From positions 1,116,001-1,180,000 of the forward strand of contig JABAQM010000001.1 of the NCBI GenBank assembly GCA_019187105.1: a stretch of 64,000 nucleotides of DNA. The letters run 5' to 3'. This DNA comes from Fimbriimonadaceae bacterium. GTDB taxonomy: Bacteria; Armatimonadota; Fimbriimonadia; Fimbriimonadales; Fimbriimonadaceae. Below the pieces are notes generated by a model. It was not told where the DNA came from, searched no databases, and worked only from the letters and a program-made list of their open reading frames with translations. Positions 1 to 64,000 of this stretch are shown one piece after another (within the stretch, counting starts at the first letter, position 1; each line of letters opens with the position of its first letter). A program made the position numbers and the translations under genes.

Positions 1-453
1 GATGTCGCGGAGCTCAGCTCGACGCTGGTCGGCGTCTGCCTGGGAGGCGGACTCTCGGTTGCAATCCAGGTCGGTGACGGGGCAACCGTTTATGCCAATG
101 GCGACGGATTCGATGTGGCCATGTGGCCGCTCCAGTCGGAATTCGTCAACGAGACGACGTTTCTAACGTCGCCCCAGGCGCCCGAAAGAGTGCAGGTTCG
201 ACCGTTCGAGCACGAACCGGATTCGGTGTTCCTCTTCTCGGACGGGTTGCAGTACCTGCTGCTCGACTTCTCGAACAAGGTGGTCCACGCGCCGTTCTTT
301 GCCGCCGTCCAGGCGCGAATGATCGATCAGGAGCCAGGCGAATCCGCGGCAATCAACCGCTGGTTGGAAGCCACCCTTTCATCGCCGGCGGTGACGTCCC
401 GGTCCGATGACGACACGTCGCTCATCGTGCTGCAGCGGAAAGCCACGCCATGA
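1..453 (+). CDS. PP2C-family protein phosphatase, C-terminal part (5' end outside window)
   Basis: The frame is open from the first base and ends in TGA. Its residues include VGDGATVY, a variant of the PP2C metal-binding VGDSR-type strand, and near the end SDDDTSLIVL, which matches the terminal DDxT motif of PP2C phosphatases. These enzymes are metal-dependent Ser/Thr phosphatases. The gene overlaps the next one, a kinase, by 4 bp (ATGA), so the pair is probably translationally coupled. The same pairing occurs in the YegK/YegI and TerY-P type phosphatase-kinase sets; a VWA protein might lie upstream but is not in view. At least the N-terminal catalytic Asp motifs are missing because of the window edge. 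Confidence 0.75.
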   Translation, partial: DVAELSSTLVGVCLGGGLSVAIQVGDGATVYANGDGFDVAMWPLQSEFVNETTFLTSPQAPERVQVRPFEHEPDSVFLFSDGLQYLLLDFSNKVVHAPFFAAVQARMIDQEPGESAAINRWLEATLSSPAVTSRSDDDTSLIVLQRKATP

Positions 454-2537
454 GCGAGTACACCTCGAGCCGCTACATGGGTGATGCCGAAACCTATGAG
501 CCGCATGCCCGCATCGGCGAGGGAGGCGAGGGTCGGGTGTTCTCGCTGCGCAGCCACAAAGACCTGGTTCTCAAGCTCTACAAAGACTTGGATTCGAACC
601 AGCGACTTCGGATCGAGGGACTTGTCTCCCGCCAGTCCGAGAAGCTCCGGCGGGCAGCTGCATGGCCGATCGACTTCGTCCGCGATCCCGGGGGCAACTC
701 GGCCGGGTTTGTGATGGAGTACCTGAAGGACTACCGACCCCTTTACTCCATCTACCAAGTCAAGTCCCGGATGCAGACGCTGCCGGACAGGAACTTCCAG
801 TTTATGGTCCGGGTCGCCCGCAACCTCGCCACTTGCGTCCATTTCGTCCACGAAGACGGCCTCGTAATCGGTGACCTCAATGAGTCGAACGTCATGGTCG
901 CCGCCAACGCGATGGTCAAGCTGATCGACTCCGACAGCTTCCAGATCGATATCGGAGGGCAAACCATCCTGTGTGAGGTCGCCAAGGCGGAGCTGCTCGC
1001 ACCGGAACTTCATGGCGTGAGACTGGATACGACGCCACGGATTCAGAACAACGACCTGTTCCCCCTTGCCGTACTCATCTTTCAGGCCCTGGTATTCGGA
1101 CGCCATCCCTTTGCGGGCAAACCCAAGGATCACCAGGAGGTGAGCCTCGAGGATGCGATCCGGGAGGGCCATTACGTCTTCACGAAGCGTCGGGAGATAC
1201 CGCTCGATCCCCCCGCTGGGATCAGCCTTGACTGGCTGCCGGAGGAGATCAGGGAGCTGTTCGAACGCGCATTCGACCGAAGCGAACCCCTGAGGCCCTC
1301 GGCGCTTGAATGGTTTGAGGCACTGCAGCGACTGGAGTCCTCGTTGGTTGTCTGCGACACGGAGTTGGCGCGCGACTCAGCGGTCACGACGGGGAATGCC
1401 GCCCACGTGCATTGGAGCGGCGTGGACCACTGCCCATGGTGCGAGATGGAAGGCCGTTGGCGGTTTTCGCTGTTCGGATCCCGTACGTTATCGGCCCCTG
1501 ACGATCTGCTTGCCGAATCAGCAAGCCTGAAGGAGCTTATTGACACCATTCAGGCAGTGCCCTTGCCGGACCTCGATCCCTCACCGGTCCTCGCGAATGA
1601 ATTGCCAAAGCCCTTTGGCGCCAACGACGTGCTCGCGAGTATTGCCGTCGCATCATGGCCCCTCTCGATCACCCTCCTGACCACGATTGGCAACCAGGTA
1701 TGGACGCTTCCGTGGGCGATCGTTGCCGGTGCCGCTCTGCCCTTTGGCTTGACGGGCTGGCTGACGTGGCGATCGACTGAGCGCTGGCGCGAAACGCGGC
1801 GATATCGGGCGGTCCTTCGTCGGTTGGAGCCCTTCTTCGATCGCTGGCAAAGGCTGGCCGACCGAGACCTCTATCAAAAGAAGCTCGACCACTACCAGGG
1901 ATTGATCAAGAAGTATCAGGACGTCAACCGGCGCATGGAGCTGGAACGGTTTGCCGTGTTTCGCAAGATGTACCAGCCCGAAATCCGGCGCTTCCTGTCG
2001 TCGTATTCGATCTTGGTGGCCGACGTGGAAACGACCGGCAATCTCCTTCGCTCCGACCTCTATGAGAGGGGTCTTCGTACCGCCGCCGATGTCGATGAGA
2101 CAACCCTCGCCCGCATTCCGGGCAGCCGGGCTTATAGCAAGGAACTGATCAAGTGGCGCGAGAATCTGGAGATGGCGTACTGGGCGACGTCGGCGAATGC
2201 GATCCCAAACGCCGATGAACGCCGACTGCGCAACGAAGCGTTTCGCGAGCAGCAAGCGATTGTCCAGGAACTGCGAGAGGCGCCCGAGGAGTTGAAGCGG
2301 CTCGGTGAGGAGCTGCGGCGCGAGCAGGACTTTCTCCTGGGAGAAATGGCGGAGGATCTTGCCGCGGCGAGGGCGATCATCAAGCACTTCCAGAAGGAAG
2401 AGAGCCAGCTCAAGCTCGACATCTTCGGCAGGCACAGCTACAACCTGCCGGGACCGCCCCCATTAGCCGAGGCCAACCTTGCTTATGAGCTGCCCCCCGA
2501 AACCGCATCGGAGCAGCAAGTCCGCCAGCGGTCGTAA
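450..2537 (+). CDS. Membrane-anchored Ser/Thr kinase-like protein with helix-hairpin-helix region (YegI-like)
   Basis: This 695-residue protein starts with a kinase domain: glycine loop IGEGGEGRVF at about 22-31, ATP-binding Lys at about 42, a catalytic-loop equivalent GDLNESN at 141-147 (Asp142, Asn147) and a DSDSF metal site at 160-164 in place of DFG. The HRD motif is replaced by IGD, as in the YegI/COG4248 class. Two hydrophobic segments lie at about 390-450, followed by a charged helical region and a helix-hairpin-helix-like stretch (ADVDETTLARIPGSRAYS) near 550-570, then a coiled coil. It probably phosphorylates a partner that the preceding PP2C protein dephosphorylates; the target is unknown. 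The start overlaps the phosphatase stop (ATGA). Confidence 0.8.
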   Translation: MSEYTSSRYMGDAETYEPHARIGEGGEGRVFSLRSHKDLVLKLYKDLDSNQRLRIEGLVSRQSEKLRRAAAWPIDFVRDPGGNSAGFVMEYLKDYRPLYSIYQVKSRMQTLPDRNFQFMVRVARNLATCVHFVHEDGLVIGDLNESNVMVAANAMVKLIDSDSFQIDIGGQTILCEVAKAELLAPELHGVRLDTTPRIQNNDLFPLAVLIFQALVFGRHPFAGKPKDHQEVSLEDAIREGHYVFTKRREIPLDPPAGISLDWLPEEIRELFERAFDRSEPLRPSALEWFEALQRLESSLVVCDTELARDSAVTTGNAAHVHWSGVDHCPWCEMEGRWRFSLFGSRTLSAPDDLLAESASLKELIDTIQAVPLPDLDPSPVLANELPKPFGANDVLASIAVASWPLSITLLTTIGNQVWTLPWAIVAGAALPFGLTGWLTWRSTERWRETRRYRAVLRRLEPFFDRWQRLADRDLYQKKLDHYQGLIKKYQDVNRRMELERFAVFRKMYQPEIRRFLSSYSILVADVETTGNLLRSDLYERGLRTAADVDETTLARIPGSRAYSKELIKWRENLEMAYWATSANAIPNADERRLRNEAFREQQAIVQELREAPEELKRLGEELRREQDFLLGEMAEDLAAARAIIKHFQKEESQLKLDIFGRHSYNLPGPPPLAEANLAYELPPETASEQQVRQRS

Positions 2538-2557
2538 GCGTCGGTAGAATACGGCGC

Positions 2558-5013
<2,456 letters not shown>

Positions 5014-5017
<4 letters not shown>

Positions 5018-5985
5018 GCAAGGGCTGGACCCACCGGGACACCGGGCTGGCGATTCTGCTCGTCGGACTGCTCCTCTATGCCCGTTCCGTGGAGCCGAAC
5101 TTCGTCACGCTTCGGACCCAAACGCTGCTTGCCGGCCACATCTGGGAACTGGCGCTGATCTGCCTGCCGATGCTCCTGATCATCGTGACGGGCGGCATCG
5201 ACCTCTCGGTGGGGGCGATGGTCGCGCTGGCCGCTGTCACCCTCGGGCTGCTTCATGAGCGCGGCCTTCCCGTTGCCGTGGCGTGCGCTGCGGCCGTGGT
5301 GGCCGGCGGGCTGATGGGCTGGATCAATGGCAGGCTGATCGGAGGATTGCGCGTGCACCCGCTGATCGTCACCCTCGCGACGATGGCCGCCTTCAGGGGC
5401 GTCGCCGAGGGACTCAGCCGGGCCAGAGCGATCAGCGGCTATCCCGACGGCTTCCTGCGGATGTCGACCAAGACCTTTCTGGGCCTCACCGGTCCAGGCT
5501 GGCTCTTCGTCGCCATCCTCATTCTTGCAGGCTACGTCCTGACGAGATCCGTCATGGGCAGATGGCTGATCGCGCTCGGCACCGAGGAACGCGCCACCCG
5601 ATTCTCCGGAATTCCCGTCGACCGCCTGAAGACCTGGCTGTACACCGCATGCGGCGCGGTCTGCGGTCTCGCCGCGATCATTCTCGTTTCCCGCAACAAC
5701 ACGGCCAAGGCCGACCTCGCCGTCGGTATGGAGCTCGAGGCGATCACGGTCGTCGTGCTCGGTGGGGCCAACATCAACGGAGGCTCTGGCTCTATCGCGG
5801 GCACCGTCTTGGCCCTGTTCCTCGTGCATTTGACTCGCGAGTTCGTCAGCTGGCATTGGAAGCAGAGCGAGATCATCCTCATCGTGATGGGGGCCTTGCT
5901 CCTCGGCTCGGTCGCCTTCCAGCGACTCATCGAATCCAGAAATCGGGTAGCTTCGGCAAAAGCCGGCGGCACCACCCATGCTTAA
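5014..5985 (+). CDS. Sugar ABC transporter permease, RbsC/RhaQ class
   Basis: The GTG at 5014 overlaps the TGA of the preceding fusion gene (GTGA) and gives a 323-residue protein of normal family length. An ATG in the same frame further upstream would lie inside the previous gene and is not needed. The protein is almost wholly hydrophobic, with the branched-chain/ribose permease signature TGGIDLSVGAMVAL near residue 65 and GGANINGGSG near 250. With the permease half of the fusion protein it would form the heterodimeric membrane channel. It overlaps the binding-protein gene by 8 bp, so the three genes form one operon. Confidence 0.9.
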
Positions 5986-7018
5986 GTTCACCACTCTCTT
6001 TCTCTTGGCGATCGCCCTCATCGGTTGCGGCGACACGAGTGCCTCGACTACCGACCCGTCCACCGGGACGAAAACGGCGACAACCGTTGCGCCCGGCAAG
6101 AAAATCACGGTCTGCATGCTGCCGAAGAAGAAGGGAGTTCCCTACTTCACGAGCTGCTCGGAAGGCGCGATGGAAGCGGCGAAGGAGCTTGGCAACGTCG
6201 AGCTGATCTATGACGGGCCGACCAGCGGCGATGCCGCCGACGCCGTGAAGTTCATCGACCAATGGATGGCCCAGGGGGTGGACGTGATCGCGGTATCGCC
6301 GAACGATCCGGCCGTTCTCGGTCCGGCCATGAAGCGCGCGCGCGATGCCGGGATCAAGGTCATCACGTGGGACGCCGATGCCGCCGCCGACACCCGTGAA
6401 TTCATGGTGAACCAGGCCACCGCGCAGGACATCGGCTATGCGCTCGTCGACACGATGGCCAAGAACCTGGGTGGCGACACCGCTGCCGGCGAGGTCGCGA
6501 TCGTTACCGCCGCTCTGACCGCCGCCAACCAGAACGAGTGGATGAAGCACATGAACGAGCGGCTGACCACGAAGTATCCGGGGCTGAAGCTCGTGGCGAC
6601 CAAGCCCAGCAACGAAGACCAGAAGCTCGCCTTCAGCGTCTCCCAGGACTTGATGAAGGCGTATCCCGGGCTCAAGGGGATCTTCGCGATCTCTTCGGTA
6701 GCCTTCCCCGGCGCGGCCGAAGCGATCAAGCAGGCGGGCAAATCGGGCCAGGTCCAGGTAACCGGCCTGGCCACGCCCAACGACATGCGCTCGTTCGTCG
6801 AGGACGGCGTGGTGGAGTCGGTGGTGCTCTGGAACACCAAGGACCTTGGCTACCTGACCGTTTATGCCGCCCGCGCCCTCGTCGATGGCGATTTGAAGGC
6901 GGGAACGACGTCGCTGAAGGCGGGCCGTTTGGGCGACAAGCAGGTCGCCGGCGACAACGTCCTTCTCGGCGGCATCATGGTCTTCGACAAGTCGAACATC
7001 GCGCAGCACAACTTCTAA
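5978..7018 (+). CDS. Sugar-binding lipoprotein of the ABC importer, RhaS/LsrB-like
   Basis: The 346-residue protein begins with a lipoprotein signal (lipobox LIGC, Cys17), so it should be tethered to the outer face of the inner membrane. It is a type I periplasmic binding protein (Periplasmic_binding_4). The text YDGPTS, QGVDVIAVSPNDP, VITWDAD, AANQNEW and VTGLATPNDM follows the pattern I recall for rhamnose-binding RhaS and autoinducer-2-binding LsrB. I favour L-rhamnose because the far end of the window carries a rhamnulokinase-like operon, but this is inference. The last codons of the gene (IAQHNF and stop) are duplicated at 13887-13909 as part of a dispersed repeat. Confidence 0.85.
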   Translation: MLKFTTLFLLAIALIGCGDTSASTTDPSTGTKTATTVAPGKKITVCMLPKKKGVPYFTSCSEGAMEAAKELGNVELIYDGPTSGDAADAVKFIDQWMAQGVDVIAVSPNDPAVLGPAMKRARDAGIKVITWDADAAADTREFMVNQATAQDIGYALVDTMAKNLGGDTAAGEVAIVTAALTAANQNEWMKHMNERLTTKYPGLKLVATKPSNEDQKLAFSVSQDLMKAYPGLKGIFAISSVAFPGAAEAIKQAGKSGQVQVTGLATPNDMRSFVEDGVVESVVLWNTKDLGYLTVYAARALVDGDLKAGTTSLKAGRLGDKQVAGDNVLLGGIMVFDKSNIAQHNF

Positions 7019-7356
7019 GCAGGTCGGCGGTCGTCTGATCCGGTCGTGGCCGAGTCCGCGTCGGAGGGTGATTCCGGACGAGCAGACGAGGCCTGATCTA
7101 GAGCAGATGAGGCCTGATCCAGAGCAAATGAGGCCTGATCCAGAGCAGATGAGGCCTGATCTAGGGCAGACGAGGCCTGATCCAGAGCAGATGGGGCCTG
7201 ATCCAGAGCAGATGAGGCCTGATCCAGAGCAGATGGGGCCTGATCCAGAGCAGATGAGGCCTGATCTAGAGCAGATGAGGCCTGATCTGCTTTAGAATTA
7301 CTGCGCAATAATGTTGCAGACACGTTCAAAAGCGGTACAAGCGTCTACAATTCCCC
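6997..7356. repeat. Dispersed repeat element, copy A, with a 21-bp tandem core
   Basis: The left block (6997-7053) matches 13887-13943 at about 55 of 57 positions, and the right block (7303-7356) matches 14187-14240 at about 50 of 54. Between them, from about 7081 to 7290, lie roughly ten 21-bp units of the type GATGAGGCCTGATCCAGAGC(A). The left block begins inside the 3' end of the binding-protein gene. On the minus strand an ORF with a TTG start (7329 to 7015) reads a heptad repeat around ALDQASS between a conserved MNVSATLLR start and a DSATTGS..DRRPA end. Whether it is translated is unclear, because conservation continues beyond both ends of the ORF. The rest of the gap to 7476 shows no gene. 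Confidence 0.8.
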
Positions 7357-7476
7357 CCTCCTTGTTCCATTCCGATGGCATGAGGAGGGAGTTAGGGGGT
7401 GGAGCTCCTGAGGGCTGCGAAGCACGAAGAAATCTGACGCAATCGTGGCGAACACGAGATTCGCAGTCCCGAGAAG

Positions 7477-8718
7477 CTAGAAGAACTCTTCGAGACGAAC
7501 GGCTGCTTGGCGACGCGCATCGGTCGACTGGTCAAGGAAGTCTGCACATAACTCCACTCCGCGCCGATCGCCAACCGATTCGTAACGCGCCTTGGCCCGC
7601 TTGATGGCGGCCTCAGCATCCGGCTGCCGACCAGCCGTCCGATGCACAGAAGCGATCTGCATCAACGTCGCCGCCTGCCACCGCGGATGCCCTTGCCGCG
7701 ACCAATACGCCAGACAATCTTCCAATTCGCGAAGGGCTAAATCGAAGTTGCCTTCATCTCGCGCCAAGAGCGCGCGCAACGCCCTTATGTCGACGTGAAT
7801 CGCCTCTTGCGGTTTGTCTTTCAGGGTTCGACTGGCGACGTCGTACCATCGGCGGCTTTCCGCCAAGTCGCTCTGTACTGCCGCAACAGAACCCAACCCG
7901 CGCGCGGCCATGGCGACGCCGCTAGGGGCGAGGGTTTTGCGGAACCCTTCGATGCTTTTGAGGAGGTGCTCCTCGGCGTCATCAAGGCGGCCTAGTCGGG
8001 CTTCGGCGACACCCAGGTTTTCAAAGAGGAACGCCCGGGCATTCTCCTGGTTGTACGGCGCGGCAATCGAGAGGGCTTCCTTGAAGCAGTCCACTGCTTT
8101 GGCAAGGTCGCCCTGTGCGGCATGGATCTGGCCCTGGAGGCCGATAGACTCCACCATCGCGTTCGCGTCCCAATCAGCCCTGGACATTTCAACCGCTTGT
8201 TGGATGTAGCGTCGGGCGGAGACGTAGTTGGCACCGTTGTAGGCGGCACGCGCCTTCGCAAGGGTGGCATACCGGTTCACGCGAGCCGATTCGTGCACAC
8301 TTCGCGACCCTTGGATCGCCAAGCCGACGACGACAACGACTAAGAGCGTAGCCAGAACGAACCAGGGGCGATTCCGGGAAGGGGTGGATGGGATGGGCGC
8401 CGCGAGTCCATCGGCGACCTCGGCTCCCTCTTTGTGCAACGGCTCGCAGTACCTATCCTCCCATCGGAGTCCCACATGCTTGAAGGCCGCCACCAAAACC
8501 GTCCGATCGTTTCCCTCCTGACGAGTGATCCTGTCCAGGGTGCTGATGCTGACGCCGAGCATGCCGGCCTTACGCGGCCGGGAAAGGCGACCTTCCAGCC
8601 CCATCGACTCCCACTCTTTGAGGCAGCGCAAATTGAGCTTTTCGAGAGCCTCATCGGTCAGGCGTACCGCCCGTTGGCGCCGATTGTTGCCATTTCCCAT
8701 CGACATCGACACCTTCAT
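7477..8718 (-). CDS. HTH-like N-terminus, single TM helix and TPR domain protein
   Basis: This 413-residue protein has three parts. Residues 1-90 contain a possible helix-turn-helix (GMLGVSISTLDRITRQEG), with wording like repressor-type DNA-binding domains. One clear TM helix follows at about 125-147 (LATLLVVVVVGLAI). Residues 160-400 carry TPR repeats (AQGDLAKAVDCFKEAL, ARLGRLDDAEEHLLKSIEGF). The layout suggests a membrane-anchored cytoplasmic DNA- or protein-binding head with an extracytoplasmic TPR scaffold; the function is unknown. Starts at 8718, 8706 and 8700 are all possible. It is divergent from the zinc-knuckle gene, with about 120 bp of shared upstream DNA. Confidence 0.7.
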   Translation of the reverse strand: MKVSMSMGNGNNRRQRAVRLTDEALEKLNLRCLKEWESMGLEGRLSRPRKAGMLGVSISTLDRITRQEGNDRTVLVAAFKHVGLRWEDRYCEPLHKEGAEVADGLAAPIPSTPSRNRPWFVLATLLVVVVVGLAIQGSRSVHESARVNRYATLAKARAAYNGANYVSARRYIQQAVEMSRADWDANAMVESIGLQGQIHAAQGDLAKAVDCFKEALSIAAPYNQENARAFLFENLGVAEARLGRLDDAEEHLLKSIEGFRKTLAPSGVAMAARGLGSVAAVQSDLAESRRWYDVASRTLKDKPQEAIHVDIRALRALLARDEGNFDLALRELEDCLAYWSRQGHPRWQAATLMQIASVHRTAGRQPDAEAAIKRAKARYESVGDRRGVELCADFLDQSTDARRQAAVRLEEFF

Positions 8719-8839
8719 TTTACGACGGCGATTCGAACTTGTTTGGCATGGTCCACCACGAATGTGGCTTATCTCACCCTATCTCAAACGCTGCCGGCTG
8801 TGATCCGTGTTACAACCTATCGTGTTCGGTACGGGCACC

Positions 8840-9823
8840 ATGATCTCCATGAAGAACCTCGCTCGATTAGCTTTGACGATGACGCTGGTCCTCACGCTGG
8901 CGTTTGTCTCAGAAACGAGGGGTCAAAGCGCCCCATTTAGGCCTTCCGCAACCGAGTCCGCCACGTGCTCCGCCTGTTACGGTTCGGGAAAGGGTATCTG
9001 CGGCATGTGCAACGGGACGGGTAAGGGGAACTGCTTGGAGTGCGTACTGCCCCCTCCCTATGGGGTGTGCAAGGCATGCCGTGGCACCAAGCAAGTGCCT
9101 TGCGTGCTGTGTGGAGCCAATGGTGCATCGTGCAGTGTCTGCGGTGGTTCGGGCCGAAGAATCCGCCGGTACACGGACGATGAAATCGAGAATCAGCGCC
9201 GATCGTGGCGATCGGGTGTTTTTTGGTCGGCTGAGAAAGCCCTGCAAGACGGCAAACCCAAGCTCGCCCTTGCCGAATACAAACTCCTCTTGGCGGAATT
9301 CCCCAGCGATCCCAGGGCAATGAATGGTAGTGGCCTGGCGTATTGGCACCTTGGCAACCGCAAACAGGCTAGGAAGATTTGGCAGGGCATGCTGCAGAGC
9401 GATCCGAAAGGCATCCTGGCGCCGGTTAACCTCGCCTGGGCCGACATCCAAGAACGCAAGAGCAAGTCGGCAATTCCCTATCTCCAGCGGGCCCTGAAGA
9501 TCGCTCCGAACGATGGCGACGACCTCTACTGGCTGGCCTTCGCCTATACCGACCTCAAGCAAGCCGAGCAAGCCTGCAAGGCTCTGCGCCGCTATATCTA
9601 TGACGCGGATGGCGATGGGCGCTTTGTCTGCTTCAAGCCCGACTTTGACCGAATCCGCAAGACCGAATCCTTCCGCAAACTGATGGCCGATAGTTTCGGT
9701 GTCGCCTATCGCAATGGTCGGGACTACGTAGCTTGCCGCGACTGTGACGGCTACGGCTTGGTGGGCGTACTGGCTCGCCAAGTTTGCAACCCCTGCGGCG
9801 GCAAGGGAGTGGTCGCGAAATAG
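8840..9823 (+). CDS. Secreted protein with DnaJ-type cysteine-rich zinc repeats and TPRs
   Basis: Starts at 8840 or 8849 both give a signal peptide ending near SETRGQS. Residues 45-110 hold repeated CxxCxGxG-type knuckles (CSACYGSGKG, CGMCNGTGKG, CKACRGTKQV, CSVCGGSG), the pattern of the DnaJ zinc-binding domain. TPR-like helices follow (KLALAEYKLLLAEFP, HLGNRKQARKIWQGML), and one last zinc pair (CRDCDGYG ... CNPCGGKG) closes the protein. There is no J domain. Such exported DnaJ-Cys/TPR proteins are probably scaffolds or redox/metal-binding factors; no specific function can be assigned. Between the start of the open frame at 8807 and 8840 nothing resembles a signal sequence, so the later starts are preferred. 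Confidence 0.75.
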   Translation: MISMKNLARLALTMTLVLTLAFVSETRGQSAPFRPSATESATCSACYGSGKGICGMCNGTGKGNCLECVLPPPYGVCKACRGTKQVPCVLCGANGASCSVCGGSGRRIRRYTDDEIENQRRSWRSGVFWSAEKALQDGKPKLALAEYKLLLAEFPSDPRAMNGSGLAYWHLGNRKQARKIWQGMLQSDPKGILAPVNLAWADIQERKSKSAIPYLQRALKIAPNDGDDLYWLAFAYTDLKQAEQACKALRRYIYDADGDGRFVCFKPDFDRIRKTESFRKLMADSFGVAYRNGRDYVACRDCDGYGLVGVLARQVCNPCGGKGVVAK

Positions 9824-9839
9824 GTAGCGCGCCTAGCAT

Positions 9840-11579
9840 ATGGCCCATCTAGAAACCAATCTTATGACTAACAACCTTATGAACGCAATTCAAAACCGTC
9901 GCTTAGCCGCCAACGAATCCACAACGAACAGCTGTCACCGGAGCGCCCTTCCGCGCATAGCCCTCCTGTCCCTTTTCTCGGTTGTGGTACTCGGCATACC
10001 GGTGTTCACCCATGGCCAGGCTGGCCCTCCTGCGGTCATGTGGGAATTCGAGCGTGTATACATCGTAGACCACAATACGATCAACACTACGGTCTTTGAT
10101 AAGGGCTATCCTGCTGCCTTCAGAATCGATCTAGGGTCCGAGGTGCAATGGTCGAATTCTGGGGTGAGTGAGAACAGAATCTTCTTCGAGGGTGCGTCTC
10201 TATCCGGGGGCTCGATTGGAGGACGTCTCGTCCTTGACGGGCTCGGTCGCGGGTTTCACTGGGTAAAACCCGGCAGATTCAACTATTGGTCAGGGGGCAC
10301 CGTAGGCTCAGCGAACTATCTCTATGTCCGACTGAACCCCGATGGCTCCCCCCCACCATTCCGCCTGGTAGGAGAAATCTCATCGGTGCTAATCGCTTCC
10401 GCAACGGAGTACCACAGTGCCGTAGCCCATGGCCCTGCACTTGATGGACACGGCGAGGCATTGCAGCCCGGAGGCGTACCTTCCGATACCTACACGATCG
10501 AGGTTGACATTTCCGATCCGAGTCGGTTGCGGGGGGCGTACTCCTTCTCCGAATATCCTGGTGCGCAATATGCCCGGCTTGCCCTGCAAGGACTTGTCGC
10601 GGACACGGAGGTTGCCAAGGGATATCCTCCCGGTGGAACGTCCGCGAGCGCCCTTGCGATGTTCTCTTGCGACCTGGAAGCATACATCGATGAAGGAGAC
10701 AAGCCTGTTGCAAAGATTGCGGAAACCCCCAATGGTTCGGTGACCGTTCTGCCTTCCCAGATCCAGCCGTCGGTCGAACTCACATCAGCATCCTATGACC
10801 CGGATAACCCTGGAACCGAGGTTGACCGGGGAATCATCGATTGGGAGTGGCGGATCGAGCGGCCGGATGGCTCTGAAGTGATACAAGAGGGTCCGCGGGT
10901 TACAGCTGCTTGGGACAAGGAAGGCGTTTACGAGGTAGAGCTAATGGTCACCGATGATGAGGGAATGATCGACGTCGTTACCGGCCAAGTGATAGTTATT
11001 GGTCCGACTCCCCGCATCGTCTCTTACGAGTACAACGCCTTCGAGTCGTTGCTGGCAGACAAGTTAGTGATCGAATATCGACTCGAGTTAAGAACCGACG
11101 ACGGCCGGAGTTTTGATAAGTTTCTTTCTCTGATCGATCTAGCCGAAGAACTACAGTGGCGGGAGCATCCTCCCTTGCCCTGGAATCAGTATCCGGGACA
11201 CAAGTGGCGAGATATTCTGCTCGATATGGGGGAACCCGAGGAGTTCTTGTTTGGCGGATGGGGATTCCTCGATGGTCACGGACTTTGGAATCACCTGTCG
11301 CCGGAGTTCGACTACTCGGCCGAGGCCGTAAGGGACGAGGTTATCCTAACCCAGCAGTATGTCTACCGAGCTCCTTGGACTGTTGTCGAGCGAGAGGCCA
11401 ATGAGATAGGGATCTATCCCCACGTTGAAAACGGGGGACCATTCGAGATCAAACATGAACTCTTACGGTTTTATGAGGTTCAGGTGCCGAAGTTCAAGTC
11501 GCTGTCTCATTGGGTTCTCAGGGTCTCAAAGCATTCGCCTTCCTGGTACCACCTCTATGCAACGGATTTCCCAAGGTAG
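9840..11579 (+). CDS. Exported protein with PKD-like domain
   Basis: The protein (579 residues from 9840; an ATG at 9864 is also possible) has an N-terminal hydrophobic helix LLSLFSVVVLGIPVF followed by AxA-like HGQA, consistent with export. Residues about 315-395 read like a PKD/immunoglobulin-like domain: YDPDNPG, IDWEWRIERPDGS, AAWDKEGVYEVELMVTDDEG. The first 300 and last 180 residues are not recognisable. It follows the zinc-knuckle gene by 16 bp in the same direction and may be co-transcribed. No anchor or PEP-CTERM is seen. It is probably an extracytoplasmic structural or binding protein. Confidence 0.65.
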   Translation: MAHLETNLMTNNLMNAIQNRRLAANESTTNSCHRSALPRIALLSLFSVVVLGIPVFTHGQAGPPAVMWEFERVYIVDHNTINTTVFDKGYPAAFRIDLGSEVQWSNSGVSENRIFFEGASLSGGSIGGRLVLDGLGRGFHWVKPGRFNYWSGGTVGSANYLYVRLNPDGSPPPFRLVGEISSVLIASATEYHSAVAHGPALDGHGEALQPGGVPSDTYTIEVDISDPSRLRGAYSFSEYPGAQYARLALQGLVADTEVAKGYPPGGTSASALAMFSCDLEAYIDEGDKPVAKIAETPNGSVTVLPSQIQPSVELTSASYDPDNPGTEVDRGIIDWEWRIERPDGSEVIQEGPRVTAAWDKEGVYEVELMVTDDEGMIDVVTGQVIVIGPTPRIVSYEYNAFESLLADKLVIEYRLELRTDDGRSFDKFLSLIDLAEELQWREHPPLPWNQYPGHKWRDILLDMGEPEEFLFGGWGFLDGHGLWNHLSPEFDYSAEAVRDEVILTQQYVYRAPWTVVEREANEIGIYPHVENGGPFEIKHELLRFYEVQVPKFKSLSHWVLRVSKHSPSWYHLYATDFPR

Positions 11580-11690
11580 ACAACCAAGAGGAGCAAAGCC
11601 CTGTAGGTGCGCAATTCCCGGTTCGCGGCGAAGCGTTCATGTGGTTTGCACGATCGCTCAACCCACCACCAACACCGACACGACTCCTGT

Positions 11691-11791
11691 CAGATTCCTC
11701 GTCGGGCGAAGACGCCCTCGCTCGGAATGACGAACCACGACCCCAAACCCCGCTCCGTCATTCCGAACGCCGTCCGCGGCGGAGGAATCTG
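11691..11791. repeat. Inverted repeat of REP-like units ending in GGAATGACG
   Basis: Arms 11691-11732 and 11756-11791 are imperfect reverse complements: the first runs from CAGATTCCTC to CTCGGAATGACG, the second from CGTCATTCCGAACG to GGAGGAATCTG. They can fold into a long hairpin in the gap between convergent genes, so they may serve as a bidirectional terminator. A third copy of the core GCGTTCGGAATGACG occurs at 30929-30943, suggesting a dispersed family. No ORF here is credible. Confidence 0.6.
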
Positions 11792-11851
11792 ACCGCAATC
11801 GGGCCTTGATCGCGGTTTGCCCCGGCTCCGGGAACCCGATATCCGGTATTC

Positions 11852-12667
11852 CTACTGTTCCCCGCTAGCCGCATATCCTGGCGAAGCTTCGAACAGCCGT
11901 AGCTGTTCATAGACCTGCCCTCCGGCCACCGAGTAGCTCCGGTCGGGCAGGAGATCGTCCAGCACCCCACCCAGGCGATTCACCGTCTCCACGATCTGCG
12001 GCACGCAGTACGACGCCATCCGTTCCCGTACTTCCATCCCGTTGAAACGCAGAACATGCCAGCCCAGCGACGCCAGCGCGTTGTTGCGACGGTTGTCCTC
12101 AGGAATGCGGACCGGGTCGGCGTGCCAGCTATCGCCATCGGCCTCGATCGCGAGTCGGCCCTTCTGACAAAAGACCGCGAAATCCAGCGCGTAGAGATCG
12201 TCATCGTGGGCGACGAAAAATTGCCGCTCCGCCGGCAGGCGGATTCGCTTCATCTCTTGCCAGAGCGCGTCTTCCAAGGGGCTGTCATCGAAGAGGTCAT
12301 TGATCTCTGCCGCAACTTCCAATTTGTAAAGGGTCGTGGGGACGAACACGATGCGCCGCCACGCCCGGCTGACGATCGGGTGCGGCAGCGTTTCGAGGCT
12401 TTCCAGGATGATCTGGTGATAGGTGCGGTGGCTCTTGGCCGAGGGCGGCTCGCCGGGGAAGAGCTCGGCGCGCGTGCGAGTTCGAATCTCCGCCACTCGC
12501 CCGAAGCGATGGATCGCATAGGCGTGCTCGCCGAAGACCTTGGTTTGGTAGAAGGCCATCCATTGCGGCGGCCACCGGCGGGGGGCAGTGTGGATCGGGA
12601 TGCGGTACCACAGCTCGTCGTTGAGGACTTGCCAATCCCGCAGATTGTTAACCAGCGCCACCAACAC
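11852..12667 (-). CDS. DUF559-like (PD-(D/E)XK-type fold) protein
   Basis: The GTG at 12667 is preferred because the in-frame sequence upstream (to 12811) is repeat-like intergenic DNA; a GGAG lies about 12 nt before it. The resulting 271-residue protein carries in its C-terminal half the DUF559/VSR-like nuclease-fold pattern: YALDFAVFCQKGRLAIEADGDSWH followed by RRNNALASLGWHVLRF, where the Asp, Glu and Asp would be the metal ligands. The N-terminal half (DELWYRIP, RRWPPQWMAFYQTKVFG, YHQIILESL) resembles a conserved partner domain seen with DUF559. The likely role is nucleic-acid cleavage or a decayed nuclease; the substrate is unknown. ATG at 12739 is the alternative. Confidence 0.6.
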   Translation of the reverse strand: MLVALVNNLRDWQVLNDELWYRIPIHTAPRRWPPQWMAFYQTKVFGEHAYAIHRFGRVAEIRTRTRAELFPGEPPSAKSHRTYHQIILESLETLPHPIVSRAWRRIVFVPTTLYKLEVAAEINDLFDDSPLEDALWQEMKRIRLPAERQFFVAHDDDLYALDFAVFCQKGRLAIEADGDSWHADPVRIPEDNRRNNALASLGWHVLRFNGMEVRERMASYCVPQIVETVNRLGGVLDDLLPDRSYSVAGGQVYEQLRLFEASPGYAASGEQ

Positions 12668-12953
12668 CTCACCCCGCTCCGGGGCGCCGGAGGTTGGTTC
12701 TGGATGGTCGTGCGAGCCGCTCACCACATCCGGCGTCATACCCGACTTTGTGATGCCCAGGAGCGCGGAGCCGCGCTCCGCATTCGGGACCGCGGGCCCA
12801 TGGCCCGCCAATGATCAGGCCCAGCGGGCCGCTTCGCCCTGGGAATGCCGCCACCCACGAAGAACCCTGAAGGGCCGCAACTCCTGGCCTATTGGCTCCC
12901 TACCCCAAACCCGAAACCCGAAACCCGAGACCCCAAACCCGCTCCATGCGGTC

Positions 12954-13664
12954 CTACCCTAGTTCCGGCGCCAGTTCGCGCCACTTGGGCTCGTCGACCG
13001 GCAGCAGTTCCGACCAGAGCCGCTCAAGGTCGTCATTGTTCCACTGGTCGGCGGGAACGACGCTCATGAGGGCCAGGACGACCAGCCGCTGCCGTTGGAT
13101 CGGCTCCATTTGGCGGGCCTTCAGCGATTCGTGCATCCAGGTCGCGCCGATGAGCGCATACAGGGTGCGAAACGCCCGGCGGCGGCGCTCGACCGGCTCG
13201 GATTCCGCGCGGAAAAAGATCCGGCTCTCTTCGGGGAATTCGTCGCGCGCGTACTTCACGCCCAGCCAGAGAACCGCCTGGTCGGCAGTGGTGAACGGCA
13301 TCTGCCCCGTATCCGGATCGGGCGGAGTCGGCACCAGCGCTTCAGCCTGCACCATCATCTCGAAGGCGGCGTCGGGATTGCCTTGAAAGTGTTGCCCGAT
13401 GAGCGCCATGGCCACCTGGCGCTGGAGCTGACGCAGAGCGTCGTCTGAAGTCGGCCCCTCTTCGATCGGCCAGCCGAGCGTGGCGAGCTCTGCCGGCTTG
13501 CAGCCCTCGATAACGGATTCGAACAGACGGTCGAAGGCGGTCCAGCGCGCCTTCGAGTCGGCGTTATGATCGCAGGCGACGGCCGTATCGCGCGGCATCA
13601 AGTTCCGCACCGACCCCACTCGCCGCATGAGAACGTCCATTACCGCGTTGTTGTCCCCAGCCAT
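12954..13664 (-). CDS. Hypothetical soluble helical protein
   Basis: The 236-residue protein has no signal peptide or TM helix and no motif I recognise. It is rich in helix formers, with many Arg, Glu and Asp residues (ESEPVERRRRAFRTLYALIG). Codon use matches the flanking genes and no credible ORF lies on the other strand, so I consider it real. It follows the DUF559 gene's promoter region by about 140 bp of heptamer-rich intergenic DNA. No function is proposed. Confidence 0.55.
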   Translation of the reverse strand: MAGDNNAVMDVLMRRVGSVRNLMPRDTAVACDHNADSKARWTAFDRLFESVIEGCKPAELATLGWPIEEGPTSDDALRQLQRQVAMALIGQHFQGNPDAAFEMMVQAEALVPTPPDPDTGQMPFTTADQAVLWLGVKYARDEFPEESRIFFRAESEPVERRRRAFRTLYALIGATWMHESLKARQMEPIQRQRLVVLALMSVVPADQWNNDDLERLWSELLPVDEPKWRELAPELG

Positions 13665-13886
13665 GACTGCATGTTAGCCGACGGCATCGCGCCAAAGCCA
13701 GAACCGCGCTCATCCCGCTCGGATCAAAGGCTCCTTCGGTTATGGGAGTGATCCCGAGACCCGAGACCCGAGACCCGAACCCCGACCCGCGCACCATCTC
13801 CACCGCCCGACTCATGGCCGGGAGCATACACGCTGGTTCGCCGGAGAAATGGCGGGCAGCTAGGTGAGCTCTGCCGACGAATTGAT
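13665..13886. other. Gap with heptamer repeat and a duplicated 40-bp motif
   Basis: No gene is seen between the start of the hypothetical gene and repeat copy B. The stretch holds several tandem CCCGAGA units (about 13756-13780). A motif starting CGGATCAAAGGCTCCTTC at 13722 recurs at 14284, on the other side of repeat copy B, with about 20 extra bases in the second copy. So copy B sits between direct repeats. Confidence 0.6.
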
Positions 13887-14240
13887 CATCGCCCAGCACA
13901 ACTTCTAAGCAGGTCGGCGGTCGCCTGATCCGGTCGTGGCCGAATCACCCTCGCCCGGCGGACTAGCAAACGAGGCCTGGAAAACTGCTTTCCACGTCTG
14001 GTCCAATGCAAACCGGGCCTGGAAAACTACTTTCCGCGCCTGGTCCAGAGCAAACCGGGCCTGGAAAACTATTTTCCGCGCCTGGTCCAGAGCAAACCGG
14101 GCCTGGAAAACGTTTTTCCACGTCTGGTCCAGAGCAAACCGGGCCTGGAAAACTATTTTCCACGCCTGGAAAATGATTTTCTCACCGCGCAATAATGTTG
14201 CAGACACGTTCAAAAGCGGTACAGGCGTCTACAGTTTCCC
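13887..14240. repeat. Dispersed repeat element, copy B, with a 42-bp tandem core
   Basis: Copy B has the same outer blocks as copy A, including the end of the sugar-binding protein gene (IAQHNF codons and stop), but no such gene precedes it here. Its core (about 13970-14165) consists of about four to five 42-bp units, each containing GGAAAACTATTTTCC-type palindromes. On the minus strand the core reads a 14-residue repeat (two heptads, ALDQARK and VVFQARF) that shares ALDQ with copy A. The minus-strand ORF again runs from MNVSATLLR to DRRPA. DNA between here and 14509 contains only junk-like repeats and no supported gene. Confidence 0.8.
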
Positions 14241-14509
14241 CTTTCTTGTGCCCTGTGCGGTGGGAGAGAGGCTCGCGGGGGGATCGGATCAAAGGCTCCT
14301 TCCCTCTCGCGGGGAAGGTCGGCTATGGGGGCGATCCCGAGATCCGAACCCCGAACCCCCCGCCGGACGATGGAGCAAATCGTCGAGTACAAGAACGGCC
14401 CCGACACCAGTTCGCCACTCTCCCCCTCGCACCTTCAGGGGCAACAATATACTTAGTTCACCTAAGGTTGCACCGCCTCTCCCAACTGGTGCATACTCTC
14501 CGGTTGCAA

Positions 14510-14791
14510 GTGGATGCACCAAAGAAGTGCTACATAGTGACCTGGAATCTTAGCTCTGACGAGACGAGGGCAAGACTCGTTGATGCTCTGAAGGCGCTAG
14601 GGCAGTATTGCCCCATTCATCGGAATGCTTGGGCAATCAAGTCGTCCAATACCGCTGCCAAGCTTCGAGACCACTTAATTCAATTCGTCGGAGCCGGGGA
14701 TAGCATATTCGTCGTCCGCTCTGGGACAGAGGCGGCATGGCGTAAGAGCTACGGGGAAAAAAACGACAAGTGGCTACAGGACAACCTCTAG
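14510..14791 (+). CDS. Small SinR-family / Cas2-like-fold protein
   Basis: The best start is GTG at 14510 (TTG at 14504 is possible), because the upstream part of the open frame is repeat DNA. The 93-residue product reads CYIVTWNLSS at the N-terminus, WAIKSS in the middle, then FVVRSGTEAAW and ends KWLQDNL. This is the pattern of small proteins annotated as SinR-family, which have a VapD/Cas2-like ferredoxin fold; the terminal W-L-x-x-N-L is distinctive. No CRISPR array or cas1 is nearby, so it is not a CRISPR adaptation protein. It overlaps the next gene by 22 bp. A role in the adjacent defence-like island is possible but not shown. Confidence 0.55.
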   Translation: MDAPKKCYIVTWNLSSDETRARLVDALKALGQYCPIHRNAWAIKSSNTAAKLRDHLIQFVGAGDSIFVVRSGTEAAWRKSYGEKNDKWLQDNL

Positions 14792-15210
14792 GGCCGCAAA
14801 ACACCCCCGGAGAAAACACAGGCCCGCTGGTTAAGAGGGGTCGCGTTGAGTCCATTTATCTGTACGAGGTTAAGGACACTGAGCTTGATTCCCTTGAGTC
14901 CGGATCGACAGGTGACCTGTACCTGAACATCGCCGTATTCCTGTTTGGCCTGGGATTCTCCGCGTTTACGACCATTGCGACGGCAGACTTCCGGGACAAG
15001 CGGATGGAAACGGCCTTCGTGTGCCTCACGGTCGTGTGCATTGTGCTGACCCCCATTTTTGGGGTTCTCTGGTACCGGAGTAGGCGATCTATCAAGAGAC
15101 TCTGTGCGCTTATTCGTAGACGAATTGAGGACGAGGTGATCATCACTCCCGTCGTCGTTTCTGATAGTGGGGATAGAGCGGATGACACGGAGCCTGGGCC
15201 CAATGCCTAG
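14770..15210 (+). CDS. Small two-TM membrane protein
   Basis: The 146-residue protein contains two hydrophobic helices (about 52-72, LYLNIAVFLFGLGFSAF, and about 83-102, AFVCLTVVCIVLTPIFGVLW) joined by a short charged loop, and a basic segment YRSRRSIKRL after the second helix. N- and C-terminal tails are soluble. It overlaps the SinR-like gene by 22 bp, which implies the pair is co-expressed. The first 15 residues are proline/glycine rich and the true start could be slightly internal. No family is recognised; in defence islands such proteins can be membrane effectors, which is only a suggestion. Confidence 0.55.
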   Translation: MATGQPLGPQNTPGENTGPLVKRGRVESIYLYEVKDTELDSLESGSTGDLYLNIAVFLFGLGFSAFTTIATADFRDKRMETAFVCLTVVCIVLTPIFGVLWYRSRRSIKRLCALIRRRIEDEVIITPVVVSDSGDRADDTEPGPNA

Positions 15211-15365
15211 CCGTGCTAGGGTGTATGTAGATTGTCATTGCCGCTCCAAGGGAGGAGGGGGCGAGAGCCTTCCACCAGCTTTCGTTCGCCGAGCCAGATT
15301 ACAGGAAGGTCGCCCACCTCGAAGACTTCTCCGAGAAGTTCCACGCCGAGTGCACCCTGGCCCAC

Positions 15366-16694
15366 ATGAGCAGCAAGTACATCGCGCTGGTCCAGGGCGA
15401 GCAGAGGCGCACGTGGGCAGCGGAACTGAACGTACTTCACCATTTGGAAGATCGGATTATGCCAACATACTCTCGGCGGCGCTACCGCCTGAAAGTTGGC
15501 TGGGGTCCATGGATGGAGAACTTTTTGCGAGGCGAGCGTCTCGGCCTTTGGTCGAGAGTGGAGGAAGCCGCTAAATCGGCTGATCCTGTAGCTGGCTCAA
15601 CGCACCAGTTCTACCGCTACCCCGCCCGTTTCAGCCCTGTCTTTGTGCGCGAGGTAATTGACCTTTTCACGCTTCCAGGAGACTACATTCTTGATCCGTT
15701 TGTCGGCGGCGGGACCACCATCGTCGAGGCGGCCATTCGCGGGCGAAAGTCCGCTGGAGCCGACCTGAATGAACTCGCCCATTTCGTCTGCCGTGCCAAG
15801 ACAACCAAGCTATCGCTAAATGACATCACGGCACTCCGCGAATGGTTCAGGGACCTTTTCGCAAGGCTGTCCATTCGGACGCAAGTGGAACGGCCTACAC
15901 ACGTTATCGAGCTGGGTTATCAAAAACACCTCCAGTCTCGGGCGACGTGGCGACTCAGAAAGTTGCTTGAGATTGCCGAATCGTCTGTGACCGCATTGCA
16001 GACAGTAGAGGCCAGGCAATTTGCCCGCTGCGTGTTGCTCAAGACAGGACAGTGGGCTCTGGACAGCAGAAGGGAACTACCTGCGGTTCGCCTGTTCAGG
16101 GAAAAGCTCCAACTGAACTTTGCCGAGATGCTTATCCAGGCCGCCTGGCTGAGCTCCGTACCCAACTTTGTCGAGCCCGTCTTGCTGAACCGTACAGCCA
16201 TCGGGATGGAGTCGGAGCCGCTTCTAAGAGAACTTGGAGTCCCGAAGCTGGTGCTTACGTCGCCTCCGTATCCCGGGGTCTACGTGACTTATCACAGGTG
16301 GAAGGTACAGGGTCGACTGGAGACCGCTGTTCCTTACTGGCTTGCCGAATGCAGGGACGGTTCGGGATTGTCGTTCTACACCATGGGGCACCGCCAGGCA
16401 AAGGGCTTAAAGTCTTACTGGGCAAACATCCGGGCGTCGTTCACCTCGGTGCGCAGGCTCTGTGACCAGGATACGACTGTCGTCCAGGTGGTCGGGTTCA
16501 ACGACCCGGCGTGGCAATTGCCGGAGTACCTGGAAGCGATGCACGACGCTGGGTTTGAAGAGATAAACCCCGACCTTGGTTCGACCGACGGGCGGATTTG
16601 GCGCAGTGTGCCCGGTCGACGGTGGTACGCGCAGTACCAGGACAGCGCCCGAGCTACGAGCCAAGAGGTTGTACTCATCCACCGGCCGCGCTAG
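15366..16694 (+). CDS. DNA methyltransferase, N4-cytosine/N6-adenine amino-MTase with SPPY motif
   Basis: From the ATG at 15366 the protein has 442 residues. It has QFYRYPARFSPVFV at 81-94, the SAM-binding motif LDPFVGGGTT at 109-118 and the catalytic motif TSPPYP at 298-303; SPPY rather than DPPY points to N4-cytosine. Motif I precedes motif IV by about 185 residues, the reverse of the common beta order. The frame stays open with coding-like sequence upstream to 15231 (for example AFHQLSFAEPDYRK) but has no ATG, GTG or TTG there, so the N-terminus may be longer or the 5' end may be damaged. Its stop shares the CTAG tetramer with the convergent GHKL ATPase. Confidence 0.8.
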   Translation: MSSKYIALVQGEQRRTWAAELNVLHHLEDRIMPTYSRRRYRLKVGWGPWMENFLRGERLGLWSRVEEAAKSADPVAGSTHQFYRYPARFSPVFVREVIDLFTLPGDYILDPFVGGGTTIVEAAIRGRKSAGADLNELAHFVCRAKTTKLSLNDITALREWFRDLFARLSIRTQVERPTHVIELGYQKHLQSRATWRLRKLLEIAESSVTALQTVEARQFARCVLLKTGQWALDSRRELPAVRLFREKLQLNFAEMLIQAAWLSSVPNFVEPVLLNRTAIGMESEPLLRELGVPKLVLTSPPYPGVYVTYHRWKVQGRLETAVPYWLAECRDGSGLSFYTMGHRQAKGLKSYWANIRASFTSVRRLCDQDTTVVQVVGFNDPAWQLPEYLEAMHDAGFEEINPDLGSTDGRIWRSVPGRRWYAQYQDSARATSQEVVLIHRPR

Positions 16695-19114
16695 TCCGAC
16701 GGGGCTTCCTCCACGCTCAAATTGGCGAGCCCACGAATCATTGGCAGCAGCACCGGTGCGATGGCGTCGGAGACCTTGCGAATCGATGTTTCGACGTCGT
16801 CCCCGTCTTCGTCCTCCTCACCACTGCGGGCAGCCTTGACACGGGCATTGACGATGCACATGCAAAGCAGTACGAGTGCAAGCTGGAACTGCTTGCCGAC
16901 GAGCGACGCGTCCGCAATGTTCCCCTTGAGGTCCCGGAGAAGGTGCACGTTGTCCATGTTGACGTGGTAGTCGTAGATGGTCATCGCTTCCGTCGACTCC
17001 GGTGCAAGCTTGATAGCTACTGCGGACTCCTTGGTCATATGAGGCTCATAGTCACCCCATCTATCCTGCTTGACCTCGACAATGTTGGGTAGCGGAATGC
17101 CGGACGGAGTCGTCTCCTCACCCTTCGGCTGGGGCTTGACGGGAGGTTTCGTTCCCCCGGGCCCGTTGCTGCGCTCCTGAGGCTCCAGCACTTTGAGCCG
17201 GGCGCAGTTAGTGAACGGCTCGGCAAAGTCTGCGCAGTCGACGTCAACACGAACATCGAGGTCGTCGCCGACCTGGCAGTCGTCTGGGATGGTGAGGTTG
17301 AGGTGGACCGTTCCGTTGTCTGGGTTGGCCGAGTGCGTAGCAGGCAGGATTTGCGTGCCCCTCTGAATGATCACGGCCATCGTGCCACGTCCGGTGGCAG
17401 GCGAGAAGAAGTCGTTGGCAGCGTCGGTCTCGAACGCAATGCGGAACCGCTGGCCGAGGTGTCCGTCGCGCTGAAGTACGTGTCCGTATTCCTTGCCCTT
17501 GAACCGGAAGTACGTCGGCACGTCCTTGCCCTTGAACATCTCGGTCTTGGTCGCCTCTCGCGTATCGAACGGATTGGACAACCGGTCGCCTGTGCCGAGG
17601 ATTCTCGCAAGGTCCGGGCTGCGTTTCAGCAGGTCTTTGAGCAGGTCCTGCATCGGCTTGTCATCGGCAAGGCGCTCTTTCAAGTCCTCCTCGCGCCTGC
17701 GCTGCTGAAGCTCCCGTAGGGCGCGATTGGACTTGAGAAGGTTCGCGAGCTCTGCCTCCACTTGCTTTTTCGTTTGAGTTTCGGCCAGCCGGTCCCTGCT
17801 TGCCATCATGATTCCCTCTCGTGCTCTCGCAGACAACTTGCGGAGTTCGACCAGTATGAGCAAGTCGTCCTTTAGGTAGCCCAGATTTACACTTGCCCGA
17901 CCGAAAAACTCCCTCGGCATCTTTCCGTGGAGCTGACCGTTGAGGGTGAACACCACGCCCTCGGACTGCTTGTAGGAACCAGCCTTGCCCTTTAGGAAGG
18001 CGTAAATCTCCACGTCGAAGTGCTCCCCGTCGATGACGAGCGGGGCAGAGATTGGGAAGTCCGGCTCAAGGTTGACCTTGTTCTGTAGCCGGTTGACCGT
18101 TCCTAGCAGGTTGGTGTCGAGGCTGCCGCCGTGGCCACGGTAGTCTCTGCACTCGTAGACCCGGACGGGAAGGGCGGTCGCGCACAAGTGCAATTCAAGG
18201 CGCTGGCGGAGCCCTTTTTCCGAGAAGACGATGTTGGACCTGACGCCCTGTAGGTCGTACTCGTAGAGCTTTATTAGCGAACCGTGGGCACTGTTTCTGG
18301 CGAATGCCGTTGGCCGACCTTGAACGATGTCCGGGAAGATGGGCATGGTGTCGGCGGCGAACGAGAGCACCTTTCCGTCCCGGTCCGTTGCGCCAACCGG
18401 AGCCAGGTATGTGTACATGGTGCTCCGCCCCCCATCCTCACGGCGAACGATGGTGAATCCCCACTCGCCGTCCCTCGCGTCGCCAGTGACCGGAAGTCCC
18501 GGCTTGCGCCTCGTAAGCACCAATTGGAGCCCATGCCAACCGCAGAACCGCAGCACCCCGGTGCCTCCCATGTTGAACTTGCCCTGCACAAAGTGCACGC
18601 TGATTTTGTTGCCCCTGTTGAGGCTCAGGAACGTGTCCGGCATCTTCGCCGGTGTCTGGCCCTCTCCAGCGTCCGCGATGACCAGGCACGGGCTGTTTGG
18701 TGGCTTGCTCCCTGTTGCCGCCAACGTGATGTTCCTGGCGAGTTGGCTTACCTGGGAGTCGCCCCACAGGGAGATGCGGTGCCCCTCGTCGTTGAGGCCC
18801 GGCGGCGCGAAAAACCTCGATACGGCCTCTTGGATTGACCTCGGCGCTTCTCCCCCGGTGGGGTCAATGCCTCGCTCCCAGCATTCGGCGATGAGCAGTG
18901 CGTCCATGGAATTCGTTAGCTTTTCGACCAGTGCTCCGTCCGGGTTGTCTTGCTGCCCGTGGACTTGCCCGTTATTGTTTTCGACGTCCCCGTAGAGACG
19001 CCAGACCGACTTGTTGTCCCAGTATCCGGCTTTCATGAGAATGCCGATGACCTCATCTTGAGTATCTGCGTGCATCAGCTGCAAGCAGAGGACCTGCTTT
19101 TCGGAGTTACTCAC
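16691..19114 (-). CDS. GHKL-superfamily ATPase (MORC/MutL/HSP90-like), restriction-linked type
   Basis: This 807-residue protein starts with GTG, which overlaps the TAG of the HARE-HTH gene by one base. The N-terminal third has all GHKL (Bergerat) boxes: N box VEKLTNSMDAL at 63-73 (Glu64, Asn68, Asp71), G1 box IADAGEGQTP at 146-155 and the G2-like GKFNMGGTGVL at 178-188. The middle contains coiled-coil stretches near 450-490, and the C-terminal 120 residues are helical with an acidic patch EEDEDGDD. Iyer, Abhiman and Aravind described GHKL ATPases of MORC-like type in restriction-modification neighbourhoods. The adjacent methyltransferase and HARE-HTH genes fit that setting. No nuclease domain is visible. 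Confidence 0.75.
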   Translation of the reverse strand: MSNSEKQVLCLQLMHADTQDEVIGILMKAGYWDNKSVWRLYGDVENNNGQVHGQQDNPDGALVEKLTNSMDALLIAECWERGIDPTGGEAPRSIQEAVSRFFAPPGLNDEGHRISLWGDSQVSQLARNITLAATGSKPPNSPCLVIADAGEGQTPAKMPDTFLSLNRGNKISVHFVQGKFNMGGTGVLRFCGWHGLQLVLTRRKPGLPVTGDARDGEWGFTIVRREDGGRSTMYTYLAPVGATDRDGKVLSFAADTMPIFPDIVQGRPTAFARNSAHGSLIKLYEYDLQGVRSNIVFSEKGLRQRLELHLCATALPVRVYECRDYRGHGGSLDTNLLGTVNRLQNKVNLEPDFPISAPLVIDGEHFDVEIYAFLKGKAGSYKQSEGVVFTLNGQLHGKMPREFFGRASVNLGYLKDDLLILVELRKLSARAREGIMMASRDRLAETQTKKQVEAELANLLKSNRALRELQQRRREEDLKERLADDKPMQDLLKDLLKRSPDLARILGTGDRLSNPFDTREATKTEMFKGKDVPTYFRFKGKEYGHVLQRDGHLGQRFRIAFETDAANDFFSPATGRGTMAVIIQRGTQILPATHSANPDNGTVHLNLTIPDDCQVGDDLDVRVDVDCADFAEPFTNCARLKVLEPQERSNGPGGTKPPVKPQPKGEETTPSGIPLPNIVEVKQDRWGDYEPHMTKESAVAIKLAPESTEAMTIYDYHVNMDNVHLLRDLKGNIADASLVGKQFQLALVLLCMCIVNARVKAARSGEEDEDGDDVETSIRKVSDAIAPVLLPMIRGLANLSVEEAPSD

Positions 19115-19677
19115 TATCGCGCCCTCCCCTTTGTTGCCCGCGCCTTTCGTTTTGGACGTGCTTTTGTAGACTTGGCAGCTGGCCTTGACTCGCCCATTCG
19201 CCTACTGCCGGGAAGTCCCCATGACAGAAGACCATACTCTCCGGCCGTCTCCGTCCGGCAGAATCTATCCGGCTCTCGGCGCAGGTAGTTTATGACGAAT
19301 GCGCCTGGATCCTTGGCGGTAATGGCGACTCCCAGCCGGATCGCTTCCTCCGCGAGTACCCTATAGTGCATCGGTCTTCCTGCCTCCGTTAAGATCGATT
19401 CTAGAACGTCCGTAAGCTTTGCACCGACAGCCGCATAGAGCGGCTGTCGGTTGCTCATTTTTTGAGGTGCTGGCATGGCCTCAGTGTCAAGAGCCTCGAG
19501 TGCTCGTCGCTGGTGCCTTGCTGCTGCATCCAGAGTTGAGATGCGGCGGTCCAGCGGTTCAATTCTCGCCCGGAATTCATCTTCGATTTTTGCCCTCTCG
19601 ACCAGTAGCTCCTCCAGTTCCTGAACAGTCAGCGCCAGAGACCGCTCCAGCAGGGAATTGCTTGTGAGTTCACTCAT
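19114..19677 (-). CDS. Coiled-coil plus HARE-HTH domain protein
   Basis: I choose the ATG at 19677 because a TTGACA / TATCAC promoter ends just upstream; the longer frame to 19851 would run through that promoter. The 187-residue protein has a coiled coil at 15-63, a HARE-HTH-like winged helix at about 84-154 (KLTDVLESILTEAGRPMHYR, then GAFVINYLRREPDRFCR and GEYGLLSWG) and a very basic tail rich in Lys and Arg (161-187). HARE-HTH domains are known from RNA polymerase delta, ASXL proteins and bacterial restriction systems, where they are thought to read modified DNA or aid DNA contact. It is co-transcribed with the GHKL ATPase and probably supplies its DNA binding. Confidence 0.7.
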   Translation of the reverse strand: MSELTSNSLLERSLALTVQELEELLVERAKIEDEFRARIEPLDRRISTLDAAARHQRRALEALDTEAMPAPQKMSNRQPLYAAVGAKLTDVLESILTEAGRPMHYRVLAEEAIRLGVAITAKDPGAFVINYLRREPDRFCRTETAGEYGLLSWGLPGSRRMGESRPAAKSTKARPKRKARATKGRAR

Positions 19678-19686
19678 GTTAGCGAT

Positions 19687-19716
19687 GTGATACCAGCCAA
19701 TCCTCACACTTGTCAA
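19687..19716 (-). promoter_or_regulatory. Promoter for the HARE-HTH/GHKL operon
   Basis: Read on the minus strand, TTGACA (19716-19711) is followed after 18 nt by TATCAC (19692-19687) with the extended TGG just before it. Transcription would begin about 5 nt before the ATG at 19677, so the message has almost no leader and no Shine-Dalgarno. This supports the short start for the HARE-HTH protein. Confidence 0.6.
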
Positions 19717-20111
19717 GAGCGGTCTCCTGACATTTGTGAATAGCATGACCAGAGCGAGTGCCGCCCTTCCAAAGATCCCAACCGGTGGGCAAGTTGCAGG
19801 ACCGGCTGACTGAGGCGCAGATCGTCGGTCTGGTTCCTCATCTATCGCCATTATTCCGTCCCGATCGACCGGGTGGCACGGGTTTGAGAACGCAACCCGG
19901 GAGCGTCAGCTCCCGAAATTGGCGCGACAACCTGTCGCCTCCAGGACATTTGGCCAGTACGCTATAGAACTGAATGCCTCTCGGCATATAGGTTAGCTTC
20001 GCCGACCCATTCCACCCGACGTGAATACCAGGGCACGATTAGGATATCCAACCTTTCCGGCCGAAGGCTCTTGCGCCGATCCCCCGGTTCCCCGGGGGTT
20101 CGGCGCTCATT

Positions 20112-20798
20112 TCAGTTGTCACTCAAGAACTGCACGAGGAGTTGGGGAGAGTCAATGGAGCGGAAGTTCGGGAATCTTCGAGCAAATGAGCCGGCTTCAA
20201 GCACGAGCATCGCATGCTGCAAGTGCCAGACCACGTCGATCCCAGCCTTACGCAATTCGTCCTCCACCTCCGCGGTCTGCGATCTGGTCCTGCGGCGGTA
20301 GCCAAACCTGCCAAGCAACTCCTCTGACGTCAGATACAGTATTCCCGACCCTGTGGAGGAAATCGCCTCGAGCAAGCGTCGAGCGGGAGATGCCTTCTGG
20401 CGTGTTATTTGGTCGGACCGCCCCCGCGAGACAAAGAAGAACGGCCGAGAGCTACCGCCGACCTCCCTTTGCCTCTTTTTAAACTCATCCTCGGGCAACG
20501 CAGTCAGTTTTTGTCGGGCAGTTCTATCGAGCGGAGATACGCTGGCGCGGAGTTCGTAGCATTCGTTAGGCGTTCGAATGTTCAGGACCCGACCTTGATA
20601 GACAGCCCGATCCGATTGATACCCAGCTACGTTTGCCCTTCGCCAACCGGCCTTGGTTTCTATTAATACCTGGCACTCTAACGGCAAGGCAATCTGGTTC
20701 ATGACAAATTCATTCGCCTGAACCGTCTCGCCTGGCAGCACATGGACCACCAAGCCGGCTTCGGTTCGCTTTACCAGGTGCGGTTGTACGTTGATCAT
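20112..20798 (-). CDS. Unrecognised protein of the defence-like island
   Basis: The 228-residue protein starts at ATG 20798 with a strong ribosome-binding site (AAGGAGAAG, 7 nt upstream). The first 100 residues look like beta-strands (GLVVHVLPGET, ECQVLIETKAGWRRANVAG, AVYQGRVLNIR), the middle is basic and polar, and residues 145-190 (ILYLTSEELLGRFGY, ELRKAGIDVVWHLQHAM) may form a helix-turn-helix. It has no TM helix. It is transcribed in the same direction as the HARE-HTH/GHKL pair, about 430 bp upstream of it, and could be the system's regulator or effector. I do not recognise the family. Confidence 0.5.
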   Translation of the reverse strand: MINVQPHLVKRTEAGLVVHVLPGETVQANEFVMNQIALPLECQVLIETKAGWRRANVAGYQSDRAVYQGRVLNIRTPNECYELRASVSPLDRTARQKLTALPEDEFKKRQREVGGSSRPFFFVSRGRSDQITRQKASPARRLLEAISSTGSGILYLTSEELLGRFGYRRRTRSQTAEVEDELRKAGIDVVWHLQHAMLVLEAGSFARRFPNFRSIDSPQLLVQFLSDN

Positions 20799-21626
20799 AA
20801 TATCTCTTCTCCTTGAAGATGGTCAGTGTCGGCATGGTGCCGAGAGACGATGAAAACCGCCAAATCGTTGGGGCGGAGGGCGAAAGTCGGATGAGCCCAG
20901 AGGTCAAAGCGGAAAGTTTCTCACGGGTTACCACTGAGTCATGCCCCGCAGCCCCTAACATGGGTTCTTTTGCCGTCTTATCTTTCCGTGCTCAGGCTTC
21001 TCCTGTCTATATGGCCTCTTTGGGATGACTATGGGATGTTTAATATTTTCATGTTGCCTCCCTTTGCTGATAAGTACACTTAGTCTAGTTTCTGTTTAAA
21101 GTGATTCTGACTATGAATCTTTAGATAACACACTTGCTTCTATTATTCTCAGTTCTATCTCTTATCACTTCGCAGTGAGTACGGAGTCTCGTTCGACACA
21201 CTCGATGCCTGCGAGTATACCAGATTGTTGCCGCATAATGCAAGTCGATGTCGCCCATCGGCTGGTGCATTAACCCTGTAGTAAGAGGAGAAGCCAGGTC
21301 CATGAAATGCGGCAGCAATCTGGGGGTCGTCATCGATCAGGCGAGAAGAATTAGCGCTGCCGGTACGGGAATTTCTCCACTGGATCTGCACGTCCAAGAT
21401 AGGAGCCGAGCCGTTCCGTAACCGCAACCAGAGGGCCAATCTTACGGTGCTGGAATTCTGGCGGTGGAGCGCGTCGAGCCTACTCTGCAACGTGACGCGC
21501 AGAGCTCTTGGTCTCAAAGGTGCACCCTAAAGTTGGCCGCCCTACCCGCCGATACTTGCTGTATTCGACGTCTGTAGCCGGGGTTTTGGGCCTGGGTGAC
21601 GACCACCTCACAGGAGGTTAAACAGA
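20799..21626. other. AT-rich intergenic stretch without a supported gene
   Basis: This 828-bp gap contains a markedly AT-rich section (about 21010-21180) unlike the GC-rich surroundings, consistent with foreign or decayed DNA. A minus-strand frame at 21155-21517 with a TTG start gives 120 residues, some of them plausible (TVRLALWLRLRNGSAP), but I cannot support it as a gene. A GGAGG ribosome-binding site at the right edge (21614-21618) belongs to the fibronectin-like gene. Confidence 0.5.
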
Positions 21627-22256
21627 ATGCCGGTTCTTCCGAATTCTAATAACGAGATCATCCAATTCTTTGAGCAGCGGTCGACGGCCTGGACGCTCAA
21701 TGCCACCACGATCGGACTCACCGCAGCCGAAATGACCGCCTTTACGCCCCTTATCACGGCGGCGCGCACGGCCTTTACTAACGCCGAAACCGCCCGCCAG
21801 GCGAGCAAGAACGCGACGGTTACGCTCGATTCGAACATGCTCTCGCTCACGAACCAGGGCAGCGCGCTGATCGCGAAGATCAAGGCTTTTGCAGAGGCGA
21901 CGGGCAACCCGAACGTCTATGTGCTTTCCAGCGTTCCGCCGCCTTCCGATCCGTCTCCGGCGCCCGATCCCACCCCGCCCAGCCAGGTTTCGGCCACCCT
22001 CAACAACGACGGCAACGTCGTGGTCAAGTGGAAGGCGACCAAGGTCAACGGCGACTTCTTCAGTGTGCACCGCATGGTGCCAGGCGGCAGCTGGACGCCG
22101 ATTGGCAGCGTGAACGCCAAGTCGCTGATCGACATGTCGGTTCCCGTCGGCGCGGCGTGGGTGCAGTATCAGGTGCGCTCGCACCGCGGCACGCTCTCCA
22201 GCGAGGGCAGCGAGCCGATTGTTCTGCTGCTTGGCACGATGCAGCAAGCGGCGTAG
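21627..22256 (+). CDS. Fibronectin type III-like protein
   Basis: The 209-residue protein begins 8 nt after AGGAGG. The first 100 residues are helical (AEMTAFTPLITAARTAFTNA) and end in a Pro-Ser linker (PPPSDPSPAPDPTPP). The C-terminal 90 residues have a fibronectin type III strand pattern (VSATLNNDGNVVVKWKATK, FFSVHRMV, WVQYQVRSHRG). There is no signal peptide or TM helix. It is isolated between a foreign-looking gap and 81-bp tandem repeats. The role is unknown; the family is widespread in planctomycete- and armatimonad-like genomes in my recollection. Confidence 0.65.
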   Translation: MPVLPNSNNEIIQFFEQRSTAWTLNATTIGLTAAEMTAFTPLITAARTAFTNAETARQASKNATVTLDSNMLSLTNQGSALIAKIKAFAEATGNPNVYVLSSVPPPSDPSPAPDPTPPSQVSATLNNDGNVVVKWKATKVNGDFFSVHRMVPGGSWTPIGSVNAKSLIDMSVPVGAAWVQYQVRSHRGTLSSEGSEPIVLLLGTMQQAA

Positions 22257-22279
22257 GAAACGGGGTTCGGGGTACGGGG

Positions 22280-22441
22280 TTCGGATTCTCAACCCCTACC
22301 CTGGCAGGCTTCGCCGCCAGGACTCCCCCTGGGAGGGGGAGATCCGGTTGGGGTTCGGGGTTCGGATTCTCAACCCCTACCCTGGCAGGCTTCGCCGCCA
22401 GGACTCCCCCTGGGAGGGGGAGATCCGGTTGGGGTTTCGGG
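22280..22441. repeat. Two tandem copies of an 81-bp intergenic repeat
   Basis: Units 22280-22360 and 22361-22441 are nearly identical; each begins TTCGGATTCTCAACCCCTAC and includes CCTGGCAGG and GGGAGGGGGAGATCC. They are surrounded by GGGGTTCGG heptamer-like DNA. A further GC hairpin (GCCCC TTC GGGGC, 22530-22542) lies downstream of the convergent methyltransferase gene. No gene is seen in 22257-22619. Confidence 0.75.
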
Positions 22442-22619
22442 GTTCGGAAGTTATTGTTTCCCTGTGCCCCGCTTAACCGATCCTCCGTAGCCCGCTCAAC
22501 CGTTGCCCCACCCACCTTGCTTGAATCTCGCCCCTTCGGGGCTTCCAGGTTCTGAGCGAAACCGATTCTGGTCCGGAGCGCGCTTCGCGGTTGACGTTGC
22601 GCACCCGGGCCTCGCTCCA

Positions 22620-23561
22620 TCACCCGCCCAGGCGTCGGCGCAAGGCGTTGGCAAGGGCGAGATCCAGGCTGCAGGGTTCGTAGTGCCTGCCGTCGTAGGC
22701 ACGCTTGCCGAGCCCGAGCCCCACGGCCTCGAGCGGTTTCGTCAGCGGGTCGACCATGGCCTGCCAGCGCGATCGCAGCGCCCGGCGCCTGGCCTTGACT
22801 CCCGACGGGCACAGGGTACGGCCCGTCGCCCCGCCATCCGGGTCGGACCATAGAGCGGAATAATCGCTCTGCTGGGGCGCCGATTGAAAGCCGTTCCACG
22901 GCCCGATGCGGCGGGCATGCACGGCGATGTGGGTCTGCATGGTATTGCGAAGCAAGACCCGGGACCCGGTCGTCGCCGGATCCGCAACCCGCATCCACGT
23001 GAAGTCCGGCGTTCGGCCCTGCTCATAGAGGTACACCCCCATCGGCTCGAACCCATAGTCGGGGGAGAAGATGCGGAAGAACAGCTCGGGGCTGAACTGG
23101 TAGAACCCGTGACCGACGAAATTGTTGGCGACGGTGACGCTGAGAAAATGCCCGCCCGGGCGGACCATCTTCATCGCGCTTTCGATCGCGGTGGGAAAGT
23201 TGAAGACGTGCTCGATCGTCCCTCCGTCGAAGACCAGATCGTAGGCTTCATGCAGCGTCGCCTCCACCGGCTTGTTCAGGTCGTGGACGAAGCTCGCCCC
23301 TTCGTAGTCGGAGGCGTCGATGGAATCCACCCGCTCGGCGCCGAGAAGCTGGAAGAACGGCTCACAGGCTTGCTGCGGATCGGACAGGGCCTGCCGAATC
23401 TGAGCGGAGGTCCAGCCGAGGCCGAGCTCGCGGGAGCACCGGCCGAGCTGCAAGGCATCCACGTGCATGGATTGGCGCCCGAGGGTGATCACCCGCCCAA
23501 AGGGAACTTCGGCGGCCCTGCAGACCATCAGGTATCGCGCCGACGCCGCATCGATACCCAT
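22620..23561 (-). CDS. SAM-dependent methyltransferase (class I, type 11-like)
   Basis: The 313-residue protein has the post-II and post-III patterns of class I methyltransferases: YDLVFDGGTIEHVFNFP at about 105-121 and MKMVRPGGHFLSVT at about 129-142. The usual glycine-rich motif I is not obvious; VITLGRQSMHVD at 24-35 may be its remnant. Similar proteins are often found in polysaccharide or secondary-metabolite clusters and methylate small molecules or sugars. Here it is alone between repeats and the RHS gene, so the substrate is unknown. Confidence 0.65.
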   Translation of the reverse strand: MGIDAASARYLMVCRAAEVPFGRVITLGRQSMHVDALQLGRCSRELGLGWTSAQIRQALSDPQQACEPFFQLLGAERVDSIDASDYEGASFVHDLNKPVEATLHEAYDLVFDGGTIEHVFNFPTAIESAMKMVRPGGHFLSVTVANNFVGHGFYQFSPELFFRIFSPDYGFEPMGVYLYEQGRTPDFTWMRVADPATTGSRVLLRNTMQTHIAVHARRIGPWNGFQSAPQQSDYSALWSDPDGGATGRTLCPSGVKARRRALRSRWQAMVDPLTKPLEAVGLGLGKRAYDGRHYEPCSLDLALANALRRRLGG

Positions 23562-23905
23562 CCCGCCGCAATTTTACATCAGCCCCGGTTCCAGACCACA
23601 ACCGCCCACCGCGCCACCGGTGGCCATTTGGTAGAAGACTTCCGCCACCGAGCCTGGTTCCACAACCCGTTGGCCGGTTCGGCACTGGCGTTATGGGTGT
23701 GGCCGTGCGTGCAGCTGGCCCGGTTTGGGTGCATCAGCTTTGCAAAGGCATTCCCCCGTGGGCTGAGCAATGCTCGCAACATGGACGGGCCACACCGTGA
23801 ACCCGTTGATGGCCGTCAGGCTGCGCTAGAGGGAATGGTTTAATTTTTGACAAGAACCTGTGATATAGTGAGGTGTTTCAGGACACCTTGAGAGGAGGGA
23901 GTTCG
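23562..23905. other. Upstream region of the RHS gene
   Basis: No gene is supported here. A TTGACA (23847-23852) lies 11 nt before TATAGT (23864-23869), too close for a normal promoter, so the pairing is doubtful. The text TTGACAAGAACCTGTG is close to TTGACAGAACTTGTG at 31473, which is a well-formed promoter. Confidence 0.35.
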
Positions 23906-26900
23906 ATGCATTGCCTATCTGCTCTTTTGCGATCCCCATTCCGTTGGCAGGCGATACTCGCAGTCTTCATGCTTGCCGGAGCCATCCATGCCTCGAACAC
24001 GATCACCGAGGAAGACGCTCGACGAGCCGGACCCGGCCATCCATGGCAGGGAGAAGGAGCGAACGTCAACCTCTACTCTCTTGCAAAGCAAACCGGGATT
24101 CAGTTCCTACACTGGCAATCGCGAGGCAGCCTGTCGTGCGGGCTTGGTTTGTTCCATAACAGCCAAGCCAATACGGGCAATAGCACGATCGGCCCGAAGT
24201 GGCAGCACTCATACGACACTCACTTACAGGTGTGGAAGCAGGCGGGCATTTGGCGGGCCGCTCTCGTTTGGGGGAACCATTCCGCCCAGCTCTTTCAAAA
24301 GAACCAGAGTGTCTGGAACCCGTCTGACGGATATCGCTCCATGCTTGAGGATGCGGGCAACGGCTTCAGATTGACGCTCAAGAACCAAACCAACCTTCAG
24401 TTCGACCCGGTACCTGCCATGAACGCGAACGTCGTGCCAAGACGGTATCGACTCACCTCGCTAACCGATCCGAATGGGAACCAAATCCAATACCAATACG
24501 ACGGACTGAGTCGGCTGATCAGGGCGGACGACCCATCCGGGCGAGCGCTTCGCCTCAACTACAGCCAGGGAAAACTGAAAACCGTTGACTTTACGGCGCC
24601 GGGCGGATTCGTCCGCACCTGGACTTTGTCGTATGACGGCGGTGGCCGACTCTCCAAAATCGAACTGCCGGGCGTTCAGACCGATTCGGGGATGCAGACC
24701 TATGCCATCCAATACGAATACGACGCGAATCTGAATATCACGAAGGTCATCGACTGCGAGGGAAACACCTCTCTCTTTGGATACAATGGCAACCAACTTG
24801 CGTTTGCCCAGTGGCCGGGCAACGCGCCCAACGAGCGGGCGCTTTATGCCAGCGCAGGAAATCTCCGGTCGGTAACCGATCCGCTCGGTAACACAACGCG
24901 ATACGAATACGACGGGCTCTCGAGGCTTGTGCGACGAGAGGACGCCTCGTTCTTCGACATCTTCTTTGAGTTCAATGATCCCAATTACAGCCATGGGATC
25001 AGCCGCGTGCTCATGCCCTCCGGAACCCAAACGCGTTATGCGTATGATGCTGCAGGCAATGTCACCCAAGCCACCGATCCAGCCGGCGAGATGTGGGATT
25101 ACACGTACGACGCCCGCAACAACCTTGTCCGTACGCTCGCCCCCCTCGTGACCGACGCATTCGGCAATGTGGAGACGGGCCGCCATCGCACGGACTACTT
25201 CTATGATGCAAACAGCAACCTCGTAAGGTTCCACGTCTACACGAATCCAAACAGCTTCCTCACAACGACGTTCGGCTACAACATGCACGGCGATACGGAG
25301 TTGTGCACGAATCCCCTGGGCCGGACCTGGAAGTACGAGTACGACACTTACGGCAATCGAATCAGTGCCACAACCCCATTGGGCTTGACCGTGCGGAGAT
25401 TCTACGACTCCGCCGCCCTGTCCGCCGGCTTCACGGTGCCCAACGCCTGGGCCGACGCCACCGGTCTCCGCACCGAGCGAATCCTGGACGAATGGGGCCG
25501 GCTCAGACGTACGGACTTCCTCAACGAGGCCGACCGCAGGTACTCCTACGACGGGCTTGGCAGGCTCGTCAAAATGATGGACGCTACCGGGCAGACCGAC
25601 CTTTCCTACAACCAACGCGGGCTCCTCGCTTCGACCGTCAAGGGGCCGTGGAGCGTCCAGTACGGCTACGACGCAAACTGCAGGACCACGTCCATGGTCG
25701 ACACCTCCGGCGGCTTGCCTCACGCCCTCATTTACGGTTACGACCAGAAGAGCAGGCTCGTTAGAATCGAGGACGGGGCCGACATCACGACCTATAACTA
25801 CGATGCGGACGACCGCTTGGTCATGCGCAAGCTTGGCAACGGCGCCAGCAGCACGTACGCCTATCTCGGCGGCCGCCTCACCAGCGTCATGCACGATGAT
25901 CGCTTCGGCGGGGTCATCGCCGCCTACCAATACCTGTATCAGGAAGACGGAGGGATAAAGAGGATCGACGGGACCAGCGCGGTCAACCGCTTCCAATACG
26001 ACTGGCTCGGCCGCCTCGTCCGAGAGAACCGCAGCGCGGTCCCCGCCTACGACCACCTGTACGCTTACGATGCCGCCGGAAACCGCGTCATGCAAAGCCT
26101 CAACGGAAGCCAGACAGGATATGCCTACGATGCCGACAATCGACTCGTCCAGGCCTTCCCGCAAGGCATGGGCGTGGAGACATACACTTATGATCCTGTT
26201 GGGCATCTCGTCCAGCGCGTCCGAAACAATAACACTGAGATCTTCCGGTTCGGATACAGCACGACCGGCAACCTAACCACGTTGGAACAATTCAACGGTC
26301 AGGTCTTTATCCCTTACGCGAGCTACACCTACGACGGGCTCGACCGGCGTGTCCAGCGGCACCGCTTCATTGGAGGCGTCCCCTTCCAGCAGGACCAATA
26401 TCACATCCCCATCGAATTGAATTCCCTCAGCCTCGTCTCATGCCAGCCTATCCGCGTCGATAGCACCATCCAGGGTAATCCAAGCACCGAGGCCCTCACC
26501 TGGGCAGGGGGGCTTATCAGAACCAGTGACCTCGCCGGTAACGAGAAGTGGATGGGAACCGACGGCGTCGGAGACCTCCGATCCTTCACCAACCAGAACG
26601 GGCTCGACAGCAACTACCGCTCCGTTTTCAACGCGTTCGGAAAGGCCGCTCTTCTCCAGGGCCCCGCAACCATTTATGGCTATGGGACGGATCGGGGAGT
26701 GAGAAGCGAGGGCGACGCGGGCCTGTTGTACGCAAAGATGTACAGTGACGCGACGTTTTCTCCTTATCCCAGCATGGGGTTAACGTCCGGCTTCTACGAC
26801 CCCGAGATCGGTCGCCCCCTGCCCAGCGGCCCGAACCTTTGGGACATGCACCAGGCATGTACGAGGGTTAAGAGAGCCGACTACTGCGGGATCAATGGCC

Positions 26901-27265
26901 GAGTGTTCGATACCGCCGTGTCCGATCCCCGGTTTTACTATCGCGCCACCTCGCAGGCCGACAACACGAAGTTCGGCCAGGCCACCGTCTCTATCGGCGG
27001 CGGGGGCGGAGGCGGCTGGGGCTACACGAGCTCGACATGCAACAGCCTGAACTGGGACTATTGCAGGGCCCCCAGCGGCGTCGATGCGGCGGACTATGTC
27101 ATCTGGCGCAAAGCCTCCGGCGGCACGTTCAGCTCGGAGCTCTACGTCCAGCCCGTCTTCACCTTCTCGCGCGTCACCGTCTGCCAGCCGGGCGCCTACA
27201 CGCTCGATCTCTGCTTCGGCATCGGCGGCGGTGTCCCGATCGTGGGGGACTGGGACAGCCAGTAG
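23906..27265 (+). CDS. RHS/YD-repeat secreted protein with atypical C-terminus
   Basis: The ATG at 23906 follows AGGAGGG; the open frame from 23873 is longer but lacks such a site. The 1119-residue protein has a signal peptide (ILAVFMLAGAIHAS) and some 20 YD-type repeats such as YEYDGLSRLVRRED, YAYDAAGNVTQATDP and YAYDADNRLVQAFP, which build a beta-cocoon shell. After the repeats it reads GFYDPEIGRPLPSG where typical RHS cores end in RYYDPxTGRF..DP. A glycine-rich stretch and GVDAADYVIWRKASGG, a phrase I know from planctomycete-type exported proteins, follow. No toxin domain is recognisable and no small immunity gene follows; the next gene is convergent. It may act in surface adhesion or contact. 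Confidence 0.8.
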   Translation: MHCLSALLRSPFRWQAILAVFMLAGAIHASNTITEEDARRAGPGHPWQGEGANVNLYSLAKQTGIQFLHWQSRGSLSCGLGLFHNSQANTGNSTIGPKWQHSYDTHLQVWKQAGIWRAALVWGNHSAQLFQKNQSVWNPSDGYRSMLEDAGNGFRLTLKNQTNLQFDPVPAMNANVVPRRYRLTSLTDPNGNQIQYQYDGLSRLIRADDPSGRALRLNYSQGKLKTVDFTAPGGFVRTWTLSYDGGGRLSKIELPGVQTDSGMQTYAIQYEYDANLNITKVIDCEGNTSLFGYNGNQLAFAQWPGNAPNERALYASAGNLRSVTDPLGNTTRYEYDGLSRLVRREDASFFDIFFEFNDPNYSHGISRVLMPSGTQTRYAYDAAGNVTQATDPAGEMWDYTYDARNNLVRTLAPLVTDAFGNVETGRHRTDYFYDANSNLVRFHVYTNPNSFLTTTFGYNMHGDTELCTNPLGRTWKYEYDTYGNRISATTPLGLTVRRFYDSAALSAGFTVPNAWADATGLRTERILDEWGRLRRTDFLNEADRRYSYDGLGRLVKMMDATGQTDLSYNQRGLLASTVKGPWSVQYGYDANCRTTSMVDTSGGLPHALIYGYDQKSRLVRIEDGADITTYNYDADDRLVMRKLGNGASSTYAYLGGRLTSVMHDDRFGGVIAAYQYLYQEDGGIKRIDGTSAVNRFQYDWLGRLVRENRSAVPAYDHLYAYDAAGNRVMQSLNGSQTGYAYDADNRLVQAFPQGMGVETYTYDPVGHLVQRVRNNNTEIFRFGYSTTGNLTTLEQFNGQVFIPYASYTYDGLDRRVQRHRFIGGVPFQQDQYHIPIELNSLSLVSCQPIRVDSTIQGNPSTEALTWAGGLIRTSDLAGNEKWMGTDGVGDLRSFTNQNGLDSNYRSVFNAFGKAALLQGPATIYGYGTDRGVRSEGDAGLLYAKMYSDATFSPYPSMGLTSGFYDPEIGRPLPSGPNLWDMHQACTRVKRADYCGINGRVFDTAVSDPRFYYRATSQADNTKFGQATVSIGGGGGGGWGYTSSTCNSLNWDYCRAPSGVDAADYVIWRKASGGTFSSELYVQPVFTFSRVTVCQPGAYTLDLCFGIGGGVPIVGDWDSQ

Positions 27266-27346
27266 AAACTTTCTCGGACCGAGATTCGCCGGCGCAGTCA
27301 GCGAATTCCACGCCTGCGGGCGGCATCATAACTTAGGCGCAAGGGC

Positions 27347-28543
27347 CTACCGCAGCGTGTCGAACCACAGTCGGGCGGCGGGAATCGCGTAATAGAAGCC
27401 GCCCTCATGGTCGATATTGCTGCCGAGATCGATCAGCTCGACAGGCGCACCGTTCGCGTGCATGTAGTCGTAGGCGTTCTGCGAGTTGGCAAAGCCAACG
27501 ATGTTGTCGCTCTTCGCATGGTAAAGCCGCATCTTGGTCTGCGGGACCCATTGCCAGAGGTCGTTCAAACGAAGCTTTTCATACAGCGGCACGCCGATGT
27601 TATGAAAAATGTCGTTGAGGAAGCCCTCGGTGAACAGATCCGAAGGTTTGGTCGGCAGGATCTTGGCGATGTCGTCGATGTCGTGCGAGCCATCGAAGAG
27701 GGGAGGAGCCTGTTTGTCCCATGGCGACTTGAAGACCAGCGACAAATCGGAGAGCACGCCATAAATATCGCGATACGAGAGGAGAAGGTAGCTCACAAAC
27801 GTGTCGGTATCCGGTCCCGGATTGTTGAAGGCGAACGGCATCTCGACGCCAGAGAGGTCGTGGGGCCCCGCGCTTGGCGCCGATGCGGTGATGGCAAACT
27901 CGCTTGAATAGGAGGTCTCGATGGCTTGGGTCAGCGCCATCGTGGCATGGCCACCCTGCGAATAGCCATGGAGAAAGAGCTTGTCGGACAACTTCACGCC
28001 AAGCTTGCCGCAGATCGAGCGGGCCGCCCTCATCATGTCGATGCTTGCCGAGGCTTCGGTTGCCGCATGCATGTAGGGGTGGGAGCCCTCACCGTCTCCC
28101 AGCCCTAGGTAGTCCGCCATCGAAACCACGTAGTTGCCGGTGGCAGCAAAGACCGAGAGGATTGCCCACGCTTCGTCGTTGTTACCGCTCGGGACGTTGG
28201 TCCGCAAGGTAGCCGTACTATGCTGATAGCTCACGAGCGCTGGGTTCGTCGGCGTGTCTGGAACCGCCAGCGCACCGGTCGCCTTGACGAGCGAGCCATC
28301 GAGGCTGACCGTCCAATAGGTCACTTTGTAGAGGCTGACGTCGCTGGTGACCGACAGGTCGTAGCCACTCTTCGATTCGATGTAGCTGAGTACCGAATCC
28401 ATCGAAATCTCGCCGTAATCGCGAAGGAGCGTGTAGGAGACCACGTCTCCGCGATTCGCCGGCCCTCCGCCGAGGATGGATTCGACCCTCCCCCCGCATC
28501 CGATTGCGAAGAAGACCACACAAGCCAGCAGGCACCGCAACAT
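27347..28543 (-). CDS. Secreted lipase-like alpha/beta-hydrolase lipoprotein
   Basis: The ATG at 28543 gives a lipoprotein signal (CLLACVVFFAIGC), whereas the longer frame does not, so this start is preferred. The protein has about 398 residues. The nucleophile elbow is LHGYSQGGHAT (GxSxG, near 200) and the catalytic acid and His are probably near LYHAKSDNIVGF and SNIDHEGGF. The layout, including a long insertion with MADYLGLGDGEGSHPY, resembles secretory (LIP-type) lipases and related esterases. The likely role is hydrolysis of extracellular esters. It is convergent with the RHS gene. Confidence 0.75.
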   Translation of the reverse strand: MLRCLLACVVFFAIGCGGRVESILGGGPANRGDVVSYTLLRDYGEISMDSVLSYIESKSGYDLSVTSDVSLYKVTYWTVSLDGSLVKATGALAVPDTPTNPALVSYQHSTATLRTNVPSGNNDEAWAILSVFAATGNYVVSMADYLGLGDGEGSHPYMHAATEASASIDMMRAARSICGKLGVKLSDKLFLHGYSQGGHATMALTQAIETSYSSEFAITASAPSAGPHDLSGVEMPFAFNNPGPDTDTFVSYLLLSYRDIYGVLSDLSLVFKSPWDKQAPPLFDGSHDIDDIAKILPTKPSDLFTEGFLNDIFHNIGVPLYEKLRLNDLWQWVPQTKMRLYHAKSDNIVGFANSQNAYDYMHANGAPVELIDLGSNIDHEGGFYYAIPAARLWFDTLR

Positions 28544-28586
28544 AGGGCGAGAGCTTATCACAGGTGCTGCCGCGCTCGGCACCACG

Positions 28587-29051
28587 CTATTGAATGCGCT
28601 TGGCAAGCTCGAGGACGTAGCCTTCGCCCTTGGGGTGGAGCTGCCGGGACATCACTTCGTAACCCAGACGGAGATAGAGCCTCTGATTGGCTTCCATGAC
28701 CTCCCGGGTTGACAGCCGTACTTCGGGAAGTCCGGCTTCAGCCGCCTGACGATGGACGTGCTCGAGCATGGCGGCGGCGATGCCTCGGCCCCGGGCGGAG
28801 GGGATGACGCTAAGCCGCCAGCAATAGAGGTAATCGCCACGCAGCTCGTAGCGGGCGGAACCGACCGGCTGGGAATCGAGGAACGCGAGGACGGCGCCGC
28901 CCTTCGCCGCGCTCGCTCTTACGTCGCCGAGGGTTTCGGTCAGGGCTCCCGACGGCGGTTCCAGGACGCCACGATACTCCTCGAAGGCTTCCTGCATGAT
29001 CTTTCGAACGAGCGGCAGCTCGTCTTCTTTGGCATTCCTGACTTCCATCAT
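28587..29051 (-). CDS. GNAT family N-acetyltransferase
   Basis: The 154-residue protein has normal GNAT length and the acetyl-CoA pyrophosphate loop VIPSARGRGIAAAMLEHV (Q/R-x-x-G-x-G/A variant) near residue 80-97, preceded by the strand AVLAFLDSQPVGSARYEL and followed by the terminal strand pattern YLRLGYEVMSRQ. It would acetylate an amine on a small molecule or protein; the substrate is unknown. It lies 43 bp upstream of the lipase-like gene in the same direction and may share a transcript. Confidence 0.8.
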   Translation of the reverse strand: MMEVRNAKEDELPLVRKIMQEAFEEYRGVLEPPSGALTETLGDVRASAAKGGAVLAFLDSQPVGSARYELRGDYLYCWRLSVIPSARGRGIAAAMLEHVHRQAAEAGLPEVRLSTREVMEANQRLYLRLGYEVMSRQLHPKGEGYVLELAKRIQ

Positions 29052-29410
29052 AGGTATAGGGTGGATGATGCGCTAAACGGCGGGCGCATGAAGTAGTTGT
29101 GGGTTGCTCAGGTTTGGGGCTTTCGCGTGACGGCGGCGCTGGTCCGAATCTGGACCAGCCTAGGACGGGTGGAGGGATGAACGGTTGGCGCCCGGCTCTA
29201 GTTTCGCAAGCACCGGCCACCCGAGAGTGAAGAATGCAGAGGAAAAAGACGGGGCACCCAAACTCCGGCCGACCGCACGCCGCCAGCCTTCAAAGAAGAT
29301 TAGAAGCAGCGTGTCGATTTAACCTTCCAAGAAGTCTTACGACGAAAGCAGTTGTTCGGCAAAAGAACTCGAACACTTGGCAGATTCGAGACTGGGTTTC
29401 TCGTTCTCGG
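29052..29410. other. Intergenic region with a hairpin
   Basis: The 359-bp stretch has a short hairpin (TGGTCC GAATCT GGACCA, 29142-29159) and no supported gene. An 82-residue plus-strand frame at 29234-29482 runs into the next gene on the opposite strand and shows no family features. Confidence 0.4.
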
Positions 29411-29881
29411 CTAGCGTTTTTGGTCCCAATGGCCCAAAGGAACAACTTCATTGTAAGAAACGGCGATCCACCCCTTAGCTGATGTATCGAGTCGCGTGGA
29501 CGCTCGCATCGACTTGTCGCGGGTGGTCCTGCCCTCGCGAACGAGAATGCCCTGCCTTGTCAGCGGCGACTTGGTCTTAGCCAGAGTAAAGCTGGCAAGC
29601 CCGCTCTTGTCCGGAGCTTGGTAAATCCACCCATCTTTCTTTAGCGAAGCCTGCCAGTCCTTGAGCGTTTGTTTGAAATCGGCCTTCAACGTGAATCGAA
29701 AAACTCGAATCGTTTCCTTACTCTGGGCGTGTTCGATTTGGCTGACCGTGACGGGCTTGTGACCAAGTGCGCGAATGACCTTCGGAGGGTTCTCCATCGG
29801 CGTACTGACCGATAGGTCGCGGAGGGGCACGTCGGGTTGAGCCTGGCCCACCGCAATGATAAACAGCACCTGGCTAATCAT
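29411..29881 (-). CDS. Hypothetical exported protein
   Basis: Starting at the ATG at 29881 gives about 156 residues with a signal-peptide-like N-terminus (MISQVLFIIAVGQAQP). The body contains FRFTLKADFKQTLKDWQASL and GWIYQAPDKSGLASFTLAK, a mix of helix and strand resembling small secreted domains, but I do not recognise it. No Shine-Dalgarno is visible. An upstream in-frame start at 29923 would add 14 polar residues in front of the signal, which is less likely. Confidence 0.5.
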   Translation of the reverse strand: MISQVLFIIAVGQAQPDVPLRDLSVSTPMENPPKVIRALGHKPVTVSQIEHAQSKETIRVFRFTLKADFKQTLKDWQASLKKDGWIYQAPDKSGLASFTLAKTKSPLTRQGILVREGRTTRDKSMRASTRLDTSAKGWIAVSYNEVVPLGHWDQKR

Positions 29882-30119
29882 GCGGATACTGTACCCAAGT
29901 GTTTTCGGCGTAGCCAATGGCACGACGGGCTACAACCTTTGTGGTGTCGCGACGTTTTCGGGCCCACACTCGCTACTCTGTCCGCGTCAAGGGAGGCGCA
30001 CCAATCCACAGCGGTGGGCCGAAAGTCCCGCCCTGCAACACCTAAGGTGAACCGGCTCTCAGAACCCCCGTCCGAGGTCTCGTTAAACGAACTCTCGGCA
30101 AAGACAAGAGGTAACCAAA

Positions 30120-30842
30120 ATGAAAAAGCAAGTTCTTTCCATGTTCGCCCTTTGTGGCGTCGTCGGCCCTGCAACTGCCGTGACACTTATGGGTCAACTT
30201 TCCATGGTCACTAACGGCACGTACACGACGGGAAATGGCAATCATGAAGATGGCACTGGAATCTTTGGCCAATACCAGGACCTTCGTTGCGCAGACGACT
30301 TCGCGATAGGCAGTGGTCTCTACAAGCTGACTTCGGTGAAGGTCGGCAATCTAGGCTTCGGAGGCGGCAACGCTTTGGCCCGCGTTCGCATCTATGCGGA
30401 CGCAGGTGGCCTTCCCGGTAATCAATTGCACGCCGGCACTTTCGCCATCAGCAGCGCAGGCTTCGTGGACAACATCTTTGGTCTCGCCGGCAACATCCAC
30501 ACCGCCGATGTCAGCCCTGCTAACTGGGTGATTGGGCCGGGTAAGTACTGGGTCAACATGCAGACGGTTAGCTCGACCGACTGGGAGTACACCTGTCGGG
30601 ATAGTGTTGTCACCGGCTACGATAGCGCCCTTGGCGATGGTCCGAATGGTGCAGGCGGCTACGGCTTCCCGCTCTGGCAATTGGCCGGCACGTCGGGCTT
30701 TGGCGCGGGAAACTCGGCCTATAACATCGAGGCGGACCTCGTTCCTGAGCCGGCCACGATGGTCGCTCTCGCTTTGGGTTCGGCCGCGATGGTCCGGCGC
30801 CGAAGGGCTGCGGGACGACCGCGCGCTGCTCGGAAAGCATAG
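30120..30842 (+). CDS. PEP-CTERM sorting-domain protein
   Basis: The 240-residue protein begins after GAGGTAA and has an N-terminal signal (MKKQVLSMFALCGVVGPATA). The C-terminus carries the PEP-CTERM signal: VPEPATM, a short hydrophobic helix (VALALGSAAM) and RRRR. This targets the protein to the exosortase system, which is not in this window. The body reads DDFAIGSGLYKLTSVKV and ARVRIYADAGGLPG, typical of the choice-of-anchor extracellular domains attached to such signals. Ten extra residues (AGRPRAARKA) follow the arginine cluster, which is longer than usual. Confidence 0.8.
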   Translation: MKKQVLSMFALCGVVGPATAVTLMGQLSMVTNGTYTTGNGNHEDGTGIFGQYQDLRCADDFAIGSGLYKLTSVKVGNLGFGGGNALARVRIYADAGGLPGNQLHAGTFAISSAGFVDNIFGLAGNIHTADVSPANWVIGPGKYWVNMQTVSSTDWEYTCRDSVVTGYDSALGDGPNGAGGYGFPLWQLAGTSGFGAGNSAYNIEADLVPEPATMVALALGSAAMVRRRRAAGRPRAARKA

Positions 30843-30867
30843 AGCAATCCGACCGGTGAAACCGAGT

Positions 30868-30891
30868 GTGCGGGTCTTTGGACCCGCACAT
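30868..30891 (+). terminator. Terminator-like hairpin after the PEP-CTERM gene
   Basis: A 10-bp stem TGTGCGGGTC / GACCCGCACA with a TTTG loop lies 26 bp after the stop. It is followed by ATTCCC, not a strong T run, so termination may be weak or factor-assisted. Confidence 0.5.
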
Positions 30892-30980
30892 TCCCATGAG
30901 CTTCCCAGCGGCGACTGGTCCGCGGAATGCGTTCGGAATGACGCACGACTCCCAAGTCCGAATCCCGATACCCCGCTATG

Positions 30981-31008
30981 CCAGCCCTACGAACCGATCC
31001 GCGCGCGG
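30981..31008. repeat. Direct repeat, distal copy of a trmH-family gene 3' end (attachment-site-like)
   Basis: All 28 bases are identical to 35118-35145, where they form the last six codons, stop and six downstream bases of the trmH-family gene (minus strand). The sequence on either side of this copy is unrelated to that gene except for ATCCCGATACC, which also precedes both copies at slightly different spacing. The two copies bracket the TGT-like operon, as att sites bracket an element integrated at a gene's 3' end. Confidence 0.65.
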
Positions 31009-31016
31009 CCGGGTGG

Positions 31017-31068
31017 CATGCATCGGATGCAAGTCGCCCGAAACCCACGAACCTGACTCCGATGCATG
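31017..31068. repeat. 11-bp inverted repeat next to the distal direct repeat
   Basis: CATGCATCGGA (31017-31027) and TCCGATGCATG (31058-31068) are exact reverse complements 30 nt apart, starting 9 bp inside the putative element. It could be a binding site for a recombinase or regulator, or a simple hairpin. Confidence 0.5.
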
Positions 31069-31472
31069 TTCCACGTTCAAACTCTAACATGCCTTGGTCA
31101 TTGAAGGCCTGTTACATGCATCGCTTAGTTGTGGCTCTCACGAGTTCTCGGTACTAAGCGAAGCATGCCACCCGAACAAAGAGATTGTGGCGACCATCCG
31201 CCCTTCCGCGAAGGGTGGTGTCGAAGATCGGGACGCGATTGCTCATGGCGGTCTCTGTGGTTATCACCCGGGGAGTCGCGTAGCCTAAGTAGCCCCTCCC
31301 CAACTAGGCAGGCCAGTCAACCGATCCTCAATAGAGAATCTGGCCGGCGCAAGCGACTGCTCTGTTACAATTGGGTGGGATGACGGTAGGAGAACTACCT
31401 GCATCGATCCGAATCGTTAAATCTCATTGCCGTGACAGAGCTGCCGCACAATACCGTTGTGAAGTTTTTTGC

Positions 31473-31501
31473 TTGACAGAACTTGTGCACACTACTATGA
31501 T
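31473..31501 (+). promoter_or_regulatory. Strong promoter of the TGT-like operon
   Basis: Consensus TTGACA (31473-31478), a 17-nt spacer and TATGAT (31496-31501) form the best sigma-70-type promoter I see in the window. Transcription should start near 31508, about 34 nt before the TTG start codon. Confidence 0.75.
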
Positions 31502-31515
31502 GAGGAATCTTCTAG

Positions 31516-31545
31516 ATGTCTGAACTGCGCAGGAGCACCACTTGA
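31516..31545 (+). CDS. Possible 9-residue leader peptide
   Basis: Just after the promoter, ATG at 31516 opens a nine-codon frame (MSELRRSTT) whose TGA overlaps the TTG start of the next gene (TTGA). The AGGAG used by the TTG start lies inside this mini-ORF. It may couple translation of the TTG gene to its own, or be chance. Confidence 0.25.
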   Translation: MSELRRSTT

Positions 31546-32936
31546 AGTTCGTTGCCAATCTTCGCCAAGAGACGATTGATGCTTTCGTGGCTCAACCGAA
31601 GTATTTGGCTGCTTACCTTCTCTCTTCGCATCGAATCACACCTGCTACTCTCGAGGCTGCAGCCCATGTTCGGGCACTGGGCATCTCTCTTTTTGCCGAC
31701 AATGGTACCAAGCCATTAATAGAACAAACAATCGGTGAGTTCGAGCAACGAGCGCGTGTGCTGAGCTCCGAACTGCGCTCACTCAGGAGGCGACTCGGCC
31801 GCGTGCCACGTGGTCGCGACGTTCCACGCGAGATTCGAGCGAAGTCCAAACAGTTGGCGACCGACGTCGTTAATCGAGCGACAAAAGTCTCTGAGGCAAT
31901 TGACACGACTGACTTGTCCGCCTTGCAGTTGTCGATGCGACCAACCGACCTCATCGCGCAGGAAGATTTCGCAATCGGTTGCCTGATTGGTCTCGGACTT
32001 GAAAGAGAGATGACCGGCTGGTCTGTCCAAGACGTTGATAGGCGAAACCTGCGGTCACTGACACTCTGGCGACGCGTTGCCGATGATCCTCGCTGTGCTG
32101 ACATCAATGTATTTGCCGTGTTGAGTGCAGTTGACTACAATACGGCACGTTCTGCGGGTCGTCTCGCCTCGTTAGCGGGTGTGAAGAACGTAGCGGTAGG
32201 ACTCGCCGGGATCATGTTGGATTCCTCTGCGACGGACTTCATGGTGTTTGACACTGCCTGTTTTAAACTGGCAAAGCCTGTTGCGCGAAGATACGTCCGG
32301 TTAGCTCAGGTTCTCCGAGGTTTCGCAAAGGGATTCGCGGACACGGGTGTTAAATTGGAGAGGCTCCATTGCTTGGGGCTTGGTGCGCCCGCCCTCTTCC
32401 CAATTGTTGCGAAAGCGCTCGGTGAAACAACTCGTATTACAGCAGACGCAACTAGCCCCATCCATGACGCTGTGCGGGATAGAGTCCTCTATGATCCCGA
32501 AAAGGACGGCGTTAGAGAATCAACGTGGGAGATCGTGGGCCACATCGTGAAAGGAGGTAGCTGGGCCTTTTTGAGCCCATTTACCCGCAACTTTCGTACT
32601 GAGTTTGGGCACCATGTTGGAAAGTCCAGACTAGCCTGGAAAGCTCTTGGGCGGCCACCTATTTCGCAATCCTTCCTTGAGGTTCCAAGTGAGGTAACGG
32701 AGGCGTTACCGCTGTTTTCAGACGCGGAATCTGCCATCCAAGTCATCGCTAGCAAGACGCGGATCGCTCACAATCACTGGGTGCTTGGCCAGATTGCAGC
32801 TTCACTTCAGGACAAGAAAGGCCGACATCGGCTCGCTTTGGCGGCAATTGATCGGTGGCTCTCGGAGGAACAGACTGTAACCTCACGTTCTCTCTCGGTT
32901 GCTCGGCGGATCCTTTTTGAATTGACGACATTGTGA
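31542..32936 (+). CDS. TGT/DpdA-like barrel protein, candidate base-exchange enzyme
   Basis: The start is TTG at 31542 with AGGAG nine nt upstream. The 464-residue protein follows the motif order of tRNA-guanine transglycosylases: an early AYLLSSHR strand and LFADNGT (Asp53, compare TDSGGF); VFAVLSAVDY and VAVGLAGIM near 189-222 (compare GIVQGG and AIGGL); LHCLGLGAP near 274-282 (compare HLLGIGTP); and ITADATSPI with Asp302 (compare the nucleophile in FDCVLPTR). The Cys-rich zinc site of tRNA enzymes is absent. DpdA enzymes use this fold to insert 7-deazaguanine into DNA. I infer a nucleobase-exchange or glycosylase activity, on nucleic acid of unknown type. Low-GC codon use and flanking repeats suggest transfer. 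Confidence 0.5.
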   Translation: MKFVANLRQETIDAFVAQPKYLAAYLLSSHRITPATLEAAAHVRALGISLFADNGTKPLIEQTIGEFEQRARVLSSELRSLRRRLGRVPRGRDVPREIRAKSKQLATDVVNRATKVSEAIDTTDLSALQLSMRPTDLIAQEDFAIGCLIGLGLEREMTGWSVQDVDRRNLRSLTLWRRVADDPRCADINVFAVLSAVDYNTARSAGRLASLAGVKNVAVGLAGIMLDSSATDFMVFDTACFKLAKPVARRYVRLAQVLRGFAKGFADTGVKLERLHCLGLGAPALFPIVAKALGETTRITADATSPIHDAVRDRVLYDPEKDGVRESTWEIVGHIVKGGSWAFLSPFTRNFRTEFGHHVGKSRLAWKALGRPPISQSFLEVPSEVTEALPLFSDAESAIQVIASKTRIAHNHWVLGQIAASLQDKKGRHRLALAAIDRWLSEEQTVTSRSLSVARRILFELTTL

Positions 32937-33079
32937 TTCAGCCAAAAGCAACGGATCGACAAGATACCTGCTGGCGGCCTGCGGCCCGGGTTGCGATCAC
33001 GCAGGCACCGGGTATTAATGAATTCGCTATGACCTATATGGTATGGTAGAAATCTCGTTCTTGAACGACAGGGGTGCTA

Positions 33080-34546
33080 ATGGCAGAAGTTCCGTTGGAT
33101 TCTCTTATGGCAGGCAATCTTGGCCGCAGCTCTGCCCTCACAAGTGAACTCCCTCATAGTCACTTCAAGTGGATTGCGGCAATTCGGACAGCGGTCATCG
33201 ATGAGCGTTGGAACGACGTTATAACACTTGGATATCAGTGCTTGGGCTGGGGCCATTCCTCGGCGAGGCTCATCGAGCAGGACATTGCAGCCGCGAATTA
33301 TCGAGAACAAGCCACTGGCGCGGTCTTACAGGCAGCCAACCAGGTTCTAACTAATGTATTGAAACACGAGAATCACGCTCAGATCGTGGCTAAGTTGCGT
33401 GAGCACACCCCAGATTCTGCAGACAAGGCTGCTGAACTCTTTGAACGACTTAGCAATAGGAATAATGGAGGAAACGACCCACTGAACCTCGCTTCATCCG
33501 ATTTTTCTTTGAGTAACGGGGTCCTGAATTGGTCTATCGAGAGTACTCTGGCTATTCTCTCAAGGGGTTTGCTCGCCATAGTGCACGGGCATTTTAACCG
33601 CGAATACCGGCGTGCCGTCTCCGATGCAACTCCCCTGCTTGCCGGCGAGATCGATTCATTTATAGAGGAAAACATTACTCGACTGCGAGATGCCCAGTAC
33701 CGTCTCTACGCAGACCTAGGGCTGCACGGCCCTTCCAACACGGCAGTCGAGGCAGCGGCATCGCTCTCTCGATTCGTCGAGGGATTGACGCCATCACTGG
33801 CAATCGTTCAGGCCCAGGCTCGCAACGCTTTGTATATCCTCAACGGCCGGAATGGTAGCACTGGCCTCTTAGAGAAGTTTGGACGCGTGGGGTTGCGCGC
33901 TGGTGTGCTAACGAGGGAAGCGCTCGCTAGTCATGTGGCCGCTTACCGTCTGCAAATCGAGATAATTAGGTCATCGCAATCTAATGCACTTGCGCATCTA
34001 TGGACCGAGTCGCATAAAGTACCTTTTGATGGTTCGCCGCCAAACGGCAAAAACATCTCGTTGGCCAACTTGGCCAACTCCGATGAAGGACAATTGGTCG
34101 AGGTTGAGGGTTTTGTCGACGTACTCCGTGTTGGTCGAACTGCCGATGGGAAGCTCGTTTCGGCGCTTCAGCTTATCGCTCCCTCTGGGCGCGCAAATGC
34201 CAGTTCTGCCGCTGTGTATGTCCACCTACTGCACAGAGGCATCACTCGGAGAAGCTACTGCAAAGTAACCGGAACATATCGCCGGAAATCCAAGCTTCTT
34301 TCGGGGACCGGTGTAATCGAGGTAGCGAACCTTCAACTCGCGGAATTGGGCCAGTCTAGCTGGCGCTATGCCTTCTTGAAGGCTGCAGATGAGTGGTTTC
34401 AGTTCCGGCCGAATGGCCTCCACATGGAGTGGTCTCTTGGCCCACAGCGTGGCCCGCGCGCTCCTGAGGACACAGCCCATGGCGGGGCGGGCGAGCTTAT
34501 CTATCCACCATTCGTCCAAAGTAGAGGAGCAGGGAAACCAAGATGA
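33080..34546 (+). CDS. Uncharacterised helical protein with C-terminal OB-fold-like domain
   Basis: The ATG at 33080 lies 5 nt after AGGGG and is preferred over the GTG at 33074. The 488-residue protein is largely helical to about 320 (SHFKWIAAIRTAVIDERWND, REYRRAVSDATPLLAGEI). Residues about 330-430 show a five-strand pattern: EGQLVEVEGFVDVLRVG, LVSALQLIAPSG, AAVYVHLLH, SYCKVTGTYRRKSKL, TGVIEVANLQL, which resembles a nucleic-acid-binding OB fold. It overlaps the next gene by ATGA and follows the TGT-like gene by 143 bp. It could deliver nucleic acid to the TGT-like enzyme. The family is not recognised. Confidence 0.55.
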   Translation: MAEVPLDSLMAGNLGRSSALTSELPHSHFKWIAAIRTAVIDERWNDVITLGYQCLGWGHSSARLIEQDIAAANYREQATGAVLQAANQVLTNVLKHENHAQIVAKLREHTPDSADKAAELFERLSNRNNGGNDPLNLASSDFSLSNGVLNWSIESTLAILSRGLLAIVHGHFNREYRRAVSDATPLLAGEIDSFIEENITRLRDAQYRLYADLGLHGPSNTAVEAAASLSRFVEGLTPSLAIVQAQARNALYILNGRNGSTGLLEKFGRVGLRAGVLTREALASHVAAYRLQIEIIRSSQSNALAHLWTESHKVPFDGSPPNGKNISLANLANSDEGQLVEVEGFVDVLRVGRTADGKLVSALQLIAPSGRANASSAAVYVHLLHRGITRRSYCKVTGTYRRKSKLLSGTGVIEVANLQLAELGQSSWRYAFLKAADEWFQFRPNGLHMEWSLGPQRGPRAPEDTAHGGAGELIYPPFVQSRGAGKPR

Positions 34547-34884
34547 GTCACGACCCCACCTACAACCCTTGCGAGGACGCCGGCTATGCGTACGCGTCGG
34601 CGAAATCCGCGTACGAAACAAGATTGGACATGTATCTTCAACGCATGGATGAATTGCGTCAAGCGACAGCCAACCTTGTTGATGAGTGCTCGGCACCGCT
34701 TGCAGCAATCGACCAGGAATGCTATGACGCTATCGGTGAGGAACTTGAGGCCATGAGCTCTGCGTACGACGCTAAGGAAGAGCTAGAGGATGCGATTCTT
34801 GAATACCTTTCGTCGCTCCTTGACTTTTACAACTGCATGGTTGAGCATCCAGGTGAAGGGTCAGACGTAGATATAATTCGGTAG
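34543..34884 (+). CDS. Small acidic coiled-coil protein of the TGT-like operon
   Basis: The ATG overlaps the preceding TGA (ATGA). The 113-residue product is strongly acidic and helical, with four cysteines (YNPCEDAG, VDECSAP, IDQECYD, FYNCMVE) and a long heptad region (ETRLDMYLQRMDELRQATAN). It has no TM helix. Its size, charge and coupling to the OB-like gene suggest an accessory subunit or an inhibitor, such as a DNA mimic, but nothing confirms that. No similar family is known to me. Confidence 0.55.
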   Translation: MSHDPTYNPCEDAGYAYASAKSAYETRLDMYLQRMDELRQATANLVDECSAPLAAIDQECYDAIGEELEAMSSAYDAKEELEDAILEYLSSLLDFYNCMVEHPGEGSDVDIIR

Positions 34885-35123
34885 TGAGGCGGGGACATCA
34901 ATCAGGGGGATCGCTAGGATTAGGGACGGCTGGGTGATTCTCGTACATCGGGTGGCCTGGGTTCGCGGAGCTGACCCGGGCCCGTAGCGTTCCTGATTCC
35001 AACTTTACAACGGCACGGCCGTCTCTCGCTAGCCTCCAACTCCAGTACCTGCGATTCAGAATGCCTGGCACTAACGGTTCAATTGCGCCGACGCGGGCTA
35101 CTCCTCGGATCCCGATACCAGCC
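34885..35123. other. Gap between the TGT-like operon and trmH-family gene
   Basis: This 239-bp gap holds the right-hand direct repeat (from 35118) and no gene. I see no strong terminator for the convergent operons. Confidence 0.5.
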
Positions 35124-35145
35124 CTACGAACCGATCCGCGCGCGG
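35118..35145. repeat. Direct repeat, proximal copy at the trmH-family gene 3' end
   Basis: This copy includes the codons for RARIGS and the stop of the RNA methyltransferase. It equals 30981-31008 over all 28 bases. The intervening 4.1 kb carries only the TGT-like operon. Confidence 0.65.
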
Positions 35146-35645
35146 TACGCCACCACCGCCGCCGCAACCACCACGTTCATCGAACGGCCCTTGCCGAACA
35201 TTGGCACCTGGACGGCGGCGTCGCAATGCTTCATTACCGAACCATAGACCCCGCCCGCCTCATTGCCCAAGACGAGGCACAGCTTGCGCGGGTAGTCAAA
35301 CGATTCAACCGAAACCGCTCCCTCGGCGATTTCGATCGCGACCAGCGCGTAGCCTTCTTCCTTGAGCGCCTGCGCCGCCTCCTCATGTCCTGCAAACTGC
35401 CGCACCGGGATGCGGCGGTGGTGCCCAAGCGAGGTGACGCCGATCATCGGATCGGGCGGGAGCGGCGTCCGGCCGGTGACCACGAGCTCCCGGGCGCCGA
35501 CCGAATCGGCGAGCCGGAACATCGAGCCGACGTTGTACGCGTCCTCCCAATCCTGCAGGAAGAAGACGAGTTCGAGGTCCGGGTAGCGCTCGCGATCAGC
35601 CTTGTGGAGCTTGCGTACGCCCGTTTTCGAACGGATCGCCTTCAC
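35124..35645 (-). CDS. SpoU/TrmH-family RNA 2'-O-ribose methyltransferase
   Basis: The 173-residue protein (GTG start) has the three SPOUT motifs: motif 1 NVGSMFRLADSVG near 39-51, motif 2 LVLGNEAGGV near 126-135 and motif 3 VPMFGKGRSMNVVVAAAVVAY near 146-166, which form the trefoil knot that binds SAM. It methylates the 2'-OH of a nucleotide in tRNA or rRNA; the short length fits TrmH- or TrmL-like enzymes acting on tRNA. It begins 1 bp after the stop of the saccharopine-dehydrogenase-like gene and is expressed with it. Its 3' end appears to be the integration site of the TGT-like segment. Confidence 0.88.
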   Translation of the reverse strand: MKAIRSKTGVRKLHKADRERYPDLELVFFLQDWEDAYNVGSMFRLADSVGARELVVTGRTPLPPDPMIGVTSLGHHRRIPVRQFAGHEEAAQALKEEGYALVAIEIAEGAVSVESFDYPRKLCLVLGNEAGGVYGSVMKHCDAAVQVPMFGKGRSMNVVVAAAVVAYRARIGS

Positions 35646-35646
35646 G

Positions 35647-36801
35647 CTACGCGATCGTGAGGTGGATGCCTCTTCGCTGGATCTCTTCCACGAACTTGTG
35701 GCCGGTCATCGCATTCTCGTACCGGATCGCGCCGCGCTCGACCTCGCCATGGGCGATGGCGATGGCAAAAATCGCGCATGAGAAGCCGGTCAGGCGCTCC
35801 ATCGAGGTGAAACCGGTGTTCTCGCACTCCTTGTCGAATATGTCGATCTGCTTGGTGATCGGCTTGCCGTCCTTCGTCCCGTTCCCGACGCCGCGAACCG
35901 CGCAGAGGTCGCGATCCTCGAACTTCGAAAGGGCCTCACCGAACACTTTGTAGAACACCTCGCGCGGCTTGACCTTGCAGCCGCGGACCTCGATCTCCTC
36001 TTCGCCCCAGAAGCCGAAGTCCTTGAAGATCTTGATCCGCTCGCAATGGCCGGGGAACCGGATCGTCTTGTACTCGTAATTCGGGATGCGGCCCTGGAGG
36101 GTGTACGGCGCCGTGCTGGTGCCGCCTGAGGTCACGAACGCCTCCATCTCGCCAAGCTGCTCGATGTGCAGGCTCTCCAACTCGGTGAGCGTGTCGACGA
36201 GGTGGATTTCGCCTTCGCGCAGGGTGACGGCCTGGAAGTCGTATTCGGTGACGAGCCCCTCGACGTTGAACGTGAGCTTGTAGTTGAAGGGCGGCTTCGG
36301 GTTCTGGGGCAGGACGCCGCAATAGAGCTTGATCGAATCGCACTGGTCCATCGATTCGATGAGGTAGAGTCCGAGGCTGTTCACGAGGCCGGGGGCGAGG
36401 CCGGTGTCGGGTACGAGGGTGACGTCGGCGGCCTTGGCTTCGGCATCCAGCTTCAGCGTGTCCATCGTGACTTCGGTGTTGCCACCGAGATCGACCATGC
36501 TCGTCCCGGTTTCGATCGCGATTTTGGCGACGTGAGGGTGCATCCAATAAGGGAGACAGCTGAGCACGACGTCGACATCGGCAAGGAACGGTCCCAGGCT
36601 AGCAGGCTCCAGGGCGTTGACCCGGTGCGGCTCGCATATGGCGGTTCCCACGAGGTTGTTGACCCGGTGCGCATTGTGGGTGGCCTGGTCGATGCAGATG
36701 TCGCCCATCTTGATGATCTGGGGATCGGCGAACTTCGCGAGGTCGTAAGCAGCGGCGGTTCCCTGCATCCCCGCACCCAAAATGGCATAGGTTTTCTTCA
36801 T
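35647..36801 (-). CDS. Saccharopine dehydrogenase-family oxidoreductase
   Basis: The ATG at 36801 gives a protein of 384 residues beginning MKKTYAILGAGMQGTAAAYDL, a Rossmann GxGxxG NAD(P) site; the longer frame to 36954 would cross a terminator. Further motifs are VVLSCLPYWMHPHVAKIAIE, SMVDLGGNTEV and DTGLAPGLVNSLG, typical of saccharopine dehydrogenase and lysine 6-dehydrogenase families. The reaction is oxidation of a lysine-derived or related amine, or its reverse; I cannot choose between them. It is followed by the RNA methyltransferase with one base between. Confidence 0.82.
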   Translation of the reverse strand: MKKTYAILGAGMQGTAAAYDLAKFADPQIIKMGDICIDQATHNAHRVNNLVGTAICEPHRVNALEPASLGPFLADVDVVLSCLPYWMHPHVAKIAIETGTSMVDLGGNTEVTMDTLKLDAEAKAADVTLVPDTGLAPGLVNSLGLYLIESMDQCDSIKLYCGVLPQNPKPPFNYKLTFNVEGLVTEYDFQAVTLREGEIHLVDTLTELESLHIEQLGEMEAFVTSGGTSTAPYTLQGRIPNYEYKTIRFPGHCERIKIFKDFGFWGEEEIEVRGCKVKPREVFYKVFGEALSKFEDRDLCAVRGVGNGTKDGKPITKQIDIFDKECENTGFTSMERLTGFSCAIFAIAIAHGEVERGAIRYENAMTGHKFVEEIQRRGIHLTIA

Positions 36802-36813
36802 TGAATTGCCCCG

Positions 36814-36839
36814 AAAAAAGCGATGCCGGGGCATCGCTT
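36814..36839 (-). terminator. Rho-independent terminator downstream of the 3-methyladenine glycosylase gene
   Basis: On the minus strand a 10-bp perfect stem (AAGCGATGCC / GGCATCGCTT) is followed by six T residues. It lies 34 bp after the glycosylase stop and 12 bp before the next start codon, so it also fixes the start of the saccharopine-dehydrogenase-like gene at 36801. Confidence 0.75.
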
Positions 36840-36872
36840 GCAAGCTATAAGGATACCCGTGGCCCGGGTTGA

Positions 36873-37526
36873 TTATCGGTCGGTGGGGGTCGGCTTTGGA
36901 CCCGCGGGCGTAGTCGAAATTGAGGTCAAGCGGCTTCGTCCGGCGGAAACCCATGCGAGATGTTCGGCATCGACGAACCGCCAGGGGAAGTCGTCTCCTT
37001 TACCCGTCGCCAACCCGATCCGCGGGCCGCATAGCACGTTCTCGACAGTCTCACCGGGTTCGAGCCGGAACCCTGCGCCGCCCAGCAGGTCCAGCCCGTC
37101 GTGCTCGCGGGTGATGCCGAAGGCTTGACACAGCTTCCCCGGACCGCTAAGCAGTCCCCGGTCGTCGATGGACGTTCCGCGGCGCTGCCGCATCGAATCG
37201 ATGCCCGTCAAGGGCCGAGCCGCCCGAATCAGGATCGCGGCCGGTATCCCGTGCTCGCGAGCGACCACATTCAGCATCCAGTGATTGCCGTAAGTGAAAT
37301 AGACGTAGGCGTGGCCGGGCGGGCCGAACATCGTGCGGTTGCGCTTGCCTTGGCCGCGAAAGGCGTGGCTGCCCGGATCTTCGGACCCCAGGTAGACCTC
37401 GACTTCGACGAGGCGCGCCCGGCAATCGCCCAGAACCAGGTCCGAGCCAAGAAGCAGCAGCGCGGCCGCTAAGGGGTCGTCGGCGAGTGCCGAGCGAAGG
37501 TTGGGAGCTATCGCGGGCGACGCCAA
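36873..37526 (-). CDS. DNA-3-methyladenine glycosylase, AAG/MPG family
   Basis: The enzyme excises alkylated purines and opens base-excision repair. Family motifs are LVEVEVYLGSEDPGSHAFRG (with the catalytic Glu in VEVE), RNRTMFGPPGHAYVYFTYG and WMLNVVARE, then GPGKLCQAFGI and a C-terminal CGPRIGLATGKGDDFPWRF. The start is uncertain: TTG at 37526 gives 217 residues, close to family length, and GTG at 37586 is an alternative. The open frame continues to 37961 but that part is not conserved-looking. It precedes a perfect terminator. Confidence 0.85.
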   Translation of the reverse strand: MASPAIAPNLRSALADDPLAAALLLLGSDLVLGDCRARLVEVEVYLGSEDPGSHAFRGQGKRNRTMFGPPGHAYVYFTYGNHWMLNVVAREHGIPAAILIRAARPLTGIDSMRQRRGTSIDDRGLLSGPGKLCQAFGITREHDGLDLLGGAGFRLEPGETVENVLCGPRIGLATGKGDDFPWRFVDAEHLAWVSAGRSRLTSISTTPAGPKPTPTDR

Positions 37527-37630
37527 AGATCGAGTCGGACTTCCGCACGGCGCATCCGTGCGTCCCGATTCCGGACGAAGAACCACGCCGCCACCGGCGC
37601 CAAAACCATGAATATTGCCCAACTTGCCAT
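37508..37630 (-). CDS. Possible 40-residue membrane peptide upstream of the glycosylase
   Basis: In a different frame from the glycosylase, ATG at 37630 to TAG at 37508 encodes 40 residues: a single hydrophobic helix (WAIFMVLAPVAAWFFV) followed by a highly basic tail (RNRDARMRRAEVRLDLWRR). It overlaps the glycosylase TTG start by 19 bp. The composition is that of a real small membrane protein, but no ribosome-binding site is clear. Confidence 0.35.
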   Translation of the reverse strand: MASWAIFMVLAPVAAWFFVRNRDARMRRAEVRLDLWRRPR

Positions 37631-37713
37631 GAATGGTAACCCGTTCTACGCCGATCCGCTCCCAAGATATTCCACGAATGCCCACCCGAACCCCAGGAAG
37701 GCAAAATAGACTC

Positions 37714-38388
37714 ATGGGTGCGAGGCTGGTTGACGACGGCTTCGTCGTTCTGCCTGCCGTTCTGTCAAAGGACGAGTGCGGATCGCTGAAGCCGCGGTTC
37801 GACGCCCTGAATGCCGGCGCCGGCACCCGAACCGTGTTGCGGACGGAATGGGGACGGGCGCTGCTTGGCGATCCGCGCGTTACCGCTATCCTCGAGCAAA
37901 TCCGACCCGGTCCCTGGTTCCCCGTACGTTGCATCGCCTTCGACAAATCGCCGGAATCCAATTGGGTGCTCGGATGGCATCAGGATCGGAAGATCGCGGT
38001 CGCCTCGCACGAGGAGGTCGCGGGTTTCACGTCGTGGTCTGAAAAAGAAGGGCTCGTCCACTGCCAGCCGCCTGTCGAATTCCTTGAGTCGATGGTGGCG
38101 GTTCGCCTGCATCTCGACCCGTGCGGGGAAGCGAACGGCGCGTTGAAGGTCATCCCTGGCAGCCATCGCCACGGCCTGCTTGACATTGCCGCAACCCAGG
38201 AAGCAGTTCTGCATGGTCCTGTGGTCGTCACGGAGCTCGCCGCCGGGGATGCGCTCGTGATGCGGCCGATGCTGCTTCATGCGTCGTCGAAGTCGACGTC
38301 CGAGGCCCACCGCCGCGTCATCCACTTCGAGTTTTGCTCGCGGCCGCTGCCGGAGCCCCTGCGCTGGGTGGACTGGTCAGCCGTCTAA
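37714..38388 (+). CDS. Phytanoyl-CoA dioxygenase (PhyH)-family protein
   Basis: The ATG at 37714 lies downstream of AGGAAGG; the frame before it overlaps the glycosylase upstream region. The 224-residue protein has the 2-oxoglutarate/Fe(II) facial triad pattern: LGWHQDRKIAV (His-x-Asp) near 88-98, the distal His in MRPMLLHASS near 186-195, and the 2-oxoglutarate-binding Arg in HRRVIHFEF. It would hydroxylate a small molecule with O2 and 2-oxoglutarate. The substrate cannot be told from the neighbours. It is divergent from the DNA glycosylase gene. Confidence 0.8.
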   Translation: MGARLVDDGFVVLPAVLSKDECGSLKPRFDALNAGAGTRTVLRTEWGRALLGDPRVTAILEQIRPGPWFPVRCIAFDKSPESNWVLGWHQDRKIAVASHEEVAGFTSWSEKEGLVHCQPPVEFLESMVAVRLHLDPCGEANGALKVIPGSHRHGLLDIAATQEAVLHGPVVVTELAAGDALVMRPMLLHASSKSTSEAHRRVIHFEFCSRPLPEPLRWVDWSAV

Positions 38389-38410
38389 TCGGATTGAGGC
38401 TGTGTCCATG

Positions 38411-38439
38411 TTGGGTGTGTACTCAAAAACCGCTATACT
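38411..38439 (+). promoter_or_regulatory. Promoter of uvrB, giving an almost leaderless message
   Basis: TTGGGT (38411-38416), 17-nt spacer and TATACT (38434-38439) precede the uvrB ATG at 38449. The predicted start of transcription, about 38446, leaves only 2-3 nt of leader, and no Shine-Dalgarno is present. No LexA-type palindrome is recognisable. Confidence 0.6.
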
Positions 38440-38448
38440 ATAGTCCAC

Positions 38449-40530
38449 ATGTCTGCGGCGCCGGCCATCGTTCGATATGATGCTCCGCTGACCCTGAGCG
38501 GGGCCTTTGAGCCCAAAGGCGACCAGGGCACCGCGATCGACGGACTGGTGGAGGGACTCGAAACCGGATACCGGTACCAGACCCTGCTCGGCGCGACTGG
38601 TACCGGCAAAACCTTCACGATGGCGAGCGTCATCGAACGGGCTCAGCGTCCCGCGCTGATCATTGCCCACAACAAGACGCTGGCCGCGCAGCTGTGCCAG
38701 GAGTTTCGGGCCTTCTTCCCTGAAAACGCGGTCGAGTATTTCATCAGCTACTACGACTACTATCAGCCGGAAGCCTACGTCCCCCAAAGCGACCTCTACA
38801 TCGAAAAGGACTCCAGCACCAACGAGGAGATCGAGCGGCTTCGGCACGCGGCGACGCAATCCCTTCTCGAGCGGCGGGATGTCGTCGTGGTGGCGAGCGT
38901 GTCCTGCATTTACGGCCTTGGCTCGCCGGACACCTATGCCGAGAGTGTGGTCACGTTCGACACCGCGCGGCCTTTCGACCTCGACGAGGCGTTGCAAAAG
39001 CTCGTCCGGATGCAGTTCACCCGTAACCAGATGGTCCTGGAGCGCGGCACCTTTCGGGTGCGGGGCGACACCCTCGAAATCCAGCCGAAGGATGAGGAGT
39101 TGGTGACCCGCGTTGAGTTCTTCGGCGACGCCGTGGAGCGAATCCGCATCATCGACCCGTTGACGCAGGAGGTTCTCGACGAACCGACCCGCATCAGCGT
39201 CTTCCCCGCCACCCATTACGTGACGCCCTGGGAACGATTGGAGAATGTGATCGACCAGATCCTTGCCGAGCGCGAGCTGCAGGTCGAAGCCTTCAAGTCG
39301 CAGGGGAAGCTGTTGGAGGCGCAGCGCCTGAGCCAGCGGGTGGACTTCGACGTGGAAATGATGCGCGAGGTCGGCTTCTGCAGCGGCATCGAAAACTACT
39401 CCAGATACTTCGATGGCCGAACCATTGGGGAGCCTCCTTATACGCTCCTGGACTTTTTGCCATCGGACGCGATCGTCTTCATCGACGAAAGCCACCAGAC
39501 GCTGCCCCAGATACGCGCGATGTACAACGGGGATCGCCAGCGGAAGTCGGTCCTGGTCGACTACGGTTTCCGGCTCCCCAGCGCGCTCGACAACCGTCCG
39601 CTCAAGTTCGACGAGTTCTTGGAGCGGGTCGGTCAGACGATTTTTGTCAGCGCGACGCCAGGACCGTTCGAACGGGAAGTGCAGAGCCAGCAGGTGCAGC
39701 AGATTATTCGGCCCACATACATTGTGGATCCCGAAGTTGAAGTTAGGCCGACGAAAGGTCAGATCGACGACTTAATCAACGAGATCCAGCGCCGTGTCGC
39801 CAAGAAGCAGCGGACGCTGGTAACGACCCTGACGAAACGGATGGCGGAGGACCTGACCTCCTATCTTCAGGAACTGAACATCAGCGTGAACTACATCCAC
39901 TCCAACATCCACTCGCTGGAGCGGCCGGAAATCTTGCGCGACCTGCGTCTTGGCCGGTACGACGTGGTGGTTGGAGTGAACCTGTTGCGAGAAGGATTGG
40001 ACCTGCCGGAAGTTTCGCTTGTCGCGATTCTGGATGCGGACAAGGAGGGATTTCTCCGCTCCAATACGTCGCTCGTCCAGACCATCGGCCGCGCCGCTCG
40101 AAACATCGATGGACTCGTTATCATGTACGCCGATCTGATGACCGGCTCGATGCAGGAGGCGATCGAAGAAACAAAGCGTCGTCGCGAGATTCAGAGCGAA
40201 TACAACGAGGCCCATGGCATCGTGCCGCAGACGATTATCAAAGAGGTTCGCGAAACGGTGCGATCCTTCGACGCGGTTGCCGAAGTCCAGGCGCAATACA
40301 ACGCGGAGGGGTGGGCGGGGGCGGACGGGATCGGCGAGTCGATGAGGCTCGAAGACATTCCGATGCTGGTCGATGCGATGGAAAAGGAGATGAAGTCGTA
40401 CGCGAAAGCGATGGAGTTCGAAAAGGCGGCGGAGATCCGTGACGAAATCACCCGCCTGCGCCAAATTGCGGGTCTGAGCCACGGCAAGCTCGGGCAGTCG
40501 TCACGGCGGAAGGATCCACGCCGGCGCTAA
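38449..40530 (+). CDS. uvrB: Excinuclease ABC subunit B
   Basis: This 693-residue protein is full length. UvrB verifies damage in nucleotide excision repair with UvrA and recruits UvrC. Walker A GATGTGKT lies at 48-55, the damage-probing beta-hairpin [12 protein letters not shown] near 101-112, the DEAD-like box IDESH near 340, and motif VI (QTIGRAARN) near 544. The C-terminal UVR domain, [22 protein letters not shown], contacts UvrC. Upstream is a promoter that leaves virtually no leader. The next gene is convergent and ends 14 bp away. Confidence 0.98.
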
Positions 40531-40543
40531 ATGGTCTGTCGTG

Positions 40544-42442
40544 CTAGCGCGACCAATACAGCAAATCCTTGCGCTTCTTCTTCAGGTACTTCGCCAGGTC
40601 GTTGCTTGGGGTCACGGCAGCCCAATCAATGTCCAGCTTCTCAGCCATTGCCTCCTCAATCGCCTTTCGAGCAGCTTCGGCGATCTGGTCCTCGGACAAG
40701 GCGAATGCATTCCACCGAACGGTAAAGACCACGAGTCGCGCCGAGCGCCCAACATGCTTCGTTGAGAATTTCTCGAACGCATGCACGGACTGGATTTGGC
40801 TTACACCTCCAACCAACTTGTCGATGACAGCGAATTCGCGCTCGTCCAACTGCGTCGGCCGCAAGTCATCGCCAGGGAAAACGCTGTAGAGTTCGGCGAG
40901 AATCTCATTTTCCTTCTCCGCGATCTCGTCCGCCTGTAGGTTGATCTCGCGTGCCCGCTCCGCGTTCCCCTGCTTGTAATAGATCCCAGCCAATTCCCGA
41001 CGCAAGGTGTACCGCTGCTCATCACTTTCCGCGATTTCAAGCGCCCGCTCCAGCGTGGCGGCGGCCTCGTCGCTCCCGGTCAGGTATTGGGCTCGACCGA
41101 GGTACCGGAGGATGGCGGGATCGCTGGGAAGATACTGGACCGCTTCTTGCATGACCTCTAAGGCGGCCGCATCGGAGTTGTGAATACCATTGAACCGCGC
41201 CAACTCCATCCAGTCCTTGACGGTTCGATCGGATGCGGGAATTGTGATGATCCGGGCGGATTCTTGCTTCAGCGCGGCGGCATCGTCGTACGACGATTTC
41301 CATTCGTGAGCGACCATTGTGCTCCATTCGTGGTCGAAGTCGGACAATAGCTTCTCGGACCTGCCTTCAAAATAGGCCATCAGGGCGCTGGGACAAGGGT
41401 TCTTCTGCAAGTCGGCAATGAGGGATTCGCGGTTCTCCGCATTGAGAAGATGGCCCTGCCCAAGAGCGGTTATCCGATCCATCAGAGAAGGATGGCTGTC
41501 ATCGATTGTCGTCGTGAGCTTGGACTGGGACTCGAGAGCATCCCGCAAGCGGGCATCGTCCGCCAATTCCAGCTCCACCATCTGGGTGAAGTAGTCTCGG
41601 GCAGGCTGAGGATCCTCGACCGCCCGATTCCAGACGCGGCGCTCGTAGGGTCCGAGCAAGGCGCTATCAAGGACCGAGATTTTCAGGAGTGCCTTCGCGG
41701 CGATTTCTGGGCTCGTGACCTCGGCCGCACAGGCGTCGGCTTCGAACTCGGATTGGCGTCGTACGACCGACAGCAAGGCTTCCAGCCGAGGAACGTACCA
41801 GTCGAGAAATCGCCGCGCAATCCCAGCCACCACGGAGTTCTCGTGGTTGAATTTCTCCAGTAGCTTCGACCACATCAGTTGGTCCTGCCAAGCCTTCATC
41901 GTGCGGTGGGTGTGTTTCCGGCTGTGGTGACCCAACTCGTGAGCGATGATGGAGAGCACCTCGTCCCGGCTCATTCGAAGGAGCAGGGGCAGCCCCAGAC
42001 AGACATAGTAGGCGCTGCCGAATGGACCCAGCTTGGTGCTCTTCGCTGCGAAGGCGTTGGAGTCTCCCATGATTTGCACGCCATCGACCTGCGGAGCCGC
42101 GAGGGTCTGGCGGGCCCGCTCGATGTCGGCAAAAAGGGCCGGCGACTCCTGGGGGGAGGTTGCACGATTCTCAGGCGGCGGAACCCGAAAGATCATGGCC
42201 CGGATGAAGAACACCGCCGCGATGCCGGCAAAAATGGCGAACTTGGCGAGGGCGCCCGAACCCATAAAGATCATAAGCGCGACCAGCAAGCCGAGCACCA
42301 GCAAAACGCCAACAAACAAGCCCACAAACGCAAGGCGCCCGATGGCCCGGAATCGGCCCACCTTTCGCTCGTACGCGGCAAAATCGCTTTTTGCAAGCTC
42401 CTGATTACTTCGGACAAGTTCGTCGTACTGTTGCTGGTCCAT
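40544..42442 (-). CDS. M48-family metalloprotease with TPR-like C-terminus
   Basis: The ATG at 42442 is supported by a promoter immediately upstream. The 632-residue protein has two TM helices near 33-60 and 66-86 (FVGLFVGVLLVLGLLVALMIF, FAIFAGIAAVFFI), the zinc motif HELGHH at 168-173 and the third ligand in EFEADACAAEV near 235. These place it in the M48 (HtpX/Ste24-like) membrane proteases, which act in membrane-protein quality control. The C-terminal half holds TPR-like repeats (AALEVMQEAVQYLPSDPAIL, GSDEAAATLERALEIA). The combination of M48 and TPR resembles BepA/YfgC but with TM anchors. Confidence 0.85.
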   Translation of the reverse strand: MDQQQYDELVRSNQELAKSDFAAYERKVGRFRAIGRLAFVGLFVGVLLVLGLLVALMIFMGSGALAKFAIFAGIAAVFFIRAMIFRVPPPENRATSPQESPALFADIERARQTLAAPQVDGVQIMGDSNAFAAKSTKLGPFGSAYYVCLGLPLLLRMSRDEVLSIIAHELGHHSRKHTHRTMKAWQDQLMWSKLLEKFNHENSVVAGIARRFLDWYVPRLEALLSVVRRQSEFEADACAAEVTSPEIAAKALLKISVLDSALLGPYERRVWNRAVEDPQPARDYFTQMVELELADDARLRDALESQSKLTTTIDDSHPSLMDRITALGQGHLLNAENRESLIADLQKNPCPSALMAYFEGRSEKLLSDFDHEWSTMVAHEWKSSYDDAAALKQESARIITIPASDRTVKDWMELARFNGIHNSDAAALEVMQEAVQYLPSDPAILRYLGRAQYLTGSDEAAATLERALEIAESDEQRYTLRRELAGIYYKQGNAERAREINLQADEIAEKENEILAELYSVFPGDDLRPTQLDEREFAVIDKLVGGVSQIQSVHAFEKFSTKHVGRSARLVVFTVRWNAFALSEDQIAEAARKAIEEAMAEKLDIDWAAVTPSNDLAKYLKKKRKDLLYWSR

Positions 42443-42451
42443 TAACACAAT

Positions 42452-42481
42452 ATCATGCGACCTAACAATTGGCCCTGTCAA
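42452..42481 (-). promoter_or_regulatory. Promoter of the M48 protease gene
   Basis: On the minus strand, TTGACA (42481-42476), 18-nt spacer and CATGAT (42457-42452) lie 9 nt before the ATG at 42442. Transcription would begin within 2-3 nt of the ATG, and there is no Shine-Dalgarno. Confidence 0.5.
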
Positions 42482-42569
42482 TTGTTTTGACGATCACATA
42501 AGAAGAAACCCCCAGGTCCGCCAGCGCGCCTTTCAAAGATATGTTACAATACTGTCACGTATTGCGATC

Positions 42570-43352
42570 GTGGACTCGGAATCCGTTTGGCGAGCGTTGA
42601 GCAGCCAACACCGCCGACGACTCCTCGAAGAGATGCGCGATGGGCCGAAGACCACCGGTGAGCTCGCCAAGGCGATGCCAGGCCTCACCCGGTTTGCGGT
42701 CATGCAGCATCTCGGTGTCTTGGAGGAAGCGGGGCTGGTGCTGGTTAAGCGAGAGGGCAGAAATCGGTTCAACTACTCGAACCCGGCTGCCATCCGCGAG
42801 CTCTTTCAGGCCTGGGTGGAACCCCTGGCCTCGAACGCGGCCGAAGCGGCCCAACACATGCGCCGATACGCAGAAAACAAGTACGAGGCAATACAGAAGA
42901 TGAGTGAACAGATGCGCGTGGTGAAGATCGAGATGGAGTCGGTCATCGCCGCGCCAAAGGAAATCGTGTTTAGGGCCATGACCGAGGAGATCGGCGGCTG
43001 GTGGCCGCACCGGATGGTCGAGGGCGCCGACATGTTTTATGAACCGCGAGTCGGCGGACAGTTCGGCGAGCGACGCGCAGACGGCGCCGGCTGCCTTTAT
43101 GGGCAGGTCTCCCTTTTCATCCCAAACGAGAAGGTCGTGGTCTCCAACGTCGGGTTCTTCGACGACTACTGCGCCACCAACACCGAGACGGTCTCGGAAG
43201 AAGGAGAGGGCACCCGCTATCGCAAGAGCCTGCACCTGTGGGGCATCGTTCCCGAACCGCTCGAACGCATGCTGACGGAAGGAAGCAGGCAACTGATCGA
43301 AGACGCATTGAAGCAATACTGCGAAGGCAAAGCGAGAGGAGATCAAGCATGA
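42570..43352 (+). CDS. ArsR-type HTH fused to SRPBCC/AHSA1 domain
   Basis: The GTG at 42570 follows a TACAAT box at 42545. Residues 1-85 are an ArsR-like winged helix (SSQHRRRLLEEMRDGPKTTG, LTRFAVMQHLGVLEEAGLV); residues 112-240 are an AHSA1-type SRPBCC domain (VIAAPKEIVFRAMTEEIGGWW), which has a hydrophobic ligand pocket. Such fusions are probably ligand-responsive repressors. The gene overlaps the following SRPBCC gene by ATGA, so it may regulate its own operon. Confidence 0.82.
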   Translation: MDSESVWRALSSQHRRRLLEEMRDGPKTTGELAKAMPGLTRFAVMQHLGVLEEAGLVLVKREGRNRFNYSNPAAIRELFQAWVEPLASNAAEAAQHMRRYAENKYEAIQKMSEQMRVVKIEMESVIAAPKEIVFRAMTEEIGGWWPHRMVEGADMFYEPRVGGQFGERRADGAGCLYGQVSLFIPNEKVVVSNVGFFDDYCATNTETVSEEGEGTRYRKSLHLWGIVPEPLERMLTEGSRQLIEDALKQYCEGKARGDQA

Positions 43353-43963
43353 AAGTCAATATCGCTACGGCGCACTCCGTGGACGACGCCACATGCAAGG
43401 CGGCAACCGGCAAAACCCTCCAGGAATGGTGGGCTTATCTGGACGAGCGCGGCGGACCCAGCCAGGGTCGAAGAGAGATCGGCAACCACCTTTATGGAGA
43501 GCTCAAAGTCGACGAATGGTGGACGGCGACCCTTAACTACGAATACGAAACGGCGCGCGGCATCAAGGACAAGGACGGCCGCCACAACGGCTACACGATC
43601 TGCGTGACGAAGACGATCAACGCACCGGTCGAGAAGGTCTACGCAGCATGGTCCGATCCGGCCTTACTGAAGCAGTGGTTCGCCGACGGCATCGAGGCGA
43701 AGGTTGAGGATGGCGGAACGTGGACCGATGGGGACGGCAATGGCGGCGATTATAAACGCATCCGGTCCAACAAGGACCTCCGTTTCACCTGGAAGGGTGC
43801 ATCGGGCGATGAAAGTCTGGTCGATGTTACGCTGACCGACAAGGGCGGCAAGACGGGCCTTCTTATCAACCACGCCCGGATTCAGACGACGGCCGAAAAG
43901 GACGGCCTGCGCGCGGCTTGGGGAGAGGCGGCGAACCGCCTAAAATCCTTAGCCGAGGGTTAG
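43349..43963 (+). CDS. DUF4287-like plus SRPBCC/AHSA1 protein
   Basis: The ATG at 43349 overlaps the stop of the ArsR-SRPBCC gene. In the 204-residue protein, residues 10-75 (ATGKTLQEWWAYLDERGG, REIGNHLYGELKVDEWW) look like DUF4287, and residues 85-204 form an AHSA1 domain (KTINAPVEKVYAAWSDPALL, GLLINHARIQTTAEKDGLRA). These proteins bind small hydrophobic ligands or act as stress co-chaperones; the pairing with an ArsR-SRPBCC regulator is common. No catalytic residues are seen. Confidence 0.8.
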   Translation: MKVNIATAHSVDDATCKAATGKTLQEWWAYLDERGGPSQGRREIGNHLYGELKVDEWWTATLNYEYETARGIKDKDGRHNGYTICVTKTINAPVEKVYAAWSDPALLKQWFADGIEAKVEDGGTWTDGDGNGGDYKRIRSNKDLRFTWKGASGDESLVDVTLTDKGGKTGLLINHARIQTTAEKDGLRAAWGEAANRLKSLAEG

Positions 43964-43989
43964 AAAACGGTACACGTGTCTGGTAATAT
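43960..43989 (+). promoter_or_regulatory. Promoter of the DUF1579-like gene
   Basis: TTAGAA (43960-43965), 18-nt spacer and TAATAT (43984-43989) with extended TGG precede the ATG at 44006, which itself has AAGGAG 5 nt upstream. Confidence 0.5.
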
Positions 43990-44005
43990 GCCAGCAAGGA
44001 GCTAT

Positions 44006-44524
44006 ATGATGCGACTCAAAACTTTAATTCTTGGCGTTCTGTCGTTAATTGCCATCACGGCCCAAGCCCAGATGGCCCCCGTCCCGGAAGAGATGAAGAA
44101 ACTCGAGTGGATGGTAGGCACGTGGACCGGGAAGGTTAAGTGGACGATGACCGGCATGGATCCGATGGATGCCGAAATGTCGATGACCAACACCATGGAC
44201 GGCCCATTCATGAAGCAGGTTTCCAAGACCGACATGATGGGAATGTCGATGGTCGAGACCTGCTACCTCGGATGGGATGCGAAGAAAAAGCAGTACTCCT
44301 CATGGACGTTCACCAATTTTTCCAATGATCCGCGCATCGAGCACGGGCAAGTCAAGGGCGACGTCATGGTGTTCAACTGCGACGGTTGGGACGTGATGGG
44401 TCAAAACACGATCAGCCGTGCGACCATGACCAAAAAATCCGACAAGGAAGTCGCCTTTCTCCTCGAATTCAAGGAGAACGGCAAGTGGACGAAGGCCGGC
44501 GAAGGCACCTTCGTCAAGAAGTAG
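44006..44524 (+). CDS. DUF1579-like exported protein
   Basis: The ATG at 44006 follows AAGGAG and gives a signal peptide (LKTLILGVLSLIAITAQAQ). The mature protein, about 150 residues, reads LEWMVGTWTGKVKW, GPFMKQVSKTDM, YLGWDAKKKQYSSWTF and VAFLLEFKENGKWTKAGEGT, the pattern of DUF1579, a lipocalin-like beta-barrel. It is unusually methionine rich (TMTGMDPMDAEMSMTN, MMGMSMVE), which may suit copper binding, though this is a guess. It is followed directly by an outer-membrane-like protein. Confidence 0.75.
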   Translation: MMRLKTLILGVLSLIAITAQAQMAPVPEEMKKLEWMVGTWTGKVKWTMTGMDPMDAEMSMTNTMDGPFMKQVSKTDMMGMSMVETCYLGWDAKKKQYSSWTFTNFSNDPRIEHGQVKGDVMVFNCDGWDVMGQNTISRATMTKKSDKEVAFLLEFKENGKWTKAGEGTFVKK

Positions 44525-45124
44525 ATGACCTGGCTCGGTGCTATGGAGCGGGGACCGGTATCCTTTGGCTCCATGGCACCGGCTCGCTTCGCTGCAATTG
44601 CGGCATTTCTAACGATCCTCGTTAACCCCGCCCGGTCGCAGGCTCTCGAGCTTAGCGAATACGGCCTGGGGATTTCCTTCGGTGCTTACTTTCCGCAAAG
44701 CCGCGAAGTCCGCGATGCACTGGGTGGCACTTGGATTAGCTACGGCGTTTCGCCCATGCGCCGCGAACACCCCAGTGGCTGGAAGTTCGACATCGGCTTT
44801 GACTACATTGGCCGATCGAAGAATGGAAATCGAGTCTCGGTGCTCGGCGTGGGTTTCGGCGTCCGTAAGGTGTTTGGAACGGCCAACGAGTTTCGCCCCT
44901 ACGTTGCCGCTCATATCGGACCCGCCTACCAGGACTATGCGATCTTTCGGGGTGCCCAGCGGGTTGCCGATCGCCGCTTCGGGCTGATGGGCAACCTCGA
45001 AGTCGGCGTCATCATCTCGGATCGACTGAAGATTCGAGCTCGATACGTGCCCATCTCCAAGTCAGACGGATTCGACTTCTCCGGCTTCTCGATAGGCGTC
45101 AGCTACCAGGTCTTTCGTTTCTGA
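44525..45124 (+). CDS. Outer-membrane beta-barrel-like protein
   Basis: The frame starts right after the preceding stop. The likely functional start is ATG 44573, which gives a signal peptide (ARFAAIAAFLTILVNPARSQA); ATGs at 44525 and 44543 are also in frame. The rest shows alternating strands with aromatic ends (YGLGISFGAYF, GWKFDIGFDYIG, LGVGFGVRKVFG) and ends in YQVFRF, as outer-membrane barrels often do with a terminal Phe. The barrel would have about eight strands. Its stop overlaps the hflX start (TGATG). Function is unknown. Confidence 0.65.
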   Translation: MTWLGAMERGPVSFGSMAPARFAAIAAFLTILVNPARSQALELSEYGLGISFGAYFPQSREVRDALGGTWISYGVSPMRREHPSGWKFDIGFDYIGRSKNGNRVSVLGVGFGVRKVFGTANEFRPYVAAHIGPAYQDYAIFRGAQRVADRRFGLMGNLEVGVIISDRLKIRARYVPISKSDGFDFSGFSIGVSYQVFRF

Positions 45125-46395
45125 TGCCCAAGCCCAACTCCCGTTCGAATGAGCCCGATGTCGAGACCGCCTTCCTCGTCTTCTGCAACACGGACGAGTC
45201 GGAGGACGCCTACGTCGAGGCCGAGCTGGAGGGGTTATGCGAGGCAGCCGGAGTTCCGGTGGCGGGCTTCATCAGGCAGCGGCTGGACCGGCCCACCTCC
45301 GCAACGTTCATCGGCAAAGGAAAGGTCGACGAAGTTGCGGTGGGAGTGGTTGACAGCGGAGCGGATCTCGTCATCCTCGACGGGGAGCTGAACGCCGTCC
45401 AAGTGCGGAACCTCGAAGAGCGTGTCAAACGCCGCGTGCTCGATCGGACCCAACTCATTCTCGACATCTTTGCCCAGCGAGCGAGGACTCGGGAGGGCCA
45501 GCTTCAGGTCGAGCTTGCGCAACTCAGCTACATGATGCCGCGCCTAATGTCGCTTTACACCAAGTTCGAACGGCAAAAGGGCGGCATCGGCATGCGAGGC
45601 CCTGGCGAAACCAAGCTCGAGAGCGACCGCCGAATGGTGAAGGACCGCATCGCAAAGCTCAGCGACGACCTCGAAGTCGTCAGGCGGCACCGCAGTCAGG
45701 AGAGGAGTGCTCGGAGGCGCCATCCGTTTCCGTTCGCCACCATTGTGGGCTACACGAGCGCCGGCAAGTCGACCTTAATGAACCGGCTTTCCGGCACCGA
45801 TCTGCTCGCCGACGACATGCCGTTTGCGACCCTCGACCCCACAACCCGGCGAGTGGAATTGCCGGACGGCTACTCGCTGTTTCTGACCGATACCGTCGGC
45901 TTCATTCGCAATTTGCCGACGCATCTCGTCGCTGCGTTCCGCGCCACCCTGGAAGAAGTCTCCCATGCTGATTTCGTGATTCATGTGATCGACGTCTCGA
46001 ATCCAGACTGGGAGCTGCAGCATGAGGCGGTGCTCGAGACCCTGACAACCCTCAAAGCGGATCACCTTCCCGCAATCAGCGTGTTCAACAAGATCGATCT
46101 GCTCGACGATCCGACTGTGGCGCGGAGGCTTGTCGCCGAGTGGCCGGACAGTGTTGCGATCAGCGCCTCGACGGGAGTAGGGATCGACGATTTTCTAAAC
46201 CTGATGGTGAAGAAGATCCGCGAGCACCTGGGGCGGGTCGAGGCAGTGGTTCCCTATGACCAAAGCGGCCTTGTCGACGAGTGCTACCGATATGGCCGTG
46301 TCCTCAGCGTCGACTACAAGGAGGACGGCATTCATTTGGTTGCCGAACTGGTGAAGGGGATGCGCGAGAAACTGGCCAAATACGAAAGGCAATAA
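45124..46395 (+). CDS. hflX: GTPase HflX
   Basis: HflX is a ribosome-associated GTPase that splits stalled 70S ribosomes. The 423-residue protein has the N-terminal HflX domain with FIGKGKVDEVA and GELNAVQVRNLEERV, the linker signature GGIGMRGPGETKLESDRR, G1 GYTSAGKST near 209-217, G3 DTVGF, and G4 NKID. The C-terminal domain follows after 360. The start overlaps the previous stop by one base. No hfq or other partner is adjacent. Length and motifs are complete. Confidence 0.96.
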   Translation: MPKPNSRSNEPDVETAFLVFCNTDESEDAYVEAELEGLCEAAGVPVAGFIRQRLDRPTSATFIGKGKVDEVAVGVVDSGADLVILDGELNAVQVRNLEERVKRRVLDRTQLILDIFAQRARTREGQLQVELAQLSYMMPRLMSLYTKFERQKGGIGMRGPGETKLESDRRMVKDRIAKLSDDLEVVRRHRSQERSARRRHPFPFATIVGYTSAGKSTLMNRLSGTDLLADDMPFATLDPTTRRVELPDGYSLFLTDTVGFIRNLPTHLVAAFRATLEEVSHADFVIHVIDVSNPDWELQHEAVLETLTTLKADHLPAISVFNKIDLLDDPTVARRLVAEWPDSVAISASTGVGIDDFLNLMVKKIREHLGRVEAVVPYDQSGLVDECYRYGRVLSVDYKEDGIHLVAELVKGMREKLAKYERQ

Positions 46396-46440
46396 ACTGC
46401 AACACTGGCGCCCACATCCTCAGGCACCGGCCCGGAAATA

Positions 46441-46647
46441 CTAGTCGCTGTCACCGACGTCAGGGCCATCGACGTCCGAGCCAGAGCCAGCGAACCCCGA
46501 CCCTTCTCCGCCGGTTGATCGCGTTGACGTAAAGTCTGTATGTCCTCTGGTTCCACCCACCGCGCCCGCCAAGATGAGGATAACGACGGCCAAGATCACT
46601 AAGCCGACTACCATTGCGATAAGAGTTAATGGTAGGCCCGCACTCAT
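46441..46647 (-). CDS. Small membrane protein with acidic tail
   Basis: The ATG at 46647 overlaps the stop of the P460-type gene (ATGA). The 68-residue protein consists of one long hydrophobic helix (LTLIAMVVGLVILAVVILIL) and a 35-residue Gly, Ser and Asp tail (GGEGSGFAGSGSDVDGPDV). It is probably a membrane-bound partner of the cytochrome, possibly binding cations through its acidic tail. No family is recognised. Confidence 0.6.
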   Translation of the reverse strand: MSAGLPLTLIAMVVGLVILAVVILILAGAVGGTRGHTDFTSTRSTGGEGSGFAGSGSDVDGPDVGDSD

Positions 46648-47234
46648 CCAACCGTAGATACGGACCGCCGCCACGAATGGATTCTGAAGAAGCGGGTCGC
46701 GGCGTTGAGTCCGATAGGACGAAACTGGTAGCCGCGGAAAAGGTAATCACTTCCCTTGGCGCCAGCGTGACAGTTTCTGCAGGTGCTGAGTCTTCCTCGG
46801 GAAGGGGCAGACCGGGCTTGCGTCGACACATAGGCATACTCCCAATCTCCATTTGGAGCGTCATAGCCTATCTCGCGCTTAATCATGATGCCGTAAGCCA
46901 CCAATTCACTCGAGTACCTGGTGCTACTGAACTTCTCTTTTACGACGATCGAGCCCACCGGCGCTGGACGTCCCTTGCGAAAGTTCTTAACGTCCATACC
47001 CTTGACCCGAACGCGGATCGTCTCCTCGGTGTGCGGGCCGTGCCTCTTTCTCAGCTCCTCATAGTCCTTTACCGTATCGCGGCAGAGTCTGAGCAAAAGC
47101 CGCGAAACCGGAATAGGATCCTTGGTCACCGACGGCCATTTGCGAAACTCGTCGGGCTTTGGAAGCGACGGGACCTGATCTAGTATGAGAGAGCCAGCAA
47201 GCCCTAGGATCAGCAACCCCAAGCTCAAATGCAT
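46644..47234 (-). CDS. Cytochrome P460-like exported haem protein
   Basis: The ATG at 47234 yields 196 residues with a signal or anchor helix (LSLGLLILGLAGSLIL); the frame upstream to 47867 is not supported. The C-terminal half has the single c-type haem motif CRNCHAG (CxxCH) and the P460 context APNGDWEYAYVSTQ and KGSDYLFRGYQF. Cytochromes P460 oxidise small nitrogen compounds or act in electron transfer. The next gene (small membrane protein) overlaps by 4 bp. Haem attachment is an inference from the motif. Confidence 0.75.
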   Translation of the reverse strand: MHLSLGLLILGLAGSLILDQVPSLPKPDEFRKWPSVTKDPIPVSRLLLRLCRDTVKDYEELRKRHGPHTEETIRVRVKGMDVKNFRKGRPAPVGSIVVKEKFSSTRYSSELVAYGIMIKREIGYDAPNGDWEYAYVSTQARSAPSRGRLSTCRNCHAGAKGSDYLFRGYQFRPIGLNAATRFFRIHSWRRSVSTVG

Positions 47235-47396
47235 GGGTGCATTCTTGCACACAAAGGGGATCTCCTTCCCTAAAGACATGGGAGAGGGCGATGGTGCGAG
47301 ACCGTCGCTTCGGTCGCGACCGCATTGCACTCGAACTTTTCCCGCTGAACTCACGTTGAAGCTGAAGAGCACGAACGTAACGAGGGGGCTAGTCGA

Positions 47397-48725
47397 GTGC
47401 CACATTTGATGCTGATCGCCATGAGCGGAGTGCGGATTGTGAATCCGGAGCTTCGCGCTTTGGGACTTACCCTTCCCGGATTCGTCGAGCGCGGAAAGGT
47501 CATCGCCTCGATGCCCAGCCTGGGGCTCCTCACGATCGCCGGGGCGACACCGCCGCACTGGGAGGTCTCCTACCACGAGATCGACGATCTCGACCAGGAT
47601 TCCTTGGCAGAGCTCGTCCGCACGGAACCCGATCTGGTCGCGGTGAGCTCGCTTTCGGCGCGGGTGGAGGATGCCTATCGGGTTTTGGGCGACTTTCGAG
47701 CCGCTGGTGTAAGTACGGTACTCGGCGGACTCCACGCGAGCGTGATGCCGGAAGAAGCGTCGGTACATGCCGACTGCGTGGTCACGGGCCAAGGGGAGTG
47801 GGTCTGGCCGAAGCTGATCCGAGACTTCGAATCGGGCGCCTTGGCATCGCGCTACGATGGCATGCACGCCCGCGAACCTCTCGCTTCAACGCCGCTTCCG
47901 CGCTATGACTTGCTCGACCCGGAGCGATACAACCGCATTCCGCTCCAAACCACGAGGGGCTGCCCACTCGACTGCGCGTTCTGCGCCGCGAGTCGGCTCA
48001 TCAGCCCCTATAAGCGTAAGCCGATCGAACGGATTCGTGAAGAAGTGGAATCGGTTCTCCAGATTTGGAACCAGCCCTTCATCGAACTGGCAGATGACAA
48101 TACGTTCGTCAACAAGCCGTGGGGCCGCGCGCTTGCCGACCTCTTCGCGGAGTATCCCCAGATCCGCTGGTTTACCGAGACCGACATCTCGCTTGGCGAC
48201 GATGAAGAACTGATCTCGCGCCTGGCAAGGTCAGGCTGCGCGCAAGTCTTGGTCGGGCTTGAATCGGTGCAGGACGACTCGCTTGCCGAAGCGGACACCC
48301 GGTCGTGGAAGCGCAAGCGCAGGCGGGAATACATCGAGAGGGTTCGCCGCATCCAAGATGGCGGGATCTCGGTCAACGGCTGCTTCGTCTTCGGGTTCGA
48401 TGCCGACACGCACGACACATTCGACCGCACCTGGGATTTTATTCAGGAGGCCGAATTGTCCGAAGTCCAAGTTACGCTCTTGACACCGTTCCCGGGAACG
48501 GCGCTCTATGATTCGCTTGCGCGCCAAGGTCGTCTTTTGAAGGATCGATTTTGGAACCAGTGCACCCTCTTCGATGTCACCTTCGGACCTCGCGGCCTTT
48601 CGCCGGTGGAGCTTGAGCGGAGGTTCCAAAAGATGGTCGCGACCGTGTATTCGGATGATGCCAACGAGCGGCGACGCACGAAGCGCGCGAGCATCTACCG
48701 CCATCGCAGGACGGCTACCACATGA
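47397..48725 (+). CDS. B12-binding-type radical SAM protein
   Basis: The protein has about 442 residues from a GTG start (47397) or about 438 from the ATG at 47409. The first 140 residues form a B12-binding-like Rossmann domain (DLVAVSSLSARVEDAYRVL, STVLGGLHASVMPEEA) without a DxHxxG His. The radical SAM core follows: TRGCPLDCAFCAAS (CxxxCxxC) at about 185-198, then a TIM barrel region (ELADDNTFVNKPWGRAL, VLVGLESVQDDSL). This architecture is shared by enzymes such as BchE and HpnJ. Reaction unknown. It overlaps the next membrane gene by 4 bp. Confidence 0.88.
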   Translation: MPHLMLIAMSGVRIVNPELRALGLTLPGFVERGKVIASMPSLGLLTIAGATPPHWEVSYHEIDDLDQDSLAELVRTEPDLVAVSSLSARVEDAYRVLGDFRAAGVSTVLGGLHASVMPEEASVHADCVVTGQGEWVWPKLIRDFESGALASRYDGMHAREPLASTPLPRYDLLDPERYNRIPLQTTRGCPLDCAFCAASRLISPYKRKPIERIREEVESVLQIWNQPFIELADDNTFVNKPWGRALADLFAEYPQIRWFTETDISLGDDEELISRLARSGCAQVLVGLESVQDDSLAEADTRSWKRKRRREYIERVRRIQDGGISVNGCFVFGFDADTHDTFDRTWDFIQEAELSEVQVTLLTPFPGTALYDSLARQGRLLKDRFWNQCTLFDVTFGPRGLSPVELERRFQKMVATVYSDDANERRRTKRASIYRHRRTATT

Positions 48726-49417
48726 AAGAGGTTTTTCGCGACACCGGGAGATTTCTGACCTTTCGTGCCACTCAAGAGGATTACGAACGGTTCGGATACC
48801 GACACTTTCTCTTAGGCTTTCTAACAACATGGGCGGTTGGCATTGCTCGGAACTGGGACTATCCAGAGGCGGAGTTATTCGCGAAGGCCGGGCTGCCGTC
48901 TCTCGCTTACATCTTCCTTCTCAGCCTTCTGCTCTTCGCGTTTGCCTGGCCGGTCTCGTACGAGAAGCAGAACTATTGGAAGTTCCTAACCGTGGTGTCG
49001 ATGACCGCCGCTCCGGGCCTGATCTACGGCATTCCCGTGGAAATGTTCCTCTCGACGACCGGCGCGCAGAACGCGAATCTGGCGTTTCTGGGATTCGTGG
49101 CCCTGTGGCGCGTCGCACTCATGGTGCACTTTCTGTTTGTCGCCGCGGGCAATACGATCCTGACGACGATGGCGGTGTTGCTGACACCACTGTCGATCAT
49201 GATCGTCGGGCTGATCTCGACAGGCAGGGCCGGATACATCATGGACATCATGGGCGGCCTGAGGTCGCGCGGACCATCCCACCTGAAGGCCGTCGATGAG
49301 ACGGTCGCCTTCCTGGGCTGCCTGGCGTGGCCGGTTGGAGTTTGTGGCCTACTGGTACTCGCGTTGCCATCTTTGATCGCCGTGGCCACAGGTAGGGTGT
49401 GTTCCCCCGATCCTTGA
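48722..49417 (+). CDS. Yip1-like multi-pass membrane protein
   Basis: The start overlaps the radical SAM stop (ATGA). The 231-residue protein has about five TM helices (FLTTWAVGIA, AYIFLLSLLLFAFAWPV, NLAFLGFVALWRVALMVHFL, ILTTMAVLLTPLSIMIVGLI and the C-terminal VGVCGLLVLALPSLI). The arrangement resembles Yip1-family proteins of bacteria, whose role is unknown. Co-translation with the radical SAM enzyme suggests that this enzyme works on a membrane or lipid substrate. A stable hairpin overlaps the last codons. Confidence 0.65.
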   Translation: MKEVFRDTGRFLTFRATQEDYERFGYRHFLLGFLTTWAVGIARNWDYPEAELFAKAGLPSLAYIFLLSLLLFAFAWPVSYEKQNYWKFLTVVSMTAAPGLIYGIPVEMFLSTTGAQNANLAFLGFVALWRVALMVHFLFVAAGNTILTTMAVLLTPLSIMIVGLISTGRAGYIMDIMGGLRSRGPSHLKAVDETVAFLGCLAWPVGVCGLLVLALPSLIAVATGRVCSPDP

Positions 49418-49427
49418 GCGGGGGAAC
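49401..49427. terminator. Hairpin between convergent genes
   Basis: A 9-bp perfect stem GTTCCCCCG / CGGGGGAAC with a 9-nt loop containing the TGA of the upstream gene. It sits between convergent genes and may terminate both, but it lacks a T run. Confidence 0.5.
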
Positions 49428-49438
49428 GGACGATGGGC

Positions 49439-50647
49439 TTAGACAGCCGCTTCGGTAGAGACCGAGTTTCGCAGGTAGAGCCAGACGTTGCCGTTGACGG
49501 CACTCACGTCGAGGGTGCCGGTGCCTTCGCCCAAGCGGCCCTGAACGCGCCCTTGCAAGGTCTGCCTTTCGGCAAGATCGACCTCGCAAGAAACGTCGCC
49601 TCGCAAGGTGGCGAGGGCAACGCGGCAGTCGCTGCCATCCGGGATGCCGACTCGAACGTCGCCGTTTACCGTCCGCACGTTCGCGACACCATCGATCGGC
49701 TGGATGAGGTCGACCACGACATCGCCACTCACCGCCTCGATCGAGAGGGTCCGGCCGGAGCATTCGTGCAGCCGCACATCGCCAGAAGCCGTTCGCGCAA
49801 CGATGTGGCCCTTCACCTGATCCAGAACGACGTCACCGCTCTTGTTCTCGATCGTCAGGTTGCCCGCATCGCAGTTCTCAAGCTTCACGTCGCCGCTGGT
49901 GGTTTGCACGTCGATCGGTCCATCGACCTTGCTCAGTCGCACGTCGCCGCTTCGCCCGTTAACACGACAGGAAGCGTGGATATCGTGGACTTCAACATCG
50001 CCCGATTCGCTTCGGATCTCGATCTGGGGTGAACCGGGGACATGAAGGTGGAGGTCGACTGACGCGCCCGAAATATCCGGGGCTTTAAGCGTCACCACCT
50101 GATCGCCTTCCTCGAGCATTAACGTGTACTCGTCGGCCCGCGCCTGGGCAGCGTGATAGTCAGGTCCTCGGATCGTTAGGAGAGCGACGATCGATCCCTC
50201 GCTGGCGCCGCCATGCACCTTAATATCTCCCGCCGTATTCTCGATGCGAAGAGTCTTGTCGCTGTCGATGGCGAGGGGCATCACGATTTCTCGTTCGAAA
50301 GCGGTTCCAAAAACGCCAACGAACTTCGCGTCCTTCGCTACTTCCTTGATCTTTTCAAAGCCCTTCTGGGCGGTTTGCTTGAACTGCTGAGTGACTTCCT
50401 TCCAATTCACTCCGGAGGTCACTTCCTTTCCGAGCCGCTCGATCGATTCGATGATATCGGCGAAGGGCGGCTTAGGCTTTGCCTCAGATCCCTCGCCGGC
50501 TTCACCGTCAACGGCAGCCGCATGCGGTTCACCCGCCGCCGCCGTGCCGTCGGTGGACTGCATGGCATCGATCAGCTCAGCAGCATCCTCCGGCGAGATC
50601 TTGCCCTCTTGGACCAGCTCAATAACGCGTTTAATGTCTTCTCTCAT
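49439..50647 (-). CDS. DUF4097 beta-strand-repeat protein with SHOCT-like N-terminus
   Basis: The 402-residue protein has an N-terminal SHOCT-like helix pair (VIELVQEGKISPEDAAELI, residues 8-26). From 120 on it has repeated beta-helix-like rungs such as SGDVEVHDIHAS, SGDVRLSKVDGPIDV and SGDVKLENCDAGNLTI, which is the DUF4097 pattern of stress-related envelope proteins. There is no signal peptide, so it may be cytoplasmic or use another route. It starts on the last base of the DUF2089 stop (TGATG), so the two are coupled. DUF2089-DUF4097 operons are common in many bacteria. Confidence 0.8.
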   Translation of the reverse strand: MREDIKRVIELVQEGKISPEDAAELIDAMQSTDGTAAAGEPHAAAVDGEAGEGSEAKPKPPFADIIESIERLGKEVTSGVNWKEVTQQFKQTAQKGFEKIKEVAKDAKFVGVFGTAFEREIVMPLAIDSDKTLRIENTAGDIKVHGGASEGSIVALLTIRGPDYHAAQARADEYTLMLEEGDQVVTLKAPDISGASVDLHLHVPGSPQIEIRSESGDVEVHDIHASCRVNGRSGDVRLSKVDGPIDVQTTSGDVKLENCDAGNLTIENKSGDVVLDQVKGHIVARTASGDVRLHECSGRTLSIEAVSGDVVVDLIQPIDGVANVRTVNGDVRVGIPDGSDCRVALATLRGDVSCEVDLAERQTLQGRVQGRLGEGTGTLDVSAVNGNVWLYLRNSVSTEAAV

Positions 50648-51057
50648 CAGTTGACTGCGGCCTCCCCGCGCATCAGGCGCTTGGCCTCGGCGGCGTCGAT
50701 CTCGCCCCGTGCCAAACGGTCGAGAACGTCTTGGTGATTCGTCGACTGGGCGACCCGCTTCTGCTTTTCTTCCTTGACGGGTTCCAGGTTCAGTGCGGCA
50801 AGCAGGCTATCGAGCCTCGCCCTTACCGTCGGGTAGCTAAGGCCGAGTTCCTTTTCCATACTGGCGATCACTCCACGGCAGCGAAGGAACGTCTCGAGAA
50901 AACTCGCCTGCTCAGGCTCGAGCCGAGCCCATTTGGGTACTTCGAAGTGGCCCCGGACCACCACGCCGGAGGTTTCACCGGTGATCTCGGTGATGACGAT
51001 GTCCCCCGTGCCGAATGGATCCTTAGGCGGAAGCGACAGTTTTTTAGGATTTGCCAT
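50647..51057 (-). CDS. DUF2089-family regulator
   Basis: The 136-residue protein contains the DUF2089 core: FEVPKWARLEPEQASFLETF, then RCRGVIASMEKELGLSYPTVRARLDSLL, a helix-turn-helix that looks DNA-binding, and a SHOCT-like tail (DVLDRLARGEIDAAEAKRLM). The N-terminal zinc ribbon of longer members is missing. It likely regulates the coupled DUF4097 gene. The start is ATG at 51057. Confidence 0.78.
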   Translation of the reverse strand: MANPKKLSLPPKDPFGTGDIVITEITGETSGVVVRGHFEVPKWARLEPEQASFLETFLRCRGVIASMEKELGLSYPTVRARLDSLLAALNLEPVKEEKQKRVAQSTNHQDVLDRLARGEIDAAEAKRLMRGEAAVN

Positions 51058-51127
51058 ATCTGACCTTGAAGAATCTAAATTCTACAATCCATCATACTCA
51101 ACTTCTCATTGCCAGGTTGCGGGAAAC

Positions 51128-51160
51128 AAAAAAAGCCTCCACGCCAAAGCGTGGAGGCTT
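51128..51160 (-). terminator. Terminator of the groESL operon
   Basis: On the minus strand a 12-bp perfect stem (AAGCCTCCACGC / GCGTGGAGGCTT) with a four-base loop is followed by a seven-T run. It lies 16 bp after the groEL stop. Confidence 0.9.
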
Positions 51161-51175
51161 GACCACCGGCCGAGC

Positions 51176-52792
<1,617 letters not shown>

Positions 52793-53128
52793 TTACTTCT
52801 TCGCTCCTGCCAATTCCTTCTTGGACGACTTCGAAGTCGCTCCTTCCAGGATGGCGAGCACATCGTCGGACCGTAGGATCACGTAGTCCTTGCCTTCGAC
52901 GGTAACTTCGGTGCCGCTGTACTTTCCGTAGAGCACCACGTCGCCGACCTTGACTTCCATCGGCGCGAGCTTGCCGCTGTCCAGCATCTTGCCAGGACCG
53001 ACGGCGAGGACGGTGCCACGCAACGGCTTTTCCTGGGCCGTGTCGGGAAGGATAATGCCGCTTGCCGTGGTTTCTTCCTTGGCGGCGGCTTCGACGACAA
53101 TTCGATCGTGCAATGGATTGATTTTCAT
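52793..53128 (-). CDS. groES: Co-chaperonin GroES (10 kDa)
   Basis: The 111-residue protein has the GroES pattern: [20 protein letters not shown], the mobile loop region [14 protein letters not shown], and [15 protein letters not shown]. It caps the GroEL ring. The C-terminus is about 14 residues longer than Escherichia coli GroES ([18 protein letters not shown]). The start ATG follows GAGG by 10 nt, and the CIRCE-like site lies 53-79 nt upstream. Confidence 0.97.
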
Positions 53129-53180
53129 CGGTGGTCTACCTCGTTACGAATTCCAAGCCGCAGGAATGCGGCTCGATTGG

Positions 53181-53207
53181 TTAGCAGTATACCGCCGAGA
53201 GTGCCAA
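53181..53207. promoter_or_regulatory. Degenerate CIRCE operator (HrcA site) before groESL
   Basis: TTAGCAGTA - 9 nt - GAGTGCCAA matches the CIRCE consensus TTAGCACTC-N9-GAGTGCTAA at 15 of 18 positions with the exact spacing. On the minus strand TATACT, a good -10 box, sits across the left arm and spacer. HrcA repression of groESL is therefore likely. Confidence 0.75.
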
Positions 53208-53227
53208 ATCAAGCAACCTTTCGGGTT

Positions 53228-53274
53228 CAAAAAACCGAGCCAAAGTTTAGGACCTATACGGCCATAGGTCCTAA
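53228..53274 (-). terminator. Hairpin and T run after the first choice-of-anchor B gene
   Basis: A perfect 11-bp stem TTAGGACCTAT / ATAGGTCCTAA with a 6-nt loop (53247-53274) lies 13 bp past the stop on the minus strand. A TTTTTT run (53229-53235 region) follows about 12 nt later, so it may be an inefficient terminator. Confidence 0.55.
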
Positions 53275-53287
53275 GTCTGGCCGCTTC

Positions 53288-54865
53288 CTAGCGACGGGCC
53301 GTCACTCGCACCATATCCACATATGCGGTCATCCGCGAATTGAGGATCGGGCTAAGCGACTGAATCTTCAAGCGCGATTCGATCGTGCCATCCGACTTCA
53401 CAAAGTTGCCGGCTGCGATGTCATCGACCGTGAACACGGTTTGATCCGGGCTGAGATCCGCCTCGCCAACCTTGACCCACTGCCCCAGGGTCTGGTCCTT
53501 GAGAAAAACCTCGGACCGGGCGCCGGCGGTTAGGTTCACAGCGGCTTTCCAGGCGAGATCTATCTTGGTGATCGGCGAATAGTCGGTTTTGTGGGTGACC
53601 GCGAGCTGGACCGTCGGCTTCGTTTCCGCAGTCAAGCCGGGCGCATTGTTCGCCACCAAGTGGGTGGCGTCATCGAAGCGGAGCTCCTTCTTGCCGCCGG
53701 ACACGAGTTGTCCGGTTTCGAGCTTGAAACTCGTGATCGGCGCGCCGAGGCCCTTTGCTTCGCTGACGTCGAAGATGAACAAGCCGCTCTGAATGTCGCT
53801 GGCGATCACCGTGCGACTGGGGAAGCCTGCGTAAACGCCCCAGATACCGTTGTAGCTCTCGTTCTCCAAATAGTAAGAGTCGTAGTTGGCGGTCTCGCGG
53901 AGGGCGTCCGGGTTGCGAACGTCGTAAACCAAGGTTCCCGCGGCATAGCATGCGAGCATGAGGAATCCATCCTGAATCCAGGAGTTGTGGTCGATGACCT
54001 TGCGGTTGTTCTCGAACGTTCCTCGGATCGTCGGATTGGTCAGGTTCGTGATGTCGATAATCCAGGTAGTCGCCGTATCGACCTCTTCGTTCTTCTCATC
54101 GAACTCGTCGTTGATGTAGAGCACCTGTCGATCGGTTGAAAGTACGCCGCTGTGGCAGAACCCTTCGCTCACATACACAAGCCTTGCGAGCTGGATGATG
54201 TTGCTGGGGTTGGTGACATCCAGGATATAAAGGCCGTTCTGGGCGCCGAAAATGAACGCGATCTCTTTACCGGCGTGAACGCCCTCGGTCCAGTTGACGA
54301 CGATCGAATCGTGGACGTAGCTGCCCGTCCATCGCCCTTTGTAGACCGGGGCCGTCGGATTCGAGCAATCGATAATGGCGAAGCCGATGTTTGAGCCGTT
54401 GACGTAGATCCGCTTGCTGGCCGGGTTGGCCTGGATGGTGTGAATGGAGCTCAGGCCTTGGCCGGTGTAGGTCGAGTGCAGCGTGACCTGGTCGTTATCG
54501 ATATTCCGCAAGTCGATGATCTGCATGCCGCCGCCGCCCTCGGTGGCCGCATAAGCGAAATCGCCCATGACCACCGTTTCGTGCCACAGATTCACCGGTC
54601 CGTTGATATGGGCCACGATTCGCGGCTTTTCGGGATCGGTGATCTCCACAAAACCGTTGCCGTTGCGCAGCCCGATGATCGCATATTCGCGCCCCGACGA
54701 TGAAACGTAGCCGTAGCAGCCGGCCGCGGAAGTCGGGTTGCCTGGGAATTCGCTGAGGGGGAGGGAGTCCAGGAGCCGCATTCCTTGCTTGCTGAATTGG
54801 GCCTGGACGGCAACCCCTAGGGTTACAACGAAGGCAGATACGAGTGCCTTTGCGAGTGGTTTCAA
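53288..54865 (-). CDS. Choice-of-anchor B family secreted beta-propeller protein
   Basis: The TTG at 54865 follows AGGAGCAGG and gives a signal peptide (LAKALVSAFVVTLGVAVQAQ), which the longer frame to 54913 disrupts. The 525-residue protein has propeller-like repeats: YAIIGLRNGNGFVEITDPE, GDFAYAATEGGGGMQIIDLR, GFAIIDCSNPTAPVYKG, NGLYILDVTNPSNIIQ. These fit the choice-of-anchor B family of extracellular LVIVD-type propellers. The C-terminal 150 residues form a separate beta domain. No PEP-CTERM signal is present. It is a paralogue of the next gene and downstream of it. Confidence 0.85.
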   Translation of the reverse strand: MKPLAKALVSAFVVTLGVAVQAQFSKQGMRLLDSLPLSEFPGNPTSAAGCYGYVSSSGREYAIIGLRNGNGFVEITDPEKPRIVAHINGPVNLWHETVVMGDFAYAATEGGGGMQIIDLRNIDNDQVTLHSTYTGQGLSSIHTIQANPASKRIYVNGSNIGFAIIDCSNPTAPVYKGRWTGSYVHDSIVVNWTEGVHAGKEIAFIFGAQNGLYILDVTNPSNIIQLARLVYVSEGFCHSGVLSTDRQVLYINDEFDEKNEEVDTATTWIIDITNLTNPTIRGTFENNRKVIDHNSWIQDGFLMLACYAAGTLVYDVRNPDALRETANYDSYYLENESYNGIWGVYAGFPSRTVIASDIQSGLFIFDVSEAKGLGAPITSFKLETGQLVSGGKKELRFDDATHLVANNAPGLTAETKPTVQLAVTHKTDYSPITKIDLAWKAAVNLTAGARSEVFLKDQTLGQWVKVGEADLSPDQTVFTVDDIAAGNFVKSDGTIESRLKIQSLSPILNSRMTAYVDMVRVTARR

Positions 54866-54893
54866 AATCCTGCTCCTAATGAATGTTACAAAG

Positions 54894-54930
54894 AAAAAGG
54901 CCGTCCCGGCCAAATTGAACGGGACGGCTT
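54894..54930 (-). terminator. Rho-independent terminator between the two propeller genes
   Basis: On the minus strand GCCGTCCCG / CGGGACGGC pair over 9 bp around a loop of 11 nt, followed by CTTTTTC. It closes the 54939 gene 9 bp after its stop, so the two paralogues are probably separate transcripts. Confidence 0.8.
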
Positions 54931-54938
54931 TGTTCAGA

Positions 54939-56525
54939 CTACTTTACAGCGGTCACCCGAACCATGTCGACATAGGCCGTCATCTTTGAAACGGCAGTCG
55001 GTCCTTGCGCCTGAACCTTCAGACGGCAGTCGATCCTGCCATTCTGCGTGTTCAGGAAGCTGCCCGCAGCGATGTCGTTAACACTGAACGACTGCTGGCT
55101 CGTCGTCATCTGACCCTCACCAACTTTTACCCACTGGCTGTTGGTTTGATCCTTGAGGAAGACTTCGGCTCGCGCACCCGTGGTGAGGCTCACCGCGCCC
55201 TTCCATGACACGTTCAATTTTGTGACCGGCGAGAAGTTCGTCTCGTGCTGAACCGCAAGCTGCACGGTCGGTTTCATCTCAGAGCTTGCGCCCGGAGAGT
55301 TGATCGCCAGGAAAAGATTGCCGTCGGGATAACGGAGTTCCTTCTTGCCGCCAGAAACGAGCTGACCGACTTCGACCTTCACGTCGAGGATGGGAGTTCC
55401 TTCACCCTTCGCCTCGCTCGGGTCGAAGATGAACAGTCCGCGCTGCATGTCGGAAGCGACCACGGTCCTGCTTGGGAAGTTGGCAAAGACGCCCCAGTCG
55501 CCGACAAAGTCCTCGGGATTGCCGCTCGGGTAGGTGTCGAACCAGCCCGTTTCCTTGATGTTGTTCACGTCGCGGATGTCGTACACTCGCATGCCGGCAG
55601 AATAGGAAGCCAGCATCAGGAAGCCGTCCTGAACCCACGAGTTGTGGTCGATGACCGGCATGTTGTTCGAATAGACGCTCTTAATACTGGGACTGTTGAG
55701 GTTCTGGATATCGATAACCCACGTCGAAGCTGCACCGACCCGGTTATTAATCTCGTCGAACTCGTCGTTGATGTAGAGATACTTCCGGTCCGGGGACAGT
55801 GATGCACTATGGCAATATCCGCCGCTGACATAGAACAATCGGCCGAGCTGGACGATGTTGGCCGGATTGGTCACATCAAGAATGTATAGTCCGTTCTCGG
55901 CGCCGCAGATGAAGGCGATCTCTTTGCCGGCATGGACGCCCTCCGTCCAGTTCACGATGATTGAGTCGTGAACGTAACTGCCCGTCCAACGACCCTTATG
56001 GACGCCAGACGTAGGATTGCTGAAGTCGATGATAGCAAAGCCGATGTTTGATCCATTCGCATAGACCCGCTTGCTCGCCGGGTTTGCCTGAATCGTGTGA
56101 ATGGAGCTGAGATTCTGGCTGGTATAGGTTGAATGCAGCTTGAACTCGTTGTTGTCGATGTTACGAAGGTCAAGGATCTGGATGCCGCCGCCACCTTCGG
56201 TGGCCGCATAAGCAAAGTCACCCATGACGTAGGTCTCGTGCCACAACGAGTTCGGGCCGTTGACGTGCCCGACGATTCGGGCATTGTCGGGATCGGTGAT
56301 CTCGACGGCGCTGTTCCCGTTGCGAAGGCACATGATCGCGTACTCGCGACCTGACGGCGACGTGTAACCGTTGACGGCAGCACCTGACGAAGGATTGCCG
56401 CTAAATTGGCCGAGCGTGAACTGCTTGCAAAGACGGACACCCTGGCGCTGATAGGTTTGGCCAAATAACGAACCGCAAGCCGCAACAGCAGCCGCGAAGG
56501 CCATGAATTTTATGTATGATTTCAC
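54939..56525 (-). CDS. Choice-of-anchor B family secreted beta-propeller protein (paralogue)
   Basis: The 528-residue protein starts at GTG 56525 and has a signal peptide (FAAAVAACGSLFGQ). It is very like the preceding-described paralogue along its whole length, sharing for instance HDSI.VNWTEGVHAGKEI and GDFAYAATEGGGG, and ends in the same beta domain (AYVDMVRVTA). The pair clearly arose by tandem duplication. No ligand or enzyme role is evident; extracellular location is likely. Confidence 0.86.
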   Translation of the reverse strand: MKSYIKFMAFAAAVAACGSLFGQTYQRQGVRLCKQFTLGQFSGNPSSGAAVNGYTSPSGREYAIMCLRNGNSAVEITDPDNARIVGHVNGPNSLWHETYVMGDFAYAATEGGGGIQILDLRNIDNNEFKLHSTYTSQNLSSIHTIQANPASKRVYANGSNIGFAIIDFSNPTSGVHKGRWTGSYVHDSIIVNWTEGVHAGKEIAFICGAENGLYILDVTNPANIVQLGRLFYVSGGYCHSASLSPDRKYLYINDEFDEINNRVGAASTWVIDIQNLNSPSIKSVYSNNMPVIDHNSWVQDGFLMLASYSAGMRVYDIRDVNNIKETGWFDTYPSGNPEDFVGDWGVFANFPSRTVVASDMQRGLFIFDPSEAKGEGTPILDVKVEVGQLVSGGKKELRYPDGNLFLAINSPGASSEMKPTVQLAVQHETNFSPVTKLNVSWKGAVSLTTGARAEVFLKDQTNSQWVKVGEGQMTTSQQSFSVNDIAAGSFLNTQNGRIDCRLKVQAQGPTAVSKMTAYVDMVRVTAVK

Positions 56526-56685
56526 TGTCCGAAACTCCCTCTCTGTTCCGAGTATTTAGGTGACGCATGCGCACACGCAAAAAGTGCGGGCCTCCCCAAA
56601 AACCCTTGGATAAGCTTTAGTATAGGGGCGAATTCCGGATTTTGGTGGCCGATTTGAAATCCCAGCCTAGATACGACAACTTAAG

Positions 56686-57333
56686 CTAAGCGGCTTCCAA
56701 CAATGATGACCATCGGCCGGTGAAGATACGGTCAGGGTTGACAAATACCAGGCCGATGCGAAAGGGCTGGTCCAACACGCCGCTCGCACGGCACGACCTG
56801 ACTCGAGCCTCGACCTCCAGCGTAAGCGTCCCCATTCGCATTCGAACCGAGACTTTTTCGCCAAGCGGCAATTCGCGGCGCATCAACAGCCCAAGGCCGC
56901 TGGCGCTCTTGTCTTTGGGGTTGGCTTCAATCTCCGATTCGTCATGGATTACGACCACCTCGAAATCTTCCGCCGCAACCCTGCGTGATTCCAAACCAGG
57001 CGAGAATCGCAGGCTGCTATAAATCGCAAACGTCGCGGCCAATTCGGCCACCGCTACCTGCTGCTTTCCATCGACGCTATTAAAAACGAGATTGCGGGTG
57101 ACCTCGCCATCATCAAATTCGGCCAGCACGGCCTCAAACGTCGCATCAGAAGATCCGCCAAATATGTGGAAGCTGAACGGCTGACCGACGGCAAAGCTCT
57201 GGTGGTTATCGAACCGCACCCTCACTTGCTTTTGATTTAGGCTGATCACCCAACCGTTAAAAATGCGGGCATCGCTAAATCGCTGAAATCTCGTGCGACT
57301 GCCTATTAGCCGCTTCAGTGACTCCTTAGCCAT
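56686..57333 (-). CDS. PilZ-like domain protein
   Basis: The 215-residue soluble protein has a C-terminal PilZ-like pattern from about 125: a charged strand with IEANPKDKSASGLGLLM, in which DKSASGLG mirrors the D/NxSxxG c-di-GMP motif, then EKVSVRMRMGTLTLEVEARV. The canonical RxxxR that precedes this motif is not clear, so c-di-GMP binding is uncertain. The N-terminal half is another beta domain (NGWVISLNQKQVRVRFD). It lies 22 bp downstream of the tricorn-type protease on the same strand. Confidence 0.6.
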   Translation of the reverse strand: MAKESLKRLIGSRTRFQRFSDARIFNGWVISLNQKQVRVRFDNHQSFAVGQPFSFHIFGGSSDATFEAVLAEFDDGEVTRNLVFNSVDGKQQVAVAELAATFAIYSSLRFSPGLESRRVAAEDFEVVVIHDESEIEANPKDKSASGLGLLMRRELPLGEKVSVRMRMGTLTLEVEARVRSCRASGVLDQPFRIGLVFVNPDRIFTGRWSSLLEAA

Positions 57334-57355
57334 CTAGGGAATTGTCGGTTAGCCG

Positions 57356-60300
57356 CTACTTGATCTTCGCAAGCAATTCCTTCACCGCCCGTTCAAGCTG
57401 AACGTCTCGACCCGCCTGCCAGGCGTTTGGATCGAAACTGACCGCAACATCCGGTTTTCGTCCGTTTCTCTCCAAATTCTCGCCATCGATCGTGTACGCG
57501 CCGGAAGACGGCATACGGATTGACCCGCCGTCCCATAGTCTCAGGCTGCTCGTACCGATCACGCCACCGCCGGTTCGTTCACCAACGATGGGCCCCATCT
57601 TTAGTCGCCGGAAGCCCTCGGCGAAGATCTCCGCGTTGCTGAACGATTGGGAGTTGATGAGGAGAATCGATGGCATCTGCAAGGTGTCTCCTCGAAAGAT
57701 GTCTTCGCTGACGCGCAGTTCAAACGAACTGCGGGTGTTCCGAATCAGCCACGGCTGGCGAAGCATGGTTGCAAGAATCTGGTGAGCCGTGTTTCCGCCT
57801 CCATTGAAGCGGACATCGATCACCGCACCTTGCTTGCCCGCAGCCAGGGCCCGAATCTCACGCAAGAAGCGTTGGGTACTGGTCTGTTCCATACCGCGGA
57901 TATGGAAGTACGCGAGCTTGCCTGAGCTCAGCGAATCGACTTGCCTGCGCTGCCAAGCAACCCAGTTCTCATAACTCCGACTGCCGCTACTGCCGGTCGA
58001 ATCTGGCTTGACGTCGATGGTCTGTTCGAGGCCGTTGCGCTCGATCATCAGACGAACTCGCTTGCCCGCCTTCTGGTTGAGAGCCGCCCCCCAGGTCGTG
58101 TCCCTTCCCACCATCCGTCCATCCACGATCTTGACGACGTCACCCGCCTGCAGTTTGGATTGCGGGTGATCCGCCGGAGAATCCGGTTCGATGCTGGCCA
58201 CAACATAGCGCCCTTTTTCTAACTCCGCAGCATCGAATTCAATCCCGACAATGCCGGTCGAATCCGCCTGGCCCGTGCGAGCTTCCGTCGGAGGGCTCGA
58301 ACCCAGGTGGGACGAATCAAGCTCCTCCATCATCTCCCCCATGAGCCGATAGAACTCGCGCCGATCAAAGCAATGGAGCAGGAGCGGCTCGTAGCGGTTT
58401 CGAACCGCCCGCCAGTCCACCCCGTGAAACTTGGGATCGTAATAACGCCGGTCCATCGCCCACCAGATTTCTTCAAACAGAGCCTTCTCCTCTTCGCGAA
58501 GATTGATCGTGTACTGGGCATTGAAAGAGATCGCCTGCGGCGATACCTGGCTCACTTGCGAAGACATCAGCTTCCCCGAATTCAGGAAGTAGATCTTCTG
58601 GCCGACGTTGCCGGGTTTCATGTCCGTCACCACTCCGGTAATCGCCGTGATCGGACTCGTTGCCCCGGTCGACAGATTCACGGAATTCACTTGGCCCGCA
58701 AGGTTGACCCAGATCGATTTCGAATCCGGCATCGCGTAAGCTCCGAAAGACTCCCGCGCGAACCTGCGCACGCGCTGTTCGATGCCAGCCTGCTGGACCA
58801 CGACCGCAGGAAGGTTGCCGACACCTTCCGCCTTTTTGGGCTCGTCGATGCGATCGAGGTCGTCCTCGGAGAAGGTGATCTCGGACGGCACGAGATCGAC
58901 GACAAACAGCTCGCTCTCACCATAATCGGACGCCGAGTAGTAAATCGACTTGGCATTCGGCAGGAACTTCGGGGCGCCACTGACGCCCCTCGCGGTTCGC
59001 GCTACTTCGTGGCTCTTCCCCGTCGCAATCTCGCTGACAATAATCGCCGAGCCCCGATCCAGGGGAGAGTCGTAAACTACCCATTTCGAGTCCGGCGACC
59101 ATGAGAACATTGCCTGGCCTCCAATACCGTCGCCGAAGAGACCCTTCGCGACAACCTTCTTGTCCCCGCCGGCGATGGGCGTGACGACGATTTCGGCATC
59201 CCCGCGATGAAGCGCCAGCCATTTGCCATCCGGGCTTGGAACGGGCGAGCTGAGGTCCTTTAGGTCGGTAACCAGCAAACGTTCGGCGCCGTCGATCGAA
59301 ACCGCATAAATCTCTCGCTTCACATTGCGACCGGTGACGAATCCGATGGTCTTCGCATCGATCCAAAACGGCTGATCATCCCTCGCCGGGTGAGTGGTCA
59401 AACGCCGCGTGGTTCCACCCTTTTCCGGGATGACGAAGATGTCGCCACGCAGGGAAAGGGCAATGCGCTTGCCGTCTGGGGCGACAGCGTAATCGCTCAC
59501 CCCGGTCGTAAGGGCGACGTCCGAGTCGGGATTGTTGCGCTGGTCTTGCGGCACCGATACCTTTAGAACCTCTGGCTGTTTTCCGGTTCGGAGAACGACG
59601 ACCTCAGATCCCAGCTCGTAGGCGATCACGCCACCGTCTTGGGACGCCGACAAGCTGTTGACCAGACCTTCGGTGTGGCGAGTGAGCGGTTTCGCGCCCT
59701 TTCCATCGCCGTTCATCCTCCACACATTGGTCGTTCCCGTCCGATTGGAAAGGAAGATGAGGTCCCCGTTGGACAGCCACATTGGAAAGAAGTCGAAGCT
59801 TTCGTTGTCGGTCAGGCGCCTGTGGCTCTTCAACGGCGATGAATTGTCGGCGAGCCAGATGTCGCCGGTGTCGCTTCCTTGCTGGCGAGGGTTCAAGGCA
59901 TTCGAGGGCCGACCTCCCAGAACGTATGCCACGAAACGGCCATCGGGCGAAACGGTCGGGTGGTATTCGCCCTCGAATGGGTGGCCCGTCAAGCGGATCA
60001 GGTCGCCGCCCGCGCTGGCCACCTTGAAGATGTCTCGTCGGCCCCAGGCATTCGTCTGGCCATAGATCCACCTGCCATCTGGCGAGATCGAGTGGGGAGT
60101 GTCCGTGGAGCTCCAATCCGTGATCCGTGCGAGCCCGCCGCCCTCAGCGTTTATGCGGAAGAGGTCGCTATTGCCGTATCGCTCGCTCGCGAAAATGATC
60201 GAACGTCCGTCGCGCGTCCAGAGCGGAGCGTAATCGGTCGCCGGATGCACGGTGAGCCTCTCCGCCCGCCCGCCATCGACCGAGGTCACCCAAATGTCAC

Positions 60301-60427
60301 CCTGCCAGGAGAAGGCGATCCGATCGCCGGTGGGTGAAACCGCGGGGTTGGACATTCGCTTGATGGGATCTCCGCCGGACGTACCGGCGGCGAAAAGGGC
60401 GAGAGATAAGACGATCGAACCCGACAT
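57356..60427 (-). CDS. Tricorn-type S41 protease with WD40/PD40 propeller
   Basis: The 1023-residue protein starts with a signal peptide (IVLSLALFAAGTSGG). Residues 25-640 carry PD40 propeller repeats (NPAVSPTGDRIAFSWQGDIW, YHPTVSPDGRFVAYVLGG, PFWIDAKTIGFVTG). A PDZ domain lies near 750-830 (VVASIEPDSPADHPQSKL), followed by the S41 core: AVIDVRFNGGG near 889-899, and the nucleophile Ser in LLINSQSFSNAEIFAEGF near 935-952. Tricorn-like enzymes degrade peptides. Here it is presumably periplasmic or surface exposed. Length and domain order are normal for tricorn homologues. Confidence 0.9.
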   Translation of the reverse strand: MSGSIVLSLALFAAGTSGGDPIKRMSNPAVSPTGDRIAFSWQGDIWVTSVDGGRAERLTVHPATDYAPLWTRDGRSIIFASERYGNSDLFRINAEGGGLARITDWSSTDTPHSISPDGRWIYGQTNAWGRRDIFKVASAGGDLIRLTGHPFEGEYHPTVSPDGRFVAYVLGGRPSNALNPRQQGSDTGDIWLADNSSPLKSHRRLTDNESFDFFPMWLSNGDLIFLSNRTGTTNVWRMNGDGKGAKPLTRHTEGLVNSLSASQDGGVIAYELGSEVVVLRTGKQPEVLKVSVPQDQRNNPDSDVALTTGVSDYAVAPDGKRIALSLRGDIFVIPEKGGTTRRLTTHPARDDQPFWIDAKTIGFVTGRNVKREIYAVSIDGAERLLVTDLKDLSSPVPSPDGKWLALHRGDAEIVVTPIAGGDKKVVAKGLFGDGIGGQAMFSWSPDSKWVVYDSPLDRGSAIIVSEIATGKSHEVARTARGVSGAPKFLPNAKSIYYSASDYGESELFVVDLVPSEITFSEDDLDRIDEPKKAEGVGNLPAVVVQQAGIEQRVRRFARESFGAYAMPDSKSIWVNLAGQVNSVNLSTGATSPITAITGVVTDMKPGNVGQKIYFLNSGKLMSSQVSQVSPQAISFNAQYTINLREEEKALFEEIWWAMDRRYYDPKFHGVDWRAVRNRYEPLLLHCFDRREFYRLMGEMMEELDSSHLGSSPPTEARTGQADSTGIVGIEFDAAELEKGRYVVASIEPDSPADHPQSKLQAGDVVKIVDGRMVGRDTTWGAALNQKAGKRVRLMIERNGLEQTIDVKPDSTGSSGSRSYENWVAWQRRQVDSLSSGKLAYFHIRGMEQTSTQRFLREIRALAAGKQGAVIDVRFNGGGNTAHQILATMLRQPWLIRNTRSSFELRVSEDIFRGDTLQMPSILLINSQSFSNAEIFAEGFRRLKMGPIVGERTGGGVIGTSSLRLWDGGSIRMPSSGAYTIDGENLERNGRKPDVAVSFDPNAWQAGRDVQLERAVKELLAKIK

Positions 60428-60493
60428 AGGCCAGATTATCCATCACGGCAGGGCCGAGGTGGCAGGCCTCAAATGCTAAACTAATCGCAGCGC

Positions 60494-60569
60494 GCCCTCG
60501 TAGCTCAGAGGATAGAGCGCCTCCGTCCTAAGGAGGGCGTCGGGGGTTCGAGTCCCTCCGAGGGCGCCA
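60494..60569 (+). tRNA. tRNA-Arg (anticodon CCT)
   Basis: A 76-nt cloverleaf including encoded CCA: acceptor GCCCTCG (60494-60500) pairs with CGAGGGC (60559-60565); D arm GCTC..GAGC; anticodon stem CCTCC/GGAGG around loop GTCCTAA, anticodon CCT; T arm GGGGG TTCGAGT CCCTC. It reads AGG codons. It lies between minus-strand genes. Confidence 0.97.
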
Positions 60570-60620
60570 ACCGCAATCTGGAACAATCCTCCGGGGAGGT
60601 CCAGAAGTTCATCACACGAA

Positions 60621-61373
60621 TCATTCGCCAAAAAGCATTCTTTGGCGGTGATGCTCATCCGAGCGTTCCCATATCCGCTTCACGTGAGTGGCGGTCAAGG
60701 GCTTGGGGTCCTTCATACAGGATCGCGCCGCAACCAGCATTCGCGCGGCCTTGTCTTGCATCATTGTCGCGCTCCAAACCTCTGCAGGGTTTCTGCCGAG
60801 CGCGATTAGACCATGGTTTGCCAGCCAAATCGTCTTTGGCCAGCCGTTCCACTTCTCTCGGTATCGCAAGACAGCATCGCGAATGGCGGATGCCAGCGGC
60901 AAGCCGGGATCGACATACGGCACCCAACAAGCGGCCGGACCGCAGCACACCACTTCATCCGGAAAGAACCGCTGGCCCGCCCAGATCGCAGCGTCTTGGT
61001 CATAGAGGACCGGCATCAGCGATTCCGGGTGGGTGTGGGCGACCACGTGGACGCCGTCGAGCGTCAGGAGCCAGGCATGCATAAAGGTTTCGACGCTGGG
61101 CAGCGGCGCCGCCGGGTCCACGCGGCTGGCTTCCAGCACGCCACGGATAGCCCCGTCCTCCAGCGATGATCCAATCGGTTCGAGGAGAGGGTCAAAGGCC
61201 ACTTCGACAAAGTTTTCGGCCGAGCAAGCTTCCAACGACTTACCGCTCGCTTTGACCCAGAACGTCTGCTCCGTCGACCTAGCAGAGGTGTTGCCTTCCG
61301 CGAGTATCGCAAGGCGACGATCTGGCTCGCCCAACCGCCGTGAGAGATCGACCAGCGCTTCGATACCACTCAT
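60621..61373 (-). CDS. Class II aldolase/adducin-family protein, rhamnulose-1-phosphate aldolase-like
   Basis: The ATG at 61373 overlaps the LutC-like stop (ATGA); the 250-residue protein matches class II aldolase size. LAEGNTSAR near 24-32 is the phosphate-binding region, HTHPES near 110-115 carries two zinc His ligands and NHGLIALG near 177-184 the third. In the context of a rhamnulokinase-like and lactate-oxidation genes, cleavage of L-rhamnulose 1-phosphate to DHAP and L-lactaldehyde is the best guess; L-fuculose-1-phosphate would be a chemical relative. It is the last gene of the operon. Confidence 0.82.
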   Translation of the reverse strand: MSGIEALVDLSRRLGEPDRRLAILAEGNTSARSTEQTFWVKASGKSLEACSAENFVEVAFDPLLEPIGSSLEDGAIRGVLEASRVDPAAPLPSVETFMHAWLLTLDGVHVVAHTHPESLMPVLYDQDAAIWAGQRFFPDEVVCCGPAACWVPYVDPGLPLASAIRDAVLRYREKWNGWPKTIWLANHGLIALGRNPAEVWSATMMQDKAARMLVAARSCMKDPKPLTATHVKRIWERSDEHHRQRMLFGE

Positions 61374-61903
61374 TCGTCTAGCACCACCAACCATAGCTCG
61401 CGTGGGCCATGCACGCCACGTACCAAAATGCCCTCGATATCTGCCGTGCGGCTCGATCCGGATATCAGCACCGAGGTTCGCTCGGGGATTCCCGCCATTC
61501 CTTCCTGAAACGAACCGACCAATGCGCTTGGCCGGCAAATGGCGAGGTGGATCGGTGGCGCCAGCGAATTCAGCCTTCTCCGGCCAGGCTGGTTGCCGAT
61601 TAAGAGCGAGCCCGTCTCCGCGATGGCGATGTCAACACCGGTTACCCCGATATCGGCCGTCCAAGGATCCTCCATTCGTTCGACATGGGATGGCAACCAT
61701 TGGGCCACGTCATCGTCGGCAACAGCACAGGGGGGCCATTTGACGTCGGCAAGACCCTCGATCCAGACACCACCGAGGGCCTCGAAGCCGGATCGGAAAG
61801 CGGCCCAGTCGGCGTCGAATTCGGGACCGGGAGCAGCGACGGAAGGCTCCGGATTGCGCTCGGCTGCACGCAGCCGTTCGAGAATCCAGCTTCTATCGCT
61901 CAC
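61370..61903 (-). CDS. LutC/LldG-like LUD-domain protein
   Basis: The GTG at 61903 overlaps the end of the LutB-like gene by 11 bp and gives 177 residues, close to LutC. The LUD-domain motif IAETGSLLI appears near 115-123 with ADIGVTGVDIA just before it, followed by AICRPSALVGSFQEGM and GSSRTADIEGILVRGVHGPRE. LutC is the third component of the iron-sulphur L-lactate oxidation complex. The frame upstream of 61903 is out of context inside the LutB gene. Confidence 0.85.
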   Translation of the reverse strand: MSDRSWILERLRAAERNPEPSVAAPGPEFDADWAAFRSGFEALGGVWIEGLADVKWPPCAVADDDVAQWLPSHVERMEDPWTADIGVTGVDIAIAETGSLLIGNQPGRRRLNSLAPPIHLAICRPSALVGSFQEGMAGIPERTSVLISGSSRTADIEGILVRGVHGPRELWLVVLDE

Positions 61904-63200
61904 GCCACCACTCCCTGAAGTCGAATCTCTCGTCGGGAAGGGATCGATCGACGGACCACGCTGCCAGCCACGGGTTCGGTACGTGTCGGCCGGCGGCGGA
62001 CGCCTGCATCGCCATTCGCCAAAGCTGCGGCGAGCGGGCGAGGCGGGAATAGGCCTGCCAAGGAGGGTCTCCGGCTTGGGGTTGCGCCTCGCCACGGAGG
62101 GCGAGCAGCATGTCCGGGATCGGAATCCCAACTGGGCAAACCTCTTCACAGGCGCCGCAAAGCGACGATGCCTTAGGCAAGTCCGACATCTTGTCCAGCC
62201 CTTCGAGCAGGGGCGCGAGAACCGCGCCGATAGGGCCCGAATAGACGTGGCCATAGGCATGTCCGCTGGCCTGCCGATACACCGGGCACACATTCAGGCA
62301 GGCGCCGCATCGGATGCAGCGCAACACCGCGCGATGCTCGCCCTGGTAAATCCGGCTTCGGCCGTTGTCGAGCAGGATCACATGGACCTCCTCCGGGCCG
62401 TCGATCTCGTCGGCCCTCCTCGGACCCGCGATGAAGTGGACGTAGGTAGTGATCGTCTGCCGGGTCGCGGACCGGGCGAGCCAGCGCAGCATGGTGGCTA
62501 GCTCGCTCTCGGTCGCCAGCACCTTTTCGATACCGACGAGGGCAATATGCGTTTTCGGTGCCGTTGTCGACAACCGGTTGTTGCCTTCGTTTTCAACCAG
62601 CACGATTCGCCCCGTCTCGGCGACGACAAAATTGGCGCCACTGATGCCGATTTCAGCGTTTCTGAATTTGCTGCGCAGGTGTGACCGGGCTTGCGCCGCC
62701 AGCTGTTCCGGATCCGTCGTCGTGGGTCCCAGGCCCGCTCTCGCAAAGGCTGTCGAGACGTCGTACCGGTTCTTGTGAATGATCGGGGCGACGATGTGGC
62801 TCGGCGTGTCGCCGTCGAGTTGGACCACGAACTCCCCGAGGTCGGTCTCCACGACGTCGTAGCCATGCTCTTCCAAGATCGCATTGAGGTGGATTTCCTC
62901 GGTAGCCATCGACTTCGCCTTGACGATCGTCGCTCCATCCGCGGCCCTCGTCCGGCAGATGGCAAGGATCGTGCTCCGCGCCACCTCCGCGTCCCTGCAC
63001 CAATGAACGTGGCATCCGCGTGCTTGCGCATTGGATTCGAACTGCTCGAGCAGTTCCGGAAGTCGCTCGAGGACAGCGGCCTTGATTCTTGCCGCTGGTT
63101 TGTCGATGGCTGGATCGCGAACCACCACGTTGCGCGCTGCCCGGCGCACCGACTGGGTCGTCGTCAACTGGATGTTCGAGGCGAACTGTTCTACCCTCAT
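61893..63200 (-). CDS. LutB/LldF-like iron-sulphur protein
   Basis: The 435-residue protein has the LUD fold in its first 290 residues (IVKAKSMATEEIHLN, ISGANFVVAETGRIVLVENEGNNRL) and two 4Fe-4S clusters near 293-303 and 343-352: CIRCGACLNVCPVY and CGACEEVCPVG. This is the full LutB layout, about 40 residues shorter than the longest members. It oxidises L-lactate together with LutA and LutC and passes electrons to the chain. It overlaps the LutA-like gene by ATGA. Confidence 0.92.
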   Translation of the reverse strand: MRVEQFASNIQLTTTQSVRRAARNVVVRDPAIDKPAARIKAAVLERLPELLEQFESNAQARGCHVHWCRDAEVARSTILAICRTRAADGATIVKAKSMATEEIHLNAILEEHGYDVVETDLGEFVVQLDGDTPSHIVAPIIHKNRYDVSTAFARAGLGPTTTDPEQLAAQARSHLRSKFRNAEIGISGANFVVAETGRIVLVENEGNNRLSTTAPKTHIALVGIEKVLATESELATMLRWLARSATRQTITTYVHFIAGPRRADEIDGPEEVHVILLDNGRSRIYQGEHRAVLRCIRCGACLNVCPVYRQASGHAYGHVYSGPIGAVLAPLLEGLDKMSDLPKASSLCGACEEVCPVGIPIPDMLLALRGEAQPQAGDPPWQAYSRLARSPQLWRMAMQASAAGRHVPNPWLAAWSVDRSLPDERFDFREWWRER

Positions 63201-63880
63201 GCCAGGTGCTCCTTGAGAAAGGTCGCAATATGCATGACGGGCCGCTTATCGGCAAGGCCGTTCAAGTGCATGAGGCAGCCCAGATCGGTCGTGACGATGG
63301 CGTCCGCGTTCGCTTCGGTGAGATTCGCGAGCTTTTCACGGCCAATTCCGGCACTTACGGTCGGGTGGTTGATACTGAACGCGCCACCGAACCCACAGCA
63401 CTGCTCCGAATCCGCGACCGGGACCACCACCACGCCGGGGATCCGCATTAGCAGTTCCTGCAACGCGTCGGGCCGTGACAGCTGGCGCGAGTGGCAGGAG
63501 CGGTGGATGGCGACGCGCGTTCCAACCTCGGACTTCAGCGACGGCAATCCAGATTCCAACAGGAACCCAGATAGTTCATATACCTTATGGTGCGGCGCCC
63601 TATCCTTCAACAGCAGATGGTATCCGTGCCCGCACATGGCGGCACAGGAACCGCTCGGGGTTACCACCGGGATCGTCGGATCGAATGTGGCCGCCCACTG
63701 TTCGGCGATCTCAACCGCAGCCTTGCGGTCCCCAGCATTGAAGGGCGGTTGCCCACAGCAAGTCTGGTCATTCGGTAACCGAACGGTGTGGCCGGCTGCC
63801 TCGAGCACGTAGACGGTGTCGCGGGCTACCTCGCCGTAGAACGAGTCAGCGAGGCATGTGATCATCAGCTGGACGGTCAT
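63197..63880 (-). CDS. LutA/LldE-like cysteine-rich protein
   Basis: The ATG at 63880 overlaps the kinase stop (ATGA), so it is chosen over 63889. The 227-residue protein carries two CCG domains: DQTCCGQPPFNAG near 40-52 and EQCCGFGGAFSI near 159-170, each with its upstream Cys (SGSCAAMCG, HRSCHSR). LutA is the third part of the lactate oxidation complex. Confidence 0.92.
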   Translation of the reverse strand: MTVQLMITCLADSFYGEVARDTVYVLEAAGHTVRLPNDQTCCGQPPFNAGDRKAAVEIAEQWAATFDPTIPVVTPSGSCAAMCGHGYHLLLKDRAPHHKVYELSGFLLESGLPSLKSEVGTRVAIHRSCHSRQLSRPDALQELLMRIPGVVVVPVADSEQCCGFGGAFSINHPTVSAGIGREKLANLTEANADAIVTTDLGCLMHLNGLADKRPVMHIATFLKEHLA

Positions 63881-64000
63881 GTTTGGCACCCGAAGCTTTG
63901 GGTGACGAATGATCCGTCCAGCAAGGCCGATGCTTCGGCAAGGCTTCCCACTATCCCCTGGGCGACGAACTGCACGGCGACGTTCCCGTATAGGGTGGCT
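63877..64000 (-). CDS. Sugar kinase, rhamnulokinase-like, C-terminal fragment (5' end outside window)
   Basis: On the minus strand the frame reads ATLYGNVAVQFVAQGIVGSL and ends SFGCQT before a stop overlapping the LutA-like start (ATGA). The ATxxGNxxVQ..A.G...L.EA pattern is that of the C-terminal ATP-binding lobe of rhamnulokinase (RhaB) in the FGGY family. About 40 residues are visible, so the assignment rests on a short stretch and on the aldolase and lactate genes that follow. Confidence 0.65.
   Translation of the reverse strand, partial: ATLYGNVAVQFVAQGIVGSLAEASALLDGSFVTQSFGCQT

Follow-up and report, generated by a model that had tools for sequence, protein, structure and literature searches.

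The window analyzed here, a 64,000-nucleotide stretch of DNA from a Fimbriimonadaceae bacterium, carries three neighboring genes, which we refer to as A, B, and C, with the following features:

31473..31501, + strand: sigma-70-type promoter, TTGACA-17-TATGAT, 11/12 matches
31542..32936, + strand: gene A, 464-aa TGT-superfamily (beta/alpha)8 barrel, TTG start
33074..34546, + strand: gene B, helical bundle with C-terminal OB domain, 490 aa, GTG start
34094..34324, + strand: OB-fold core of B, residues 341-417, from the structure model
34543..34884, + strand: gene C, acidic helical protein, 113 aa, Cys at residues 10/49/60/98

The three open reading frames, their coordinates and motifs, the ATGA overlap that couples B to C, and the strong promoter were all confirmed as given in a preliminary description of this DNA when the reading frames and promoter were rechecked. 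The start of gene A is supported by alignment, its homologues opening at the same MxFxANLR; for gene B the likelier start is the ATG at 33080, which has AGGGG upstream. Three promoter-like sites were found compared to 2.3 expected, with the others scoring 9 and the promoter of A standing apart at its higher score. The GC3 of the trio (0.54-0.57) is below the 0.605-0.86 measured for 29 others in the 64-kb window, so that the trio looks like a foreign insert. None of the three genes matched a family in Pfam, NCBIfam, PADLOC, or PHROGs.

TGT-fold enzymes carry out 7-deazaguanine exchange in tRNA and DNA. The preliminary description proposed a fold of this type for A, and structural modeling bears this out. 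An AlphaFold2 model of A built from a 21-row alignment had a pLDDT of 92.2 and a pTM of 0.90, and its best PDB match by Foldseek was DpdA (7ui4, E 9e-6), followed by only TGTs down to E 1e-3, with no unrelated barrel taking the top position. Structural comparison by VIA gave a Z of 25.5 over 307 residues for the archaeosine TGT 1iq8 and of about 22 for bacterial TGT. Note that Cap10 was not among the structural matches listed for the model, an absence that carries no evidential weight. Comparison of the A family with canonical TGTs by hhalign gave an E of 3.6e-4, and homologues of A matched TIGR00449 (4 members, best 7.6e-7) and PF01702 (2 members, best 6.7e-5). The window's A did not reach the curated cut-offs of either family and its relatives were sub-threshold; searching PDB sequences with a profile of A returned coiled-coil chance matches only. 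Its modeled fold and its catalytic residues place A in the TGT superfamily as a divergent member, distinct from PF01702 proper, DpdA, and Cap10.

The positions within A that correspond to functional sites of TGT are as follows:

31698..31700, + strand: Asp53 codon, end of strand beta3, in LFADNGT; aligned to the TGT general acid/base Asp (global hhalign, on TDSG)
31965..31967, + strand: Asp142 codon, end of beta4; in the place of the base-recognition Asp in TGT
32364..32390, + strand: LHCLGLGAP, residues 275-283, beta7; equivalent of TGT YLMGVGxP (hhalign, on YLMGVGTP)
32445..32447, + strand: Asp302 codon, end of beta8, in ITADATSPI; aligned to the TGT nucleophile Asp (hhalign)
32562..32589, + strand: WAFLSPF, where TGT has its zinc cysteines; clade-2 homologues carry CxCxxC at this site, which the window's A has lost
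32769..32780, + strand: HNHW, residues 410-413; equivalent of the TGT LHN zinc-ligand motif, AHN falling on TGT IHN (forced global hhalign)

Asp142 was placed by eye, from strand order and the similarity of SDIxxxxDE to TDLIAQED, in a segment left unaligned by global hhalign. We take the counterparts of Asp53, Asp142, and Asp302 in Z. mobilis TGT to be D102, D156, and D280, respectively. All three were invariant wherever present among 21 A proteins, so that the two Asp earlier described as spaced like the TGT catalytic pair not only align with that pair but are kept in homologues. A potential concern with this analysis is that the invariance of H276, G279, G281, P283, D302, and P306 is partly imposed, because these residues were part of the pattern used to find the homologues; D53, D142, G220, D227, and HNHW lay outside the pattern. 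Asp302 is also kept in L066, a homologue found by profile and thus independent of the pattern, which retains all three pocket Asp. The absence of C-terminal zinc cysteines, also noted earlier, holds for the window's A and its clade (clade 1), which keeps only the HN(HW), but not for distant members of the family, in which the zinc motif CxCxxC...HN is kept. The canonical Tgt of the same genome likewise lacks the CxCxxC cysteines (L049:1498-2595; G000:C1:2022513-2023565), and therefore loss of the zinc site in A is no objection to membership of the TGT superfamily. The canonical Tgt of another genome, G292 (L050), is also without CxCxxC. The base-recognition Gln of TGT is replaced by Ser195 in the window's A, and for this reason the ligand may differ or A may only bind. 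Judged by its residues, the catalytic core of A is intact.

Homologues of A were identified by scanning GTDB species genomes (85,000 genomes, 257 Gb) for a DNA pattern encoding HxLGxGxP, 18 amino acids, and DxxSP, the exact spacing of the two A motifs. The scan returned 24 stretches. Of these, 21 encode A homologues, complete or partial, with 24-60% identity, and the other three (L016, L017, and L022) were rejected as chance matches. Recovery of the A motifs is far beyond chance, since 21 of the 24 stretches are homologues and nearly all of these adjoin B and C. The close clade (clade 1, 52-60% identity) includes Nitrococcus, Marinobacter, Microbulbifer, Modicisalibacter, an alphaproteobacterium, and Thermomicrobiota; distant members (24-36% identity) occur in Micromonospora, Cellulomonas, Nocardioides, and other actinobacteria, in Burkholderiales and Alphaproteobacteria, and in a methanomicrobial archaeon. 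Carriers thus span Pseudomonadota, Actinomycetota, Thermomicrobiota, and one archaeon. A profile search added the still more distant L066. This third-clade protein (L066:8651-10762) is extended at the N-terminus by a helical region with weak similarity to DUF6308. Its locus too is an operon in the order B-C-A, and the C encoded there is a long coiled coil.

The trio is rare. In even samples that each include their own starting genome, it was found in 1 of 395 genomes from actinobacteria and in 2 of 369 from gammaproteobacteria. No relative of A or B was found elsewhere in the class (112 genomes). This absence, the low GC3, and the 60% identity of A to a gammaproteobacterial protein indicate that the trio was horizontally acquired. 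Single-sequence searches of families, PDB, class and phylum genomes, plasmids, phages, and viral contigs yielded no relatives, nor did back-translated patterns from pseudo-alignments recover any; one weak match for A in the phylum (L002) was rejected as low-complexity. The trio was not found in phage collections, plasmid collections, or viral contigs.

The same gene trio was found in other genomes across phyla, B and C adjoining A in nearly all loci, with no other neighbor broadly conserved. Gene order is usually B-C-A, is A-B-C in the window and in Cellulomonas, and is rearranged in a few loci. No separate C was identified in the archaeon, whose B has an extra acidic tail. The structure model of B consists of a helical bundle and an OB domain, in keeping with the helical/OB-like character assigned to it beforehand; the closest matches to the OB domain are the OBs of MCM and RPA and the one that binds the anticodon in AsnRS/AspRS, with modest VIA scores (Z 6-7). 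There are at least two sequence types of B, with the OB domain common to both.

The C family is acidic and helical, with a length of 95-361 aa. The spacing of its cysteines is 39 residues from C1 to C2 and 38 from C3 to C4 in the window, Microbulbifer, Nitrococcus, an alphaproteobacterium, Propionibacteriales, Nocardioides, and Cellulomonas (counted by hand in the last). Modicisalibacter has 37/37, two loci with B type 2 have 45/44, and long forms have about 55/60. Two lineages of C keep C1 and C4 and have lost C2 and C3 together. Because the spacings pair up and C2 and C3 vanish together, we infer that C is an antiparallel hairpin clamped at both ends, the tip of which is hydrophobic and Gly-rich in several lineages. 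The spacing tracks the type of B rather than the clade of A, the Thermomicrobiota locus having a close-clade A, B type 2, and a C1-C2 spacing of 45, which suggests that B and C may interact. In the C proteins examined, the N-terminal Met is usually followed by S/P/A/G, with a Cys at residue 3-10, and the C-terminus has a nearby Cys and usually a His. The predicted hairpin would fit a substrate or effector equally well as a regulator.

Trio loci had no consistent association with known defense genes, and the trio matched no PADLOC-DB model. A KatG-like catalase-peroxidase, recognized by eye, adjoins the trio in Thermomicrobiota and a Burkholderiales genome, at loci with B type 2 (L034:6603-8819, L018:1-768, and L038:1024-3303), an arrangement limited to two phyla. 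A 1435-aa protein with TIR, nSTAND1, and beta-propeller regions lies near the Modicisalibacter trio (L032:2204-6511). Two further observations by eye concern the window itself: a DNA methyltransferase-like ORF (442 aa) beside an 807-aa histidine-kinase-type ATPase-like ORF (window:15366-19851), which is possibly another defense or restriction unit, and a 1130-aa RHS/YD-repeat-like protein upstream of the trio (window:23873-27265).

We also examined the supply of 7-deazaguanine. If A inserted a 7-deazaguanine made by the host, carriers would be expected to have QueC; the source genome does have QueC, 1.7 Mb from the trio, and a canonical Tgt, but this does not extend to several other carriers. 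QueC was not found at 1e-15 in G291, G297, G301, G309, G310, G311, or the metagenome-assembled G292, nor was it found in Modicisalibacter. Canonical Tgt was not found in G291, G295, G297, G301, G303, G310, or G311. Five actinobacterial carriers (G291, G297, G301, G310, and G311) are thus without both; some carriers are draft or metagenome-assembled genomes, and G291, G297, G310, and G311 are isolates. Because several carriers lack QueC and Tgt, the module does not in general require de novo 7-deazaguanine, and insertion of such a base is probably not the general function, with a salvaged base remaining an option.

These data bear on what the module does. One reading is that A inserts host-made preQ0 or another 7-deazaguanine, as in Dpd-like modification of DNA or Q-like modification of RNA. 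DpdA is the top structural match and the source genome has QueC and Tgt, but the five actinobacterial carriers without these genes and Modicisalibacter without QueC argue against it, as do the loci themselves, where no queC or dpd gene adjoins the trio and dpd partner genes were not found. We consider this reading, which the preliminary description had raised, to be quite unlikely. A could instead be a catalytically retired fold that serves only as a binding subunit, like QTRT2 of eukaryotic TGT. Loss of the zinc cysteines in clade 1 and the change of Gln to Ser195 would fit such a role; the invariance of the three pocket Asp over deep divergence, including L066, and the lack of zinc cysteines in the source genome's own canonical Tgt make it very unlikely.

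A further reading is that A modifies or binds C. The precedent comes from type IV CBASS, where the TGT-family enzyme Cap10 binds a partner protein at its N-terminus, which carries a nucleobase modification (PMC11996544). This reading is consistent with the near-constant presence of C alongside A and B and with the N-terminal Cys and C-terminal Cys/His being the most constant features of C. However, no Cap9/QueC-like gene lies beside the trio and none is found in several carrier genomes, the MGG/MGT motif with which Cap9/QatC substrates begin at the N-terminus (PMC13279940) is missing from C, and the OB domain of B points to nucleic acid. Modification of C is therefore possible but doubtful. 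A more speculative scheme, which we consider improbable, has A acting with no need of 7-deazaguanine, expelling a normal base to form a covalent Asp302-nucleotide adduct, and passing this adduct to C, for example to its N-terminal Cys, or to water; if true, the product would be a nucleic acid-protein conjugate in the first case and a programmed abasic site in the second.

The reading we prefer, although we rate its chances as about even, is that the trio is a horizontally moved TGT-superfamily module, probably related to conflict, that performs base exchange or removal or nucleobase-protein chemistry. Within this module the OB domain of B would present nucleic acid, either tRNA anticodon-like or single-stranded. 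Asp302 would attack C1' of the nucleotide and expel the base, and another base, water (giving base removal), or a partner group would then resolve the enzyme-ribosyl intermediate. Host-made 7-deazaguanine would not be used in at least part of the A family. C would pair with B and be the dedicated substrate, regulator, or effector of the module. The options left for TGT-type chemistry are base removal, exchange in which the incoming base is ordinary or salvaged, and Cap10-like nucleobase-protein chemistry. Of the base-exchange or base-removal system originally envisaged, the TGT fold, the Asp pair, the trio, and the OB domain stand, and the insertion of 7-deazaguanine is not supported. The sparse and cross-phylum distribution suggests a role in conflict, either anti-phage or anti-mobile-element; from distribution alone, a defense role for the trio is plausible.

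Comparison with known systems places the trio apart from each. A has in common with DpdA, the DNA preQ0 insertase of Dpd (7ui4), the fold, the two Asp, and a sparse mobile distribution, but it has no detectable sequence family match and part of its family does not depend on preQ0. The partners in the trio are OB and Cys-hairpin proteins rather than Dpd partner genes; dpdB/dpdC and restriction partners were not recurring neighbors in the trio loci compared, and B and C have no PADLOC match. With bacterial and archaeal TGT (PF01702, TIGR00449), A shares the barrel, DxG, HxLGxGxP/D, and HN, and clade 2 also shares CxCxxC; it differs in having a large insertion of helices that follows beta3 (residues 57-130), a Ser in place of Gln, and an accessory operon, in falling below all family cut-offs, and in the lack of zinc cysteines in clade 1. 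Type IV CBASS likewise pairs a TGT-fold protein, Cap10, with a dedicated protein partner, but the trio includes no CD-NTase, Cap9/QueC, or other CBASS gene. The BREX-related capture (BRC) systems have a TGT homologue in a conflict operon (PMC12839542), whereas the trio lacks PglZ, HerA/FtsK, DUF6079, and GNAT. The literature describes TGTs as parts of Dpd, of type IV CBASS, and of BREX-related capture; among these we found no system with the gene set of the trio.

In the trio, a mobile TGT clade found in two domains of life comes with OB and Cys-hairpin partners of its own. That it is carried by actinobacteria without QueC and Tgt implies a substrate or reaction new to the TGT family, and A probably has a chemistry or target not yet known for that family. 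Nucleobase-protein chemistry in CBASS is a recent addition to the roles of this fold, and the range of TGT-fold functions is now directly testable through the trio.
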